A stretch of DNA of 51,528 bases from Actinomycetota bacterium (lineage in GTDB: Bacteria > Actinomycetota > Acidimicrobiia > Acidimicrobiales > RAAP-2), in contig JAJPJV010000049.1 of the NCBI GenBank assembly GCA_021324045.1, forward strand, positions 1 through 51,528, in the 5' to 3' direction. Both the position numbers and the translations under genes were made by a program. Position 1 is the stretch's first letter. Each line of letters starts with the position of its first letter. Shown piece after piece: positions 1-51,528 of the stretch. The notes under the pieces are model-generated. The model was not told where the DNA came from. It saw only the letters and a list, made by a program, of their open reading frames with translations, and searched no databases.

Positions 1-429
1 CTGGGAGGAAGAGGCGGTGAACGAATAGGTTGGTGAGGTTGCGCCGCTGATGGCGCTAAAGGTGTTCCCGCCACTGTTCGTGTACCACTGGACGGTCGGG
101 GTGGGATGGCCAGAGGCGGCTGCAGTGAACGTTGCGGTCGCACCGGCGGCCACCGTCTGGTTCGTCGGCTGTTGGGTGATCGTGGGCGCCCCAAACCCTC
201 CGAAGCCGGCAGCGCTCACCCCTCGGATGGGGACTGAGGAGGGCGGGAGGTGCTGCGGAAACCCAACCACGATGTTCGTATCGATGAGGCGCGTCGGCCC
301 ATGCGGGGTGCGAGAAGACGCTGCCGGTGCAGCACCGGCAGCGAGAGGGCCAAACGGCGCCGCCAGAAGGCCCATTCCGAGCGCAACGGCTACAGCCAAC
401 CCCGGTCTTGCCCCGAACTTGCGCATCAT
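1..429 (-). CDS. Secreted protein with Ig-like domain (N-terminal part only)
   Basis: The reading frame is open on the minus strand from an ATG at 429 to the window edge, 143 codons with no stop, so the C-terminus lies outside. The start has a strong ribosome site (AGGGGG) just upstream. The first 35 or so residues are a signal peptide: MMRKFGARPG followed by a hydrophobic Ala/Leu/Gly stretch ending near AAGAAPAA. From about residue 90 the protein reads PTITQQPTNQTVAAGATATF and later TVQWYTNSGGNTF, the pattern of bacterial Ig-like domains found in tandem on large surface proteins. It is probably an exported or surface protein with further repeats beyond the edge. Its ligand cannot be told. 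Confidence 0.8.
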   Translation of the reverse strand, partial: MMRKFGARPGLAVAVALGMGLLAAPFGPLAAGAAPAASSRTPHGPTRLIDTNIVVGFPQHLPPSSVPIRGVSAAGFGGFGAPTITQQPTNQTVAAGATATFTAAASGHPTPTVQWYTNSGGNTFSAISGATSPTYSFTASSSQ

Positions 430-840
430 GACCCCCTCAGCACTCTCGAAGCACCTGAGCGACCCCCACACGGAGACGAAGGCATCTTAGAGCGTCAAGG
501 CTCCCCTAATCGGTCGTTCCATGAGGACCCCGAATGTCACCATGCACCGGGAACAGGAAGGCCCCCCGCACCCAGAGATACGGGGCAGGTCCTGGCTGTG
601 GCGACTCACCACGTCGCTGCCGAGAAGCAATCCAAGAGCTTCACTACCGTCACGGCAGGCTTCGGCCTACCCGGGTAGCAAAAATGACGATCGCGAAACA
701 ATAGGAAATTTTGCCTCGAATCGCTTGGCGGCGGTCACCTGCTGACCTCATACTGGAGGAAGACACCGAACGACATGGTGAAGAAGCGAAAACAAAAGAA
801 GACCGCGTCGAAGCGCGCCAGGGGAAAAGGAGGAGTGAAT
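430..840. other. Intergenic region, divergent between the Ig-like protein and hsp20
   Basis: This gap of about 410 bases separates divergently transcribed genes and should hold both promoters. I see no convincing coding frame on either strand. I looked for the heat-shock operators CIRCE and HAIR and saw neither. An in-frame ATG at 775 could extend the Hsp20 protein by 22 very basic residues, but its purine-rich site (GGAGGA at 755-760) is 14 bases away. Confidence 0.5.
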
Positions 841-1320
841 ATGGCATTGCCTGTTCGCCGAGCCGGCATGAGCCCAAGCCGGTGGGATCCGTTCGCCGCG
901 TTAGAAGATCTCCACGACGAGATGAGCCGCCTGCTCACCAATGTCTTTCCCGATGTCGGTCGGATCAGCATCGACGCCTGGTCCCCCCCGGTCGACGTTG
1001 AAGAGACCGATGACGCTTACCTGATCGAAGCCGACATGCCTGGGGTCCGGCCAGAAGATGTCAATATCGAGGTCCAAGGCAACGAACTCCGCATCACCGG
1101 CAGGATCGAAGAGGAGGCCAGGCGGAGGCGCGCCAGGCGGGCGGGGCAGTTCGATTACAGACTCAGCCTGCCAAGCGAGGTCAACACCGAGGGCGCCGAA
1201 GCAGACCTCGAGCATGGAGTCATCAAGCTCCGCCTCCCAAAGACAGCTCTGGCTACACGCCGACGCATCCCCATCCGAGGGGCCCAACACGCAGAGATCG
1301 GCCAAGCAGCGCAGGAGTGA
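841..1320 (+). CDS. hsp20: Small heat-shock protein, Hsp20/alpha-crystallin family
   Basis: A 159-residue ATP-independent holdase chaperone that binds unfolding proteins in the cytoplasm. After the N-terminal arm (RWDPFAALEDLHDEMSRLL), the alpha-crystallin domain runs from about residue 45 to 140: VDVEETDDAYLIEADMPGV, then ELRITGRIEEE, FDYRLSLPSEV and the conserved end GVIKLRLPK. The usual C-terminal I-x-I anchor appears as IPIRG. The ATG at 841 was chosen because AAAGGAGG sits 8 bases upstream. An in-frame ATG at 775 would add a lysine/arginine-rich leader and cannot be ruled out. A hairpin follows the stop. No heat-shock operator was recognised. Confidence 0.93.
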   Translation: MALPVRRAGMSPSRWDPFAALEDLHDEMSRLLTNVFPDVGRISIDAWSPPVDVEETDDAYLIEADMPGVRPEDVNIEVQGNELRITGRIEEEARRRRARRAGQFDYRLSLPSEVNTEGAEADLEHGVIKLRLPKTALATRRRIPIRGAQHAEIGQAAQE

Positions 1321-1360
1321 GGTTTCTGCTTCGGATCCTCCGGGAGTTCGAAGGAGCGTA

Positions 1361-1401
1361 GGCTCGTCGGCGTCCGTGATCTTCACAGATGCCGACGAGC
1401 C
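1361..1401 (+). terminator. Inverted repeat after hsp20, possible terminator
   Basis: A perfect 11-base inverted repeat, GGCTCGTCGGC at 1361-1371 and GCCGACGAGCC at 1391-1401, is separated by 19 bases and lies 40 bases after the hsp20 stop. It has no following T-run, so it could be a Rho-assisted terminator, an RNA-stabilising hairpin or an operator. Confidence 0.4.
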
Positions 1402-1709
1402 GGTGGATCACGTGGGTGCTATTCCGCGCTGATGGGACCGGTCATGACCCGCCTACCGAGCGACGGTTTGCCTGAGGCAGCGAGGATGGATTGACGTTCC
1501 TGAGCATGGTCCACGGTCGTACACGGTCCTTATGAAGGCCTACAAGGTGGCCACAACCGCGACCGAAAACTTTCGCGCTGCACAAGACGAAATGATTCCC
1601 CTCGTGAGAGATAGGATGGTCGGGCACTTCGGTGGCTTTGCCGATCTGGGAGCTCGTCATCGAGCCACAGGTCGCACTTGTATTTTCTTTTGCTCGCCTC
1701 TGCAGGCTC
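1402..1709. other. Intergenic region between convergent genes
   Basis: About 300 bases lie between the hairpin after hsp20 and the 3' end of the minus-strand substrate-binding protein gene. I see no gene, repeat or RNA here. Short open frames lack ribosome sites and family features. Confidence 0.4.
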
Positions 1710-2942
1710 CTACTTGACAGTTTGACCACAAACAGGCCTTCCACCATTCAGTGGAACGAACTTGGCCCCTTCTAGCCGCTCGAAGTAAGAGCACTCCTTG
1801 GCGGGTGGTTTGCCAAAATCCTTCAGGCTGAGGTCGATCGGATAAGGCAGCAAACCCTCTGCGTCATAACCTTTCAGGTTGTGGGCGGCGCGAAGGAACG
1901 AGGCCTGAGTAGGGTCGGGTCCCGCATGCTTGAGGGCCTGGATAAGCAAATCCGCACTGATCCAGCCCTCAGTCCAGCCGATCTCGGGTACCCCTGTGAA
2001 GTGCTCGTACTTGGCGAAGGCAGCCTGCTCCTGCCTCGTTGCTGCGTTTGGCTCGTTGACCGGTCGCTGGAGCACAGTGAAGACGGCCCCTTGTGCAGCC
2101 TGGATAGCAGAGGGTTGGTCGAGCAGCTGCTGGCCGTAGCCGGTCGGCATCACGGGTGCAACGAGCTTGAGTCCTGCCTGGTGTGCCGCGGTGAGAATGG
2201 CGAAATTCGTGTTCACGAGCAGGCCCGAATCGAATCCGTCTACCCCCGCCTGCTTCATCGAAAGCACCAGCGAAGTGACGTCGACCGTCCCGATGGGGAT
2301 GGTGAAGTTCGTGTAGCCAACCTTCAGACCGTCAACCTTGGCTGCCTTGATGAAGGACTGGGCACCCTCGATCGACGCTGCCTCGCCGGCCAGGGCCAGA
2401 ACGGCCATGTTCTTCGCACCCAGCAACTTCGCCACATTCGGGTACAACGTGTTGACGATGCCCCCGATGCCGGTCGGTGGGACGTTGCCCGACGTCGAGA
2501 TCATGTTTGTGTTCGGCCGTTGACCCCATTCCGGGCCGTCCGAGGGAAAGCCCACGACCGGAACGCCAGCCTGTTGCGCAATTTTGTAGGCGGACGCTGT
2601 GAAGTCCGAGAGGTCGATGACCGCGAACACTCGCCTAAGGTTGACGAGCTCTGACATCGCCGTTGACGCTCCCTGAAAACTCGTCTGATCGTCGGCCGAG
2701 ATGAGATTGATCTTGTGGCCGTTGACACCACCTTCGGCGTTCTGCAGGTCGATGCGCGCTTGGGCACCTTGGAGATTTCCGACGAATTGTGGTTCGGCAG
2801 GGCCCGACAAGCTGGTAATCAGCCCTACGCTGATCGGGCTTCTCGCCACCCTCGACGGCTCCGCCCATGAGGGTACCCCCATCAGCGTGACGATGACCGA
2901 CGCGACCGTGGTTAGCACTCCGATTCTGGCGACCTTGCCCAT
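1710..2942 (-). CDS. ABC transporter substrate-binding protein (branched-chain amino acid/amide type)
   Basis: A 410-residue exported solute-binding protein of the LivJ-like periplasmic-binding-protein-6 fold. A signal peptide (MGKVARIGVL, then a hydrophobic core ending near PSWA) precedes the mature start. The first lobe begins ISVGLITSLSGPAEPQFVG and contains GGVNGHKINLISADDQTS, the usual opening of the family. Later landmarks are GVPVVGFPSDGPEW and the second-lobe segment EIGWTEGWISADLLIQALK. The ATG at 2942 has GAGGAGGG upstream; an upstream in-frame extension lacks such a site. No permease or ATPase gene lies next to it, so it is an orphan component and its ligand is unknown. Family members bind amino acids, amides, urea or aromatic acids. 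Confidence 0.9.
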   Translation of the reverse strand: MGKVARIGVLTTVASVIVTLMGVPSWAEPSRVARSPISVGLITSLSGPAEPQFVGNLQGAQARIDLQNAEGGVNGHKINLISADDQTSFQGASTAMSELVNLRRVFAVIDLSDFTASAYKIAQQAGVPVVGFPSDGPEWGQRPNTNMISTSGNVPPTGIGGIVNTLYPNVAKLLGAKNMAVLALAGEAASIEGAQSFIKAAKVDGLKVGYTNFTIPIGTVDVTSLVLSMKQAGVDGFDSGLLVNTNFAILTAAHQAGLKLVAPVMPTGYGQQLLDQPSAIQAAQGAVFTVLQRPVNEPNAATRQEQAAFAKYEHFTGVPEIGWTEGWISADLLIQALKHAGPDPTQASFLRAAHNLKGYDAEGLLPYPIDLSLKDFGKPPAKECSYFERLEGAKFVPLNGGRPVCGQTVK

Positions 2943-3247
2943 CCGTTCCCTCCTCGCCCAGCCCCAACCGCACCGCTCCGCTGTGCCGAACTTCGGACAC
3001 TCTGGTGCGGAGGCTCTGATGCACACATTCGGGCTGCACGACACCCGTACGGTCTTCCGCAGCCGTTGCTTCACAGAGAAGTCCTGACCGCGCCAGCCAG
3101 TCGACATTTTCGAGAATCGATGCCCAGCTAGCAAATTGGGCGCGGCACCTCGTTCCGGTCGGACAGACGGGTTTCTGTGCCATGAGGCAAGAGCTCGAGG
3201 AGCTGCGGACAGCCGTGCCCTGCCAAGTGTCGGCCGCCGATGACCAG
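2943..3247. other. Intergenic region between hup and the substrate-binding protein gene
   Basis: About 305 bases lie between two minus-strand genes. The region nearest 2942 holds the ribosome site of the substrate-binding protein. I recognise no further gene or structured RNA. Confidence 0.4.
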
Positions 3248-3703
3248 CTACCGCTTAGCCGTTCGCTTCTTGGCCGCGGTCGCTCGTCCCCGGGTCGCCA
3301 CCTTCGTCGCGCGAGTCTTTGTCGCTGATTGTGCCCTCGCAGCGGTAGGCCGCGGGGCCTTGCCAGCGCGCTTGACCGCATCGGGATCCAGCGGCCACAC
3401 TCCCCGGGCCAGCTTTGGCGCGAGCTTCGAAGAAAGCACGGCATCTTTGAATCCCTTGGCTGGAGTGATCCGCGCTCGTTTGGAAGCCTTGATCCGGATC
3501 TGCTCCCCGGTCGCGGGATTCCTCCCCATGCGGGCGGCCCGTTCGACTTTGGCGAATTTCGCGAACCCGGTCATGAGCACCGGCTCCCCCTTCGACACCA
3601 CAGCCGTGACCACATCGGTGAACCCGTCGAGGACCTTGGACACCGTGGCGAGGTCGACGTCGGATTGGACGGCTACAGCCTTGGCAAGATCACGTTTGTT
3701 CAC
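3248..3703 (-). CDS. hup: HU-family nucleoid protein with basic C-terminal tail
   Basis: A 151-residue DNA-bending nucleoid protein. Residues 1-90 are the HU fold: MNKRDLAKAVAVQSDVDLAT, the core GFTDVVTAVVSKGEPVLMTG, and the DNA-contacting arm with RAARMGRNPATGEQI. The remaining 60 residues are a low-complexity Lys/Ala/Arg/Thr tail ending KRTAKR, as in mycobacterial HupB and other actinobacterial HU proteins, where the tail adds DNA binding and is often post-translationally modified. The start is a GTG. On the minus strand it is preceded by CACAAT, 7 bases and then GTG, so it may be leaderless, although AGGGG is also near. The gene appears monocistronic. Confidence 0.95.
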   Translation of the reverse strand: MNKRDLAKAVAVQSDVDLATVSKVLDGFTDVVTAVVSKGEPVLMTGFAKFAKVERAARMGRNPATGEQIRIKASKRARITPAKGFKDAVLSSKLAPKLARGVWPLDPDAVKRAGKAPRPTAARAQSATKTRATKVATRGRATAAKKRTAKR

Positions 3704-3923
3704 GGCCCCTATTGTGCACGAATCAATCGATCAGAGGAAGCATCAGGCGCATTTTTCGGGCGCAAGAAGCGAATCGATCCTCACAAGCGACGAGGCCGAG
3801 CCGGTTCGAGGCGCGGCGAAGAGCAACCACACGGCCCGCAGCCGGTCGGTAGACACCAGTCGACAGTGACCCGGCCACGGGCGGAAACCGCTACGGGACA
3901 GCACGAACCGCCAGGGCTTCCTG

Positions 3924-4526
3924 CTACCAACGCTCTCGATGAACCACGAGAGCCAGCGGTTTCCGGGTGAGGTGCCCATACCGTCGCGCCGGCCATCCAA
4001 GAGGGACGGTCACGCAGATATGTACGTCTTCGGGAATGCCGAGGCGGTGCTTGAGTTCTGGCTCGCAGGTCCCGTGGAACGTGGTATACGCAGCGCCCAG
4101 CCCGACCGCACGGGCCGCGACCAATAGGTTCTGTGCTGCACCGAACACCGCTGAGTACATCATCTCGATCCGGGGTGCTGAGGCCGGATAGACGTTGCGT
4201 CCGCAGATGAAGACGAGGGCCGGGGTTTCGGCAAAGTGCTCCAACAGGTACTCGACCCCTTCGAGGATCCGGCGCTGTGTCGGGTCGTCCGGCCTGTCGT
4301 CTGCGGTGCGCCGACGACGCCCTGCGACCGACGAGGTAATGATCCTCGCGACCTCTCGACGGGTCGCCTCGTCCTTGACGACAACGAACTCCCAGGGCTG
4401 CACGTTGCCGGGACTGGCAGCGCAGGTGGCTGCGCGTATGACCTCGTCGATGAGTTCGTCGGACACCGGATCGGGTCTGAGCCAGCGCATGGAGCCGGCG
4501 GTATGGATGGCTTCGAGCGCTTCCAT
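3924..4526 (-). CDS. Nitroreductase family protein
   Basis: A 200-residue FMN-dependent oxidoreductase of the nitroreductase/BluB-like superfamily, a cytoplasmic dimer that uses NAD(P)H to reduce nitro or quinone-like substrates. The N-terminal FMN region includes RWLRPDPVSDELIDEVIRAA followed by the SPGNVQPWEFVVV signature. The second FMN segment is AAQNLLVAARAVGLGAAY, and the C-terminal region VTVPLGWPARRYG completes the fold. The length is typical. The physiological substrate is unknown. The ATG at 4526 has no clear ribosome site; a TACGTT hexamer 7 bases upstream within a tandem duplication suggests a leaderless transcript. Confidence 0.9.
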   Translation of the reverse strand: MEALEAIHTAGSMRWLRPDPVSDELIDEVIRAATCAASPGNVQPWEFVVVKDEATRREVARIITSSVAGRRRRTADDRPDDPTQRRILEGVEYLLEHFAETPALVFICGRNVYPASAPRIEMMYSAVFGAAQNLLVAARAVGLGAAYTTFHGTCEPELKHRLGIPEDVHICVTVPLGWPARRYGHLTRKPLALVVHRERW

Positions 4527-4533
4527 GACCGAG

Positions 4534-4566
4534 AACGTACTCCCGGGGCAACGTACTCCCGGGGCA
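4534..4566 (-). promoter_or_regulatory. Duplicated promoter element upstream of the nitroreductase gene
   Basis: The 16-base unit ACGTACTCCCGGGGCA occurs twice in perfect tandem at 4535-4550 and 4551-4566. Read on the minus strand it gives TACGTT (4539-4534) placed 7 bases before the ATG at 4526, and a second TACGTT exactly 16 bases further upstream. Each unit also holds the palindrome CCCGGG. The likely reading is a duplicated -10 element or a duplicated operator overlapping it. Confidence 0.6.
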
Positions 4567-4672
4567 TAGACGCGGCTCGCCCATCTTGATTGGCCGGAGC
4601 TTCAAGCTCAACCCGGTATCCTCCCCCAAGTCCGCCGTTGGAACCTTGAGATGAGACCCCAGGGGAAACGCT

Positions 4673-5644
4673 GTGTTCAAAATCGGAAAAAATTTCCATG
4701 TCATCCACATGACCAACGACCTTCAGGCCCTCGATGCCTTTTACGACGAGGTGTTCTCGGTTCATCGGTTCATGCAGCCCAGCTACATGGAGGAAGAGAT
4801 TCGTGACGCTTCGCTCGTCCTTGTTGGCGACTTTTGCATCGAGCCCTTGGCGCCTGCCTTCCGTGTCGAGGGCTGGGACACCAAGCCTCTCGGACGGTTT
4901 TACAACCGCCTCGGCACGCGTTGGCACTCGATCGCTTGGTATGTAGATGAGGGGATCACCGAGCTGTACCAGGGTTTGAAGGATGCCGGCGTCCGGCTCT
5001 ACGGAACCGGCGGTCTCCGCCAGGCGGGTGACCAGCCGATCGGTCCCCTGTTCACCCATCCGCTCGATACCGTCACACAGCTCGAGTTTTTTCCAACCCC
5101 GCGACGCACAACAGAACGCGTGTCTGCCGAGGAGTACGTGACCATCCGCCATCTGGCCGATCCTCGCTTCCAACCCGGGTTCAGTCCCGCATGGTGGAGC
5201 ACGCAACACCCCCTCGGGATCCTCAAGGTCTCCCGTGTCACCTTGGCGGTCCGCGACCTGAACAGCTACCGGGACATCTACTTGAAACTCCTCGGCGGCC
5301 GCCTCCTCTACGAGGGGGTCGTGCAACCGACCCGTTCGAACAGTGCCTTCATCGCGGTTGGGGAAGACCTGGTCGTCGAGCTTGCAATGCCGGCTGATCC
5401 GTCGTCGCTCGTCGCAGCTGATCTGGAGCGCCACCATGGGGGAATCTTCGCCGTCACGTTCAAGGTGAAGGACCTCGCCGCGGCGGAGCGCTATCTCGCC
5501 GCCAAGGGGATCCAAGCCCAGATCAACGATGGCACCACCCTGCTCACCAACCCATCGACCACCTACGGCGTCATCATGGGCTTCACAACGTGGGAAGTAC
5601 CCAACGACGACCGGCCCGACTGGACGACCCTTGCAAAGGGATGA
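4673..5644 (+). CDS. Two-domain VOC-fold protein (glyoxalase/dioxygenase superfamily)
   Basis: A 323-residue protein with two vicinal-oxygen-chelate domains. The first (residues 1-135) begins IGKNFHVIHMTNDLQALDAF, has FCIEPLAPAF and the Gly/His segment RWHSIAWYVDEG. The second (about 180-310) begins GILKVSRVTLAVRDLNSYRD and has LVVELAMPAD and GGIFAVTFKVKDL. Such tandem architectures are seen in extradiol dioxygenases and lyase-like VOC enzymes, usually with a bound divalent metal. The reaction is unknown. The start is a GTG at 4673 with AGGGGA upstream. The gene lies ahead of another VOC gene and a dienelactone hydrolase gene on the same strand, suggesting breakdown of an aromatic or cyclic compound. 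Confidence 0.85.
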   Translation: MFKIGKNFHVIHMTNDLQALDAFYDEVFSVHRFMQPSYMEEEIRDASLVLVGDFCIEPLAPAFRVEGWDTKPLGRFYNRLGTRWHSIAWYVDEGITELYQGLKDAGVRLYGTGGLRQAGDQPIGPLFTHPLDTVTQLEFFPTPRRTTERVSAEEYVTIRHLADPRFQPGFSPAWWSTQHPLGILKVSRVTLAVRDLNSYRDIYLKLLGGRLLYEGVVQPTRSNSAFIAVGEDLVVELAMPADPSSLVAADLERHHGGIFAVTFKVKDLAAAERYLAAKGIQAQINDGTTLLTNPSTTYGVIMGFTTWEVPNDDRPDWTTLAKG

Positions 5645-5648
5645 GCTC

Positions 5649-5670
5649 AGCTTTTAGACGAGGAAAAGCT
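5649..5670 (+). terminator. Hairpin after the VOC gene
   Basis: The inverted repeat AGCTTTT (5649-5655) and AAAAGCT (5664-5670) with an 8-base loop starts five bases after the stop codon of the two-domain VOC gene. It is short and not followed by a T-run, so it may attenuate rather than end transcription before the next gene at 5774. Confidence 0.35.
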
Positions 5671-5773
5671 TCGCCTCTGGTCTGCGTGGCGCTCCGAAGG
5701 GTCGAGTCGGTGGGGTGATCGTCCGTGCCGTAGCATTTGGGGGGCGAGACGGCGAACCACGAGGGACTGCTTG

Positions 5774-6244
5774 ATGCTACTCAAGGGCTTCAACCACGTC
5801 GGGCTCTTGACCAATGACAGCAACCGACTGCACTCCTTCTATCAGGAGGTGTTCGACGCCAAGGTGATCCGCGATGGTCCGGCAAGCGAGGGTCCGGGCA
5901 TACGGTTCTCGATCGTCCAGGTCGGGCCGTGGTCCGAGCTCAACGTGTTCGAGATCCCCGGCAACACTGAGGCGACCCGTCAAACCCCGATGTTCGGTCG
6001 TGGCCGACTGGACCATGTCGCCTTCCAGGCGGAGTCGCTAGAGGCGTTCGAAATGATTCGAAGTCGATTGATGGACCGAGGAGCGAACGATGGGTTCGTG
6101 ACCGACTTCGGCCCTTTCCTGAGCCTGTTTTTCCGAGACCCTGAGGGGCTCGAATGTGAGGTCTGCGTCGAAAACCCAGACGCCGTTCCAGGAGTCTTTT
6201 ACCCCCCAGGAACTCCTGCACGGCGTTACGTGCGAGACCCCTAG
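5774..6244 (+). CDS. Single-domain VOC-fold protein
   Basis: A 156-residue vicinal-oxygen-chelate protein. It opens LLKGFNHVGLLTNDSNRLHS, the first beta-alpha unit with a potential metal His. It continues with WSELNVFEIPG and GRLDHVAFQAESLEAFEMI, where the second His lies, and ends FFRDPEGLECEVCVENPD, giving the C-terminal Glu. The His/His/Glu pattern fits a metal-dependent enzyme. The ATG at 5774 is preferred over the adjacent TTG because GAGGGA lies 7 bases upstream. It sits between the two-domain VOC gene and the dienelactone hydrolase gene, with which it may share a pathway. The substrate is not known. Confidence 0.87.
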   Translation: MLLKGFNHVGLLTNDSNRLHSFYQEVFDAKVIRDGPASEGPGIRFSIVQVGPWSELNVFEIPGNTEATRQTPMFGRGRLDHVAFQAESLEAFEMIRSRLMDRGANDGFVTDFGPFLSLFFRDPEGLECEVCVENPDAVPGVFYPPGTPARRYVRDP

Positions 6245-6345
6245 CACGCCAGCCCCAGTGCGACTTGGAGGGTCATCGGGGTCCGCTGGACACGGGGGTG
6301 CCCCCTGATTCCGGCGCTCGGCGAGGATCCGAGAGAGGAGGAGCA

Positions 6346-7113
6346 ATGTGGAACAACTTTCGGACTGACGAACGCCTCGGGGTCTCCGCCGAAACCATCA
6401 CCTTCCCAGGAGGCAACGATGATGCAATTCACGCCTATGTGGCCCAGCCAATTGCGGGTGGCCAGGTCCCGGGGATCGTCGCGGTCCACCACGCCCCTGG
6501 GTGGGACGAGTTCTACCAGGAGTTCTCCGAGCGCTTGAGCCGTCATGGCTTCACCGTCATCTGCCCCGATCTCTATTGCCGTTTTGGTCACGGCACACCT
6601 GATGACGTCGCGGCCAAGGTCCGAAGCCAAGGAGGCGTTCACGATGATCGCGTGATCGCTGACTGCCAGGCAGCGAGCCGATGGCTCAGGTCGCTGTCGA
6701 CGAGCAACGGAAAGGTCGGGATCATCGGCACGTGCTCAGGAGGGCGTCATGCCCTGCTCGCGGCGTCCCGAGTCCGGGACTTCGATGCCGTCGCCGATCT
6801 CTGGGGCGGAGGAATCATCATGTCGCCGGATCAGCTGAGCCCAGCGCGCCCAGTTGCCCCTATCGACTTCACGAGCCAGCTCGAGGCCCCATTACTCGGG
6901 CTGTTCGGCAATGATGATCATGCGCCCTCACCAGAACACGTCGACATCCACGAGGCAGAGCTCAAAAAATTTGGAAAGAATTATGAGTTCCACCGTTACG
7001 ACGGCGCTGGACATGGCTTCTTCTACTATCACGCTGCCGCGTACCGCCATGAGCAGGCAATGGATGGGTGGTCCAAGGTCTTCGCATTCTTTGACAAGTA
7101 CTTGAAGGCCTGA
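6346..7113 (+). CDS. Dienelactone hydrolase family protein
   Basis: A 255-residue cytoplasmic alpha/beta hydrolase of the carboxymethylenebutenolidase type. All family hallmarks are visible: the Glu near HHAPGWDEFY, the nucleophilic Cys in GIIGTCSGGRHA (about residue 130), the acid in LFGNDDHAPSPEH, and the His in DGAGHGFFYY. The classical enzyme opens dienelactones in the ortho-cleavage pathway of chlorinated aromatics, but many members act on other esters. The ATG at 6346 is preceded by GAGAGGAGGAG; a longer frame upstream has no site. Its neighbours are two VOC proteins on the same strand. Confidence 0.92.
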   Translation: MWNNFRTDERLGVSAETITFPGGNDDAIHAYVAQPIAGGQVPGIVAVHHAPGWDEFYQEFSERLSRHGFTVICPDLYCRFGHGTPDDVAAKVRSQGGVHDDRVIADCQAASRWLRSLSTSNGKVGIIGTCSGGRHALLAASRVRDFDAVADLWGGGIIMSPDQLSPARPVAPIDFTSQLEAPLLGLFGNDDHAPSPEHVDIHEAELKKFGKNYEFHRYDGAGHGFFYYHAAAYRHEQAMDGWSKVFAFFDKYLKA

Positions 7114-7170
7114 GCCCCACGGCGGACCAATGAGGGGTCAATGAACAACCGCTCTCGAAAGGAGAAGCAA

Positions 7171-7449
7171 ATGTGCACGATGATCGCAACGAGTACAGTT
7201 GTCAATGGGGTCGGCAAGGGAGCAGAAGGCTGGTTCCCCATTACACGAGCGACGGTAGCCTACGACCACAGCACGCACGGCAATGCCGATCACGCGCTGT
7301 TATTGGACTTTGCCAACTATGACCGTGGCGTTGACGCCCGCCTCGCGATCGAACTCGATCTGGCGTCGAGTAAGGCGCTTCTCAACGATCTCCAAGCAGC
7401 AATCGAAGCAGCGGAGACGGTGAGCGCACCAAGGCCTGCAGCAGGTTAG
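7171..7449 (+). CDS. Small conserved protein, probably DUF6295 family
   Basis: A 92-residue protein starting MCTMIATSTVVNGVGKGAEG and continuing WFPITRATVAYDHSTHG with a C-terminal helix rich in Ala/Leu. The MCT start, the GWFPIT block and the DHALLLDF strand resemble actinobacterial proteins of unknown function that I recall as DUF6295. The ATG at 7171 is chosen because AAAGGAG lies just before it; an in-frame ATG at 7141 has no site. It sits 22 bases before the carbonic anhydrase gene on the same strand, so the two are probably cotranscribed. The function is unknown. Confidence 0.75.
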   Translation: MCTMIATSTVVNGVGKGAEGWFPITRATVAYDHSTHGNADHALLLDFANYDRGVDARLAIELDLASSKALLNDLQAAIEAAETVSAPRPAAG

Positions 7450-7471
7450 CGGGACAGGGAGTGAACCAACC

Positions 7472-7966
7472 ATGAGCGTCACTGACGAACTCCTGCACAG
7501 GGCTGAGGAGTACGCTGCAGCGTTCACCAAAGGAAATCTTCCAGCTATCCCAGGAAAACGCGTGGCCATCTTGGCTTGCATGGATGCACGAGTTAATCCT
7601 TACAGAATCTTTGGACTATCCGAAGGTGAGGCACACATCATCCGAAATGCTGGCGGTGCCGTAACCGATGATGCCATCCGATCCCTGGCAATCTCACAAC
7701 GACTCCTCGGCACGGAAGAGATAATTCTCCTGCACCACACGGAATGTGGCATGCTTTCCATCACCAACGATGCATTTGCCCATCAGATCGAGGAAGAAAC
7801 CGGGATTCGACCACCGTGGTCACCTGAGGCATTCACGGATCTCGATGCTGATGTACGTCAGTGCATTTCACGGATCATGACAAGTCCTTTCATCCCCAAG
7901 AAGGATGCGGTGCGAGGCTTCGTTTACGACGTGAAGACCGGTCGGCTCCACGAGGTGCGATCCTGA
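7472..7966 (+). CDS. Beta-class carbonic anhydrase
   Basis: A 164-residue zinc enzyme interconverting CO2 and bicarbonate in the cytoplasm. The zinc site is clear: Cys-x-Asp-x-Arg in AILACMDARVNP and His-x2-Cys in LLHHTECGM. The IIRNAGGAVTDDAIRSL segment between them is the dimer-interface signature. The short form without long terminal extensions resembles the small actinobacterial beta enzymes such as mycobacterial Rv1284. AGGGAGTG precedes the ATG. Base composition is a little lower in GC than that of its neighbours, which may be a sign of separate origin. It follows a small DUF protein gene and converges on an oxidoreductase gene. Confidence 0.95.
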   Translation: MSVTDELLHRAEEYAAAFTKGNLPAIPGKRVAILACMDARVNPYRIFGLSEGEAHIIRNAGGAVTDDAIRSLAISQRLLGTEEIILLHHTECGMLSITNDAFAHQIEEETGIRPPWSPEAFTDLDADVRQCISRIMTSPFIPKKDAVRGFVYDVKTGRLHEVRS

Positions 7967-8008
7967 GGGCGGTTCGCCTGCCTAGTCCTAGTCGGATGTT
8001 CGTCGATC

Positions 8009-9130
8009 TCAACGCTCGATCCAACCGCGCGGACTGACTGCACCGTCGATGGTCCTTGGGTCCACCCGCCTCTGGGTGTTACCAGCCTGGTAGACAGCGA
8101 AGCATAGCTGCAATACCTTCACTGCCTCGGCAACTGACATCGATGGAGGATCGCCGGTGAGCAGGGAGTCGACGAAGTGCTGCGAAGAGCGCCGAAACCC
8201 GCTTCCCCAATCGCTCTCGACATCGGTGATCTCAGTGAAGGTTTGCTCGCCAGCCTTACCGCGATAGAGCACCACTGGAGCGTGCGGAAGCAGTTCACCT
8301 GTCGCTCGTGTGACCCATACGAAGCCCTCCTCCCCCTGAATCTCGAAGAGTTCATCAGCTCCGTAATAGCTCGAACGAATCCACATCCCCGGCGCGTAAT
8401 GCACCTCCATCGTGCCGAGCAGATCGGGATCGTCGTATTCGAACAAAGCGACGCACGGTTCGAAGAAATGATCCCTCCTGCGAACCACGGCCTGTACGCC
8501 GATCACATCCCTGTCCAGGAGCCAGTAGGCCATGGCGTACTTGTGGACCATATCGTCAAAGAGGTGACCACCGGGACTTCGAGCGTCAAGCCGCCACGAG
8601 TACCCGTCAGGGCAAAGGTTCTTTTCAAAGACCGACTGTGTCCGTCCGACCACTGTCCGGATCCGCAACCCGATGGGACGGCCGATAGCGCCATCAGCAA
8701 CCAGTCGCTTGGCTAGTTCAAGGGGAGGATAGTGAATGAAGCAGTCACTGACGCGGACCGTTCGATCAGCCCGATCCGCCGCTGCACCAATCTCAAGTGC
8801 TTCGTCGATGGTGTTGGCGATAGGCTTCTGCACTGAGACGTGCTTTCCTGCCGCAAGTGCCGCGAGGACATGGCCGTGGTGTAGATACGTCGGTGTCAGT
8901 ACCTCGACCGCAGTGATGTCCTCGTCACTAAGGAACTCAGCGACGTCGCTGTAGACTCTTTGGACACCCCAGCGGATTGCGGCTGCCTGTGCACGGTCGG
9001 CGTTTACGTCACAGACCGCCATGACCTGGCAACGCGGGTGCTCAAGATACCCGGCGACGTTGAGATCGGCGATGTTGCCGGCTCCGAGCACCCCAAGGCG
9101 GACAACACCTCGACCTGCGTCATGCGCCAT
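8009..9130 (-). CDS. Gfo/Idh/MocA family NAD(P)-dependent oxidoreductase
   Basis: A 373-residue cytoplasmic sugar or polyol dehydrogenase-like protein. The Rossmann motif is VRLGVLGAGNIADLNVAGYL, followed by the acidic residue after the second strand (AVCDVNADRA). The family signature EVLTPTYLHHGHVLAALAAG and HVSVQKPIAN supplies the catalytic-lysine region (EKP is usual; here QKP). The C-terminal alpha/beta domain runs from about residue 130. The ATG at 9130 has GGAGGAG upstream. The substrate cannot be deduced. Change of Glu to Gln before the Lys-Pro is a modest departure. It is divergent from the ABC exporter genes, with about 150 bases of shared promoter space. Confidence 0.9.
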   Translation of the reverse strand: MAHDAGRGVVRLGVLGAGNIADLNVAGYLEHPRCQVMAVCDVNADRAQAAAIRWGVQRVYSDVAEFLSDEDITAVEVLTPTYLHHGHVLAALAAGKHVSVQKPIANTIDEALEIGAAADRADRTVRVSDCFIHYPPLELAKRLVADGAIGRPIGLRIRTVVGRTQSVFEKNLCPDGYSWRLDARSPGGHLFDDMVHKYAMAYWLLDRDVIGVQAVVRRRDHFFEPCVALFEYDDPDLLGTMEVHYAPGMWIRSSYYGADELFEIQGEEGFVWVTRATGELLPHAPVVLYRGKAGEQTFTEITDVESDWGSGFRRSSQHFVDSLLTGDPPSMSVAEAVKVLQLCFAVYQAGNTQRRVDPRTIDGAVSPRGWIER

Positions 9131-9271
9131 TGCTCCTCCATTGGCCTCCGAGACGAATGAAGACCACACGAGTGTGCCCTATCGCGCCACCGCGTACAGC
9201 GGTATGCGGTTTCGATCCGAGAGGTGAGCGAGCAGCAGCTCCCCTGTAGGTGGAAAGGAAGAGCAGACCAA

Positions 9272-9277
9272 TACCAT
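9272..9277 (+). promoter_or_regulatory. Probable -10 element of the ABC exporter genes (leaderless)
   Basis: TACCAT lies 6 bases before the ATG at 9284, the TANNNT spacing of actinobacterial leaderless promoters. No ribosome site is close to that ATG, which supports it as the start and as the transcript 5' end. Confidence 0.5.
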
Positions 9278-9283
9278 GAAGCC

Positions 9284-10276
9284 ATGGCGATCGCCGAACA
9301 GGTATTGCAACCAGGGAGGGCCCCTCTACCCTCAGCAATCATTCACACAGAGGAGCTGACCAAGATCTACCCGGGCACCGATTTTGCTGCCGTCGACCAC
9401 CTTAACCTCGACGTCGAGGCCGGGGAGATCTTCGGACTGCTCGGTCCCAACGGCGCCGGAAAGACCACTACGGCCGGGATCCTCACCACCCGAGTGGTTC
9501 CTACTTCGGGGCGAGCCTTCATCGGCGGAGTGGACGTTGCTGCGCACCCTGCGTTAGCCAAGCAGCTGAGTGGGATCGTCTCCCAACAGAACACCCTCGA
9601 CCGGCAGCTGACGGTCTGGGAGAACCTGTACTTCCACGGCCGGCTGTTCGGGATGGGGGCAGCCACTTCCCGGCGCTTGGCCGATCAATTGCTCGAGCAG
9701 TTCCAGCTCGAGAAATGGGCAAAGGCATCCGTCTACTCGCTATCGGGAGGCATGGCTCAGCGCCTCATGGTGGCCAGGGCCATCTTCCATCGCCCAGCCG
9801 TGCTGTTCCTTGACGAACCCACCGCCGGCCTCGACCCGCAGAGTCGCCTCGCGCTGTGGGAAATCCTCAAGGAGCTCAATGCCCAGGGGCAGACGATCCT
9901 CCTCACCACCCATTACATGGAGGAGGCCGACAAGCTCTGCGACCGGGTGGCGATCATGGATCACGGCCGGATCCTGGCCCTCGACTCCCCTGCCGCGCTC
10001 AAGCGACGAATCAGCGCCGACACAATCGTCACCGTGCGAGCTGCCCATGGCATAGAGGGTTTGGGGGAAATCCTGGCCCGAGAGGTCAAAGCGATCACCG
10101 GCGTTCGCGAGACTGACGGCGCGCTCCAATTGGATGTTCGTGGTGGTCACCGTCCCGTCCCTCAGATCGTTTCTTCCGCCGAGCGACATGGCTTTGACAT
10201 CGTGGACCTGTCGGTTACCGAACCAAGCCTCGAGACGGTGTTCATCACGCTCACCGGGCGGGAGCTGCGCGACTGA
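9284..10276 (+). CDS. ABC-2 type exporter ATP-binding protein
   Basis: A 330-residue ATPase of the DrrA/CcmA/NatA class that powers an efflux pump at the inner face of the membrane. Walker A is LLGPNGAGKTTTAGIL (about residue 50), the Q-loop is GIVSQQNTLD, the ABC signature is YSLSGGMAQRLMVARA, and Walker B is AVLFLDEPTAGLDPQS, followed by the switch His in LLTTHYMEEAD. The C-terminal 90 residues form the regulatory extension usual for DrrA-like proteins. The stop overlaps the start of the permease gene by one base, so the pair is translationally coupled. The substrate is unknown. The wall-binding/HNH protein gene follows closely. Confidence 0.95.
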   Translation: MAIAEQVLQPGRAPLPSAIIHTEELTKIYPGTDFAAVDHLNLDVEAGEIFGLLGPNGAGKTTTAGILTTRVVPTSGRAFIGGVDVAAHPALAKQLSGIVSQQNTLDRQLTVWENLYFHGRLFGMGAATSRRLADQLLEQFQLEKWAKASVYSLSGGMAQRLMVARAIFHRPAVLFLDEPTAGLDPQSRLALWEILKELNAQGQTILLTTHYMEEADKLCDRVAIMDHGRILALDSPAALKRRISADTIVTVRAAHGIEGLGEILAREVKAITGVRETDGALQLDVRGGHRPVPQIVSSAERHGFDIVDLSVTEPSLETVFITLTGRELRD

Positions 10277-11163
10277 TGGCCCTCTCGGATCTCGCCGCCG
10301 CCCCGGCGCCTGAACGGCGTGCGATTGAGGTGCGCCTACGATCCGTCTACTCGGCCAGTTATTCGGCTCTCGGCGCACTCTTGCTACGCGATCTGGTTGT
10401 ACTTGCCAAGGACTTCTGGGTGTTCGTTCTGCGCACGATCATCCAGCCGTTCTTGTTGTGCTTCGTGTTCCTCTACGTTTTCCCGAAAATCGGCCAGGGT
10501 ATCGGCGGCAAGGGGACGCTTGCCGAATCAGCATTTGCTACGGTGCTCGTGCCTGGGGTAGTGGGCATTTCGATCATGTTCCAGGGCGTGCAGGCGATCG
10601 CTCTCAACATGGCCCAGGAATTCGGCTTTACCCGGGAGATCGAGGACCGAGTCCAGGCACCCTGCCCGATCTGGCTCGTGGCACTGGCCAAGGTGCTTTC
10701 CGGCGCTGCGCAAGGAGCGCTCTCGGCCGCCATCGTCCTGCCCATCGCCTCGGTCGTGCACGCTGCCGGTGTCCATGCTCATTTGGACCTTCATTGGTGG
10801 GTGATCCTTACCTTGGTCCCCCTGTCTTGCGTGGCCATGGCGGGACTCGGCTTGGTGCTCGGAACGAGCTTCGAACCGCGCAACATCGGGCTCATGTTCG
10901 GCTTCATCATCCTGCCGATCACATTCCTCGGCGGCACCTACTACGGGTGGACACGCCTCGCACCGGTGAAGATCGGCGCGTTCCATTGGCTGCAGACGCT
11001 TGCACTCGCAAATCCGCTCATCTATGTGAACGAAGGGATGCGTGCTGCCTTCACCGCGTATCCGCACATGCACCTATACGTTATCTATCCGGTCGTGATC
11101 GGCTTCGCCGCAGGCTTCTTGTTCCTCGGGCTGCGCAACTTCCGCCGCCGAGTACTGGCCTGA
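10276..11163 (+). CDS. ABC-2 type exporter permease
   Basis: A 295-residue membrane protein, partner of the preceding ATPase. It has six likely transmembrane segments: around DFWVFVLRTIIQPFLLCFVF, FATVLVPGVVGISIMF, ALSAAIVLPIASVV, WVILTLVPLSCVAMAGLG, NIGLMFGFIILPITFLGG, and YVIYPVVIGFAAGFLFL. The GTYYGW and LQTLALANPLIYVNEGMRAA segments match the conserved C-terminal part of ABC-2 permeases. The start overlaps the ATPase stop by one base. Substrates of this class include drugs, lipids and polysaccharides; nothing in the sequence selects among them. Confidence 0.93.
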   Translation: MALSDLAAAPAPERRAIEVRLRSVYSASYSALGALLLRDLVVLAKDFWVFVLRTIIQPFLLCFVFLYVFPKIGQGIGGKGTLAESAFATVLVPGVVGISIMFQGVQAIALNMAQEFGFTREIEDRVQAPCPIWLVALAKVLSGAAQGALSAAIVLPIASVVHAAGVHAHLDLHWWVILTLVPLSCVAMAGLGLVLGTSFEPRNIGLMFGFIILPITFLGGTYYGWTRLAPVKIGAFHWLQTLALANPLIYVNEGMRAAFTAYPHMHLYVIYPVVIGFAAGFLFLGLRNFRRRVLA

Positions 11164-11281
11164 ATTTCCCAGGGAATGGGGCGCTAGGACCGTCCTTCCC
11201 CGAGACGGCGAGCGAGGGACAGCGTGCATGTGGGGCCGTGGGATGACCCTTGCGGCCCTGGCAACCGGTGGTACCGCTTCG

Positions 11282-11287
11282 TACACT
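11282..11287 (+). promoter_or_regulatory. Probable -10 element of the wall-binding/HNH gene (leaderless)
   Basis: TACACT lies exactly 7 bases before an in-frame GTG at 11295. That GTG gives a proper signal peptide (basic APTRRFRA followed by a hydrophobic core), so the hexamer and the start support each other. Confidence 0.5.
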
Positions 11288-11294
11288 TTGGCTC

Positions 11295-13100
11295 GTGGCA
11301 CCCACGAGGCGGTTCCGGGCGATGCTTCTCCTGGCCGTGCTCGTCACAACCCTGGCAACAGTCGGTGTAGACAACGTGCACGTTGTCGCCGCCAGTCCGG
11401 TCCCGCTACAACGCATCTACGGCACGGACGCGATTGGAACCTCGATCGCCGTCTCGCAAGCGGAGTTCCCAACACCTGGGTCAGCGCAGGCGGTGGTCCT
11501 GGCGCGTTCGGACTTCTTCTCCGACGCGCTCGCCGGGGGGCCCTTGGCGACGGCGGTCGATGGGCCGCTGCTCATCACGCCTGGAGCACCGCTCTCCCCG
11601 ACGATCGACCCACGCGTGCAAGCCGAAATCCAGCGGGTTCTTCCTGTCGGGGGGACCGTCTACGTTCTGGGCGGGCCCTTGGCGATTGCCCCCACCGTCG
11701 ACCTCACCCTCCAGAGCCTGGGTTATATGACGAAACGGCTTGCTGGCGCGAACGAATACGCCACCGCCGTCGCTATCGCCGAGCAGCTCGGCAACCCCTC
11801 GACGATTTTCGAGGCCACCGGGCTGAACTTCTCCGACGCCCTCTCGGCTGTTCCCGCGGCCGCTGCAGCACACGGCGCAATCCTGCTGACCGATGGCACG
11901 GTTCAGGCGCCGGAGACTGCGGCATACTTGGCGGCTCACCCCGGAGACACCCGATTTGCAATCGGCGGACCACTCGCTGCGGCGGGCGCTGATCCTACGG
12001 CGACCGCGATCTATGGGCAGGACCTCTACGGAACTTCGGCTGCCGTGGCCACGAACTTCTTTCCACATGCCCAGCGCTTTGGTGCAGCCACAGGGATAAG
12101 CTTTCCTGACGCACTCTCAGGAGGGGCCTTCATGGGAAGGCCTGCCGTCGATGGTCCCCTCCTCCTGGTTCAGCCCTCAGGACCCCTGCCACCTGCGATC
12201 GCAAGCTATCTGGCACAAGACGCGCCCAGCCTGAGTCAGGGATTCCTCTTCGGTGGCCCGCTTGCCGTAGGTGACGACGTGCAAGCCGAACTCGAAGGCT
12301 CGTCCTCGGGTCAAGGCGCATCTTCGGGGCTTCGCTACGGACCTGGCCCGATGACGACGTACACCGTCCAGCCGCAACCGCCCCCCGGCTCCTGCCGCTA
12401 CACCTACATCGGGAGTGACCCATTGCCCGATCCGAACTGCACTCCGGGAGCGCTCAATCCTCAGGTGACCCAGAGCACGATCGGCTCCACTATCTGCCGG
12501 GAGGGCTACACGGCGTCGATCCGACCTCCGGTGAGCATTACCGAACCCGAGAAGCAGGCGTCCGCACTCGCGTACGGCTACACGGGGCCGTTTTCGACCG
12601 CCGAGTACGACCATTTGGTGCCCCTGGAGCTCGGTGGAGACCCCAACGATCCGGCGAACCTCTGGGTCGAGCCCAACGACATCCCCGGCGCCACGTCGAC
12701 GCACAACTCAAAGGACGATCTCGAGAACCGGCTCAACGCGCTGGTCTGCTCTGGGCAACTAACTCTCGCAGCAGCACAAGAGGCCATTGCCTCCAACTGG
12801 GTCACGGCATACCAGACCTACATGGGCACCTCCCCCCCTGCCTCATCGCCGCCACCACCGACAAGCGGGCCGTGGTGTACCGCCACCGCTTCCCCCGCCA
12901 ATGACGGATACCAAGGGGACTACGACGTGCACATCGAATCCAACCAGCCGAACCAGCTTGCGACCGCTTCGGATGCAAGTGACACCTGGAGCGCGTACAC
13001 CGACAGCTCCGGGTCGGCCGACATCGTCCTCTACTACACCTCGCCTGGCGAGCTCATCACCGTAACCGTCGGATCGGCTTCGTGCTCGACAACCGCTTGA
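11295..13100 (+). CDS. Exported cell-wall-binding repeat-2 protein fused to an HNH-like domain
   Basis: A 601-residue multidomain exported protein. The signal peptide (residues 1-35) has RRFRAMLLLAVLVTTLATVG. Three cell-wall-binding repeat-2 units follow, with RIYGTDAIGTSIAVSQAEFP, RLAGANEYATAVAIAEQLG and AIYGQDLYGTSAAVATNFFP, each trailed by an FSDAL or FPDAL motif and a GGPLA turn. After a linker, residues of about 370-510 form an HNH-like domain with the core YDHLVPLELGGDPNDPANLW, then NSKDDLENRL and LVCSGQLTLAAAQEAIASNW. A Pro-rich linker leads to a C-terminal beta domain with paired cysteines. The HNH-like family is common in actinobacteria but its activity is unproven. The GTG start at 11295 fits the leaderless promoter; an ATG at 11322 is the alternative. 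Confidence 0.88.
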   Translation: MAPTRRFRAMLLLAVLVTTLATVGVDNVHVVAASPVPLQRIYGTDAIGTSIAVSQAEFPTPGSAQAVVLARSDFFSDALAGGPLATAVDGPLLITPGAPLSPTIDPRVQAEIQRVLPVGGTVYVLGGPLAIAPTVDLTLQSLGYMTKRLAGANEYATAVAIAEQLGNPSTIFEATGLNFSDALSAVPAAAAAHGAILLTDGTVQAPETAAYLAAHPGDTRFAIGGPLAAAGADPTATAIYGQDLYGTSAAVATNFFPHAQRFGAATGISFPDALSGGAFMGRPAVDGPLLLVQPSGPLPPAIASYLAQDAPSLSQGFLFGGPLAVGDDVQAELEGSSSGQGASSGLRYGPGPMTTYTVQPQPPPGSCRYTYIGSDPLPDPNCTPGALNPQVTQSTIGSTICREGYTASIRPPVSITEPEKQASALAYGYTGPFSTAEYDHLVPLELGGDPNDPANLWVEPNDIPGATSTHNSKDDLENRLNALVCSGQLTLAAAQEAIASNWVTAYQTYMGTSPPASSPPPPTSGPWCTATASPANDGYQGDYDVHIESNQPNQLATASDASDTWSAYTDSSGSADIVLYYTSPGELITVTVGSASCSTTA

Positions 13101-13110
13101 AGCCCTCCCG

Positions 13111-13593
13111 TCAGCCGCCGTAATTCATTCCCGTCGAACGCAGCAACAGCGGGACTGCGGACTCGTCCCGCACCCCTGCATTCACGACCTCAGCCACGAA
13201 GACCGTATGGTCACCACGCATGACAGAGTCCGTCGTCCTGGCTTCAAACCAGTACGGAAGATCGACGAGAAGTGGTGCTCCGGTCTCGGGTCCAGGCTCG
13301 AATTGATACCCGTTAATGGTGTTCCCCTCGACCTTCGCAGAGCGGAAAAAGGCCTTGCCGATCTCAAGCTGACCCTCTGCCAAGACGTTGACCGCGAACG
13401 CTCCGGTCTTCTCGACAATGGCATGGCTGTCGTTATCTTTCTTGATCGCCACAGCAATCAGCGGGGGCTCAAAGGATGCTTGCGTCAGCCAATTGATTCC
13501 GGCAGCCCCGACATGATCACCATCCATCGCAGTAAGAACGTACAACCCATAGGTGATGGCTCGAAGCGCCACCTTCTTGGCCTGTGGATCCAT
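13111..13593 (-). CDS. Flavin reductase-like domain protein
   Basis: A 160-residue FMN-binding protein of the flavin reductase-like (FRP/HpaC-like) fold. It includes RAITYGLYVLTAMDGDHVGA, then INWLTQASFEPPLIAVAIKK with the conserved SFEPP, FAVNVLAEGQ, and the C-terminal DHTVFVAEVV with its conserved His. Such proteins supply reduced flavin to monooxygenases or act as FMN-linked oxidoreductases. The ATG at 13593 has AAGGAGGAG upstream, which rules out the longer frame. It is convergent with the wall-binding protein gene (10 bases apart) and divergent from an alpha/beta hydrolase gene across a 508-base gap. The partner enzyme is not evident here. Confidence 0.9.
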   Translation of the reverse strand: MDPQAKKVALRAITYGLYVLTAMDGDHVGAAGINWLTQASFEPPLIAVAIKKDNDSHAIVEKTGAFAVNVLAEGQLEIGKAFFRSAKVEGNTINGYQFEPGPETGAPLLVDLPYWFEARTTDSVMRGDHTVFVAEVVNAGVRDESAVPLLLRSTGMNYGG

Positions 13594-14101
13594 CAGTTTC
13601 TCCTCCTTCCCGTATGCGTCTCCGATCGCCATTCTTGGGCATCATCATTCGATCATCCTTCACCAGGACCATCAAAGGTCGGCAGGTCGCGAAGATCGTC
13701 ACGCGTCGTTTGGCCAGACGATGACCATTCAATCCCTCTTGGGAGACAGGACGAGTCGGGGAAGGGAAAGTTTGAGACCTGGGGGCACGACCACCTTGGC
13801 AGCGAAGATCCCAGCTCATTCTTACCCCACGATGCTCCTCACCGCCACCTGCCAAGGACAGCAGAAACCAACCGACCGGGCTGCCAGGTTCTTCTTCACC
13901 CCCACGGGCTCATTGACCTCTCCGATTCTCCGGAGAGCGAAGAGACACACGAGGTACAGTTTCGCGCGTGGCCAGCACGATGAATGCTGACTCCCTGTGA
14001 CGAGCTGCTCATCACAGGGAATAATGACCGTACCAAGAAACGAGCAACCGGACGACCGAACGGCACTTCCAACACGTGATCAACACCCACAAAGGAGAGA
14101 C
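13594..14101. other. Long divergent intergenic region
   Basis: This 508-base gap separates the divergent flavin reductase and alpha/beta hydrolase genes. Next to 13593 is the flavin reductase ribosome site; at 13992-14020 there is a strong palindrome. Open frames inside the gap lack ribosome sites and family resemblance, so I count the region as regulatory. Confidence 0.5.
13992..14020. promoter_or_regulatory. 29-bp near-perfect palindrome, probable operator
   Basis: Arms TCCCTGTGA (13992-14000) and TCACAGGGA (14012-14020) flank the inner palindrome GAGCTGCTC (14002-14010). The whole element is symmetrical about base 14006, with only the pair 14001/14011 mismatched. It ends 81 bases before the hydrolase ATG. 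The dyad and length fit a dimeric or tetrameric regulator; an RNA hairpin in the leader is the alternative. Confidence 0.65.
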
Positions 14102-14971
14102 ATGCCTGACAAGGAGATCGAAGTCAACGGCGGCATCGTGGTCTACGAGCTCATCGGTCCCGAGGACGGTGAGGTTGTCACACTGACGCCGGGGGGACGC
14201 TTCTCCAAGGATTACGGCGGCGTGCACGAGCTAGCCTATGCCCTGGCCGAAGGCGGGAAACGGGTCCTGCTATGGGACCGACCGAACTGCGGCAAATCCG
14301 ACATTCAGCTCTACGGTCGATCGGAGTCCCACATGCGGGCCGAGACCCTTGGAGTGTTGTGCCAGAAGCTTGGAATCGGCCAAGTCATCGCAGCAGGTGG
14401 ATCTGGTGGCGCTCGGGACTCGATCATTTTTACGATGATGTGGCCAGATCTTGTGCGCAAGCTCGCGGTGTGGTCAATCGTTGGAGGGACCTACTCGACG
14501 ATGGTGCTGGCGCACGTCTACGTCATGAACGAACTTGCGACTGTTCGCCGGAAAGGCATCGAAGGCGTCATGGAAATGCCAGGTTGGGCCGACCTCATTG
14601 CCGCGAACCCGCGCAACAGGGATCGACTCCTTGCCATCGGAAGCGAAGAGTTCGAACGGGTGATGAATCGCTGGTTGGACGCGTTCATCCCCAAGCCGAA
14701 CGAACCCATCCCAGGAGTTCCTGATTGGGAGTTCGAGAAGATCACTTGTCCGACCTTGATCATTCGAGGTGGTGAGAAGGACTACGACCACCCGAAACGT
14801 ACTTCTTATGAAGTGCATTGCCTGATCAAAGGATCTCGGATGATCGAACCACCGTGGCCCGAGGATGCCTGGGAACGGGCCGTCGATGCAATGTACGCGG
14901 GGAAAGGAAGCGTTTTCGACTACTGGGTGCAAGGAGCCCCGGCGCTGCTTGAGTTCTTCAACGAAGATTGA
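14102..14971 (+). CDS. Alpha/beta hydrolase
   Basis: A 289-residue cytoplasmic alpha/beta-fold hydrolase, with no signal peptide. After the first strands comes the oxyanion region TLTPGGRFSKDYGG, then VLLWDRPNCGKSDIQLYG, the segment typical of epoxide-hydrolase and C-C hydrolase relatives. The nucleophile elbow is AAGGSGGARDS (Ser near residue 103), and the acid region follows CPTLIIRGGEKDYDHP. The expected His at the C-terminal end is not obvious: the segment reads IEPPWPEDAW, so the catalytic triad may be altered. AAAGGAGAG precedes the ATG at 14102. The gene is probably controlled by the upstream palindrome and ends in a terminator hairpin. The substrate is unknown. Confidence 0.87.
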   Translation: MPDKEIEVNGGIVVYELIGPEDGEVVTLTPGGRFSKDYGGVHELAYALAEGGKRVLLWDRPNCGKSDIQLYGRSESHMRAETLGVLCQKLGIGQVIAAGGSGGARDSIIFTMMWPDLVRKLAVWSIVGGTYSTMVLAHVYVMNELATVRRKGIEGVMEMPGWADLIAANPRNRDRLLAIGSEEFERVMNRWLDAFIPKPNEPIPGVPDWEFEKITCPTLIIRGGEKDYDHPKRTSYEVHCLIKGSRMIEPPWPEDAWERAVDAMYAGKGSVFDYWVQGAPALLEFFNED

Positions 14972-14976
14972 CCGAT

Positions 14977-15000
14977 CCTCCGTTGGTCAACCGACGGAGG
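14977..15000. terminator. Terminator hairpin between convergent genes
   Basis: A 24-base stem-loop starts six bases after the hydrolase stop. The arms are CCTCCGT (14977-14983) and ACGGAGG (14994-15000), extended by a G-T pair and GGT/ACC to leave a tiny loop. There is no long T-run, but the position between two convergent genes (the FGGY kinase gene ends at 15045) suggests a bidirectional terminator. Confidence 0.6.
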
Positions 15001-15044
15001 AAACATCCAACGCAAGCGGCGATGAGAAAGACCACATCACGTCT

Positions 15045-16379
15045 TCAGGGGGAGGATCGCTTCGAATTCGAAGACGTGACGTCCGACACGAGCTCGAGGA
15101 AGCGTTGGTAGCGACCATACACCGCCTCCTGCCATGTCGGGTCCGGGACGATCGTCGCGCCCCGGCGAGCCCAACGAACGGCATCGGCAGGACTTTCCTC
15201 GAGCCCGGCCGCGACACGAGCCATGAATGCCGCACCGATCGCGGCGCCGGCGACGGTGCCCGTCGTCGTGACTGGAATCCCAGTGCAATCGGCAAGCGCT
15301 TGGATCCATTGTGCGACGGCAGATCCTCCTCCAGCCGCAACGATCGAGCGCGGCCTACAGCCACACAATTCCATGTGATGACGGACCACGAACCCGGACG
15401 CTTCGAATGCGGCCCGCCGTATGGACGAGGCATCGTGGGTCACGTTCAGGTCGATGAGGCTGGCTCGGCGCATCGGGTCATGCCAGGGCGTCCGTTCGCC
15501 CCGAATGTATGGAGTCCAGATCGGCACACGCTCAGGGTCGACGTGGCCGTCGCTTCGAGCAACGACCTGATCCACCCAGTCAAGGAAGAGGCCACCGGCA
15601 TTACTCGCGCCCGTCGCCATCCACCCCATGTCTGTGGGATAGCTCCAGATCCCTGGCACGACGGTCCCATTGGGAACCGGCATCAACATGACCAAGGTGC
15701 TCCCAAGGAGCACGAGCATCTCGTCCGCGCCAACCGTCCCGGCAGCAAGAGCTTCACACGCAGCATCGAGGGACCCTGCTTCGATCACCGGACTGGTGCC
15801 GATCGTCGCGGGGGAGCCGTCGGGGCACACTGCCGGCATCTGACCGACTCGAACGCCACACGCAGCGAGACGATCCTCGTCCCAACCCGTGCCGTTCCAC
15901 AACGGCTGCATCATCATCGCAATGGTCTCCCCGATCACCGGGGGACCTCCGAGACTGACGATCGCAGTCGTCTGAGCAGGCCAGAACCCGGCCGCCCAAG
16001 GTCGCTCGGTCGCGAGCGCTCGCAAGAAGCCAAAGGACTCTCCGGATCCGTCCTGCATCTCCCGTCCACGCGCGTCGCCATAGAGCAAACCCGGACCCTG
16101 GGGAACTCCGTTTCGGTTGACCGCAGTCAGTGACGGCCCCATGCCGGTGACCCCAATTCCTCGTACCTCCGAAGTCCCCAACCTTGCGAGGACCCGGCGG
16201 GGGGCCTGCCGCCATGCTTTTCGGGCGTCGTGCTCGATCCGGTCCGGGGCGGGAAAGGCCACTCGGTGAGGGATCCGCACGCTCGCTCGAACGTTTCCAG
16301 CGTTGTCAACGAGGACACCTTTGACCGAAGTCGTTCCGACATCGACGCCGATGGTCAGATCCCGAGCGCCGAAGGTCAC
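15045..16379 (-). CDS. FGGY-family carbohydrate kinase
   Basis: A 444-residue sugar or sugar-acid kinase with the actin-like ATPase fold, shorter than the usual 480-530 residues. The N-terminal phosphate loop is LTIGVDVGTTSVKGVLVD. The substrate region has GVTGMGPSLTAVNRNGVPQG and GDARGREM, where xylulokinases have WxDxR. The C-terminal domain has GASNAGGLFLDWV, AAGGGSAVAQWIQALADCTG and VAGAAIGAAFMARVAAG, the adenine-binding region. The GTG start at 16379 has GAGGAAG 6 bases upstream, which an in-frame TTG at 16385 cannot use. It is the last gene of a three-gene operon, 2 bases after the class II aldolase gene. The substrate is probably a product of the dehydrogenase reaction. Confidence 0.88.
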   Translation of the reverse strand: MTFGARDLTIGVDVGTTSVKGVLVDNAGNVRASVRIPHRVAFPAPDRIEHDARKAWRQAPRRVLARLGTSEVRGIGVTGMGPSLTAVNRNGVPQGPGLLYGDARGREMQDGSGESFGFLRALATERPWAAGFWPAQTTAIVSLGGPPVIGETIAMMMQPLWNGTGWDEDRLAACGVRVGQMPAVCPDGSPATIGTSPVIEAGSLDAACEALAAGTVGADEMLVLLGSTLVMLMPVPNGTVVPGIWSYPTDMGWMATGASNAGGLFLDWVDQVVARSDGHVDPERVPIWTPYIRGERTPWHDPMRRASLIDLNVTHDASSIRRAAFEASGFVVRHHMELCGCRPRSIVAAGGGSAVAQWIQALADCTGIPVTTTGTVAGAAIGAAFMARVAAGLEESPADAVRWARRGATIVPDPTWQEAVYGRYQRFLELVSDVTSSNSKRSSP

Positions 16380-16381
16380 AG

Positions 16382-17023
16382 TCAACTTCCTCGCCGACGA
16401 CGCGTGCTCGCATAGTAGGAGCTCAGCAGCTCGTTGGCTTCCTTGGGCAGCTCATGGAGCCGCCCGAGGCTCCGGGCCCCCCAGATGACCTGGGCAGCTC
16501 GCTCAACCACGCCGAGCTGGTGGAGTGCCGTTGCTGGGGAACTGCTGACAGTCACCGTCCCATGGTTTGCCAGCAGCGCAGTGCCGACATCTTTGACACC
16601 GGCAGCAGCCCGCTCCGCAAGAGCCTTCGATCCACTTATCGCGTACTCGGTACACGGGACTGCACCCCCCACGTAGACCGCGAACTCGTCGATCACGGCA
16701 GGTATCGGCAGGTGCACGCAGGCGAACATCGACGCGTACAGGGGGTGAGCGTGAATCACTGCTCCCACCTCTTCATACCTCTCGTAGCAAGCGAGGTGCA
16801 GCGCCTTCTCGCTCGAGGGCTGCGTCGTCCCCTCGACAACCTGGCCATCGGCGTCAATCACGACAAGGTCGTCGACAGTCATGTCTTCGTAGGGAAGCGA
16901 TGAGGGTGTGATCACGAACAGCCCGTCCCCAAGCCGGCCTGAGACGTTCCCGCTCGTGCCCGCAGTCAACCCCAGTCGAAACATGTCCTTTGCAGCTGCG
17001 AGAACTTCGTCGTGAACGGTCAC
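16382..17023 (-). CDS. Class II aldolase/adducin family protein (fuculose-phosphate aldolase-like)
   Basis: A 213-residue zinc-dependent aldolase that splits a phosphorylated sugar or sugar acid. Characteristic segments are the phosphate-binding GLTAGTSGNVSGRLGDG, ITPSSLPYEDM, the catalytic-base loop TQPSSEKALHLACYE (here SSE), zinc ligands in VIHAHPLYASMFACV and ALLANHGTVTV. The length matches L-fuculose-phosphate and L-ribulose-phosphate family members. The start overlaps the dehydrogenase stop by 4 bases (ATGA), and its own stop lies 2 bases before the kinase start. With those partners it most likely performs the last, C-C cleaving step of a sugar-acid pathway. Confidence 0.92.
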   Translation of the reverse strand: MTVHDEVLAAAKDMFRLGLTAGTSGNVSGRLGDGLFVITPSSLPYEDMTVDDLVVIDADGQVVEGTTQPSSEKALHLACYERYEEVGAVIHAHPLYASMFACVHLPIPAVIDEFAVYVGGAVPCTEYAISGSKALAERAAAGVKDVGTALLANHGTVTVSSSPATALHQLGVVERAAQVIWGARSLGRLHELPKEANELLSSYYASTRRRRGS

Positions 17024-18024
17024 TGCCCCAGTACCTCCGGATTCACGCAGTGCTGAGGAATTTTCCCATGAAGAATTGCCAGGAGATCTCCGACGACCAT
17101 CCTGGTTTGATTTGCTTCTGTGTCGTAGGTGGCCCCGCCAATGTGGGGAGTGAGCACCACATTGTCAAGTTTCGCCAGCGCTGAATCGGGGTCAAGGCGT
17201 TCTCCTTCGAAGTGGTCCAATCCAGCCGCTGACAACTTCCCAGAGGACAGGGATGCAACCAAGGCGTCTACGTCGTGGAGTGCAGCACGGGCCGTGTTGA
17301 GGTAGATGGCTCCCATCTTCATGGCCGAGAACTGGTCAACGCCGATCATTCCAACCGTCTCGGGGGTCACGACGGCGTGAACGCTGACCACGTCGACTTC
17401 CGAAAGCATCGCATTAAGATCGCCGTGGGTCGCATCGGGAACATAGGGGTCATAGGTGAGCACCTTCATCCCCAGTCCCGACAAGCGCCAGCTCAGTGCT
17501 CTTCCGACGGCACCATAACCGACGATCCCAGCAGATCTCCCGGTGAGCTCCCAGGCTCGGTAACGTTGATAAGGGATCGTCCCATTCACGAAGATCCGTC
17601 CAGATCGAACGTCGCGGTCAGCGGCAACCACCCCCCGAGCAGCTGCAAACAGCAGGGCGATCGTCAGCTCTGCGACCGCATTGGCATTCCGACCAGGCGC
17701 CCGAATCACCGGAATGCCCCTCGCCGTTGCCCTGGCGATGTCGACGTTCACGGGGTCTCCCCTCGTGGACGCAATCAGCCGAAGGGGCTGCTCGAGGACA
17801 GGGCCTCGCACCGGATCGGCCTCGACGACCAAAATGGTTGCCGACAGCTCAGCTATGCGGTTCGCCAACTCTTCCTCGGAGTGCAATCTGATAGGAATGT
17901 GATCTATGAAGGGGTCATAGATCACATCTGCAATCTCCTGAAGCGCTTGGAACTCGGGACCCCGAAGTGGAGCCAGCACCAGTGCCCTCGGCCTCTCTGT
18001 CAACGTCGACACCCCCGACACCAC
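17020..18024 (-). CDS. D-isomer-specific 2-hydroxyacid dehydrogenase
   Basis: A 334-residue NAD-dependent dehydrogenase of the phosphoglycerate dehydrogenase-like family. The substrate domain holds IASTRGDPVNVDIARATARG and GRNANAVAELTIALLFAAAR. The nucleotide motif is GRSAGIVGYGAVGRALSWRL, followed by VLTYDPYVPD. The catalytic Arg is in LNTARAALHDVDALV, the acid in AAGLDHFEGE and the His in VVLTPHIGGATYDT. It lacks the ACT domain of biosynthetic SerA. It heads an operon with an aldolase and a kinase, so a catabolic role on a sugar acid is more likely than serine synthesis. The GTG start at 18024 is uncertain; no good ribosome site is visible. Confidence 0.9.
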   Translation of the reverse strand: MVSGVSTLTERPRALVLAPLRGPEFQALQEIADVIYDPFIDHIPIRLHSEEELANRIAELSATILVVEADPVRGPVLEQPLRLIASTRGDPVNVDIARATARGIPVIRAPGRNANAVAELTIALLFAAARGVVAADRDVRSGRIFVNGTIPYQRYRAWELTGRSAGIVGYGAVGRALSWRLSGLGMKVLTYDPYVPDATHGDLNAMLSEVDVVSVHAVVTPETVGMIGVDQFSAMKMGAIYLNTARAALHDVDALVASLSSGKLSAAGLDHFEGERLDPDSALAKLDNVVLTPHIGGATYDTEANQTRMVVGDLLAILHGKIPQHCVNPEVLGQ

Positions 18025-18268
18025 CTATTGGAAGGGGTAGACAAAGCAGCCACCCGTACCACAAGCTTGCCATGAATCGAACCAAGCGCCGCACTCTGTA
18101 TGCACGGCGTGTTAGGGATGGTATGCATGGTGGGCAAGACAGGGAAGATGCTCCCTCGATTAAGGGCCTTGCTCGCTAGTGATCCGGCGACGCCGGCGCC
18201 GGAGCCCAGGACTTCGTGAGGAGCGAACCCGTGCGGTACTTCGTCCTGCGAGTAAGGAGGGTACAGGG

Positions 18269-18661
18269 ATGAATGATGCCGCAGCAGTACTGAGGCGCTA
18301 CCTGCAGGCTCAGCAAGACAAGGACATCGACGCCCTGGTGTCGTGCTGGCATCCCGATATTGAGGCCGTGCATCCACTTCGCCCCGACCGAAGCTGGCAT
18401 GGTGTCGACACCTACAGACGCGCCTGGTCGCGTATCTGGGAGCAGAACCCTCGAAGCCGCTTCGAAGTGGTATCAAGCGCCGTTGTCGGGGACCGCATCT
18501 ATCTCGAGGCATTGGTGGAGCACGGCGACGGAACCATGGTCCCCAGTATGAACATCCTCGAGGTCGAGGGCGGACAGATCCGTCGGGCACGCGTCTACAC
18601 CGATACCCCGATGCGAGACGGTATGGACATGGACCGCTTCGTGGAAGGCTTGAATCCGTGA
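18269..18661 (+). CDS. SnoaL/NTF2-like fold protein
   Basis: A 130-residue single-domain protein with the cone-shaped NTF2-like fold. The first helix AAAVLRRYLQAQQDKDIDAL leads to LVSCWHPDIEAVHP, typical of the SnoaL-like family, then SWHGVDTYRRAWSRIWEQNP and strands with YLEALVEHGDGTM and ILEVEGGQIRRARVYTD. Members act as small isomerases or cyclases, or bind ligands; nothing here points to a particular reaction. The ATG at 18269 has AAGGAGGG upstream. It stands alone between the divergent sugar-acid operon and the tRNA-Thr gene. Confidence 0.88.
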   Translation: MNDAAAVLRRYLQAQQDKDIDALVSCWHPDIEAVHPLRPDRSWHGVDTYRRAWSRIWEQNPRSRFEVVSSAVVGDRIYLEALVEHGDGTMVPSMNILEVEGGQIRRARVYTDTPMRDGMDMDRFVEGLNP

Positions 18662-18722
18662 ACCGCTGGGAGAAGGTCGGCCTGTGGAATCCCTCAGTTG
18701 CCAGGCATGGTGGAGGGAGACC

Positions 18723-18798
18723 TGGAGCCTGGGCGGGGACTCGAACCCCGGACCTGCGCATTACGAGTGCGCTGCTCTACCGGCTGAGCTACCCAGGC
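18723..18798 (-). tRNA. tRNA-Thr (CGT)
   Basis: A complete cloverleaf on the minus strand. Acceptor arms GCCTGGG and CCCAGGC pair over 7 bases, the D-arm reads AGCTCAGCCGGTAGAGC, the anticodon stem-loop is CGCACTCGTAATGCG with anticodon CGT, and the T-arm contains GGTTCGAGTCC. The discriminator is T, and CCA is encoded at 18725-18723. It lies directly upstream of the holB 3' end. Confidence 0.97.
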
Positions 18799-18847
18799 AC
18801 TTGCAGCGTCGACGACCCTACGCGGCCACCTGAAGATCTGGCAACCT

Positions 18848-20035
18848 TCAGCGCGTACAACGCCCGAGCTCAACGAGGAGGGATTCGAGGAAGAGCGTTT
18901 CGTTCGGATTCCGGATGAGCCCGGCGGCCGCCTCAGTAATGAGGCTGATCGCTCGCTGGGCACTCCCCAACGCGGACTCCAGACCCCTCCGGGTCACCTG
19001 CGTCCCAGGGGTCTCAGCGCTCTCCTGGCCACTCGAAGCCGTCCCCGGCATGGGAGAGACAGGCACCCCGATCCCTCGGAACAGGCTGTCTCGATAGCAA
19101 CGAGCGAGCACGCCGAGACCGACGCGAAGTTCTGCGATTCGCCAGCGTCGCTCCTCGCGGTGCTGGCGCTCCTGCAATGCACGCCGAGAAGCGCCGGACG
19201 CTCTCACCTCAGTCTCCGTCATTTTTCGCAGTTCCTCGGCGTGCTGGTCCCGTAGAGGCCCGAGCGCCGCATCGACTGCTGCAACAAGCTCGCTGACCAG
19301 CTCGACAACCTCCGCACCGTGGCCACTCAACCTCGATGGCACCGACCGCCAGAGCGCGAGCCGCTTGAGATAGCTGGGGTCATGCGCCAGCAGACGCGCA
19401 CGTTCGAGATCGCCGTCCGCACCTTCTGCAATGGCTGCCGCCCGGTCCGACTCGACTCCCTGACCCCTCAGCCAATCCTCCAGGACGAGAACTGGGATCG
19501 GCGGGAACAACACTTCGACGCACCTGCTGGCGATCGTTGCCAACTCGGGGGGGACGTCGTCCGCCATCAAGATGAATACCGTCGACGGAGGTGGCTCCTC
19601 GATCGTCTTCAACAATGTCGGAGCAGAACGGATGGCAAGGTGCAGGTCTTCGACGACGAGCACCTGACGAGCTGCCACAACTGGTCTGCGCTGGGCGAGA
19701 GCGATCAACCGGCGTGCTTCGTCGATTCCCAGCGATGCGCCGGTGCGCTCGATCATGGCGAAGTCCGGGTGCGTTCCTGCCAACGCCCGACGACAATCCG
19801 CACACCGAGCACAGCCACCATGCGGGCACAGCAGGGCGCCTGCAAACGCTCGGGCAGCGGCTTTCGTCCCAAAGCCGGCAGCACCTCGAAACAGGTAGGC
19901 ATGAACCGGATGGCGAGCCGCCGCCATGAGCAGCGCGACCGCGGCCGGCTGGCCAATGACCTCGTCGAACAACGCCACATCGGGGCGCTGCTCACCGATA
20001 GCGCCGAGATGCGGACTTTCGGCCCGAGCGGTCAC
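18848..20035 (-). CDS. holB: DNA polymerase III subunit delta-prime
   Basis: A 395-residue clamp-loader subunit of the replicative polymerase. It begins with the AAA+ region FDEVIGQPAAVALLMAAARH, where the family has a P-loop-like GAAGFGTKAAAR, followed by the zinc site CPHGGCARCADC. The sensor region IRSAPTLLKTIEEPPPSTVF and LATIASRCVEVLFPP are clamp-loader signatures. The C-terminal third is the helical domain that joins the pentamer. The GTG start at 20035 overlaps the tmk stop by the four bases GTGA, so the genes are coupled. Long upstream in-frame extensions are antisense artefacts within tmk. Confidence 0.93.
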   Translation of the reverse strand: MTARAESPHLGAIGEQRPDVALFDEVIGQPAAVALLMAAARHPVHAYLFRGAAGFGTKAAARAFAGALLCPHGGCARCADCRRALAGTHPDFAMIERTGASLGIDEARRLIALAQRRPVVAARQVLVVEDLHLAIRSAPTLLKTIEEPPPSTVFILMADDVPPELATIASRCVEVLFPPIPVLVLEDWLRGQGVESDRAAAIAEGADGDLERARLLAHDPSYLKRLALWRSVPSRLSGHGAEVVELVSELVAAVDAALGPLRDQHAEELRKMTETEVRASGASRRALQERQHREERRWRIAELRVGLGVLARCYRDSLFRGIGVPVSPMPGTASSGQESAETPGTQVTRRGLESALGSAQRAISLITEAAAGLIRNPNETLFLESLLVELGRCTR

Positions 20036-20664
20036 AGATGGCCCTCCGGCCAGCCCAGCCGCATCCGGACGGCCGCGACGACCTGGGCAGCGAGCGAGTC
20101 CGGGGGTTGAGAGCCGTCCACAATCAACCAGCGTCCCGGATCGGCCGCAGCAAGCGCGAGATAGCCTTCGCGGACCCGCCGGTGAAAGCCGAGACCGAGG
20201 CGCTCGAATCGATCTCCGCGCTCGGCTACAAGTCGGCTCTTTGCCACGTCGACCTCCACGTCCACGAGGATGCACAGGTCGGGCTCGAGGCCTGCAGCTG
20301 CCCAATCACAGACCACTCGCAGCTCATCGGTCTGCAAGCCCCGTCCCCAGCCCTGATACGTCAGCGTCGAAGGCGAATAGCGCTCGCTGACGACCCAGCG
20401 CCCTGACCGAAGCGCCGGCAGGAGCACTTCTTCGACATGTTGCGCACGATCCGCGGCCATCAGCAGCGCTTCGGCACGCGGACTTGGAATCGAGTGCTCA
20501 TCGTAAAGAAGAAGTCGTCGGAGTGCCTGCCCCAGCACTGTGCCGCCGGGTTCATGCGTCAGCAGAGCCCCAAGGTCAGACGCAAGGCGCTCCGCTTGCG
20601 TCGTCTTGCCCGAACCGTCGATTCCTTCGAGAACGATGAAGCGCCCCCTTGGTGGTCCGGGCAT
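20032..20664 (-). CDS. tmk: Thymidylate kinase
   Basis: A 210-residue enzyme phosphorylating dTMP to dTDP in dNTP synthesis. The P-loop is FIVLEGIDGSGKTTQAERLA, the thymidine region has LLTHEPGGTVLGQALRRLLL, the DR motif is MAADRAQHVEEVLLPAL, and the TMP-binding segment VVSERYSPSTLTYQGWGRGL follows. The lid is short and begins LVAERGDRFERLG. The ATG at 20664 is favoured over the adjacent GTG because AGAAGG is then 6 bases away. The gene lies 21 bases after topA and overlaps holB, an order common in actinobacteria. Confidence 0.96.
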   Translation of the reverse strand: MPGPPRGRFIVLEGIDGSGKTTQAERLASDLGALLTHEPGGTVLGQALRRLLLYDEHSIPSPRAEALLMAADRAQHVEEVLLPALRSGRWVVSERYSPSTLTYQGWGRGLQTDELRVVCDWAAAGLEPDLCILVDVEVDVAKSRLVAERGDRFERLGLGFHRRVREGYLALAAADPGRWLIVDGSQPPDSLAAQVVAAVRMRLGWPEGHL

Positions 20665-20685
20665 CACAGGCCTTCTGTCACGCGA

Positions 20686-23604
20686 TCACAAGGCCTGGCC
20701 GGCCTTCCTCTCGGAGGTCTCCGGCTTCCTCGTGACTGACGTGCTCTCCTCCGGACCCGCCATAGCGTTGGCTCCCGAGGTTCGCCTACCCGCGATCTGT
20801 CTCGCGCCGGCCCTTGGGCTCCCGTCGGGAGCTCCCTTCTTCGCCGTGGCCGTCTTCTTGGCGGTCGTTCCTGTCCCCTTCGTCGCCGCCTTCGCGGCGC
20901 GTCGGCGCGGCGCTGGGCTCGCAGCTCGGCGCTCGGCGAGCAATTCCGCCGCACGCTCCAGCGTGATCGTCTGGGGATCGTCGCCACGCCGAAGCGAAGC
21001 ATTGATCGTTCCGTCAGTTACGTATGGCCCATAGCGACCGCTGCGAACGACTATTGGTTGCCCGGTCTCGGGATCCAGGCCAAGCTCTTGAATCGGTGCA
21101 GAAGCTTGACGGCCACGCCGTGTCTTGGGTTGGGCGAAAAGCACCCGCGCCTCGTCGAGGGTGATCTCAAGGATCTGGTCCTCGCTTGCAAGGCTCCGCG
21201 TCTCGGATCCGCGCTTGAGGTAGGGGCCAAAACGACCATTGTGAGCGACGATTTCCTCGTTGGTATCCGGGTCGACACCCACGACACGAGGGATCTCGAG
21301 TAAGGCCAATGCCTGCTCCAGGGTGATCGTGGCGGGAGACATCGCCGCGAACAGAGAAGCGGTTCGCGGCTTCTCCTCACCTTCGACCAGCTCGCCGAGC
21401 TGGACATAGGGTCCAAAGCGCCCAGCCTTGACCATGACGGGCAGCCCGGACTTGGGATCTGTCCCAAGAATTCGCTCATCTGCGGGTGCAGCGAGCAGCT
21501 CCTCGGCGCGCTCGACCGTGAGCTCGTCGGGAGCGAGGTCATCGGGGATCGAGGCTCGCTCATCGCCACGCTGGAGATAGGGTCCGTAGCGCCCGACCCG
21601 CACCACGATCTCACGGCCCTGCGCGTCCGTGCCGATCGGAATCGAGTTGATCTCTCGGGCATCGATCTCACCCAGATGCCGTGCGACCGCCGACTTGAGG
21701 CCGAGGCGAAGAGTTTCGCGATGTTCACTGTCGGCATTATCGGATTGCGCGTTGCCTTCGCTGCCGAAATAAAAGCGAGTCAGCCAGGGAAGAGCCTCCT
21801 CACGCCCATTTGCGATGTCATCAAGCTCGTCCTCCATCACGGCGGTGAACCCATAGTCGACCAAGTCGCCGAAATAGCGCTCCAAGAGCCCGACAACCGC
21901 AAACGCGGTGAACGTGGGAACCAGTGCCGAACCCTTCTTCCAGATGTAGCCGCGGTCGAGGATGGTCGAGATCACTGAGGCGTAGGTCGACGGCCGCCCG
22001 ACACCGAGATCCTCCATCGCCTTCACCAACGATGCTTCGGTGTACCGGGCCGGAGGCTGGGTGACATGGGAAGTCGCGTCGAGCTCGATGACAGACACCC
22101 CTTGCCCTTCGCGCAATGGGGGAAGAATGACCTCGCGGTCCGCCAGCTCCGCTTCCGGGTCGTCTTCCCCTTCGACATACGCACGCAAAAACCCTGGAAA
22201 CGCGATCACGCGTCCATTGGCGGAGAATTCTGCCTCCGAGCCCGCGAAGGCACGCGCCGTGCTCGACACGATTCCGGTCAGACGCACCTGTGCACTCGTC
22301 CCCGTTGCGTCTGCCATCTGAGAAGCGACGGTGCGCTTCCAGATCAGCTCGTAGAGGCGAAGCTCGTCTCCGGAAAGGACAGCTGCAGCCTCCTCCGGGG
22401 TTCGGAACGTCTCGCCAGCCGGTCGGATTGCCTCGTGTGCTTCCTGCGCGTTCTTTACCTTGCGCTCGTAGCGCCTCGGCTTTGCAGGAACGTATTCACG
22501 ACCGTAAAGTGCAGCGGCCTGCTTGCGTGCCGCCGAGAGCGCTTCTTCTGACAACGTCGTCGAGTCGGTTCGCATGTAGGTGATCCAGCCCTGCTCGTAC
22601 AGGCGCTGGGCAACCTGCATCGTTCGCTGAGCACTGAAACGCAACTTGCGCCCGGCTTCCTGCTGGAGCGTGGAGGTGATGAAGGGTGGTGACGGGGACC
22701 GACGAAACGGTCGCTCCGTAACCGAACGCACCGTGAACAGCACGCCTTCGAGGCCCTCTACGAGGGAGCGAGCCGTCTGCTCTTCGAGCAGCACCGTACT
22801 CCCGGGCTGAGCCAGCTCACCGGTTGCCGTGAAATCTCTGCCGGTAGCAATCGGCCGATGATCGAGCGAGACGAGCGATGCGCGGAAAGTGGGTTGGTCG
22901 CTCGATGACCCCTCCCGGGCCACCGCTGAGGACCTGCCGTTGCGAGGCTCTTGCACCGGAGTCCCCTCAGCTGCAAAGGTGCCGTCGACTCCCCACCATG
23001 TCGCCGACCGGAAATGCATGCGAGCACGCTCTCGCTCAACCACCATGCGCGTGGCAACGCTTTGCACGCGACCGGCGGATAGTTTTGGCATGACTTTGCG
23101 CCACAGGACTGGCGAAAGCTCATAGCCGTAAAGGCGATCCAAGATCCGGCGCGCCTCTTGCGCGTCGACAAGTCGTCGGTCAAGTTCACGCCATTCTTCG
23201 ACTGCCCGTCGAATGGCGGTGGGCGTGATCTCGTGGAAGATCATTCGCTTGACTGGGATGCGGGGTGCAAGGACCTCGGTCAGATGCCAGGCAATCGACT
23301 CTCCCTCACGATCTTCGTCGGTGGCCAGGTAGAGCTCGTCAGCCTCCTTCAAGCGCCGACGCAGATTGGCGACAACGGTCTGCTTCTCCGGCGAAACGAC
23401 ATAGAGCGGTTTGAAGCCGTTGTCCACGTCGACGCCAAGCCGAGCCCATTCCTCCCCCTTGTACGCAGACGGAATCTCCCGCGCACTCCGGGGAAGGTCG
23501 CGAATGTGACCGATCGACGACTCTACGGTGAACTCGGGTCCGAGCATGGATGCGATGGTTCGGGCTTTCGCCGGCGACTCCACGATCACGAGTGCTCTAG
23601 CCAC
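20686..23604 (-). CDS. topA: DNA topoisomerase I
   Basis: A 972-residue type IA topoisomerase that relaxes negative supercoils. The Toprim domain opens ALVIVESPAKARTIASMLG and contains the acidic triad region LATDEDREGESIAWHL. The active-site tyrosine lies in QGWITYMRTDSTTLS near residue 340. The C-terminal third has four topoisomerase C-terminal repeats, marked by GRYGPYLQRGDE, GRFGPYVQLGE, GRFGPYLKRGSE and GRYGPYVTDG. It ends in a Lys/Ala/Arg-rich tail (KAATKGTGTTAKKTATAKKG) and has no Cys4 zinc fingers, the actinobacterial arrangement. The GTG start at 23604 has GGAGG upstream. It heads the topA-tmk-holB cluster. Confidence 0.97.
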   Translation of the reverse strand: MARALVIVESPAKARTIASMLGPEFTVESSIGHIRDLPRSAREIPSAYKGEEWARLGVDVDNGFKPLYVVSPEKQTVVANLRRRLKEADELYLATDEDREGESIAWHLTEVLAPRIPVKRMIFHEITPTAIRRAVEEWRELDRRLVDAQEARRILDRLYGYELSPVLWRKVMPKLSAGRVQSVATRMVVERERARMHFRSATWWGVDGTFAAEGTPVQEPRNGRSSAVAREGSSSDQPTFRASLVSLDHRPIATGRDFTATGELAQPGSTVLLEEQTARSLVEGLEGVLFTVRSVTERPFRRSPSPPFITSTLQQEAGRKLRFSAQRTMQVAQRLYEQGWITYMRTDSTTLSEEALSAARKQAAALYGREYVPAKPRRYERKVKNAQEAHEAIRPAGETFRTPEEAAAVLSGDELRLYELIWKRTVASQMADATGTSAQVRLTGIVSSTARAFAGSEAEFSANGRVIAFPGFLRAYVEGEDDPEAELADREVILPPLREGQGVSVIELDATSHVTQPPARYTEASLVKAMEDLGVGRPSTYASVISTILDRGYIWKKGSALVPTFTAFAVVGLLERYFGDLVDYGFTAVMEDELDDIANGREEALPWLTRFYFGSEGNAQSDNADSEHRETLRLGLKSAVARHLGEIDAREINSIPIGTDAQGREIVVRVGRYGPYLQRGDERASIPDDLAPDELTVERAEELLAAPADERILGTDPKSGLPVMVKAGRFGPYVQLGELVEGEEKPRTASLFAAMSPATITLEQALALLEIPRVVGVDPDTNEEIVAHNGRFGPYLKRGSETRSLASEDQILEITLDEARVLFAQPKTRRGRQASAPIQELGLDPETGQPIVVRSGRYGPYVTDGTINASLRRGDDPQTITLERAAELLAERRAASPAPRRRAAKAATKGTGTTAKKTATAKKGAPDGSPRAGARQIAGRRTSGANAMAGPEESTSVTRKPETSERKAGQAL

Positions 23605-23676
23605 GTGTCATGCCTCCGAAGGTTTCGAGCCTGAGCGAACCGCAGTTCGTCTCACGACCAGAACCCGAGTGTGAAC

Positions 23677-26022
23677 CTATTCGAAGGAACTCTCGAGCTG
23701 GGCAATTTGCTGGGTGACCGGCGCGGCGATCGGAGCCTGCGCTCCGATCATCGCCTCCGTCTTGCGTTTCGAGAAAGCAACCGCGCCCAGCAAGACGACG
23801 AGAGCTGCAGCTGCCAACGCATAGCGGGCGGCATCATGGTGCCGGAGGGTGATGACCGCGGGGAGGATGAGCAATGACACGAGGTTCATCACCTTGATCA
23901 GCGGATTCAGCGCCGGACCTGCGGTGTCCTTGAAGGGATCCCCGACGGTGTCACCGATCACCGCAGCCCGATGGGACTCTGATCCCTTTCCGCCGATGTT
24001 GCCGTCCTCGATGTATTTCTTCGCGTTGTCCCACGCCCCGCCGGAGTTGGACAGCGTGTTGGCCATCAGCTGGCCAGTCAGGATAGCGGCCGCCAAAAAT
24101 GCACCAAGAGCCAGGTAGTTGATGCCGAATCCGATGATCACCGGCGAGAGTATGGCCAACAATGCCGGGGTTGCCAGCTCTCGCTGCGCCGCTGCAGTGC
24201 AGATGGAGATCACCCGCCCGTACTCAGGCTTCTCCGTGTAGTCCATGATCCCAGGGTGCTCTCGGAACTGCCGGCGCACCTCCTGGACGACGGTGCCTGC
24301 GGAACGGCCCACCGCTCGGATTGCCAATGAGGAAAACAAGAAGGCAATCGAGCCCCCCACCAGCAACCCGATGAACGTCGTCGGGTTCGCTACGTTGATC
24401 TGAGTGGCGACGTCTTGGAAAAGCTTCGTGCCGGTCGCACGCAGGCCGAGCTGCGATCCAATGGTCTCAACGAAGGAGGCGAACAAGGCGACCGCGGCAA
24501 TTACTGCCGAGCCGATGGCCACGCCCTTGGTGATCGCCTTGGTGGTATTCCCCACGGCGTCAAGGCTCACCATGATCCGTTCACCTTCTCCGGTGAACTC
24601 CCCCGACATCTCGGCCACGCCGGCGGCATTGTCCGAGACTGGCCCGAAACTGTCCTCCGAGACGATCATCCCGGTCGTCGCCAGTAACCCGATGCCGATC
24701 AGGGCAACTAGATAGAGCGATAGCTCTATGTTGCCGTGACCCAGACCCACGGCAACGCCGATGGCAATCGCAATCGCGATGATGGCCCAGACCGACGACT
24801 CAAGCCCGATCGAGAATCCCGCCAGGACCGTCGTCGCCGGGCCCGTACGTGCGGACTCGGCAATTTCGCGAACTGGCTGCCGTTCAGTAGAGGTGAACTG
24901 CTCGGTGATCTGGGTCGCCACGAGAGAAAGGAGAACGCCGGTCAAAACGGCATAGAAGACCTTGAGATTGTGGACGTAGTACTGGGCCACAAAGAAAGCA
25001 CCAAGGACCGTCAGTACGGCAGCAGTCCAGAAACCACGGTTGATCGGAGACAGTGCATGACGATCTTTGGGCCGGGCGCGTACTACGTACACGCCAATGA
25101 CCGAAGCAAAGATACCGATCGCCGGAACAATGAGCGGAAAGAGGACAGCCGGTGTCGGGTTCTGATGAATCGTCCGGAACCCGGCGAAGCCGAGGATCAA
25201 CGATGAGATGATCGTGATCTCATAGGACTCGAAGAGGTCGGCGGCCATGCCGGCACAGTCACCGACGTTGTCACCGACGTTGTCTGCAATGGTTGCCGCA
25301 TTGCGCGGATCATCCTCGGGGATCCCAGCCTCAACCTTGCCGACAAGGTCGGCACCGACGTCCGCTGCCTTCGTGAAGATCCCACCGCCGACACGCATGA
25401 ACAGCGCCAGCAATGAAGCTCCGAAGGCGAACCCCACAAGAACCGCCGTCGCATCGTTTTGGAAGATGAACACGATGGTCGTGGCCCCGAGCAGCCCGAG
25501 CCCGACGCAAAGCATCCCAGTGATCGCTCCAGTCCGAAAGGCCACCCTCAGGGCGCCGGCAAGTCCTCCACCGCGCGACGCTGCAGCAGCGGTTCGAACG
25601 TTGCCACGGACAGCGAGGCTCATCCCGATGAACCCAGTAAGACCCGAGAACGCCGCACCAAAGAGGAAACAGATCACGCGATACAGACCAGCTTCCCCAA
25701 AGGACAGGGCGATCGATCCATCCGGTCGAACGACCTTGGTCGCCGTGAAGAAGATGAGGACTGCAAGGGGTACGACAATGATGGCGATCGCGCGGAATTG
25801 CCGCTTCAGGAAGGCCTCCGCGCCTTCCTGAATCGCCCTGGCGATCTCCCGCATCTTGGCGGTGCCCTGGTCCGATCGCAGCACGCCGCGCATCAGCACC
25901 AATCCGGCTCCGATGCCGACGAGACCAGCCACGAGCGACACCACCAGCCACGCTCTGTCGGTGCTTCCGATGTGGAACGCCTGGTACCCGCCCTCGGCCG
26001 CCAGCCGAGTCATGCTCAGCAT
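23677..26022 (-). CDS. hppA: Membrane-bound proton-translocating pyrophosphatase
   Basis: A 781-residue integral membrane pump that couples pyrophosphate hydrolysis to proton export. About 16 transmembrane segments are visible. The catalytic face has the run [20 protein letters not shown] and [20 protein letters not shown] near residues 230-265, and a second acidic cluster in [20 protein letters not shown] near the end. The ion-selectivity segment reads [10 protein letters not shown] (about residue 490). The Lys in GNTTK, rather than Ala, marks the K+-independent class, and the context fits an H+ pump. AAAGGAAC precedes the ATG. The enzyme lets cells recover energy from pyrophosphate released by biosynthesis. 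Confidence 0.97.
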
Positions 26023-26251
26023 GTTCGACGTTCCTTTCGTCCGATCGTTGCTACCAAGCTTTCATTCCCTGTTCTGACGAGTTCCTATTCCTGCTTTCCC
26101 GTGCCTGTTGCGCGCGGCGGCCACCAGGTCACGTTCTCGCGGCCCCGAAGGGTCCGCCAAGCCGGCCGAGGATACACCGGCCGGCTCCCGAGTCCGATCA
26201 CCCCTGGGACCCGCCGACCAGAGCATACGCCCAGAGCGACGACACCCCTCC

Positions 26252-26257
26252 TAGCAT
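26252..26257 (+). promoter_or_regulatory. Probable -10 element of the HAD phosphatase gene (leaderless)
   Basis: TAGCAT is followed by 7 bases and the ATG at 26265. Two other in-frame ATGs at 26256 and 26259 overlap or touch the hexamer, so the spacing favours 26265. Confidence 0.5.
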
Positions 26258-26264
26258 GATGACC

Positions 26265-27068
26265 ATGGAGGCGGCATTCTTCGATCTCGACAAGACCGTT
26301 ATTGCCAAGCCCTCCATCGCGGCCTTCGGACGACCGCTGCGCAGGCAGGGATTCATCAACCGGCGAACCATGCTTCGAACGCTCATCTTCCAAGCTCTCT
26401 ACCTGCAGCTAGGCGCTGACGAACGTCGGTTGGCACGGATCCGCGAATCGATGCTGGCGGTGACCAGGGGCTGGGAGCGTGAGCGGGTCATGAGAGCCGT
26501 GCGAGACGCCCTGCTGCCGACAATAGAACCCCTCATCTACTCTGAGGCCCTTGAGCTCATGGCCGAGCATCGCGCCGCAGGTCATCGGGTCTATCTCGTC
26601 TCCGGCGCTCCTGAAGAGATCGTTCGCCCTCTGGCCGAGCTGCTCGGTGTTGACGGTTGTATCGCCTCGAAGGCCGAAGTCGACGAAGATGGCCGCTACA
26701 CGGGCCGGGTCTCGCTGTATGCCGACGGCCCCCACAAGGCACGAGCAATGGTCGAGTTGGCAAAGACCCATGAGCTCGACCTCACGGCGTCGACGGCCTA
26801 CTCCGACTCGGCAACCGATCTTCCGATGCTCGAGATCGTCGGCCATCCCGTCGCCGTCAATCCCGATCGGGTCCTCGCGGGGATCGCCCGTGAACGGGGC
26901 TGGGAGATCCGCAACTTCACCCGCCCGGTCAGGATCCGAGACCGCTTGAGTGGACGAACGTCCGTCTTGTCCACCGGGCTGGCCCTCGCGCTGACCGCGT
27001 TAGTGCTCCGAGCGCATTCCAGGCGACGGCACCGACTGACGACTAGCCCGGCGCCCGTCGGTCTCTGA
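26265..27068 (+). CDS. HAD-IB family phosphatase
   Basis: A 267-residue hydrolase of the SerB-like HAD-IB subfamily. Motif I is AAFFDLDKTVIAKPS at the very N-terminus, motif II VYLVSGAPEE, and motif III with the Asp pair is TAYSDSATDLPMLEIVG. The helical cap lies between residues 25 and 90 (RQGFINRRTMLRTLIFQALY). A C-terminal tail has a hydrophobic stretch TGLALALTALVLRA followed by basic residues, which may anchor the protein to the membrane. Actinobacterial relatives include phosphoserine- and lipid-phosphate phosphatases; the substrate is not evident. The ATG at 26265 is chosen for its place after a TANNNT hexamer. Confidence 0.88.
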   Translation: MEAAFFDLDKTVIAKPSIAAFGRPLRRQGFINRRTMLRTLIFQALYLQLGADERRLARIRESMLAVTRGWERERVMRAVRDALLPTIEPLIYSEALELMAEHRAAGHRVYLVSGAPEEIVRPLAELLGVDGCIASKAEVDEDGRYTGRVSLYADGPHKARAMVELAKTHELDLTASTAYSDSATDLPMLEIVGHPVAVNPDRVLAGIARERGWEIRNFTRPVRIRDRLSGRTSVLSTGLALALTALVLRAHSRRRHRLTTSPAPVGL

Positions 27069-27123
27069 CCGGGCCCCTCCCCTCTCCGCCACTACCGGAT
27101 CCGGGACTTGCCCCTCCCTGCCC

Positions 27124-27198
27124 TCAGGCCGTACGCAGGCGGCGAGCCGCGATGACACCGAGGGCAACAAGCAATGCCACAAACATCAGCTTCTTCAT
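27124..27198 (-). CDS. 24-residue membrane microprotein
   Basis: A complete tiny gene: ATG at 27198, TGA at 27126-27124. It encodes MKKLMFVALLVALG followed by VIAARRLRTA, one short hydrophobic helix with two lysines in front and arginines behind. The layout resembles small single-helix proteins of actinobacteria such as the DLW-39 type, but the DLW motif is missing. A TACGAT hexamer stands 7 bases before the ATG, matching the leaderless pattern of neighbouring genes. It lies between the convergent HAD gene and the downstream end of the sigma factor gene. The small size makes the call tentative. Confidence 0.5.
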   Translation of the reverse strand: MKKLMFVALLVALGVIAARRLRTA

Positions 27199-27205
27199 CC
27201 CCCCG

Positions 27206-27211
27206 ATCGTA
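27206..27211 (-). promoter_or_regulatory. Probable -10 element of the microprotein gene
   Basis: On the minus strand TACGAT is followed by seven bases (CGGGGGG) and then ATG. The spacing is the same as in the other leaderless candidates of this window. Confidence 0.4.
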
Positions 27212-27321
27212 TTCGGACCCTCGGCCGTCGAGGGGTAGATCTTGATTGATCTCGGCGCGCCCATCGCTCGAGTCGACGACCCCGGCGAAACACCAGGTCA
27301 AGGAGCTAGGATGTGGGGCGC

Positions 27322-28257
<936 letters not shown>

Positions 28258-28406
28258 CGTCTACGGCACCCTTCGTCTCGAGGGCGAAACTCCCGGATCA
28301 CGCCCCGTTCCCCGGACGACCGCCTCGCCGACCGCAAACGGCCCCGCCCCCGAGCCTTCGGGTTCGAGGGTCCTGGGGACGAGTCGGTGTACCGGCATTT
28401 TACTGA

Positions 28407-28448
28407 CTTCGTCAACCCGTCTAACCGGGCCGGCTTCGTCAACCCGTC
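28407..28448 (-). repeat. 15-bp direct repeat carrying TTGACG upstream of the sigma factor gene
   Basis: On the minus strand GACGGGTTGACGAAG occurs at 28448-28434 and 28421-28407, a perfect repeat with 27-base period. Each copy holds TTGACG, a match to a -35 hexamer. The first copy overlaps the stop of the upstream gene. No consensus -10 sits at 17 bases, so this may be an operator or an alternative promoter. Confidence 0.5.
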
Positions 28449-29098
28449 CGGCCGGTCCGAAATGGTCCCTGCAGCAATCCCCCACCCCGATGGGCCGCCA
28501 CGATCTGGGATTCCAGGCGATGCGCTACCTGGGCGACGACCGCGACATCGTCGGGACCAGTGATGAGGTCTTGCAGGAGGGCCTCGCCGGCACGCCAGTC
28601 CCTCACCTCGTCCCGCAAGACCAGATCGAAGGCACGCTGAAGTGGTCCGTCACACACCGAGGCCGTCGCGCTGAAATGACGGTCGTAGGTGGCGACGATC
28701 CGGGGCACCACTACTCGGTAGAGCGCTCCCACGCAGCGCAGGGCAGCATGACGGCTCGAGTCGATCTCGAGCGAGGCCAGCGACGAGGAGAGCGCCTGAA
28801 TCGTCGTCTCATCGGGACGCACCCATGTCTCGGCCGCGACTTCGCCGATGACGGGCAATCGCTCTCCAAAGAGCTCGGCATGCCACGCGTGGTGGCGGCT
28901 AATCCGGTCGAGATGCACCTGCACCGCAGGCTCGGCCAGCCCCGTCGACCAGGATCCGAGAATCTCGAAGAGTCGTCGCTCGAAGAAGCAATAGCGTCCA
29001 ACCAACTCAGCCGACTCTTCGAGCGTGAGCGGCGAGGATGACCCCAAGGGGACGACACCGGCCTCGGGACTACGGGACAAGCGCACAGAACGATCCAT
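28439..29098 (-). CDS. Conserved helical protein of unknown function, possibly ferritin-like
   Basis: A 219-residue predicted all-helical cytoplasmic protein. Residues 25-75 read LTLEESAELVGRYCFFERRL followed by FEILGSWS, then RISRHHAWHAELFGERLP. The Glu in FFERRLFE and the His/Glu cluster HHAWHAE recall the ligand helices of ferritin-like four-helix proteins, but no full di-iron ExxH pair is proven. The remaining sequence is helical with RHAALRCVGALYRVVVPRIV and a C-terminal helix. The ATG at 29098 lies 4 bases after the nadE stop, so the two are cotranscribed. I do not recognise a characterised homologue. Confidence 0.75.
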   Translation of the reverse strand: MDRSVRLSRSPEAGVVPLGSSSPLTLEESAELVGRYCFFERRLFEILGSWSTGLAEPAVQVHLDRISRHHAWHAELFGERLPVIGEVAAETWVRPDETTIQALSSSLASLEIDSSRHAALRCVGALYRVVVPRIVATYDRHFSATASVCDGPLQRAFDLVLRDEVRDWRAGEALLQDLITGPDDVAVVAQVAHRLESQIVAAHRGGGLLQGPFRTGRTG

Positions 29099-29099
29099 T

Positions 29100-30866
29100 T
29101 CAGTGATACCGGTTGGTGATCGGCATTCGACGATCCTTGCCGAATGCCTTCGTCGTGACCCGTACGCCCGGAGGCATCTGGCGGCGCTTGTACTCGGCGG
29201 CATCGACGAGCGCGACGACCGAAGCGACCACGTCGGGATCGAAGCCGGCTGCCACCATCTCTGGAGGAGTGAGGTCCTGTTCGACGTAGGCAGCAAGCAC
29301 AGGATCGAGCACCTCGTAGGGCGGTAAGGTCTGATCGTCGCGCTGGTCCGGCCGGAGCTCGGCTGAAGGTGGCTTCTTGAGCACCGATTCAGGGATCGGC
29401 ATCAGTGGTTCCCGCTCTATCGCATTGCGGTATCGGCAGAGCTCGTACACGAGGGTCTTGGGCACGTCTTTGATCACGGCAAAGCCCCCTGCGGAATCTC
29501 CGTACAAAGTGGAGTACCCCGTAGCCATCTCACTCTTGTTCCCAGTCGTCAGCACGATCCAGCCTGTGGCATTCGAAAGAGCCATGAGCACGACCCCGCG
29601 GATTCTCGACTGTAGGTTCTCGTCTGTAAGCCCGGTGGGCTCGCTCCCGAGGACCGGACGCAACATCGAAGCCAGTGCGACGTGAGCCGCCTCGATGGGC
29701 ACTTCCCACAGGTCGATCCCTAATCGAGCCGCAAGCTCCTTGGCATCCGAACGCGATCCGGGACTGGAATATCGGGAAGGCATCGAGACGGCATGGACCC
29801 TCGAGGCTCCAACGGCATCGGTTGCGATCGTCGCCACGAGGGACGAATCGACGCCGCCCGAGATCCCCACGAGAACCTCGCTGAAGCCATTCTTCTCCAG
29901 ATAATCCCGGGTTCCGAGCACCAGCGCCGCATACACCTCGGCCTCCAGTGACAGGACAGGGGGGAGAGGAGACGGTCGCCAACGCCCGGCGTCGCGTGGT
30001 GCCGCAGTGACCGGGACCACCTGGGGAACCGGCCGTCTCCCTAGCTCAGCGCTCGGGACTGAGGAATTCTTGTGGCCGCGCCCTACGGAAACGTCGACGA
30101 TGACGAGGTCCTCCTCGAACTGCTTCCCCGCCGCGAGCAACTCGCCGTCTGCTGACAAGACAAGACTCGCTCCGTCGAAGACCAGCTCGTCTTGACCACC
30201 GACCTGGTTGACATAGACGATAGGGCAGCCGGTCTCTGCCGTACGTCGACGGAGCATCGCCAGGCGCTCCTCTCGTCTTCCACGTGAGTAAGGAGAGGCG
30301 TTGAGGTTGACGATCAACTCTGCACCGCTTTGGGCAAGCTCTAACGCTGGACCTGCGGTGGCCCAGATGTCTTCGCAGATCGAGATCCCTACAACCACCC
30401 CACCAATTCGGTAGAGCGCCTGCATCTGGCGCCCCGGGACGAACCATCGTTGTTCGTCGAAGACTCCATAGTTGGGAAGCAGGCGCTTGTGGTACGTCCC
30501 GAACACAGTGCCGCCCGCACAGACGGCTGCGGCATTGGCGATCGGTACCGGAGGAAGCGCTCCCGCCCTGTCATCGGCACCAGACCGGCTCCCGTCCTCG
30601 AGGGGCTCGACGAAGCCGACGACGACGGCACAGTCCGCCGTTGCCCGTGCGAGCTCGCCTAGGGCGGAGGCCGTATCGAAGAGAAACCCGGGTTTCAACA
30701 GGAGGTCTTCGGGGGGGTAACCGGTGATGGCGAGCTCCGGTACGACCAACAGGTCGGCGTTTGCGGCTTCGGCCCGCTCTAGGGCGCGGCGGACCCGGTC
30801 GATATTGCCCTTGAGGTCGCCCACCACCGTGTCGAGTTGTGCGGCCGCGATCCGAAGGTGGGCCAC
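29100..30866 (-). CDS. nadE: Glutamine-dependent NAD+ synthetase
   Basis: A 588-residue two-domain cytoplasmic enzyme amidating nicotinic acid adenine dinucleotide to NAD+. The N-terminal nitrilase-fold glutaminase (1-260) has VVPELAITGYPPEDLLLKPG with the catalytic Glu, the Lys in GTYHKRLLPNYGVFDEQRWF, and the nucleophile Cys in VVGISICEDIWAT. The C-terminal synthetase has the PP-loop VGISGGVDSSLVATIATDAV and TGNKSEMATGYSTLYGDSAG for ATP and substrate. The ammonia produced in the first domain is channelled to the second. The GTG start at 30866 follows a TAGGAT hexamer by six bases, so the transcript is probably leaderless. It leads the gene for the helical protein. Confidence 0.96.
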   Translation of the reverse strand: MAHLRIAAAQLDTVVGDLKGNIDRVRRALERAEAANADLLVVPELAITGYPPEDLLLKPGFLFDTASALGELARATADCAVVVGFVEPLEDGSRSGADDRAGALPPVPIANAAAVCAGGTVFGTYHKRLLPNYGVFDEQRWFVPGRQMQALYRIGGVVVGISICEDIWATAGPALELAQSGAELIVNLNASPYSRGRREERLAMLRRRTAETGCPIVYVNQVGGQDELVFDGASLVLSADGELLAAGKQFEEDLVIVDVSVGRGHKNSSVPSAELGRRPVPQVVPVTAAPRDAGRWRPSPLPPVLSLEAEVYAALVLGTRDYLEKNGFSEVLVGISGGVDSSLVATIATDAVGASRVHAVSMPSRYSSPGSRSDAKELAARLGIDLWEVPIEAAHVALASMLRPVLGSEPTGLTDENLQSRIRGVVLMALSNATGWIVLTTGNKSEMATGYSTLYGDSAGGFAVIKDVPKTLVYELCRYRNAIEREPLMPIPESVLKKPPSAELRPDQRDDQTLPPYEVLDPVLAAYVEQDLTPPEMVAAGFDPDVVASVVALVDAAEYKRRQMPPGVRVTTKAFGKDRRMPITNRYH

Positions 30867-30872
30867 GGCGCC

Positions 30873-30878
30873 ATCCTA
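30873..30878 (-). promoter_or_regulatory. Probable -10 element of nadE (leaderless)
   Basis: On the minus strand TAGGAT is followed by GGCGCC and the GTG start of nadE. A second GGCGCC lies just upstream of the hexamer, so the -10 is framed by two copies of the same palindrome, which may serve a repressor. Confidence 0.5.
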
Positions 30879-31012
30879 ACGGCGCCAGTCGTCACTTCCG
30901 GATGAGGTTCCGGTCCACGCCTTCCGGGCAGACGTGGCGGAGGAATGTCCACGGTGCTCAGGGCAAGCGGTCCTGCCTCACGAGGACTACCCAGGCATAG
31001 CCACGAATCAGC

Positions 31013-31870
31013 CTAGGGAGCCTCGACCTCCACCCGCCCGTGCCGCAGAATCAGCGATTCCTGGGACGTTGCCTCGAAGGCGAAGCTCCGCGACCCCTCT
31101 GAGGTCGTTCCGTTGTCGAACACCGAAACCGCGATGTCTTGGCCCGGAAAGGACGGAGACGCGAAGCGAACCGCGATGCGTCGGACGCGCCGCGGATCGC
31201 CACCAGCCGCCAGGGCGATCAGTGCCCTGCTGACCACGCCAAGAGTGCACATGCCCTGGTTGAACTTTCCGGGGAACCCGATGCTGCGGGCGGCCACGTC
31301 GCTCACATGGATGGTCGCCCGATCTCCCGACGCTCCTGCATACCGGTAAGTCTGATCCCTTGTCGTCGGCAGCCACATAGTGCCAACCGGGTTGGACCGT
31401 GCCTCTTCAGGAAAGCCGTGATCCGGTACCTCTGCTCCCCGACTCCCGCCAGTCGCCGCTCCCATCATGATGGTCGACCAGAACTGCTCCACCACCGTCT
31501 CCCCAGCGTCGTCGACGCTCACAAGGCGAGTGAAGACATTCATGCCCGCCTTGCTCGTCACCACCGCGCAGCGTTCCGCCGTCGTGTGCAGGGTCATGCC
31601 CGGCATCAGCGGCTTCCGGATGTAGAGATCGTGCTCCCCATGAGCGCCACCACGTGCCCCGGCTGTTGCCTCGGGAGGCAGTGGCGCCAACCCAGTGAGG
31701 AAGGCCTGAAGCACTGGCACCACGACGTAGGTGGGCGGCGTGGCCAGTCCATCCCGATACAACGGGTTGTCATCGTTGATCGCCAAGGCGAAGGCATAGA
31801 TCTCGTCAGGATCGCAATAGTGCGTAAACGGCTCCGATCGCTCACCTAGGGGCACCAGCGTGCTGTCCAT
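31013..31870 (-). CDS. MaoC/FAS1-type dehydratase-like protein (double hotdog)
   Basis: A 285-residue protein with two hotdog folds. The N-terminal half (1-135) starts FTHYCDPDEIYAFALAINDD, like the FAS1-type dehydratase N-domain, and has PPTYVVVPVLQAFL. The C-terminal half has YRYAGASGDRATIHVSDVAA, corresponding to the hydratase-2 motif with catalytic Asp and His, then IGFPGKFNQGMCTLGVVSRA. The family usually has HG before M; here it is QG. It probably hydrates an enoyl-CoA thioester. The ATG at 31870 follows GGGAGGA. It is the only intact member of a cluster whose DUF35 and thiolase genes upstream are broken, so its pathway may be lost or supplied elsewhere. Confidence 0.88.
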   Translation of the reverse strand: MDSTLVPLGERSEPFTHYCDPDEIYAFALAINDDNPLYRDGLATPPTYVVVPVLQAFLTGLAPLPPEATAGARGGAHGEHDLYIRKPLMPGMTLHTTAERCAVVTSKAGMNVFTRLVSVDDAGETVVEQFWSTIMMGAATGGSRGAEVPDHGFPEEARSNPVGTMWLPTTRDQTYRYAGASGDRATIHVSDVAARSIGFPGKFNQGMCTLGVVSRALIALAAGGDPRRVRRIAVRFASPSFPGQDIAVSVFDNGTTSEGSRSFAFEATSQESLILRHGRVEVEAP

Positions 31871-32384
31871 CGAAGTCCTCCCTCGGCTCCTCCCCGACCG
31901 ATGCCTCGACCGATCGCGGCAACGTTCGTGCTCCGGCCTGCGTCGACCCCCGCGATGGCGACCAGCGTCCAGGCGCGGGCCTGCATTATGTTCTGCCTTC
32001 GCCAGGAGCGTCGAGACCGGTGAGAGGCAGATTGTCAGCGAGCGCGACGCTCAGCCTCCCGGGAGTCCCGCGCAGCCCGACGAATGTCTTCCCCACGCCG
32101 CTCCCACCGACGCCGCTCCCTGACGATGGTGGGCGGCGACGCCCGGCTCGAAGCATTCGGGTTTTCTGCGAAACGAGAAGCCCGCCCGTTTGTCTCAGCA
32201 GAGGGCACGGCGCCTTGGTCGCTCACTCCAGCCAACGCCGAAGCGTGCAACGTTGGCCGGCGCCATGGAGCCAACCTTCTGGGTGGAAACTACGTCGGCA
32301 ACTGCGCTGCGAGTGCGGCACAAGCAAGGTTCCCGGGCCGGAAGCAGACGTGTGATTCAATGCTGTAGGGCCATTCGTCGATGC
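31871..32384. other. Non-coding stretch inside a decaying cluster
   Basis: About 510 bases lie between the MaoC-like gene and the DUF35 pseudogene. I found no frame with family features on either strand. Its place inside a row of broken genes suggests decayed coding sequence that can no longer be recognised. Confidence 0.4.
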
Positions 32385-32790
32385 AAGCCGCTCACCCGGT
32401 ATGTCTTCGTAGACGATCTTGACCGGCAAGCCCACCGTGAGGTCTTCGTTAGGAATTCCACGGGTGTTCCCGACGACGATGCACGGGCGTGGTTTCTCGA
32501 CGAGCTTGGCCATCGATCACATACGGAACCTCGTCATTGAATCGCCCGTAGCCCCGATGCACGATCGTGTAGCTGAAGACTTCTGCATCTCCTGAGGCCT
32601 CTGTCCGTTCCAGCCCTTCGGACAAGCACGAGCGACATGCAGGATACGGTGGCCAGTTGTAATCACCACAAGAAGAACACCGCGGGAAGAGGAACTTGTG
32701 GCGCTCCAGTGCTCCCCAGAACGGGCGATTCGCTTCTGAGATCTCCGGAAGCAGCTTGAGATATGGCGGTTTCATCACCCCGGGCTCCAC
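32385..32790 (-). pseudogene. DUF35 OB-fold/rubredoxin-like Zn-ribbon protein, frameshifted
   Basis: The N-terminal part is intact: KPPYLKLLPEISEANRPFWG, the Zn-ribbon CSSCGDYNWPPYPACRSC, then VFSYTIVHRGYGRFNDEVPY. After VPYVI (near 32515) the frame shifts; the expected continuation AKLVEKPRPCIVVGNTRG, then LPVKIVYEDIPGE, lies in another frame. A one-base insertion or two-base loss explains this. The typical C-terminus after YEDIPGE is missing. Intact relatives pair with thiolases and aldolases acting on acyl-CoA (the ChsH2 and Ltp partners in steroid side-chain degradation). The order thiolase, DUF35, MaoC is that of such modules. Confidence 0.85.
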
Positions 32791-32813
32791 TCGCAGTCAT
32801 CACGCGTCCGTCC

Positions 32814-33895
32814 TCAATCCACGGCCATGACCAGCGTGCTGCCGATTCCGTGCACCGCGAAGCCTTGCTGCTGCGCCACGCCGATCTTTGCACCGGGAAC
32901 CTGACGGGCGCCGCATTCGCCCCTCAGCTGCTTGACCACTCCAATCACCATGAGACCCGAAGGATCCCCGCAGTGGCTGTTCGAAAGTACGCCACCGTCA
33001 GGGTTCACCGGCAAGGACCCTCCGAGTCGGGTATGGCCTTCCTTGACAAAGGCAGCTCGCCGAGCCCACAAAAACCCATCTCCTCAAGATTGCGCAATCC
33101 AGCCACAGTGACGCAGTCCTCCCCACGACATCGACATCATTACGACTAACACCGGCCAAGCCAAACGCCCGATCGGTCGCTTTGCGGACGGACCTCCCCT
33201 CATCGAAGAACCAAGGATCTGTGAAGCTGACATAGAAGTCCGTGTAGACCGCCTCTGCCCCGCCGAGGATTTACACGGGCTTCTTCGGACAATCCCGAGG
33301 GCGCTCGACCGAGGTCAACACAACTGCGTACCCACCCAAAGAACAGTCGAGGAGGTGGAGCGGATCAGCGATCCTCCTCGAGGCGAGGACGTCATCTACC
33401 GTGATCTCGCCTCGGTGACCCATGTACCTGCGCCCGACGCGAGTCAACGAGCCGCTCCATGCCCGAGCACGGGTCGTAGGGAGGAGTCGACGGGTGGTCA
33501 CCGCGCATGCAGAGATCGTCAACGGAAAGCCGACCGCCCGCGTCTACGAGACCGCGGGCTCACCATGATGAGGTAATCGGACGCTTCGGATGTCGCGGAG
33601 AGCAGGGAACACTGAAGCCTGACCAGTGCCGAACCAGAAAGAGCGGATTCGAACCGACAGAACGCATCGCTGTAGGCAACCTGTCGCCACACCGAAGTGC
33701 AGCATCCCCGAGGTGTGGCTGACCACGGGCCCACCGCCTACGGACGTCCCCACGGCTGGAGCCCAGGGATTCCGGGACGGCGCGGCAGCGGCGATCCGGC
33801 GCGCAAGGCGTGCGTTTCCCAGAGGCTCTCCGGGATGGTTCCTCCAAGCAGTGCAGTACCGGACGAACCCAGCGACTACAACACTTCTCCCAGCG
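32814..33895 (-). pseudogene. Lipid-transfer-type thiolase/aldolase, heavily decayed
   Basis: The C-terminal part is clear: AFVKEGHTRLGGSLPVNPDG, NSHCGDPSGLMVIGVVKQLR and GFAVHGIGSTLVMAVD, the SCP-x/Ltp thiolase end. Upstream, FGLAGVSRNDVDVV and CVTVAGLRNLEEMGFCGLGE are in different frames, so frameshifts lie near 33120 and 33055. An in-frame TAA at 33273-33271 separates RPRDCPKKPV from ILGGAEAVYTDFY. Further upstream, TVDDVLASRRIADPLHLLDC matches the middle of the family. From there to 33895 the resemblance is weak (VVVAGFVRYC), and the first 70 or so residues are absent: the remnant stops against the glnA stop codon. Confidence 0.87.
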
Positions 33896-33896
33896 G

Positions 33897-35345
33897 TTAG
33901 ATGTCGTAGTACAGGGCGAATTCCCAGGGATGCGGGCGCAACCGGACCGGCTCTGCTTCCTGGGTCCGCTTGTAGTCGATCCAAGTTTCAAGAAGATCGT
34001 CAGTGAAGACACCACCGACCCTAAGAAAACCGTTGTCCGCCTCAAGGGCATCGAGAACCGCTTCAAGCGATCCTGGGGTTTGAGCCATTTTGGCGGCAAC
34101 CTCAGCGGGGAGGTCGAAGAGGTCTTCGTCTACCGGCTCGGGCGGCTCAATCTTGTTCTGAACGCCGTCAAGTCCAGCCAAGAGCATGGCGGGAAAGGCG
34201 AGGTACGGGTTGCACGACGGGTCCGGGCAGCGGAACTCGATGCGCTTGGCCTTGGGACTTTGCGAATACAAAGGGATTCGTACGGCCGCGGACCGGTTCC
34301 GTTGCGAGTAGACGAGGTTCACCGGTGCCTCGTAGCCAGGAACGAGCCGCTTGTACGAGTTGGTAGTCGGTGCGACGAAAGCAAGGAGGGCGGGCGCGTG
34401 CTGCAGAAGACCACCGACATACCAACGGCCGATGTCTGACAGACCCCCATAGCCGTCTCCGAAGAACAAGGGTTCCCCTTCTTTCCACAAGGATTGGTGA
34501 CAGTGCATTCCCGAACCGTTGTCCTGGAAAAGGGGTTTCGGCATAAACGTCGCAGTGAATCCGGCCTCATGAGCGACGTTTTTCACGATGTATTTGTAAA
34601 GCATCAACTTGTCAGCCATCGACAGCAAAGAGTCGAATCGCATGTCGATCTCGGCTTGCCCGCCGGTCGCAACTTCATGGTGCTGGATCTCTACCTCGAT
34701 GCCCATGCGTTCCATCGTTAGGATCATCTCGGAACGCAGATCCTGGAACTTGTCCGACGGGGGAACAGGAAAGTACCCCTCTTTCGGCCGCAACTTGTAG
34801 CCGAGGTTGGGGCCTTCGGGCCGATTCGTATTCCAGTGACCTTCGATCGAATCAACTCGGTAAGAGGCGTAATTGACATCTTGGCCGTACTGCACCTCGT
34901 TGAAGATGAAGAACTCTGCCTCGGGACCGAAGTAGGCCACGTCCGCGATGCCAGTCGAGAGCAAGTACTGCTCAGCCTTACGGGCAACGTGGCGCGGATC
35001 GCGTGAGTAGGGTTCTCGGGTCACGGGGTCGTGGACAAAGCAGTTGATGTTGAGTGTCCGGTGACGCCGAAAGGGGTCGATCACAGCTGTGTCGGGGTCC
35101 GGCAGCAAAATCATGTCGGATTCTTGGATCTGCTGGAAGCCACGGATGGACGAGCCATCGAAGCCGAATCCCTCCGTGAAGACCTCTTCGGTCAGCTCGT
35201 GAGCCGGAGCCGAGAAATGTTGCATCATGCCCGGGAGGTCGCAGAATCGGACGTCGACGAGCTCAATGCCCTCATCATGGATCAGGCGGACCACCTCCGC
35301 CGGGCTGCGCTTTGTCACCGTGCCTCCAATTACTCGATCTGTCAT
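33897..35345 (-). CDS. glnA: Glutamine synthetase type I (GlnA1-like)
   Basis: A 482-residue dodecameric enzyme making glutamine from glutamate, ammonia and ATP. The N-terminal beta-grasp holds [17 protein letters not shown] and [13 protein letters not shown]. Metal and ATP motifs follow: [25 protein letters not shown], the histidine region [14 protein letters not shown] and [20 protein letters not shown]. The C-terminus [12 protein letters not shown] contains the tyrosine that is adenylylated in the GlnA1 class. The ATG at 35345 has no clear ribosome site. An in-frame GTG at 35318 follows GGAGG and aligns with the usual N-terminus, so it may be the real start. The gene is divergent from glnA2. 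Confidence 0.96.
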
Positions 35346-35508
35346 TTGGGTTCGTCTCGCTCCGTTCGCTGCCGTCGCGCCCGATCTCAGGAGACCCTCG
35401 CATCGGCGGCCGGCAGCTCAGGACCGGTCCTCGAAGGGAGGACCCTAGACCAGCCCAGCGCAGGTGCGCTCCTCGGCGCTCGACGTGCCCCGAGTCTGAC
35501 CGCCAGGC

Positions 35509-35524
35509 GTTTCCGTGGCGTTGC
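35509..35524 (-). promoter_or_regulatory. Candidate GlnR-type half operator between glnA and glnA2
   Basis: On the minus strand the bases read GCAAC, six bases, GAAAC, which resembles one a-b unit of the actinobacterial GlnR box (GTnAC-n6-GAAAC). A second unit in register is not present. Nearby, GTGAAC is repeated at 35531 and 35542, an 11-base period. The site lies between two glutamine synthetase genes and close to a GlnR-like gene. Confidence 0.3.
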
Positions 35525-35617
35525 TTGGATGTGAACAGCGCGTGAACTCGTGGCTCGGCACACCCGTGGCAACGTTTGGCGCGAGAAAGATCCCTTCCGA
35601 GCTGCGAAGATGATCAC

Positions 35618-36952
35618 ATGCAAGCGCATCGGGACTACATCCTCCGTACCGTCGAAGAGCGTGGAATCCGCTTCGTCCAACTCTGGTTCACCGACGTCCT
35701 GGGCATGCCGAAAGCATTCAACATCACCCCCGCCGAGCTCGAGAACGCCCTCGACGAGGGCATGACCTTCGATGGCTCCTCGATCGACGGTTTCAGCCGT
35801 CTCCAGGAGGCCGATGTCCTCGCCCGACCCGATGCGGACACCTTCCAAGTCCTTCCCTGGTACGGGCATGACGAACCGGTGGCCCGGGTCTTCTGCGACA
35901 TCTTCAACCTCGACGGCACCCCCTTCGAGGGCTGCCCGCGCAACGCTCTCCGGCGGATGCTGGACCGGGTCCACGCTGCTGGGTACCGGTTCTTTGCCGC
36001 TCCCGAGATCGAGTACTTCTACTTTGGTGACGCCGATCCTTCTCATCGACCAATACCGTTGGATGCGGGCTCATACTTCGACCTCACCGTCGCCGACCCT
36101 TCCAGCGATCTGCGGCGGCAAACTGTCCTCATCCTCGAGGAGATGGGAATTCCTGTCGAGCACGCCCAGCACGAGGATGCCCCCAGTCAGCACGAGATCG
36201 ACCTGCGTTACACCGACGCCTTGACCATGGCCGACACGGTGATGACGGTGCGCCTCGTCGTCAAGGAACTCGCACGGAAGCGAGGCCTTCACGCCAGCTT
36301 CATGCCGAAGCCGCTCGCTGGAGTCCAGGGATCGGGCATGCACACACACCTATCGCTGTGGCAGGACGAGCGCAACGCATTCGTCGATCCTGACCACCGT
36401 TATGGTCTCTCATCGATCGCGCTCAAGTTCATCGCTGGTCTGCTGCGTCACGCGCGCGAGATCACCGCGGTCACCAACCAATGGGTCAACTCCTACAAGC
36501 GTCTCGTGAGCGGCTACGAAGCGCCCGTGTACATCGCTTGGGCTCGGCACAACCGTTCTGCTCTCGTCCGGGTGCCCGTCGTGAAGCACAAGAAACTCGA
36601 GTCGACCCGTATCGAGTACCGCGCACCTGACAGCGCCTGCAATCCGTACCTGGCCTTTGCGGTCATCTTGGCTGCCGGCCTGCGGGGGATCGAAGAAGAC
36701 TACGAGCTGCCACCAGAAGCTGACGTCGATCTGCAGAACTCTTCCGCTGCCGTGCTCTCGGCAAAGGGCATCGGGAGCCTGCCGGTTAGCCTCAATGACG
36801 CGGTAGACGAAATGGAGCGGTCGAAGCTCCTGGCAGAGACGCTCGGCGAACATCTCTTCGAATGGTTCCTCCGGAACAAGCGAGCGGAATGGTCGGCCTA
36901 TCGTTCCGAGGTCACCCAGTTCGAGCTCGATCGTTATCTCGCGGTGCTGTAA
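35618..36952 (+). CDS. glnA2: Glutamine synthetase, GlnA2-like
   Basis: A 444-residue type I glutamine synthetase closely resembling the mycobacterial GlnA2 pattern: RTVEERGIRFVQLWFTDVLG, MTFDGSSIDGFSRLQEADVL, AAPEIEYFYFGD, QHEDAPSQHEIDLRYTDALT, GSGMHTHLSLWQDE, NRSALVRVPVV and the end FELDRYLAVL. It lacks the adenylylation tyrosine of GlnA1, so it is not controlled that way. In several actinobacteria such paralogues act on other amines or are accessory. The ATG at 35618 was chosen by similarity; no good ribosome site is visible. It is divergent from glnA and followed by a GlnR-like gene. Confidence 0.93.
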   Translation: MQAHRDYILRTVEERGIRFVQLWFTDVLGMPKAFNITPAELENALDEGMTFDGSSIDGFSRLQEADVLARPDADTFQVLPWYGHDEPVARVFCDIFNLDGTPFEGCPRNALRRMLDRVHAAGYRFFAAPEIEYFYFGDADPSHRPIPLDAGSYFDLTVADPSSDLRRQTVLILEEMGIPVEHAQHEDAPSQHEIDLRYTDALTMADTVMTVRLVVKELARKRGLHASFMPKPLAGVQGSGMHTHLSLWQDERNAFVDPDHRYGLSSIALKFIAGLLRHAREITAVTNQWVNSYKRLVSGYEAPVYIAWARHNRSALVRVPVVKHKKLESTRIEYRAPDSACNPYLAFAVILAAGLRGIEEDYELPPEADVDLQNSSAAVLSAKGIGSLPVSLNDAVDEMERSKLLAETLGEHLFEWFLRNKRAEWSAYRSEVTQFELDRYLAVL

Positions 36953-36954
36953 TG

Positions 36955-36983
36955 CAGGCTGTCCCGGCAACACAGGCTGTCCC
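36955..36983. repeat. 11-bp direct repeat between glnA2 and the GlnR-like gene
   Basis: CAGGCTGTCCC is present at 36955-36965 and 36973-36983, an 18-base period. It starts directly after the glnA2 stop and ends about 60 bases before the regulator start. It could be an operator or simply a small tandem duplication. Confidence 0.4.
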
Positions 36984-37045
36984 TGGGCCCCGGAGCGACC
37001 GGCGACCTTCCCGTGGCGGACCACAATGACGGGGGCTCGGTCCTG

Positions 37046-37828
37046 ATGGACCCTCTGCTGTGTTTCCCTGATCCGCTGCCAACCGAGCTTGCAGCCCAGA
37101 TCCGGCAAGCCGGCTACAGCCTCTACTGCGTGAGCAACTGGGAGCTCGCCGACGCCGCTGAACGGTCGGTCACGACGGAGGGTTGGGCAGGCGCCGTCGT
37201 TTCAGCCGTCGATGACCTAAGCGGTGCATTGGCGCTCTGTCGTCACCTCCGGCGGCGCGAAGATCCACTGAATCCGCTCCTGCTCGTCGTCGCGCGCCAC
37301 CAACTTCCTGAACTCAGACTGCGCAACGAGCTCTTCGACGACTTCTGCGTGGCTCCCCCACCCCCGGGAGAACTCGCGGCGCGAATCGAGCGCATGTTCT
37401 GGCTGATCGGCCGAGCCGTCGATCAACAGATCGTCGAGCATGGTCCGCTCGTCTTGAACCTCGAGACGTATCAGGCTGCCATCGCCGGTCGGGCACTCGA
37501 CCTCACCTACATGGAATACCAGCTCCTGCGGTTCCTCGCCACGAACCCGGGCAAGGTCTTCACCCGCGAGACCTTGCTCAATCGAGTGTGGGGCTACGAG
37601 TACTACGGCGGGGCACGGACTGTCGACGTCCACATTCGCCGGCTACGCGCCAAGCTCGGGGAAGAGCACGCCCATCTGATCCAGACCGTGCGATCGGTGG
37701 GATACCGGTTCGGTCAGGGGGCGTGGTCGGCGACTCGCATCGACGAGACCCGTGCCCAGGCTTCGACCTCGACCATTGCCCCAAGCGGGAGCGCCGCAAC
37801 GCCGATTGCCGAGCGGGCAGGGCGGTGA
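37046..37828 (+). CDS. GlnR-like orphan response regulator (OmpR-type winged helix)
   Basis: A 260-residue regulator. The receiver-like domain (1-120) lacks the phosphorylatable Asp: where the family has the VxLxD strand the protein reads GAVVSAVDDLSG. This is an atypical receiver as in GlnR, which dimerises without phosphorylation. The winged helix (about 135-225) reads ALDLTYMEYQLLRFLATNPG, KVFTRETLLNRVWGYEYYGG, ARTVDVHIRRLRAKLGEEH and TVRSVGYRF, very close to GlnR/MtrA types. Its place after two glutamine synthetase genes supports a role in nitrogen control. The ATG at 37046 or a GTG at 37013 may start it. The last 35 residues are antisense to ridA and probably carry little function. Confidence 0.85.
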   Translation: MDPLLCFPDPLPTELAAQIRQAGYSLYCVSNWELADAAERSVTTEGWAGAVVSAVDDLSGALALCRHLRRREDPLNPLLLVVARHQLPELRLRNELFDDFCVAPPPPGELAARIERMFWLIGRAVDQQIVEHGPLVLNLETYQAAIAGRALDLTYMEYQLLRFLATNPGKVFTRETLLNRVWGYEYYGGARTVDVHIRRLRAKLGEEHAHLIQTVRSVGYRFGQGAWSATRIDETRAQASTSTIAPSGSAATPIAERAGR

Positions 37829-38109
37829 TCGCCGAACGCCGCAGTCCACACCTCGTTCACGAGGGAGAATTCAGCCATGTCCACGAGGTAGACCGTGGCT
37901 TTGACCACGTCGTGCAGCGCCGCTCCTTCTTGTGCGAGCACGTCGGCGAGGTTGGAGAGGGCTTGGGAGAGCTCTGCAGCGGTTCCCCCGGGAACGAGCT
38001 CCGTTTGCCCATCTGGTCCAGGACGGGTGCCGAGCTGGCCCGAGGTGACGATCCACTCACCCGCACGGACGACGGGCGAGTACGGACCGATCACGCGCGG
38101 AGCTGTCAC
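37714..38109 (-). CDS. ridA: RidA/YjgF family enamine deaminase
   Basis: A 131-residue protein of the RidA family, which hydrolyses reactive 2-aminoacrylate and other enamines or imines. It starts APRVIGPYSPVVRAGEWIVT with the family's GPYS, continues SGQLGTRPGPDG, then TAAELSQALSNLADVLAQEG, VVKATVYLVDMAEFSLVNEV and RSAIGVAALPLGAMVEVEAW. The catalytic Arg is in RPARSAIGVAALP and the Glu in VEVEAWA, so the active site is complete. The start is GTG at 38109. Its C-terminal 115 bases overlap the convergent regulator gene; the conserved end of RidA lies within that overlap, so it is real. Confidence 0.93.
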   Translation of the reverse strand: MTAPRVIGPYSPVVRAGEWIVTSGQLGTRPGPDGQTELVPGGTAAELSQALSNLADVLAQEGAALHDVVKATVYLVDMAEFSLVNEVWTAAFGDHRPARSAIGVAALPLGAMVEVEAWARVSSMRVADHAP

Positions 38110-38179
38110 CGTTGCACCACCGACTCATGACCGCTGGCGGCAGTCATGCCGTCGGCGCACGGTGGGCACTGCACCGAGG

Positions 38180-39955
38180 TCATGTGCGCCCGCGCAGGGT
38201 CGGCCACTGCGGAGGCAGCCCATCGGCCCACCATGCAGCGGCCGCCGTAGCGACGAAGACGGCGTCCGAGCCGTTCAGGGGCCAATGATCCGAGGGATGA
38301 ATGGTCACCTCGACCCTGGGAGTGTCGAGAGCCGACAGGACTCCAAATGACCGGATCGTGAGGTCACACGGCTGCCCTGTCTCGTCGACGGCCACTCCTT
38401 CACTGCGCACCCACCCCAGTGCCTGGTGAACGGCACCAATGCAATACGACCGCAGCACCACCTCGTCAAGGGGCTCGCCTGCCCACACCTCGACGGCAAC
38501 CGAACCGTCCTCGACGATAGCCACTCGGGCACGCCCCCCGTCGAGCCCTGTGATCTCAACCGGGACGCCCACTCTGGCCTCCCGATTCTCCTGCAGGCGC
38601 AGGCAAGCCTCGACGACAGCCGCTTCCGCCCATCCCGCACACCGCAGCCCGGGGTCGACGGGGGGACCGGCGACATCGACCTCCTCGACCACGAACCCTC
38701 CGGCAACCGACACAATCGAATCGTGCAAGGACGAAAGGCTGGGAGATCCTGGGGTCCTCGCGACCCGGATGACGCCGGTCCCATCCGCTCGCACCCCGAT
38801 GGCCACCGGCGGACGCTTCGGCCCCTTGCGAACGACGTCCTCCCGGGACCAGAGCACCCGTACGGCTCGACCGGTCTCGTCGGCGAGTCGGCGCGCCAAG
38901 CCTGGCACGGGGGAGCGGCGCTTCCCGCCGAAGGCACCCCCATTGGCCAGCGGAGACGCTGGAGTTCGCCCGGGTCGACACCAACTGGCATCCAGCTCGA
39001 GATACGCAGGTTCCACCCAGGTGGTCCGCAGCGTCAGTGCCCATTCACCCGTTGGGACCTCCAGTGGATACGCCAGCGGACGGCTGCTGTTGCGGCCCTG
39101 GATCTTTCCCGAGAGGCGGCGAGCCTCGACGAGGTTCTCCCCAACGACGACACCGCCGTCCCTACCGACCAAAGCCACCAACGCATCTCTGGGAGCCGTG
39201 TCGTCGGCGAACCCGCCCCCACCCAGGGCAATGGAAGGGCCGTTCGACTGGATGTGGCCACCTTCGAGCTGGGCTCGCCAGGCGGAGAGCAGCGGGTCGG
39301 TGCTCCGGATTCGGCGAGCCGATCCTTTGTGGTCTTTCTCCTCACCCGTTGCTCCACCGAGCAGGTCGGTGGCTGCCTCGACGATCGTCTGCCAACCGGT
39401 GCAACGGCAGAGGTGGGCCCGGAGGGCTGAGCGAATACGGCCATCGAGCGCTCCCTCGTGGCCGGCGCGGCGAAGCGCACTGGCACGCTCACCCGAGGCA
39501 CTCCGCAACGCAGCGTCGGAACCAGCAAGCGCTGCCAGGCGCATGATGATCCCCGGCGTGCAGAAACCGCACTGGCTAGCTCCGACTGCCGAGAACTGCC
39601 GAGCCCAACGCTCCCGGAGCTCGGGATCGAGACCTTCGATCGTGGTCACGGTACGGCCCGCAACTCGACGTGCCGGCGTGACGCAAGAAACCCTCGGCGA
39701 TCCGTCCACCCAGACCGTGCAACACCCGCACTGACCCTGGGGGCTGCAGCCATCCTTTACGGAAAGGCACCCCAGATGCTCTCGTAGGACCTCCAGGAGC
39801 GAAGCTCCTTCGTCCGGGAGCGCGACCCACTCACCATTGAGACAGAACCGCAACGGTCCAGGAGCCGCTTGTGCGCTTCCTTCGTCTGAGGTGGTAACTG
39901 CTACGCGACGGTCAACGGACGGCTGCACGACATCGGCCAATACCAGCCGGCACAC
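38180..39955 (-). CDS. Fusion of 2Fe-2S ferredoxin-like domains with a shortened molybdenum-hydroxylase domain
   Basis: A 591-residue protein. The N-terminal plant-type ferredoxin is PLRFCLNGEWVALPDEGASL with GCSPQGQCGCCTV (one residue longer than the usual Cys-x4-Cys). The second helical 2Fe-2S domain has GASQCGFCTPGIIM and AHLCRCTGWQTI. After a linker, residues of about 210-590 resemble the large subunit of xanthine dehydrogenase and CO dehydrogenase, with NGGAFGGKRRSPVPGLARRL, RAVRVLWSREDV and SYCIGAVHQALGWV. That domain is about 380 residues against about 750 in true molybdenum subunits, so cofactor binding is doubtful. The GTG start at 39955 is uncertain. It follows the A-type Fe-S carrier gene. 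Confidence 0.82.
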   Translation of the reverse strand: MCRLVLADVVQPSVDRRVAVTTSDEGSAQAAPGPLRFCLNGEWVALPDEGASLLEVLREHLGCLSVKDGCSPQGQCGCCTVWVDGSPRVSCVTPARRVAGRTVTTIEGLDPELRERWARQFSAVGASQCGFCTPGIIMRLAALAGSDAALRSASGERASALRRAGHEGALDGRIRSALRAHLCRCTGWQTIVEAATDLLGGATGEEKDHKGSARRIRSTDPLLSAWRAQLEGGHIQSNGPSIALGGGGFADDTAPRDALVALVGRDGGVVVGENLVEARRLSGKIQGRNSSRPLAYPLEVPTGEWALTLRTTWVEPAYLELDASWCRPGRTPASPLANGGAFGGKRRSPVPGLARRLADETGRAVRVLWSREDVVRKGPKRPPVAIGVRADGTGVIRVARTPGSPSLSSLHDSIVSVAGGFVVEEVDVAGPPVDPGLRCAGWAEAAVVEACLRLQENREARVGVPVEITGLDGGRARVAIVEDGSVAVEVWAGEPLDEVVLRSYCIGAVHQALGWVRSEGVAVDETGQPCDLTIRSFGVLSALDTPRVEVTIHPSDHWPLNGSDAVFVATAAAAWWADGLPPQWPTLRGRT

Positions 39956-40004
39956 GCCAACCGGCGACGAAGCCGTGAGCCCTCAGAGTTCGGGGCACGG
40001 CGAA

Positions 40005-40367
40005 TCAGCTGAACGACGACCCGCAGCCGCAGGTCCTCGTGGCATTGGGGTTCTCGATGTGGAACCCCGCATCCTGCAGCCCGTCGTGGTAGTCGAGGGT
40101 CGCCCCGGTCAGCAATTCGGCGCTCGTCGGATCGACCACCACCTGGACGCCGCCGAACTCCCTCACGATGTCGTCAGCGGCGATCTCGGTGTCGAAGAAC
40201 ATCTCGTAGCTGTAACCCGAACAACCGCCTGGACGTACTGCGACTCGGAGAGCCAGTCCCTCCCCCTCTTCTTGAGCAAGGAGCTGCGCAACCTTTGCCG
40301 CGGCGGCCTCGGTGAGGGTCACGGGGTTGGGCTTCTTCCCGATGTTGACCGCCGTCGCAATCGTCAT
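40005..40367 (-). CDS. A-type iron-sulphur carrier protein (IscA/ErpA family)
   Basis: A 120-residue Fe-S carrier that transfers clusters to apoproteins. The three conserved cysteines are present: GGCSGYSYEMFFD and the end TCGCGSSFS. The fold is marked by VTLTEAAAAKVAQLLAQEEG, ALRVAVRPGG and DAGFHIENPNAT. The ATG at 40367 is chosen because GAGGAGG lies 9 bases upstream; a longer frame begins at 40388. It is cotranscribed with the Fe-S/molybdenum-like protein that needs two 2Fe-2S clusters, and it is divergent from mrp, another Fe-S biogenesis gene. Confidence 0.94.
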   Translation of the reverse strand: MTIATAVNIGKKPNPVTLTEAAAAKVAQLLAQEEGEGLALRVAVRPGGCSGYSYEMFFDTEIAADDIVREFGGVQVVVDPTSAELLTGATLDYHDGLQDAGFHIENPNATRTCGCGSSFS

Positions 40368-40530
40368 CTCGAAATGCCTCCTCGCCATCCCAGTCCTACG
40401 CCTTCACGACCATGCTAATCCGGCGGACGGCCTCCGCCGATCCGGATCCAAGGTACATCGGGCACAGTTGGCTGCCATGGCGAGGCGTTCCAGGTCGTCT
40501 CAGCCCTGCCCGGCAGTGGGGACCGGCCCG

Positions 40531-40536
40531 TAGAAT
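40531..40536 (+). promoter_or_regulatory. Probable -10 element of mrp (leaderless)
   Basis: TAGAAT, one mismatch from TATAAT, is followed by exactly six bases and the GTG start at 40543. No ribosome site is present, so transcript and reading frame probably begin together. Confidence 0.6.
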
Positions 40537-40542
40537 TCCCTC

Positions 40543-41727
40543 GTGACCGGCGAGCACGCGTTGCGTGAGGCGCTCCGAGCAGTGATCGATCCTGAGCTGG
40601 GGGACAACATCGTCGACCTTGGCATGGTCCCATCGCTCCGGATGGACCCAGCCGGGAACGTGGTCGTGGAGGTGGCGCTCACGGTTGCGGGATGCCCCCT
40701 TCGCGCCCAAATCGAGCGCGACGTCCGGATACGGCTCGAGAACCAGCCCGGAGTCACCTCGGTCGAGATCCGGACCACCGAGATGGATCGACGCAGCAAG
40801 GAAGCACTGATGGCTCGAGCACGGTGGAAGGCGCGAGAGAGCGCCCCTCCGACCATGGTGCCCGATTCGGCCAGAGTCCTGGCGATTGGCTCCGGCAAGG
40901 GCGGGGTTGGCAAATCCTCGATCGCGGTCAACCTTGCCGTTGCTCTGGCACGGCGAGGGTTGACGATCGGCCTCCTCGACGCAGACATCTGGGGGTTCTC
41001 GGTTCCCCGACTCCTCGGGCTCCAAGGAGAGATCGAGGCGCGCAAGGGGAAGATGGTTCCCCTTGAGCGCCGAATGGGTGACGGACGCCTACGCGTGCTA
41101 TCGATGGGCTTCCTCGCAGACGAGGAACGTGCCATCATGTGGCGGGGCCTCATCTTGAACCGAGCGGTCCAGCAGTTTCTCGAGGACGCCCATTGGGGGG
41201 ATCTCGATTACCTGCTCATCGACCTCCCACCTGGAACCGGCGACGTGCAGATGGGGCTCGCCCGCATGCTGCCCCGCACCGAGCTCCTCATCGTCACCAC
41301 GCCACAGCTCACGGCTCAGCGCGTCGCTGCGCGCGCAGCCGACATGGCGCGTCGCGGTTACCTGCGGGTCGCCGGAGTCATCGAGAACATGTCGGATTTC
41401 ACCTGCGAACACGGCACGACGTACGCGTTATTCGGATCGGGAGGAGGCGAACGTCTGGCAACGGACGTCGGGGTGCCACTCGTGGGCCGGATCCCGCTCC
41501 ACCCGGCGCTCGCGGCGGGAGGCGATGCCGGAATGCCGGTCGCGGCGGGTGACGGCGAGCTCGCTGCACAGTTCTCGGCACTAGCTGGCCGTATCCTCGC
41601 AGACATCGCCCCATTGATCGAGACGTCATCGTGCAGTGCGCGGATGCTCGAACAGCTCGAGCGCGCCCTTCCAGCATCTGCCGCTTCTCCCGCCGGCGCC
41701 GGCGCGGAGACCAGCCAGCCGAGCTGA
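40543..41727 (+). CDS. mrp: Mrp/NBP35-type Fe-S cluster carrier ATPase with MIP18 domain
   Basis: A 394-residue ParA-like ATPase that carries Fe-S clusters. The N-terminal MIP18/DUF59 domain (1-90) has LREALRAVIDPELGDNIVDL and VALTVAGCPLRAQIERDV. The ATPase has the deviant Walker A AIGSGKGGVGKSSIAVNLAV, DADIWGFSVPRLLGL, the switch DLPPGTGDVQMGLARML, and VIENMSDFTCEHGTTYALFG. The usual cluster-binding CxxC is not seen: the segment has one Cys in this place (SDFTCEHG), so cluster binding may differ. The GTG start fits the TAGAAT promoter. The C-terminal tail is Ala/Ser-rich. Confidence 0.94.
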   Translation: MTGEHALREALRAVIDPELGDNIVDLGMVPSLRMDPAGNVVVEVALTVAGCPLRAQIERDVRIRLENQPGVTSVEIRTTEMDRRSKEALMARARWKARESAPPTMVPDSARVLAIGSGKGGVGKSSIAVNLAVALARRGLTIGLLDADIWGFSVPRLLGLQGEIEARKGKMVPLERRMGDGRLRVLSMGFLADEERAIMWRGLILNRAVQQFLEDAHWGDLDYLLIDLPPGTGDVQMGLARMLPRTELLIVTTPQLTAQRVAARAADMARRGYLRVAGVIENMSDFTCEHGTTYALFGSGGGERLATDVGVPLVGRIPLHPALAAGGDAGMPVAAGDGELAAQFSALAGRILADIAPLIETSSCSARMLEQLERALPASAASPAGAGAETSQPS

Positions 41728-41763
41728 GGGTCCTCGACGGCCAATCGGGTCAGGGCGGCGCCC

Positions 41764-42519
41764 TCATGGCGACGACACGCCGGTCAGGGCCTCCAGGAGC
41801 GCTTCCACATCAGAGAAGCGCTCCAACAGCTCAAGGTGTTGCACCTGCGGCGGAAGAATGTCCATCTGGCCGCGACGGGATCGCTCGAGCGCGGTCCCAG
41901 GGGTCAGCCACTCAGAACCTGTCGTCTCAGCTGCGTCATGAGCCACCGGTTGGCAGTCTGGCGCCACGGCCAGGAAGAAGCGCGTGTCGAAACGGCGAGG
42001 CGGCCCGACCGGTGTGATCCGGTGGCTCAGGTAATGGAGCCGGTCGGTCGCCAGCATCAACTGCTCGACTCGGCATAGTTCGAGGAGGTTGAGCGTCCCT
42101 GCTTGCAGGGCTTTGCGATACCTGGCGAAGCGACGCGATATGGCCGGATCGACCAAGGACAGAAGCGATCGATTCCCATCATCGGAGCGATATGCCATAA
42201 GGATCCCAGCCTCTTCAAATGACTCGCGGATGGCGGCCACCCAGTACGCGAGGCCTCCGGAGGCAATACCGAGGTACCGACTGGCTTGCTCATCGGTCAT
42301 GTCAGCACAAAGCGATGCGATCTGAGGATCGCGATCGGCATCCTCTACCGCGCCACCCGGAAACACGTGAGCCCCTCGCGCGAACACGGCGCGTGTGGTT
42401 CGCCGGAGCAGCAAGACCTCGAGCGGACCCTCAGGACCTCCGTGACCTCGGACCAGCACGAGGGTAGCGGCAGGACGTGGCTGCGGTTGGGCTCCTTCCT
42501 TCACCAGGGAGCCGGCCAC
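41764..42519 (-). CDS. Nudix hydrolase (NUDT7/NUDT19-like)
   Basis: A 251-residue hydrolase for nucleoside-diphosphate-linked substrates, with close resemblance to the coenzyme A or acyl-CoA diphosphatase type. The Nudix box is split by an insertion: GAHVFPGGAVEDADRDP, then about 30 residues, then AAIRESFEEAGILMA with the catalytic REsxEEaG helix. This split is usual for NUDT19-type proteins. The rest has RRFDTRFFLAVAP and SEWLTPGTALE. The GTG start at 42519 follows TAGGGT by seven bases, so the transcript is probably leaderless. It is convergent with mrp (37 bases apart). Confidence 0.9.
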   Translation of the reverse strand: MAGSLVKEGAQPQPRPAATLVLVRGHGGPEGPLEVLLLRRTTRAVFARGAHVFPGGAVEDADRDPQIASLCADMTDEQASRYLGIASGGLAYWVAAIRESFEEAGILMAYRSDDGNRSLLSLVDPAISRRFARYRKALQAGTLNLLELCRVEQLMLATDRLHYLSHRITPVGPPRRFDTRFFLAVAPDCQPVAHDAAETTGSEWLTPGTALERSRRGQMDILPPQVQHLELLERFSDVEALLEALTGVSSP

Positions 42520-42526
42520 GGGGACG

Positions 42527-42532
42527 ACCCTA
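42527..42532 (-). promoter_or_regulatory. Probable -10 element of the Nudix gene (leaderless)
   Basis: On the minus strand TAGGGT is followed by seven bases and the GTG start at 42519, the same layout as at mrp and nadE. No ribosome site is present. Confidence 0.5.
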
Positions 42533-42658
42533 TCGGCCAGGGGATCCCGGCGAACCCGGTCCAGGCGGCGCCTCGTCTACGCTGAGGCGATTCCCGAGCG
42601 AAGCATTGCTCCCAGACCCCCACAGCGATGGGGCCCTTGACAACGGCGAGGATCTCTT

Positions 42659-43795
42659 ATGCCTGACAAGCCTGGATCCCCGGGAGGTCGAACACAGGCC
42701 GACAAGGAACGGAGTCGGCAGATGAGTAGGCCGGTCTCCGGTCAGCAACCGCCCAGGAAGGGCGGACGGCCCGGTCGAGCCAACGGTGACACCCGGAACG
42801 GTCGTCAGTCGTCCCGAACGAACCGATCCGACGGCACTCGCCGGGGAGGCCGACCGGCACCGCGCCCGGCAACTGCCCGGGCACGACGGCACCCGACCAG
42901 CGGCAGTGTTTTCTCGCGTTGGTCGCGTTCGACGCTTCTGACGTGGGGAACGGTCGCCGTGGTGGCGATCGTGGTGCTTGTGCTCGTCATCGTGAACATC
43001 AACACGTCCTCGTCGAACTCGAGTGGCCCTCCCCCAACGCCGACTTCTCCGACCGTCGCACGAGAGGTCACCCACATCCCGGCAAGCGTGTACGACCAAG
43101 TCGGTGTCGATTCGACACTCACCCAGGTCACCCCTCCGGTCGCCGTATCGGGCCAGCCATTGCTGGAGTTCACCGCCACCAATGGCAAGAAACTTCCCGG
43201 CGTCTACTACTTCGGCGCCGAGTGGTGCCCGTACTGCGCTGCCGAACGGTGGGTCCTGCTGGCGGCCCTTTCGCGCTTCGGCACGTTCAGCGGCCTGCAC
43301 AACATGCAATCGTCTTCGACTGACGTCTTCCCGAACACCCAGACCTTCACCTTCTTCCATGTCAAGTTCAAGAGCCCCTACCTCGTCTTCAAGCCTGACG
43401 AGTACTACAGCAACAAGGTCGCGTCATCTGGCGCCGGATATGTCGTCGAGCAGCCGCCCACCCGTGCGGAGCAACGCCTCATCACGACCTATGACACGTC
43501 CAAGTACTTTCCTGGGAACCAATCGAGCTCCGGGGGCTACGCCTTCCCGTTCATCGACATCGGGAACAAGTTCCTCTCCGAGACGAACTACTCGCCTTCG
43601 ATCCTGGCAGGCCTCAGCCGAGACGAGATCGCCGCTCATCTGAACGATCCAAAGAACCCGGTCACGCAGGCCATCGTGGCCAGCGCGAACTACCTCACAG
43701 CGGCAATTTGCTCAGCGACGGGGCAACAACCTTCCTCGGTCTGCACGAGCAAGGGCGTGCTCGCCGCAGCAAAGGTCCTTGGGGCATCCAAATGA
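42659..43795 (+). CDS. DUF929 family membrane-anchored thioredoxin-like protein
   Basis: A 378-residue protein. Residues 1-85 are a basic, Pro/Arg/Gly-rich disordered segment; residues 92-113 are a single membrane helix ([20 protein letters not shown]). The outer domain is DUF929: [20 protein letters not shown] gives a CPYC redox motif of thioredoxin type, followed by [28 protein letters not shown] and Cys residues near the end ([15 protein letters not shown]). It is likely an extracytoplasmic thiol-disulphide oxidoreductase. It is translationally coupled to VKOR, a plausible electron acceptor. GAGGA precedes the ATG. Confidence 0.9.
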
Positions 43796-44415
43796 GCGTT
43801 CGGCCGTCCACGGCCCCCGCCCGCGCCTCAACGAAGCAAACAGGACGCGCCGCCACGAGCAAATCGAAGGCGATGCGGGCCTCAGCGCCCGGCAGCTCTT
43901 CGGATCGTCATGCCCAAGACAGTTTCGAGCCGGCTCGGTGGCGAGTGATCGCCTCGTTGCTTCTGGCAATGATCGGAGTCGGGATCTCGTCGTACTTGAC
44001 GGCGGCGCACTTCATCGGGACCAGCGCCCTTGCCTGCCCGGCGACCAGCACTTTCAACTGCGAAGCCGTCACGACGAGCCCGGAGTCCCACATTTTGGGC
44101 ATCCCTGTCGCTGTGCTGGGACTCGCCTTTTACGTCGTCATGACCGCGTTCAATCTCCCGGTCGCCTGGTACGCCCGGGATCGGCGGGTGCATCTCGCAC
44201 GCTTGTTTCTTTCGATCGCGGGGATGGCGTTCGTGCTCTACCTCATCTCCGCCGAGTTGCTGATCATCCATGCGGTGTGTGTCTGGTGCACCAGCGTGCA
44301 CTTCGTCACGTTCTTGCTCTTGTTGTTGACGGTCACCACGGTGCCCGCAATGCTTGGCTGGAACCACCCGCAGGAGTTCGCGAACGACACCTCGTCGACC
44401 CCACGTCGGCCCTGA
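43792..44415 (+). CDS. Vitamin K epoxide reductase (VKOR) family protein
   Basis: A 207-residue membrane enzyme that reoxidises a thioredoxin-like partner and passes electrons to a quinone. After a basic cytoplasmic N-terminus come four or five transmembrane segments ([74 protein letters not shown]). The outer loop cysteines are in [14 protein letters not shown], the conserved Ser follows at [10 protein letters not shown], and the active-site pair is [13 protein letters not shown]. The ATG at 43792 overlaps the DUF929 stop (ATGA), so both are made together as a disulphide-forming module. In actinobacteria VKOR takes the place of DsbB. Confidence 0.94.
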
Positions 44416-44494
44416 GTGCGTTCGGCCGGCGTAGCCGCTGCTCCGCTCCGCTCGGACCCGGCGCAGGGACCTGGCCGCGACGGGATCGCTACAG

Positions 44495-44752
44495 TCAGCC
44501 GGCGCGGCGGTCGAGGAGCTGCTTTCGCTCTGCCTCGTTCAACCCGCCCCAGATTCCATGGGGTTCACGAATCCGTATCGCATACTCGAGGCATTCTCGA
44601 CAGACCCGACAGCCTGCGCAGATCGCCTTCGCGCGTGCCTCCCGAGCCAGCTTCTCTTCCTTGCGCTCTGGCCTCGACGGAGGAAAGAAAACGCTTGACT
44701 GTGGTCCCCGACACGCGGCTCTCGTCTGCCACGCTTCCACTGCCTTCAACAT
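44495..44752 (-). CDS. whiB: WhiB-family Fe-S transcription regulator
   Basis: An 85-residue WhiB-like protein. The four cluster-binding cysteines are in RAACRGPQSSVFF and AICAGCRVCRECLEYAIR, followed by the GIWGG turn (HGIWGGLNEAERKQLL) and a short basic end. The 4Fe-4S cluster senses redox state or NO, and these proteins bind the primary sigma factor region 4. Twin ArsA ATPases next door are the genomic neighbours of WhiB4/WblA in mycobacteria and Streptomyces, so this is probably that orthologue, although here the gene is divergent from the first ATPase. The ATG at 44752 is preferred; a GTG at 44758 precedes it. Confidence 0.93.
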   Translation of the reverse strand: MLKAVEAWQTRAACRGPQSSVFFPPSRPERKEEKLAREARAKAICAGCRVCRECLEYAIRIREPHGIWGGLNEAERKQLLDRRAG

Positions 44753-44857
44753 GCCCACCCCCGACTTCGACGGGTCGCGAAGGTACCGCTGCGGCGTCGG
44801 ACATACAAGGCCTCTGAGCTGGGACTCTGTGCTGGGCAGTCAGCGGGCTGCGGCCAT

Positions 44858-44863
44858 TACGCT
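44858..44863 (+). promoter_or_regulatory. Probable -10 element of the ArsA-pair genes
   Basis: TACGCT, a TANNNT hexamer, lies 9 bases before the ATG at 44873, giving at most a leader of two or three bases. No ribosome site is visible apart from an AGGG touching the ATG. Confidence 0.4.
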
Positions 44864-44872
44864 CCGCCAGGG

Positions 44873-45838
44873 ATGGATGTGGTCACCTTCTGCCGCGAAA
44901 CCAGGGTGCTGATCGTTGCCGGCAAAGGTGGGACCGGAAAGACGACGATCGCCGCAGCCCTTGCGGTGATGGCGGCCGAAGCTGGGGTGTCGGTGCTCGT
45001 CGTCGAGCTCGAGGGGAAACCAGGACTTCATGCTGCCCTCGGGGGGACGGGTCCGCTGCGCTACGACGAGGTGCAGGTCGGTGCAGTTCGGGCTCGACGT
45101 GTCACCCCGGATGACTCACTCCTCGAGTATTTGAACGATCACGGCCTCCAACGTTTCTCCAAGCGCCTGGTCGCTTCCGGGCTGCTCGAGGTCGTCTCGA
45201 CGGCCATTCCCGGACTTCGTGACGTACTCGTTCTCGGAAAGATCAAGCAACTCGAGAGGGCCGAGTCCGCCGACTTGGTCATCGTCGACGCACCCGCCAC
45301 TGGGCATGCGGTGACGTTCCTCTCCTCGGCGAGAGGCCTTCTCGATGCGGCACGAGCAGGGCCTGTCCGCACTCAAGCCGCCGAGGTGCTCGAAATGCTT
45401 CGAGACCCATCGCGTTGTCGCCTCATTTTGATAACGCTCCCCGAAGAACTCCCCGTGAGCGAAACGATCGAAGCGGCCTACCAACTCGAAGACAGGGTCG
45501 GTGTTCAGCTTGGCCCTCTCGTCGTCAACCGTTTCGACCCGCTGCCTGATGGTCTGCGCCGCTCGCTCGATCACCGGGCAGCCACAACCGCCGGGCTGGG
45601 CGACACCGAGATACGCGTGCTCGAAGAGGCCCAACGTTTTCGTCTCCGACGCCACGAAGTCCAACAAGAGCAGATCGACCGCCTCGCACGCGAGCTGCCA
45701 TTGCCGCAGCTGCGAGTTCCGACGATCCAGGCGCCCTCCATCGGCCCCGCAGAGACCAAGCTCCTTGCGCGCTCACTCTCGCTTTCGCTCACCAAAGTCC
45801 AGCCCGAGTCCGTTGCGGGCCCCTCCGCAGGATCCTGA
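44873..45838 (+). CDS. ArsA/Get3-like ATPase, first of pair
   Basis: A 321-residue member of the anion-transporting ATPase family. The deviant Walker A is VLIVAGKGGTGKTTIAAALA with the signature Lys; the switch I-like region has VVELEGKPGLHAALGG and switch II is DLVIVDAPATGHAVTFL. LVVNRFDPLPDGLRRSL is the adenine-binding part. There is no transmembrane segment and no metal-binding Cys pair for arsenite. With the following gene it corresponds to the mycobacterial Rv3679/Rv3680 pair, proposed Get3-like heterodimers. The ATG at 44873 fits the TACGCT hexamer. The stop lies 1 base before the second ATPase start. Confidence 0.9.
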   Translation: MDVVTFCRETRVLIVAGKGGTGKTTIAAALAVMAAEAGVSVLVVELEGKPGLHAALGGTGPLRYDEVQVGAVRARRVTPDDSLLEYLNDHGLQRFSKRLVASGLLEVVSTAIPGLRDVLVLGKIKQLERAESADLVIVDAPATGHAVTFLSSARGLLDAARAGPVRTQAAEVLEMLRDPSRCRLILITLPEELPVSETIEAAYQLEDRVGVQLGPLVVNRFDPLPDGLRRSLDHRAATTAGLGDTEIRVLEEAQRFRLRRHEVQQEQIDRLARELPLPQLRVPTIQAPSIGPAETKLLARSLSLSLTKVQPESVAGPSAGS

Positions 45839-45859
45839 GATGCCTCCGCAGGATCCTGA
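45822..45859 (+). repeat. Tandem duplication at the junction of the ArsA-like genes
   Basis: CCTCCGCAGGATCCTGA occurs at 45822-45838 and 45843-45859, a 21-base period. The first copy encodes the last residues and stop of the first ATPase; the second lies directly after the ATG of the second ATPase, where it is read in another frame as PPQDPE. Confidence 0.85.
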
Positions 45860-47054
45860 AGCAGGCCTCGACCGACCTGGGAAGCCAGACCAAACCCCTA
45901 GCGCCCTCGACGTCTTGGTAGCCAACCACCGGGTGATCATCTGCTGTGGGCCAGGCGGCGTCGGGAAGACCACCATGGCCGCAGTACTCGCGCTCCAGGC
46001 GGCACGCCAAGGACGTGAGGCATGCGTGGTGACGGTCGACCCGGCACGGCGCCTTGCCGACGCACTGGGGGTCGAATCACTCGACAACAACCCCAGCCGA
46101 CTCTCAGGCAACTGGACCGGTGGTTTCCACGCCGTGATGCTCGATACGAAGGGGACCTTCGACGACCTCATCCTTCGCCATGCCCGAAGCCCCGAGCAGG
46201 CACGCGCGATTCAAGCCAACCCGATCTACCAGAGCCTAACCAGCGTGCTCTCGGGCACTCAGGAGTACATGGCGATGGAGAAACTATACGAACTGAACGA
46301 ACGCCCTGATTTCGACACATTGGTGATCGACACACCACCATCTCGCAATGCGCTCGACCTTCTGGATGCGCCCACACGTCTCATCCGCTTCCTCGAGAAC
46401 CGCATCTTTCGGGCGCTGTTCATGCCGACCCGCGCCTACCTTCGGGCACTGAGTATCGCAACTCATGCGCTCCTTCGAACGATCTCAAGAGTTGCCGGTA
46501 GAGAGATCGTGGACGACGCCGTCGATTTCTTCCGAGCTTTCCATGGGCTCGAAGAGGGCTTCCGCCTTCGAGCAGCTTCGATTCGCGCGGTGCTGGCAGA
46601 CCCGGCGACGGCATACGTGATCGTCACCTCGCCGCAGCCTGACACTCTGGAAGAAGCCGAGTACTTCACATCGCGCTTGGCTTTGAACGACATCTCGATC
46701 GCCGCCGTCATCGTCAATCGAATGCATCCGAATTTCGATACCGTCCGCGATCTGCCCTCGTTCGACTCCAACGTGCCAGGTCCTGTGATAGAGGATGAAG
46801 CCTTGCGAAAACAACTGTCAGTGCTTCGGAAGAACCTCGATGAGCTGCGGACTGCTGCTCGGCTCGACCAGGATGCTGTATCAGCCTTCGCCAGCCGGGT
46901 CGACGCGCCGCTCGTCACCGTCCCTCTCCTCGATTTCGACGTTCACGATCTCGATTCTCTCGGGAGGCTCGCTGATCACCTGTTCGGGGGCCCAATCCCC
47001 AGGTCTGTCGCTCCGAAGCGACAGCGGCAACCAGCCCCACACACACTCGGATAA
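45840..47054 (+). CDS. ArsA/Get3-like ATPase, second of pair
   Basis: A 404-residue ATPase. Walker A reads RVIICCGPGGVGKTTMAAVL; the signature Lys of the deviant motif is replaced (GPGG, not GKGG), as in the second partner of actinobacterial pairs. VVTVDPARRLADALG is switch I and VIDTPPSRNALDLLDAP switch II. Residues 190-290 are helical, with FRALFMPTRAYLRALSIATH, the likely client-binding part, and AAVIVNRMHPNF follows. It probably works as a heterodimer with the first ATPase, which supplies the cross-dimer Lys. The ATG at 45840 follows the previous stop by one base. A much longer upstream frame exists only because it is antisense or out-of-frame to the first gene. Confidence 0.9.
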   Translation: MPPQDPEAGLDRPGKPDQTPSALDVLVANHRVIICCGPGGVGKTTMAAVLALQAARQGREACVVTVDPARRLADALGVESLDNNPSRLSGNWTGGFHAVMLDTKGTFDDLILRHARSPEQARAIQANPIYQSLTSVLSGTQEYMAMEKLYELNERPDFDTLVIDTPPSRNALDLLDAPTRLIRFLENRIFRALFMPTRAYLRALSIATHALLRTISRVAGREIVDDAVDFFRAFHGLEEGFRLRAASIRAVLADPATAYVIVTSPQPDTLEEAEYFTSRLALNDISIAAVIVNRMHPNFDTVRDLPSFDSNVPGPVIEDEALRKQLSVLRKNLDELRTAARLDQDAVSAFASRVDAPLVTVPLLDFDVHDLDSLGRLADHLFGGPIPRSVAPKRQRQPAPHTLG

Positions 47055-47136
47055 CCTCGGCGGCAACTGGCGCCGGCCATTGCCTTGACCGGCCTGCCTG
47101 GAGGAGTCGATCGCCAACCCAGAAGAGGAGATGCTC

Positions 47137-47562
47137 GTGCCAACGGTCCTCGTCGCAAGCGACACATACGCTGTTCGCCGGACGCTCGCGTCGGACCTCG
47201 AGAGCAATGAGATCGCCGTTCGGCAAGCTTCCTCCGGGCCGGAGGTCTTGAAAGCCGTCGCTGCCGATCCGCCGGACCTCGTCATCGTCGACATGCAGAT
47301 GGGCAATATGGGCGGCATGGCGGTTTGTCTCGAGCTCCGGCTCGAGGAGTCTTATGGCAAGCTGCCCCACGTCCCAGTGCTCATGTTGGTCGACCGGCGA
47401 CCAGATGTCTTTCTTGCTCGTCGCTCTGGCGCCGAAGGCTGGTTGGTCAAACCGATCGACGCCCTCCGGCTTCGCCAAGCGACTCGTACGCTCCTGGCGG
47501 GCGGCGAGTACCACGATGATTCCTACCTGCCCACCCCGGTCAGGAGTGGAGCGGAGCCCTGA
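47137..47562 (+). CDS. Receiver-domain-only response regulator
   Basis: A 141-residue CheY-like protein without output domain. The phospho-acceptor Asp is in PPDLVIVDMQMGNMGG and the conserved Lys in AEGWLVKPIDALRL; the early acidic residue is single (VASDTYAVRR, where many have DD). A short tail follows. The GTG at 47137 is chosen because GAGGAG then stands 6 bases away, while the in-frame ATG at 47131 would touch that ribosome site directly. No sensor kinase is nearby. It lies 80 bases after the second ArsA-like ATPase. Confidence 0.88.
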   Translation: MPTVLVASDTYAVRRTLASDLESNEIAVRQASSGPEVLKAVAADPPDLVIVDMQMGNMGGMAVCLELRLEESYGKLPHVPVLMLVDRRPDVFLARRSGAEGWLVKPIDALRLRQATRTLLAGGEYHDDSYLPTPVRSGAEP

Positions 47563-47584
47563 CCCAACGGCGTCGGCAGGCGGG

Positions 47585-47590
47585 TAAATT
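47585..47590 (+). promoter_or_regulatory. Probable -10 element of the CorC-like gene
   Basis: TAAATT lies 9 bases before the ATG at 47600. The leader would be only two or three bases long, although GCTGAGG directly precedes the ATG. Confidence 0.35.
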
Positions 47591-47599
47591 GAGCTGAGG

Positions 47600-48562
47600 A
47601 TGCGAGAGGAGAAGCCTCCACCAGGTCATACCGACCAGCCCAAAGGTGGCTGGCGACGGTGGTTTCCGTTCGGCACTCGTGCGCTCGCCAACAGCAAGGC
47701 TCCAGCCGAGGCCTTCTTTCCCGCGAATGAGCAAGAGCGCCTCATTGTCGAGCAGCTCATCGATCTGCGAGGCATGGACGTTCGGGAGGTCATGACCCCG
47801 CGCGTCGATGTCGTGGCGCTCTCTGTCCCGGTGCGTGCAGAAGACGTCGCCGATGCGGTCCGCCAAACCGGGCACAGCTGTTTCCCTGTGGTCCAGGGCC
47901 AACTCGACAACCTTGTCGGCGTCCTGTTCGTTAACGATCTCTTTCGCGCCGGTCGGCCATGGACATTCGGTGGCGGAAAGGAACTCAGTCCACTCGACAT
48001 CTCACGGCGCCTCCGACAACCTTGTATCGTCCCGGAGTCTGGCCGAGTACTCGACGCACTCGCGCAGATGCGCAAGGAGCGGCGAACTTTCGCCGTTGTG
48101 GTCGATGAGTTCGGTGGCGTCGCAGGCGTTCTCACCGTCAAGGATCTCCTCGAGCCGCTCGTCGGTGAGATCCGAGATGAGTTCGACGCCGACGACGAAC
48201 CCTCGATCGTCCCTGTGGACAGCCGTCGCTGGCTCATCGATGGAAGAACCAGTGTCGCCGATGTGGCAGAGCGACTCGGAATCGACATTCCCGAAGGGGA
48301 GTACGTCACACTCGGAGGTTTCCTCTTTGCCGTCTTCGGTCACATTCCCGAGGAAGGCGAAGAGCTCACACTGCAAGATTGGACGCTTCGAGTCGTAGAG
48401 ATGGACAGGCGCCGGATCTCAAAGGTGGTCGCCAAACGGCTATCGGAGACCGAGCGGAAAGCGCCTCCGCCTGCGGCGTCCGAAAGCGCCCATGGCACGA
48501 AGGAGATACCACCCGCAGGGTCGTCGCCCGAACCCGCCTCAGCCTCCGCCTCACGTCGCTGA
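47600..48562 (+). CDS. CBS-pair protein with CorC/HlyC C-terminal domain
   Basis: A 320-residue cytoplasmic protein. Two CBS motifs span residues 45-200, starting LIVEQLIDLRGMDVREVMTP and RVDVVALSVPV, with the second around FAVVVDEFGGVAGVLTVKDL. The CorC/HlyC domain follows from about residue 205 (WLIDGRTSVADVAERLGIDI, YVTLGGFLFAVFGHIPEEGE). The N-terminal DUF21 membrane domain is absent, so it resembles CorC rather than a full transporter; members support Mg2+/Co2+ homeostasis. The C-terminal 40 residues are low complexity. Confidence 0.92.
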   Translation: MREEKPPPGHTDQPKGGWRRWFPFGTRALANSKAPAEAFFPANEQERLIVEQLIDLRGMDVREVMTPRVDVVALSVPVRAEDVADAVRQTGHSCFPVVQGQLDNLVGVLFVNDLFRAGRPWTFGGGKELSPLDISRRLRQPCIVPESGRVLDALAQMRKERRTFAVVVDEFGGVAGVLTVKDLLEPLVGEIRDEFDADDEPSIVPVDSRRWLIDGRTSVADVAERLGIDIPEGEYVTLGGFLFAVFGHIPEEGEELTLQDWTLRVVEMDRRRISKVVAKRLSETERKAPPPAASESAHGTKEIPPAGSSPEPASASASRR

Positions 48563-48716
48563 ACAGCGTCCTATGCCCTGCAGGATCGCTCAGGTCTGCG
48601 ACACGATGCCAGATTCGCCCGAAGACGCCATGCCTCCCTCGGATAGGCTTGGAGTCTCGGTTGACAGACCCGGACCCGGCGGAGAAGAGACGTTCAAGGG
48701 GCTGGCACCGACAGAG

Positions 48717-48794
48717 CGGGCTGTGGCGCAGTTTGGTTAGCGCGCTGCGTTCGGGACGCAGAGGTCCCCGGTTCAAATCCGGGCAGCCCGACCA
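48717..48794 (+). tRNA. tRNA-Pro (CGG)
   Basis: A full cloverleaf: acceptor CGGGCTG pairs with CAGCCCG, the D-arm region is GCGCAGTTTGGTTAGCGC, the anticodon stem CTGCG/CGCAG encloses the loop TTCGGGA with anticodon CGG, and the T-arm contains GGTTCAAATCC. The discriminator is A and CCA is encoded (48792-48794). Confidence 0.97.
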
Positions 48795-48859
48795 GAAGTC
48801 GCATGTAGCGACGTACGGAGACCCCGCACAGGTGCTCGGGATGGACGACCGAGTCGGCC

Positions 48860-49687
48860 TTAGCTCGCGCGCCGATACGCTCGCACGGCCAAGGGTACGA
48901 AGACGGCCACGATCCCGACGAGCCACGCGGCGCTCTGCCAGGCATGAAGACCCAGGGGGCCCCCAATGGCGAGAGATCGCATCTCGTCGATCACGATCGT
49001 GACGGGTTGGTTTTTGGCAAATGCCTGCAGCCAGCCAGGCATGGAGCCGACCGGTACAAAGGCAGCACTGACGAAGGTGAGCGGGAACAACCAGACGAGC
49101 CCGAAGGACCCGACTGACTCCTCGTCTTTGATGGCGAGCCCAACGAACCCGCTCACGGTGCAGATCACCGCGCCGAACACGACAGCGAGGACCACCATGA
49201 GCAACGCCGGCACGAAGCCGTTGTGAAACCGAAAGCCCACTGCGTACCCGACGGCCAAGATCACCAGGACGGTCAGCACAAGGCGCAGCGTGTCGGCGAC
49301 GAGACGGCCGAGGAGCACGGCCGACCGTGCCATTGGCATCGCCCTGAAGCGATCGATCACCCCCTTTTGCAGTTGTCGCGCCAGGGCGATGGCGGTGCCG
49401 AACGAAGCGAAGGCGGCAGACTGAGCGATGATGCCGGGCATGAGGAAGTTCACATATCCACCGGGAACCGTCACGGAAATGGCTCCTCCGAAGACATAGC
49501 GGAACAACAGCACGAACATCACTGGCTGGATGACGGTGAAGAACATGAATGCAGGGTTCCGCAGCCAGATGAGAAGCTCTCGTCGAGTGAGCGTGATGGT
49601 GTCGATGAGGCCAAACTTCACTCGAGTACCTACCGACGGCCTCGGGATGTCGAGGGCAACGAGCGGCTCGACCATGGTCGTGGCCAT
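48860..49687 (-). CDS. ABC-2 type exporter permease (DrrB-like)
   Basis: A 275-residue membrane protein. Six transmembrane segments are likely: FMFFTVIQPVMFVLLFRYVF, GYVNFLMPGIIAQSAAFASF, LVLTVLVILAVGYAVGF, LLMVVLAVVFGAVICTVSGF, VWLFPLTFVSAAFVPVG, and AWLVGIVAVFVPLAVRAY. The LARQLQKGVIDRFRAMPMAR loop and NQPVTIVIDEMRSLAIGG match the DrrB/ABC-2 family used for drug or lipid efflux. It lies 12 bases after the ATPase gene and shares its operon. Confidence 0.94.
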   Translation of the reverse strand: MATTMVEPLVALDIPRPSVGTRVKFGLIDTITLTRRELLIWLRNPAFMFFTVIQPVMFVLLFRYVFGGAISVTVPGGYVNFLMPGIIAQSAAFASFGTAIALARQLQKGVIDRFRAMPMARSAVLLGRLVADTLRLVLTVLVILAVGYAVGFRFHNGFVPALLMVVLAVVFGAVICTVSGFVGLAIKDEESVGSFGLVWLFPLTFVSAAFVPVGSMPGWLQAFAKNQPVTIVIDEMRSLAIGGPLGLHAWQSAAWLVGIVAVFVPLAVRAYRRAS

Positions 49688-49699
49688 GAGCGTCTCCGA

Positions 49700-50725
49700 T
49701 CAGTAGGGCCGGACGATCTTGGAGCGACCGCCGGTGCGAGCTGGCAGGTCTTCTTGGGCAGAATGACCAGTGAGGGCGAGGAAAACGTCGTCAAGGGAAG
49801 GTTTGCGAACAGCGATCCCCTCTGGATGTATGCCCAAGGCATCGAGACGCCGCACGGTTTCGACCAACGCATCGGAAGCGTGTTCGCCCACCCGCAGGCT
49901 GATCCGGGCGGCACCTTTGTCAACGCTCGGCTCGACATCAGAGAGTGTCTTCACTGTGTCAGCTGCCTCTTCCAGGCGGTGCTGCTCCACCACGCCGAAC
50001 TCGAGCACCTCACCCCCGATCCGGTTCTTGAGCTGCGCTGCCGTCCCGGCAGCGATCACTCTGCCGTGATCGATGACGACAATCTCGTCCGCGAGCGCGT
50101 CGGCTTCCTCGAGGTACTGGGTGGTGAGGAGCAAAGTCGTCCCCGCCGATACGAGCTCACGGATGACCTCCCACATGCCCAGGCGACTCCTCGGGTCAAG
50201 GCCGGTCGTGGGTTCGTCGAGGAACAGCACCGCTGGTTCGGACACCAGGCTGAGCGCAAGATCGAGCCTCCGCTGCATGCCCCCTGAGTAGCCCTTCGTG
50301 GGCCGGTCAGCAGCGTCGAGGAGGTCGAAACGCGCAAGCAGCTCCTCGGTTCGTCGTTTTCGCATATCCGCCTCGAGATGGTAGAGCCGGCCCATGATCT
50401 CGAGATTCTCGCGGCCCGTCAGCTCCTCCTGGATGGCGGTGGACTGGCCCGCGAGTCCGATGATCTCCCGAACCGCTGCGGCCGATCGAACGACATCACG
50501 GCCCTCTACGAGAGCTCGTCCCCTGTCAGGCAGAAGCAGGGTGGTCAGGATCTTGACCGCAGTGGTCTTCCCGGCACCGTTAGGCCCGAGTAATCCGAGC
50601 ACGTGTCCCTTCTCGACAGCCAGGTCGACCCCACGGAGGGCTTCGACCCCACCGAAGGACTTGTGCAGGTCTTCGACGAAAATGGCTGGCCCGTGCCAGC
50701 TCCCCGGGTGCCGCACGGAGCTCAT
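49700..50725 (-). CDS. ABC-2 type exporter ATP-binding protein (DrrA-like)
   Basis: A 341-residue ATPase. Walker A is LGLLGPNGAGKTTAVKILTT, the Q-loop GLAGQSTAIQEELTGRENLE, the ABC signature KGYSGGMQRRLDLALSL, and Walker B AVLFLDEPTTGLDPRSRLGM; the switch is LLLTTQYLEEADALADEI, with Gln for the usual His as in DrrA. The C-terminal domain has RIGGEVLEFGVVEQ and KPSLDDVFLALTGHSAQE, also typical of DrrA. The ATG at 50725 follows CAGGACTC; a longer frame has no site. It forms an exporter with the following permease; related pumps confer anthracycline or lipid efflux. Confidence 0.95.
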   Translation of the reverse strand: MSSVRHPGSWHGPAIFVEDLHKSFGGVEALRGVDLAVEKGHVLGLLGPNGAGKTTAVKILTTLLLPDRGRALVEGRDVVRSAAAVREIIGLAGQSTAIQEELTGRENLEIMGRLYHLEADMRKRRTEELLARFDLLDAADRPTKGYSGGMQRRLDLALSLVSEPAVLFLDEPTTGLDPRSRLGMWEVIRELVSAGTTLLLTTQYLEEADALADEIVVIDHGRVIAAGTAAQLKNRIGGEVLEFGVVEQHRLEEAADTVKTLSDVEPSVDKGAARISLRVGEHASDALVETVRRLDALGIHPEGIAVRKPSLDDVFLALTGHSAQEDLPARTGGRSKIVRPY

Positions 50726-50938
50726 CGAGTCCTGCGCCCGCCAGCCCGCCGCCGCTGGGACGCCTCGGAGGTCCAAGATAACCGCCTCGGTGTACTCATG
50801 CTCGATCTTGACCCACTCCTTGAGTATCCCCGAGCAACGAGGGTTGGGGCGTCGGACCCGTCATGTCCTTGGACCCTCGTCACCTCCCGAAAATCGGTTC
50901 CAGCGCAGCCCCGCGCACCGTTGCGCCATGATGAGAAG

Positions 50939-51421
50939 GTGCGAAGGGACTTCAGCTCCGTCTCCAGCGACTTCTTCGAGACGGCTCCATGTCGATTCGT
51001 CCAGAGCGCAGTGGTCCAACGACCTCCGCAAATGGTGTTCGACGCGCTTGCCGACCCGGTCCGATGGGGCGATTGGTTCCCGGGTTTCGACCATAGCGGG
51101 CACTGGATCACGAACTCGCCGCCCGGTGTTGGCAGCCGCCGAGTCGTTCGCGTCGGGGGAATCACTTTTGAAGAGACGATCATCGCCTGGGAACCCCCGA
51201 ACCGCTTCGCCTTCCGAGTCGACCGCGCGACGATACCGATCGCCAGAGCACTAGCAGAGGACTACCGTATCGTCGGCCACCCAGACGAGTGCGTACTCGA
51301 GTGGACGTTTGCCACCGACCCTTACCCCGTTCTGCGCCCACTCATGGGGCTCTACCAGCCGCTGATGCGACGCATCTTCACACGTGCGGCTGCCAACCTC
51401 GAAAAGCACCTCGCGGCCTAG
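50939..51421 (+). CDS. SRPBCC (START-like) family protein
   Basis: A 160-residue hydrophobic-ligand-binding fold. It has VQSAVVQRPPQMVFDALADP, VRWGDWFPGFDHSGHW, RRVVRVGGITFEETIIAWEP, FRVDRATIPIARALAEDYRI, and a final helix LMRRIFTRAAANLEKHLAA, the layout of polyketide-cyclase-like members. The start is uncertain: the GTG at 50939 gives a compact protein, and CATGAT lies 6 bases upstream; an ATG at 50798 is the alternative, still beyond the divergent ABC gene start at 50725. The ligand is unknown. Confidence 0.8.
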   Translation: MRRDFSSVSSDFFETAPCRFVQSAVVQRPPQMVFDALADPVRWGDWFPGFDHSGHWITNSPPGVGSRRVVRVGGITFEETIIAWEPPNRFAFRVDRATIPIARALAEDYRIVGHPDECVLEWTFATDPYPVLRPLMGLYQPLMRRIFTRAAANLEKHLAA

Positions 51422-51528
51422 GGGGATCGACCACCTCACCCAGTGACTGGATGAGGCTGGTTCCGAGCCGCCGGCCGGTGACCACCGCTGTGGCGAGGAA
51501 CGTCGATTCCTAGGGTGAGATCGTGGCC

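What the first reader, a model, noticed from the sequence alone, without database searches (positions are those of the whole stretch)
11295..13100. Exported fusion of cell-wall-binding repeats with an HNH-like domain
Three cell-wall-binding repeat-2 units are joined to an HNH-like domain (DHLVPLELGG and NLW, then a helical end) and a C-terminal beta domain with cysteines. A nuclease-like domain fixed to the cell surface could act in DNA uptake, biofilm DNA use or competition with neighbours. The ABC-2 exporter just upstream is on the same strand. The HNH-like domain is widespread in actinobacterial secreted proteins but, to my knowledge, uncharacterised.
Basis: partly seen in the sequence, partly recalled or inferred. 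Interest (0 to 1): 0.65.

Follow-up and report, generated by a model that had tools for sequence, protein, structure and literature searches.

The report
Predicted surface-anchored secreted HNH-like nuclease
A bacterium, probably an actinobacterium, encodes a secreted-looking protein that joins three wall-gripping repeats to what looks like a DNA- or RNA-cutting domain from a large unnamed family, so the cutter probably sits on the outside of the cell; nothing about it has been tested at the bench here.

Summary
One open frame (11250-13100; GTG start at 11295 likely) encodes a signal-like N-terminus, three CWB2 repeats (Pfam E 9.2e-39), an HNH-like domain (12390-12827) and a C-terminal beta-sandwich. 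No Pfam or NCBIfam model recognises the HNH-like part of this protein, but its family is large. Models show strand-strand-helix around DH...N...KDxxE; several weak searches point to HNH nucleases. D, H, N, K, D, E are nearly invariant in relatives found without a DH pattern; the classical third ligand position is N or H only in part. A crude pattern finds a lipobox in 76 of 123 relatives. Among 210 loci with the domain, only the window's shows CWB2; its triplet is 76% identical to that of a peptidase-like protein of the same genome. So a resident surface anchor seems to replace a lipoprotein anchor. DNA uptake is unlikely: ComEC was not found here or in any of the 12 nuclease-bearing genomes of a 61-genome set. 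Most likely an extracellular nuclease for scavenging or clearing DNA; activity untested.

The parts
11250..13100 (+). whole open frame (616 codons, TTG by the mechanical rule); probable start GTG 11295, alternative ATG 11322
11295..11393 (+). probable Sec-type signal peptide (cleavage near VVAA-S, by eye)
   Evidence: sequence; no signal-peptide program was run
11412..11699 (+). CWB2 repeat 1 (PLLI)
11736..11969 (+). CWB2 repeat 2 (AILL)
12009..12281 (+). CWB2 repeat 3 (PLLL)
12330..12389 (+). linker LRYGPGP..TYTVQPQPPPG, similar in the nearest relatives; marks where the nuclease module begins
12390..12827 (+). HNH-like domain, protein residues 381-526; domain model pLDDT 96.4, pTM 0.90
12609..12614 (+). 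D454-H455: predicted metal ligand and general base
   Evidence: role inferred
12657..12659 (+). N470 before the second strand (NLW)
12705..12725 (+). N486-x-K488-D489-x-x-E492 at the start of the helix; K, D, E nearly invariant, N486 variable
12495..12497 (+). C416, possible disulfide with C500 (12747-12749): each is C in 122 of 123 rows, and the sequence of L153 lacks both
   Evidence: disulfide inferred
12858..13097 (+). C-terminal seven-strand beta-sandwich (Ig/FN3-like arrangement), shared with some relatives and with two other frames that lack the HNH-like domain

Best explanation
The protein is exported by Sec, held at the wall by three CWB2 repeats that grip a wall polymer, and carries a metal-dependent beta-beta-alpha (HNH-like) nuclease domain outside the cell. 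H455 would activate water, D454 with D489 (or N486) would hold one metal ion, N470 would orient the histidine, and K488/E492 would help bind the phosphate or the metal. It would cut extracellular DNA or RNA near the cell, chiefly for nutrient (phosphate, nucleotide) scavenging or for clearing extracellular DNA. Shown: domain order, conservation, strand-strand-helix order in a confident model, distribution, failure to find ComEC. Inferred: secretion, anchoring, catalysis, metal ligands, disulfide, substrate and role. The odd point is the anchor: 76 of 123 relatives show a lipobox by a crude pattern, and here a CWB2 triplet, used in this genome for eight other proteins including two peptidase-like ones, stands in its place.
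For: Three CWB2 repeats; nine CWB2 proteins in the genome, one with a peptidase A4 domain and one with a pro-kumamolisin activation domain; CWB2 triplet 75.7% identical to that of the A4 protein L195. Strand-strand-helix in both models. Of nine PDB entries with Z 2 or more for the domain, eight are HNH-containing nucleases, four of them one Cas8f-HNH system; the four sequence matches up to E 10 are all HNH nucleases, E 0.09-0.27, three of them Cas8f-HNH; 88 of 123 members match a PHROG 'HNH endonuclease' at E 0.1 or better, best 1.5e-4. In rows found without a DH pattern: D454 48/48, H455 47/48, N470 48/48, K488 47/48, D489 47/48, E492 48/48; the one row without H (L014: R) also lost D489 (V). 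Lipobox pattern in 76 of 123 relatives. No widely recurring neighbour. ComEC not found.
Against: The window protein itself reaches no Pfam or NCBIfam model for this domain and only weak PHROG matches (best E 0.0067). Foldseek gives no PDB match below E 1 for the domain (best 2.4), and the VIA Z values are low (best 3.6). The classical third ligand is not general. Single relatives lack a key residue: L106 (N470 to D, E492 to A), L164 (S in place of K488), L225 (N in place of K488). No activity, location or metal has been measured. In the passages read, CWB2 binding was shown in C. difficile; the wall ligand in this organism is unknown.
Confidence: 0.62

Rival explanations
1. A nuclease of DNA uptake, which makes single-stranded or shortened DNA for import (EndA-like role).
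For: Surface location would fit; a membrane nuclease of this superfamily serves uptake in streptococci (recalled).
Against: No ComEC match in this genome (96% complete) while 10 of 14 control genomes ring; 0 of 37 genomes of the window's family have a match, 19 of 24 others of the order do, and all 12 nuclease-bearing genomes of that 61-genome set, this one included, lack it.
Confidence: 0.05
2. A toxin against neighbours, with a nuclease warhead of the polymorphic-toxin type.
For: HNH-fold clades, one with the motif DH, N, N, N, K, are common toxin warheads (PMC3482391, passages).
Against: No neighbour family (frames of 70 codons or more within 2.5 kb) spans more than three of six groups, the widest being 11 of 80 loci; these families were not annotated and smaller genes were not looked at. 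Relatives appear held on the cell by lipid anchors rather than delivered.
Confidence: 0.08
3. A barrier against phage or plasmid DNA at the cell surface.
For: Relatives lie in 299 of 304 pattern-matched viral-contig stretches and in 52 plasmid records, so the gene may move.
Against: No PADLOC match in 123 members; no match in 50,697 phage records, so the viral-contig hits may be host DNA.
Confidence: 0.12
4. A binding domain that kept the fold but not the activity.
For: The third ligand position varies, and one paralogue (L014) has lost H and D, so loss does occur.
Against: Near-invariance of D, H, N, K, D, E while overall identity to the window domain is 39-79%.
Confidence: 0.13

Closest known systems
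HNH / beta-beta-alpha-metal nucleases (pyocin AP41 DNase 4uhp/4uhq, Gme HNH 4h9d, HNH of Cas9 and of Cas8f-HNH)
   Same: DH (HH in AP41), PLExGG and NL block aligned by HMMER, strand-strand-helix, weak structural match
   Different: No significant E-value; signal-like or lipobox N-termini; probably disulfide-braced; near-invariant KDxxE at the helix in place of a general H/N ligand; an N-terminal stretch of about 70 residues outside the sequence match
Tox-DHNNK clade of HNH/EndoVII toxins (PMC3482391, table passages)
   Same: Residue series DH, N, N, N, K resembles DH, N470, N486, K488
   Different: No alignment or model of that clade was at hand to test; [quoted passage not shown]
Cell-wall-anchored nuclease SWAN of Streptococcus sanguinis (PMC4118848, abstract) and wall-associated DNase SsnA of S. 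gordonii (PMC9744736, abstract)
   Same: Nuclease displayed on a Gram-positive surface, cutting extracellular DNA
   Different: Another nuclease family and a sortase-type anchor (both recalled); here CWB2
CWB2 surface proteins of Clostridioides difficile (PMC4973711, passages)
   Same: Three tandem CWB2 repeats at one end and a variable functional part
   Different: Probably an actinobacterium; no nuclease is mentioned in the passages read; wall ligand unknown here

Membership tests
CWB2 wall-anchored proteins (PF04122) | three tandem repeats above the curated cut-off | tested here: met
CWB2 wall-anchored proteins (PF04122) | PILL motif in the repeats | tested here: inconclusive
   repeats read PLLI, AILL, PLLL (sequences); the proline is missing in one; role of the motif from PMC4973711
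CWB2 wall-anchored proteins (PF04122) | binding to an anionic wall polymer | not testable with these tools
   needs fractionation or a binding assay
HNH / beta-beta-alpha-metal superfamily | general-base His after a ligand residue (DH) | tested here: met
   D 48/48, H 47/48 rows found without a DH pattern
HNH / beta-beta-alpha-metal superfamily | Asn at the second strand | tested here: met
   122/123, 48/48
HNH / beta-beta-alpha-metal superfamily | His/Asn metal ligand at the helix start | tested here: inconclusive
   N or H in 108/123 and 34/48; D489 of KDxxE is near-invariant instead
HNH / beta-beta-alpha-metal superfamily | strand-strand-helix order | tested here: met
HNH / beta-beta-alpha-metal superfamily | structural match to solved members | tested here: inconclusive
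   best Z 3.6, rmsd 3.8 over 79 residues; no Foldseek match below E 1
HNH / beta-beta-alpha-metal superfamily | metal-dependent nuclease activity | not testable with these tools
   needs an assay
Pfam HNH (PF01844), HNH_5, Endonuclea_NS_2 | match of the window protein at the curated cut-off | tested here: not met
   none for the window protein; 17-18 of 123 members match weakly, best E 0.00037-0.0051. Not filed there
Polymorphic toxin | adjacent immunity gene | tested here: inconclusive
   no neighbour family spans more than three of six groups in 80 loci; genes under 70 codons not examined, families not annotated
Tox-DHNNK clade | profile membership | not tested
   no model of the clade was identified in the libraries; motif resemblance only
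DNA-uptake nuclease | ComEC channel in the same genome | tested here: not met
Known anti-phage defence proteins | match in PADLOC-DB | tested here: not met
   0 of 123 members at E up to 1

The most novel reading that the evidence does not exclude
A large unnamed clade of exported, disulfide-braced beta-beta-alpha-metal nucleases in which the metal site is completed by the near-invariant KDxxE helix motif rather than by His/Asn, and which bacteria display through interchangeable surface anchors: lipid in many, a CWB2 triplet here, DGGxFxF repeats in L011 and L034, and a possible LAxTG-like tail in L028 (by eye only; Pfam finds nothing there).
Probability: 0.4. Interest if true: 0.52.

Novelty: new variant of a known kind. 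Interest (0 to 1): 0.38.

Why it matters
At least 586 stretches in a collection of one genome per species encode this domain, yet no Pfam or NCBIfam model recognises it in the window protein, and 15 of the 20 listed plasmid records annotate it as 'hypothetical protein'. If it is a nuclease, it is a widespread and overlooked way in which bacteria, many of them actinobacteria, handle extracellular nucleic acid. The window adds a natural change of anchor and points to a set of CWB2 proteins in the same genome.

Tried and rejected
DNA uptake: disfavoured, ComEC not found. ABC-2 exporter link: in 80 genome loci (flanks up to 6 kb, some cut short by contig ends) the window's permease has no match, its ATPase has generic ABC matches in six loci, and the hydrolase at 6265 matches once, in L099, which is also one of the six. 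Toxin with immunity partner: no neighbour family spans more than three of six groups; within Nocardia single families reach 15 loci, as expected of one genus. Phage origin: no match in phage records. Defence: no PADLOC match. Signals between the ABC permease and this gene: no promoter- or terminator-like site, uninformative. Literature, open-licence PMC papers only: searches for cell-wall-binding repeats with HNH or nucleases and for secreted, extracellular, exported, periplasmic or surface-anchored HNH and HNH lipoprotein phrases returned nothing; one search gave one review (not opened) and two papers, of which only PMC3482391 was opened; 'DHNNK' occurs in one paper.

Foldseek then showed no known nuclease among its 50 listed rows; HNH entries appeared only in the second look, which compared 104 chains.

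Limits and dropped rows: DH was part of the search pattern, so DH conservation in L024-L183 is by construction. Alignment A1 used 16 of 23 loci (L007, L009, L013, L014, L017, L018, L023 left out). A2 and A4 hold the window and 122 of 160 loci: 37 fell to dereplication at 88% or to a length limit (fragments L102 and L149 among them), and L164, which has S in place of K488, was left out when I wrote the list; among the 160, four lack a KDxxE match (L102, L106, L149, L164). One search uses rows found by similarity only; its L210 row came out as a fragment and is left out of the counts (n = 48), while the full L210 sequence has DH and KD. Some loci of L001-L023 and L024-L103 appear to be the same genomes, so counts are not all independent. 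The lipobox count is a crude pattern and misses some. In one search some frames are cut at contig ends, so a missing CWB2 part cannot be excluded for those. The six groups are my own grouping of record titles, one of them 'other'.

Full report
Observation. The frame 11250-13100 on the + strand is open for 616 codons. Pfam finds three CWB2 repeats, E 9.2e-39 for the whole protein, and otherwise only one match below its cut-off (DUF7423, E 0.11, inside the repeats). NCBIfam matches an S-layer model in the repeats, far below its cut-off. PHROG gives matches in the repeats and two weak 'HNH endonuclease' matches at the DH block (E 0.043 and 0.2). DHLVPLELGG lies at 12609 and NLW at 12657.

The HNH-like domain. 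A 146-residue query (12390-12827) has one copy in the genome. The best-matching named records are Acidimicrobiaceae or Acidimicrobiales assemblies, from which I infer that the window is actinobacterial. Pfam matches of single members are weak but mostly of one kind: HNH 18 of 123, HNH_5 18, Endonuclea_NS_2 17. PHROG 'HNH endonuclease' phrog_589 matches 88 of 123 at E up to 0.1. A profile against the PDB sequences gives four matches up to E 10, all HNH nucleases (pyocin AP41 and three Cas8f-HNH sequences), best E 0.09.

Structure. The model of HNH-like domain plus C-terminus has mean pLDDT 90.6, that of the domain alone 96.4 and pTM 0.90. Both put a strand on EYDH (452-455), a strand on LWVE (471-474) and a helix from S487, just before KD. 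Foldseek finds no PDB match below E 1. In the second look, eight of nine entries with Z of 2 or more are HNH-containing nucleases, best Z 3.6 with rmsd 3.8 over 79 residues (4h9d); four of the eight are one Cas8f-HNH system, and the ninth is a maltose-binding-protein fusion. These Z values are low, so this supports but does not prove the fold. Among predicted viral proteins, three matches have E below 0.001; two are named HNHc domain proteins, the better with rmsd 2.0 over 123 columns.

Active-site residues. In the 123 rows of A2, D454, H455, K488 and D489 are invariant, and N470 and E492 stand in 122 of 123; N486 is N 92, H 16, R 7 and others. DH was part of the search pattern there, and one locus left out of A2, L164, has S in place of K488. 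In relatives found by similarity alone, with one fragment row left out, D454 is 48 of 48, H455 47, N470 48, K488 47, D489 47, E492 48; N486 is N 31, H 3, R 5. The one row without H (L014) also lacks D489, as expected of a dead paralogue. I therefore favour D489 as a ligand; this is inference.

Anchors. Over 123 relatives and the window, a crude pattern finds a lipobox in 76, a hydrophobic segment without one in 42 (window included) and neither in 6. Two loci, L011 and L034, have DGGxFxF repeats. L077 has an Excalibur domain and L153 PDZ matches. L028 ends with a LASTG-like motif and a hydrophobic stretch, by eye; Pfam reports nothing for it. Of 210 loci that hold the domain, only the window's own copy shows CWB2, with a profile built from this genome's repeats. 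The nearest relative (83% identity, L202) lies in another family of the order and has a lipobox-like N-terminus. The genome has nine CWB2 proteins. Of the other eight, Pfam finds a peptidase A4 domain in one and a pro-kumamolisin activation domain in another; the rest have Ig-like or no named parts above cut-off. The window's triplet is closest, among seven compared, to that of the A4 protein, 75.7%. I infer that the fusion arose in this lineage by joining a resident anchor to a nuclease module.

C-terminal domain. It is a seven-strand sandwich with Ig/FN3-like matches, best Z 8.3, rmsd 2.1 over 76 residues. It follows the HNH-like domain in nine frames, the window's included and some apparently the same genome twice, and occurs in two frames without it. 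Binding or spacing is a guess.

Role. Of the 61 near genomes, 19 have a ComEC match; none of the 12 with the nuclease does. Kinship explains much of that, since all 37 genomes of the window's family lack a match, but uptake through ComEC is disfavoured as far as the assemblies and the model go. No neighbour family recurs widely. I conclude a scavenging or DNA-clearing surface nuclease, with confidence 0.62 for the whole statement and less for the exact role.

Known or new. Wall-anchored nucleases are known (SWAN, PMC4118848, abstract; SsnA, PMC9744736, abstract), and CWB2 anchoring is known (PMC4973711, passages). The combination, and the exported HNH-like family as such, were not found in my paper searches. 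It is a new variant of a known kind.

Noticed in passing
L194-L201 (G000 contigs C27, C51, C22, C29, C16, C44, C33, C30): Eight further CWB2 proteins in the same genome, including one with a peptidase A4 domain and one with a pro-kumamolisin domain; the genome has its own CWB2 surface-protein set, of the kind known from C. difficile.
   Followed up: partly
L014 (G014 contig C36): A diverged copy of the nuclease domain with DH changed to DR and KD to KV, probably a dead paralogue, in a genome that also has an intact copy (L007).
   Followed up: partly
L006 and L032: The nuclease module is in frame with a part that looks by eye like a piece of a tyrosine recombinase, without a visible signal sequence; real fusion or accident not tested.
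   Followed up: no
L185, reverse strand 1501-2541: The C-terminal sandwich domain follows an unrelated part with no Pfam match; it may be a mobile module of secreted proteins.
   Followed up: partly
genomes G000-G036 (family f1): No ComEC match in any of the 37 genomes of the family, against 19 of 24 others of the order.
   Followed up: partly
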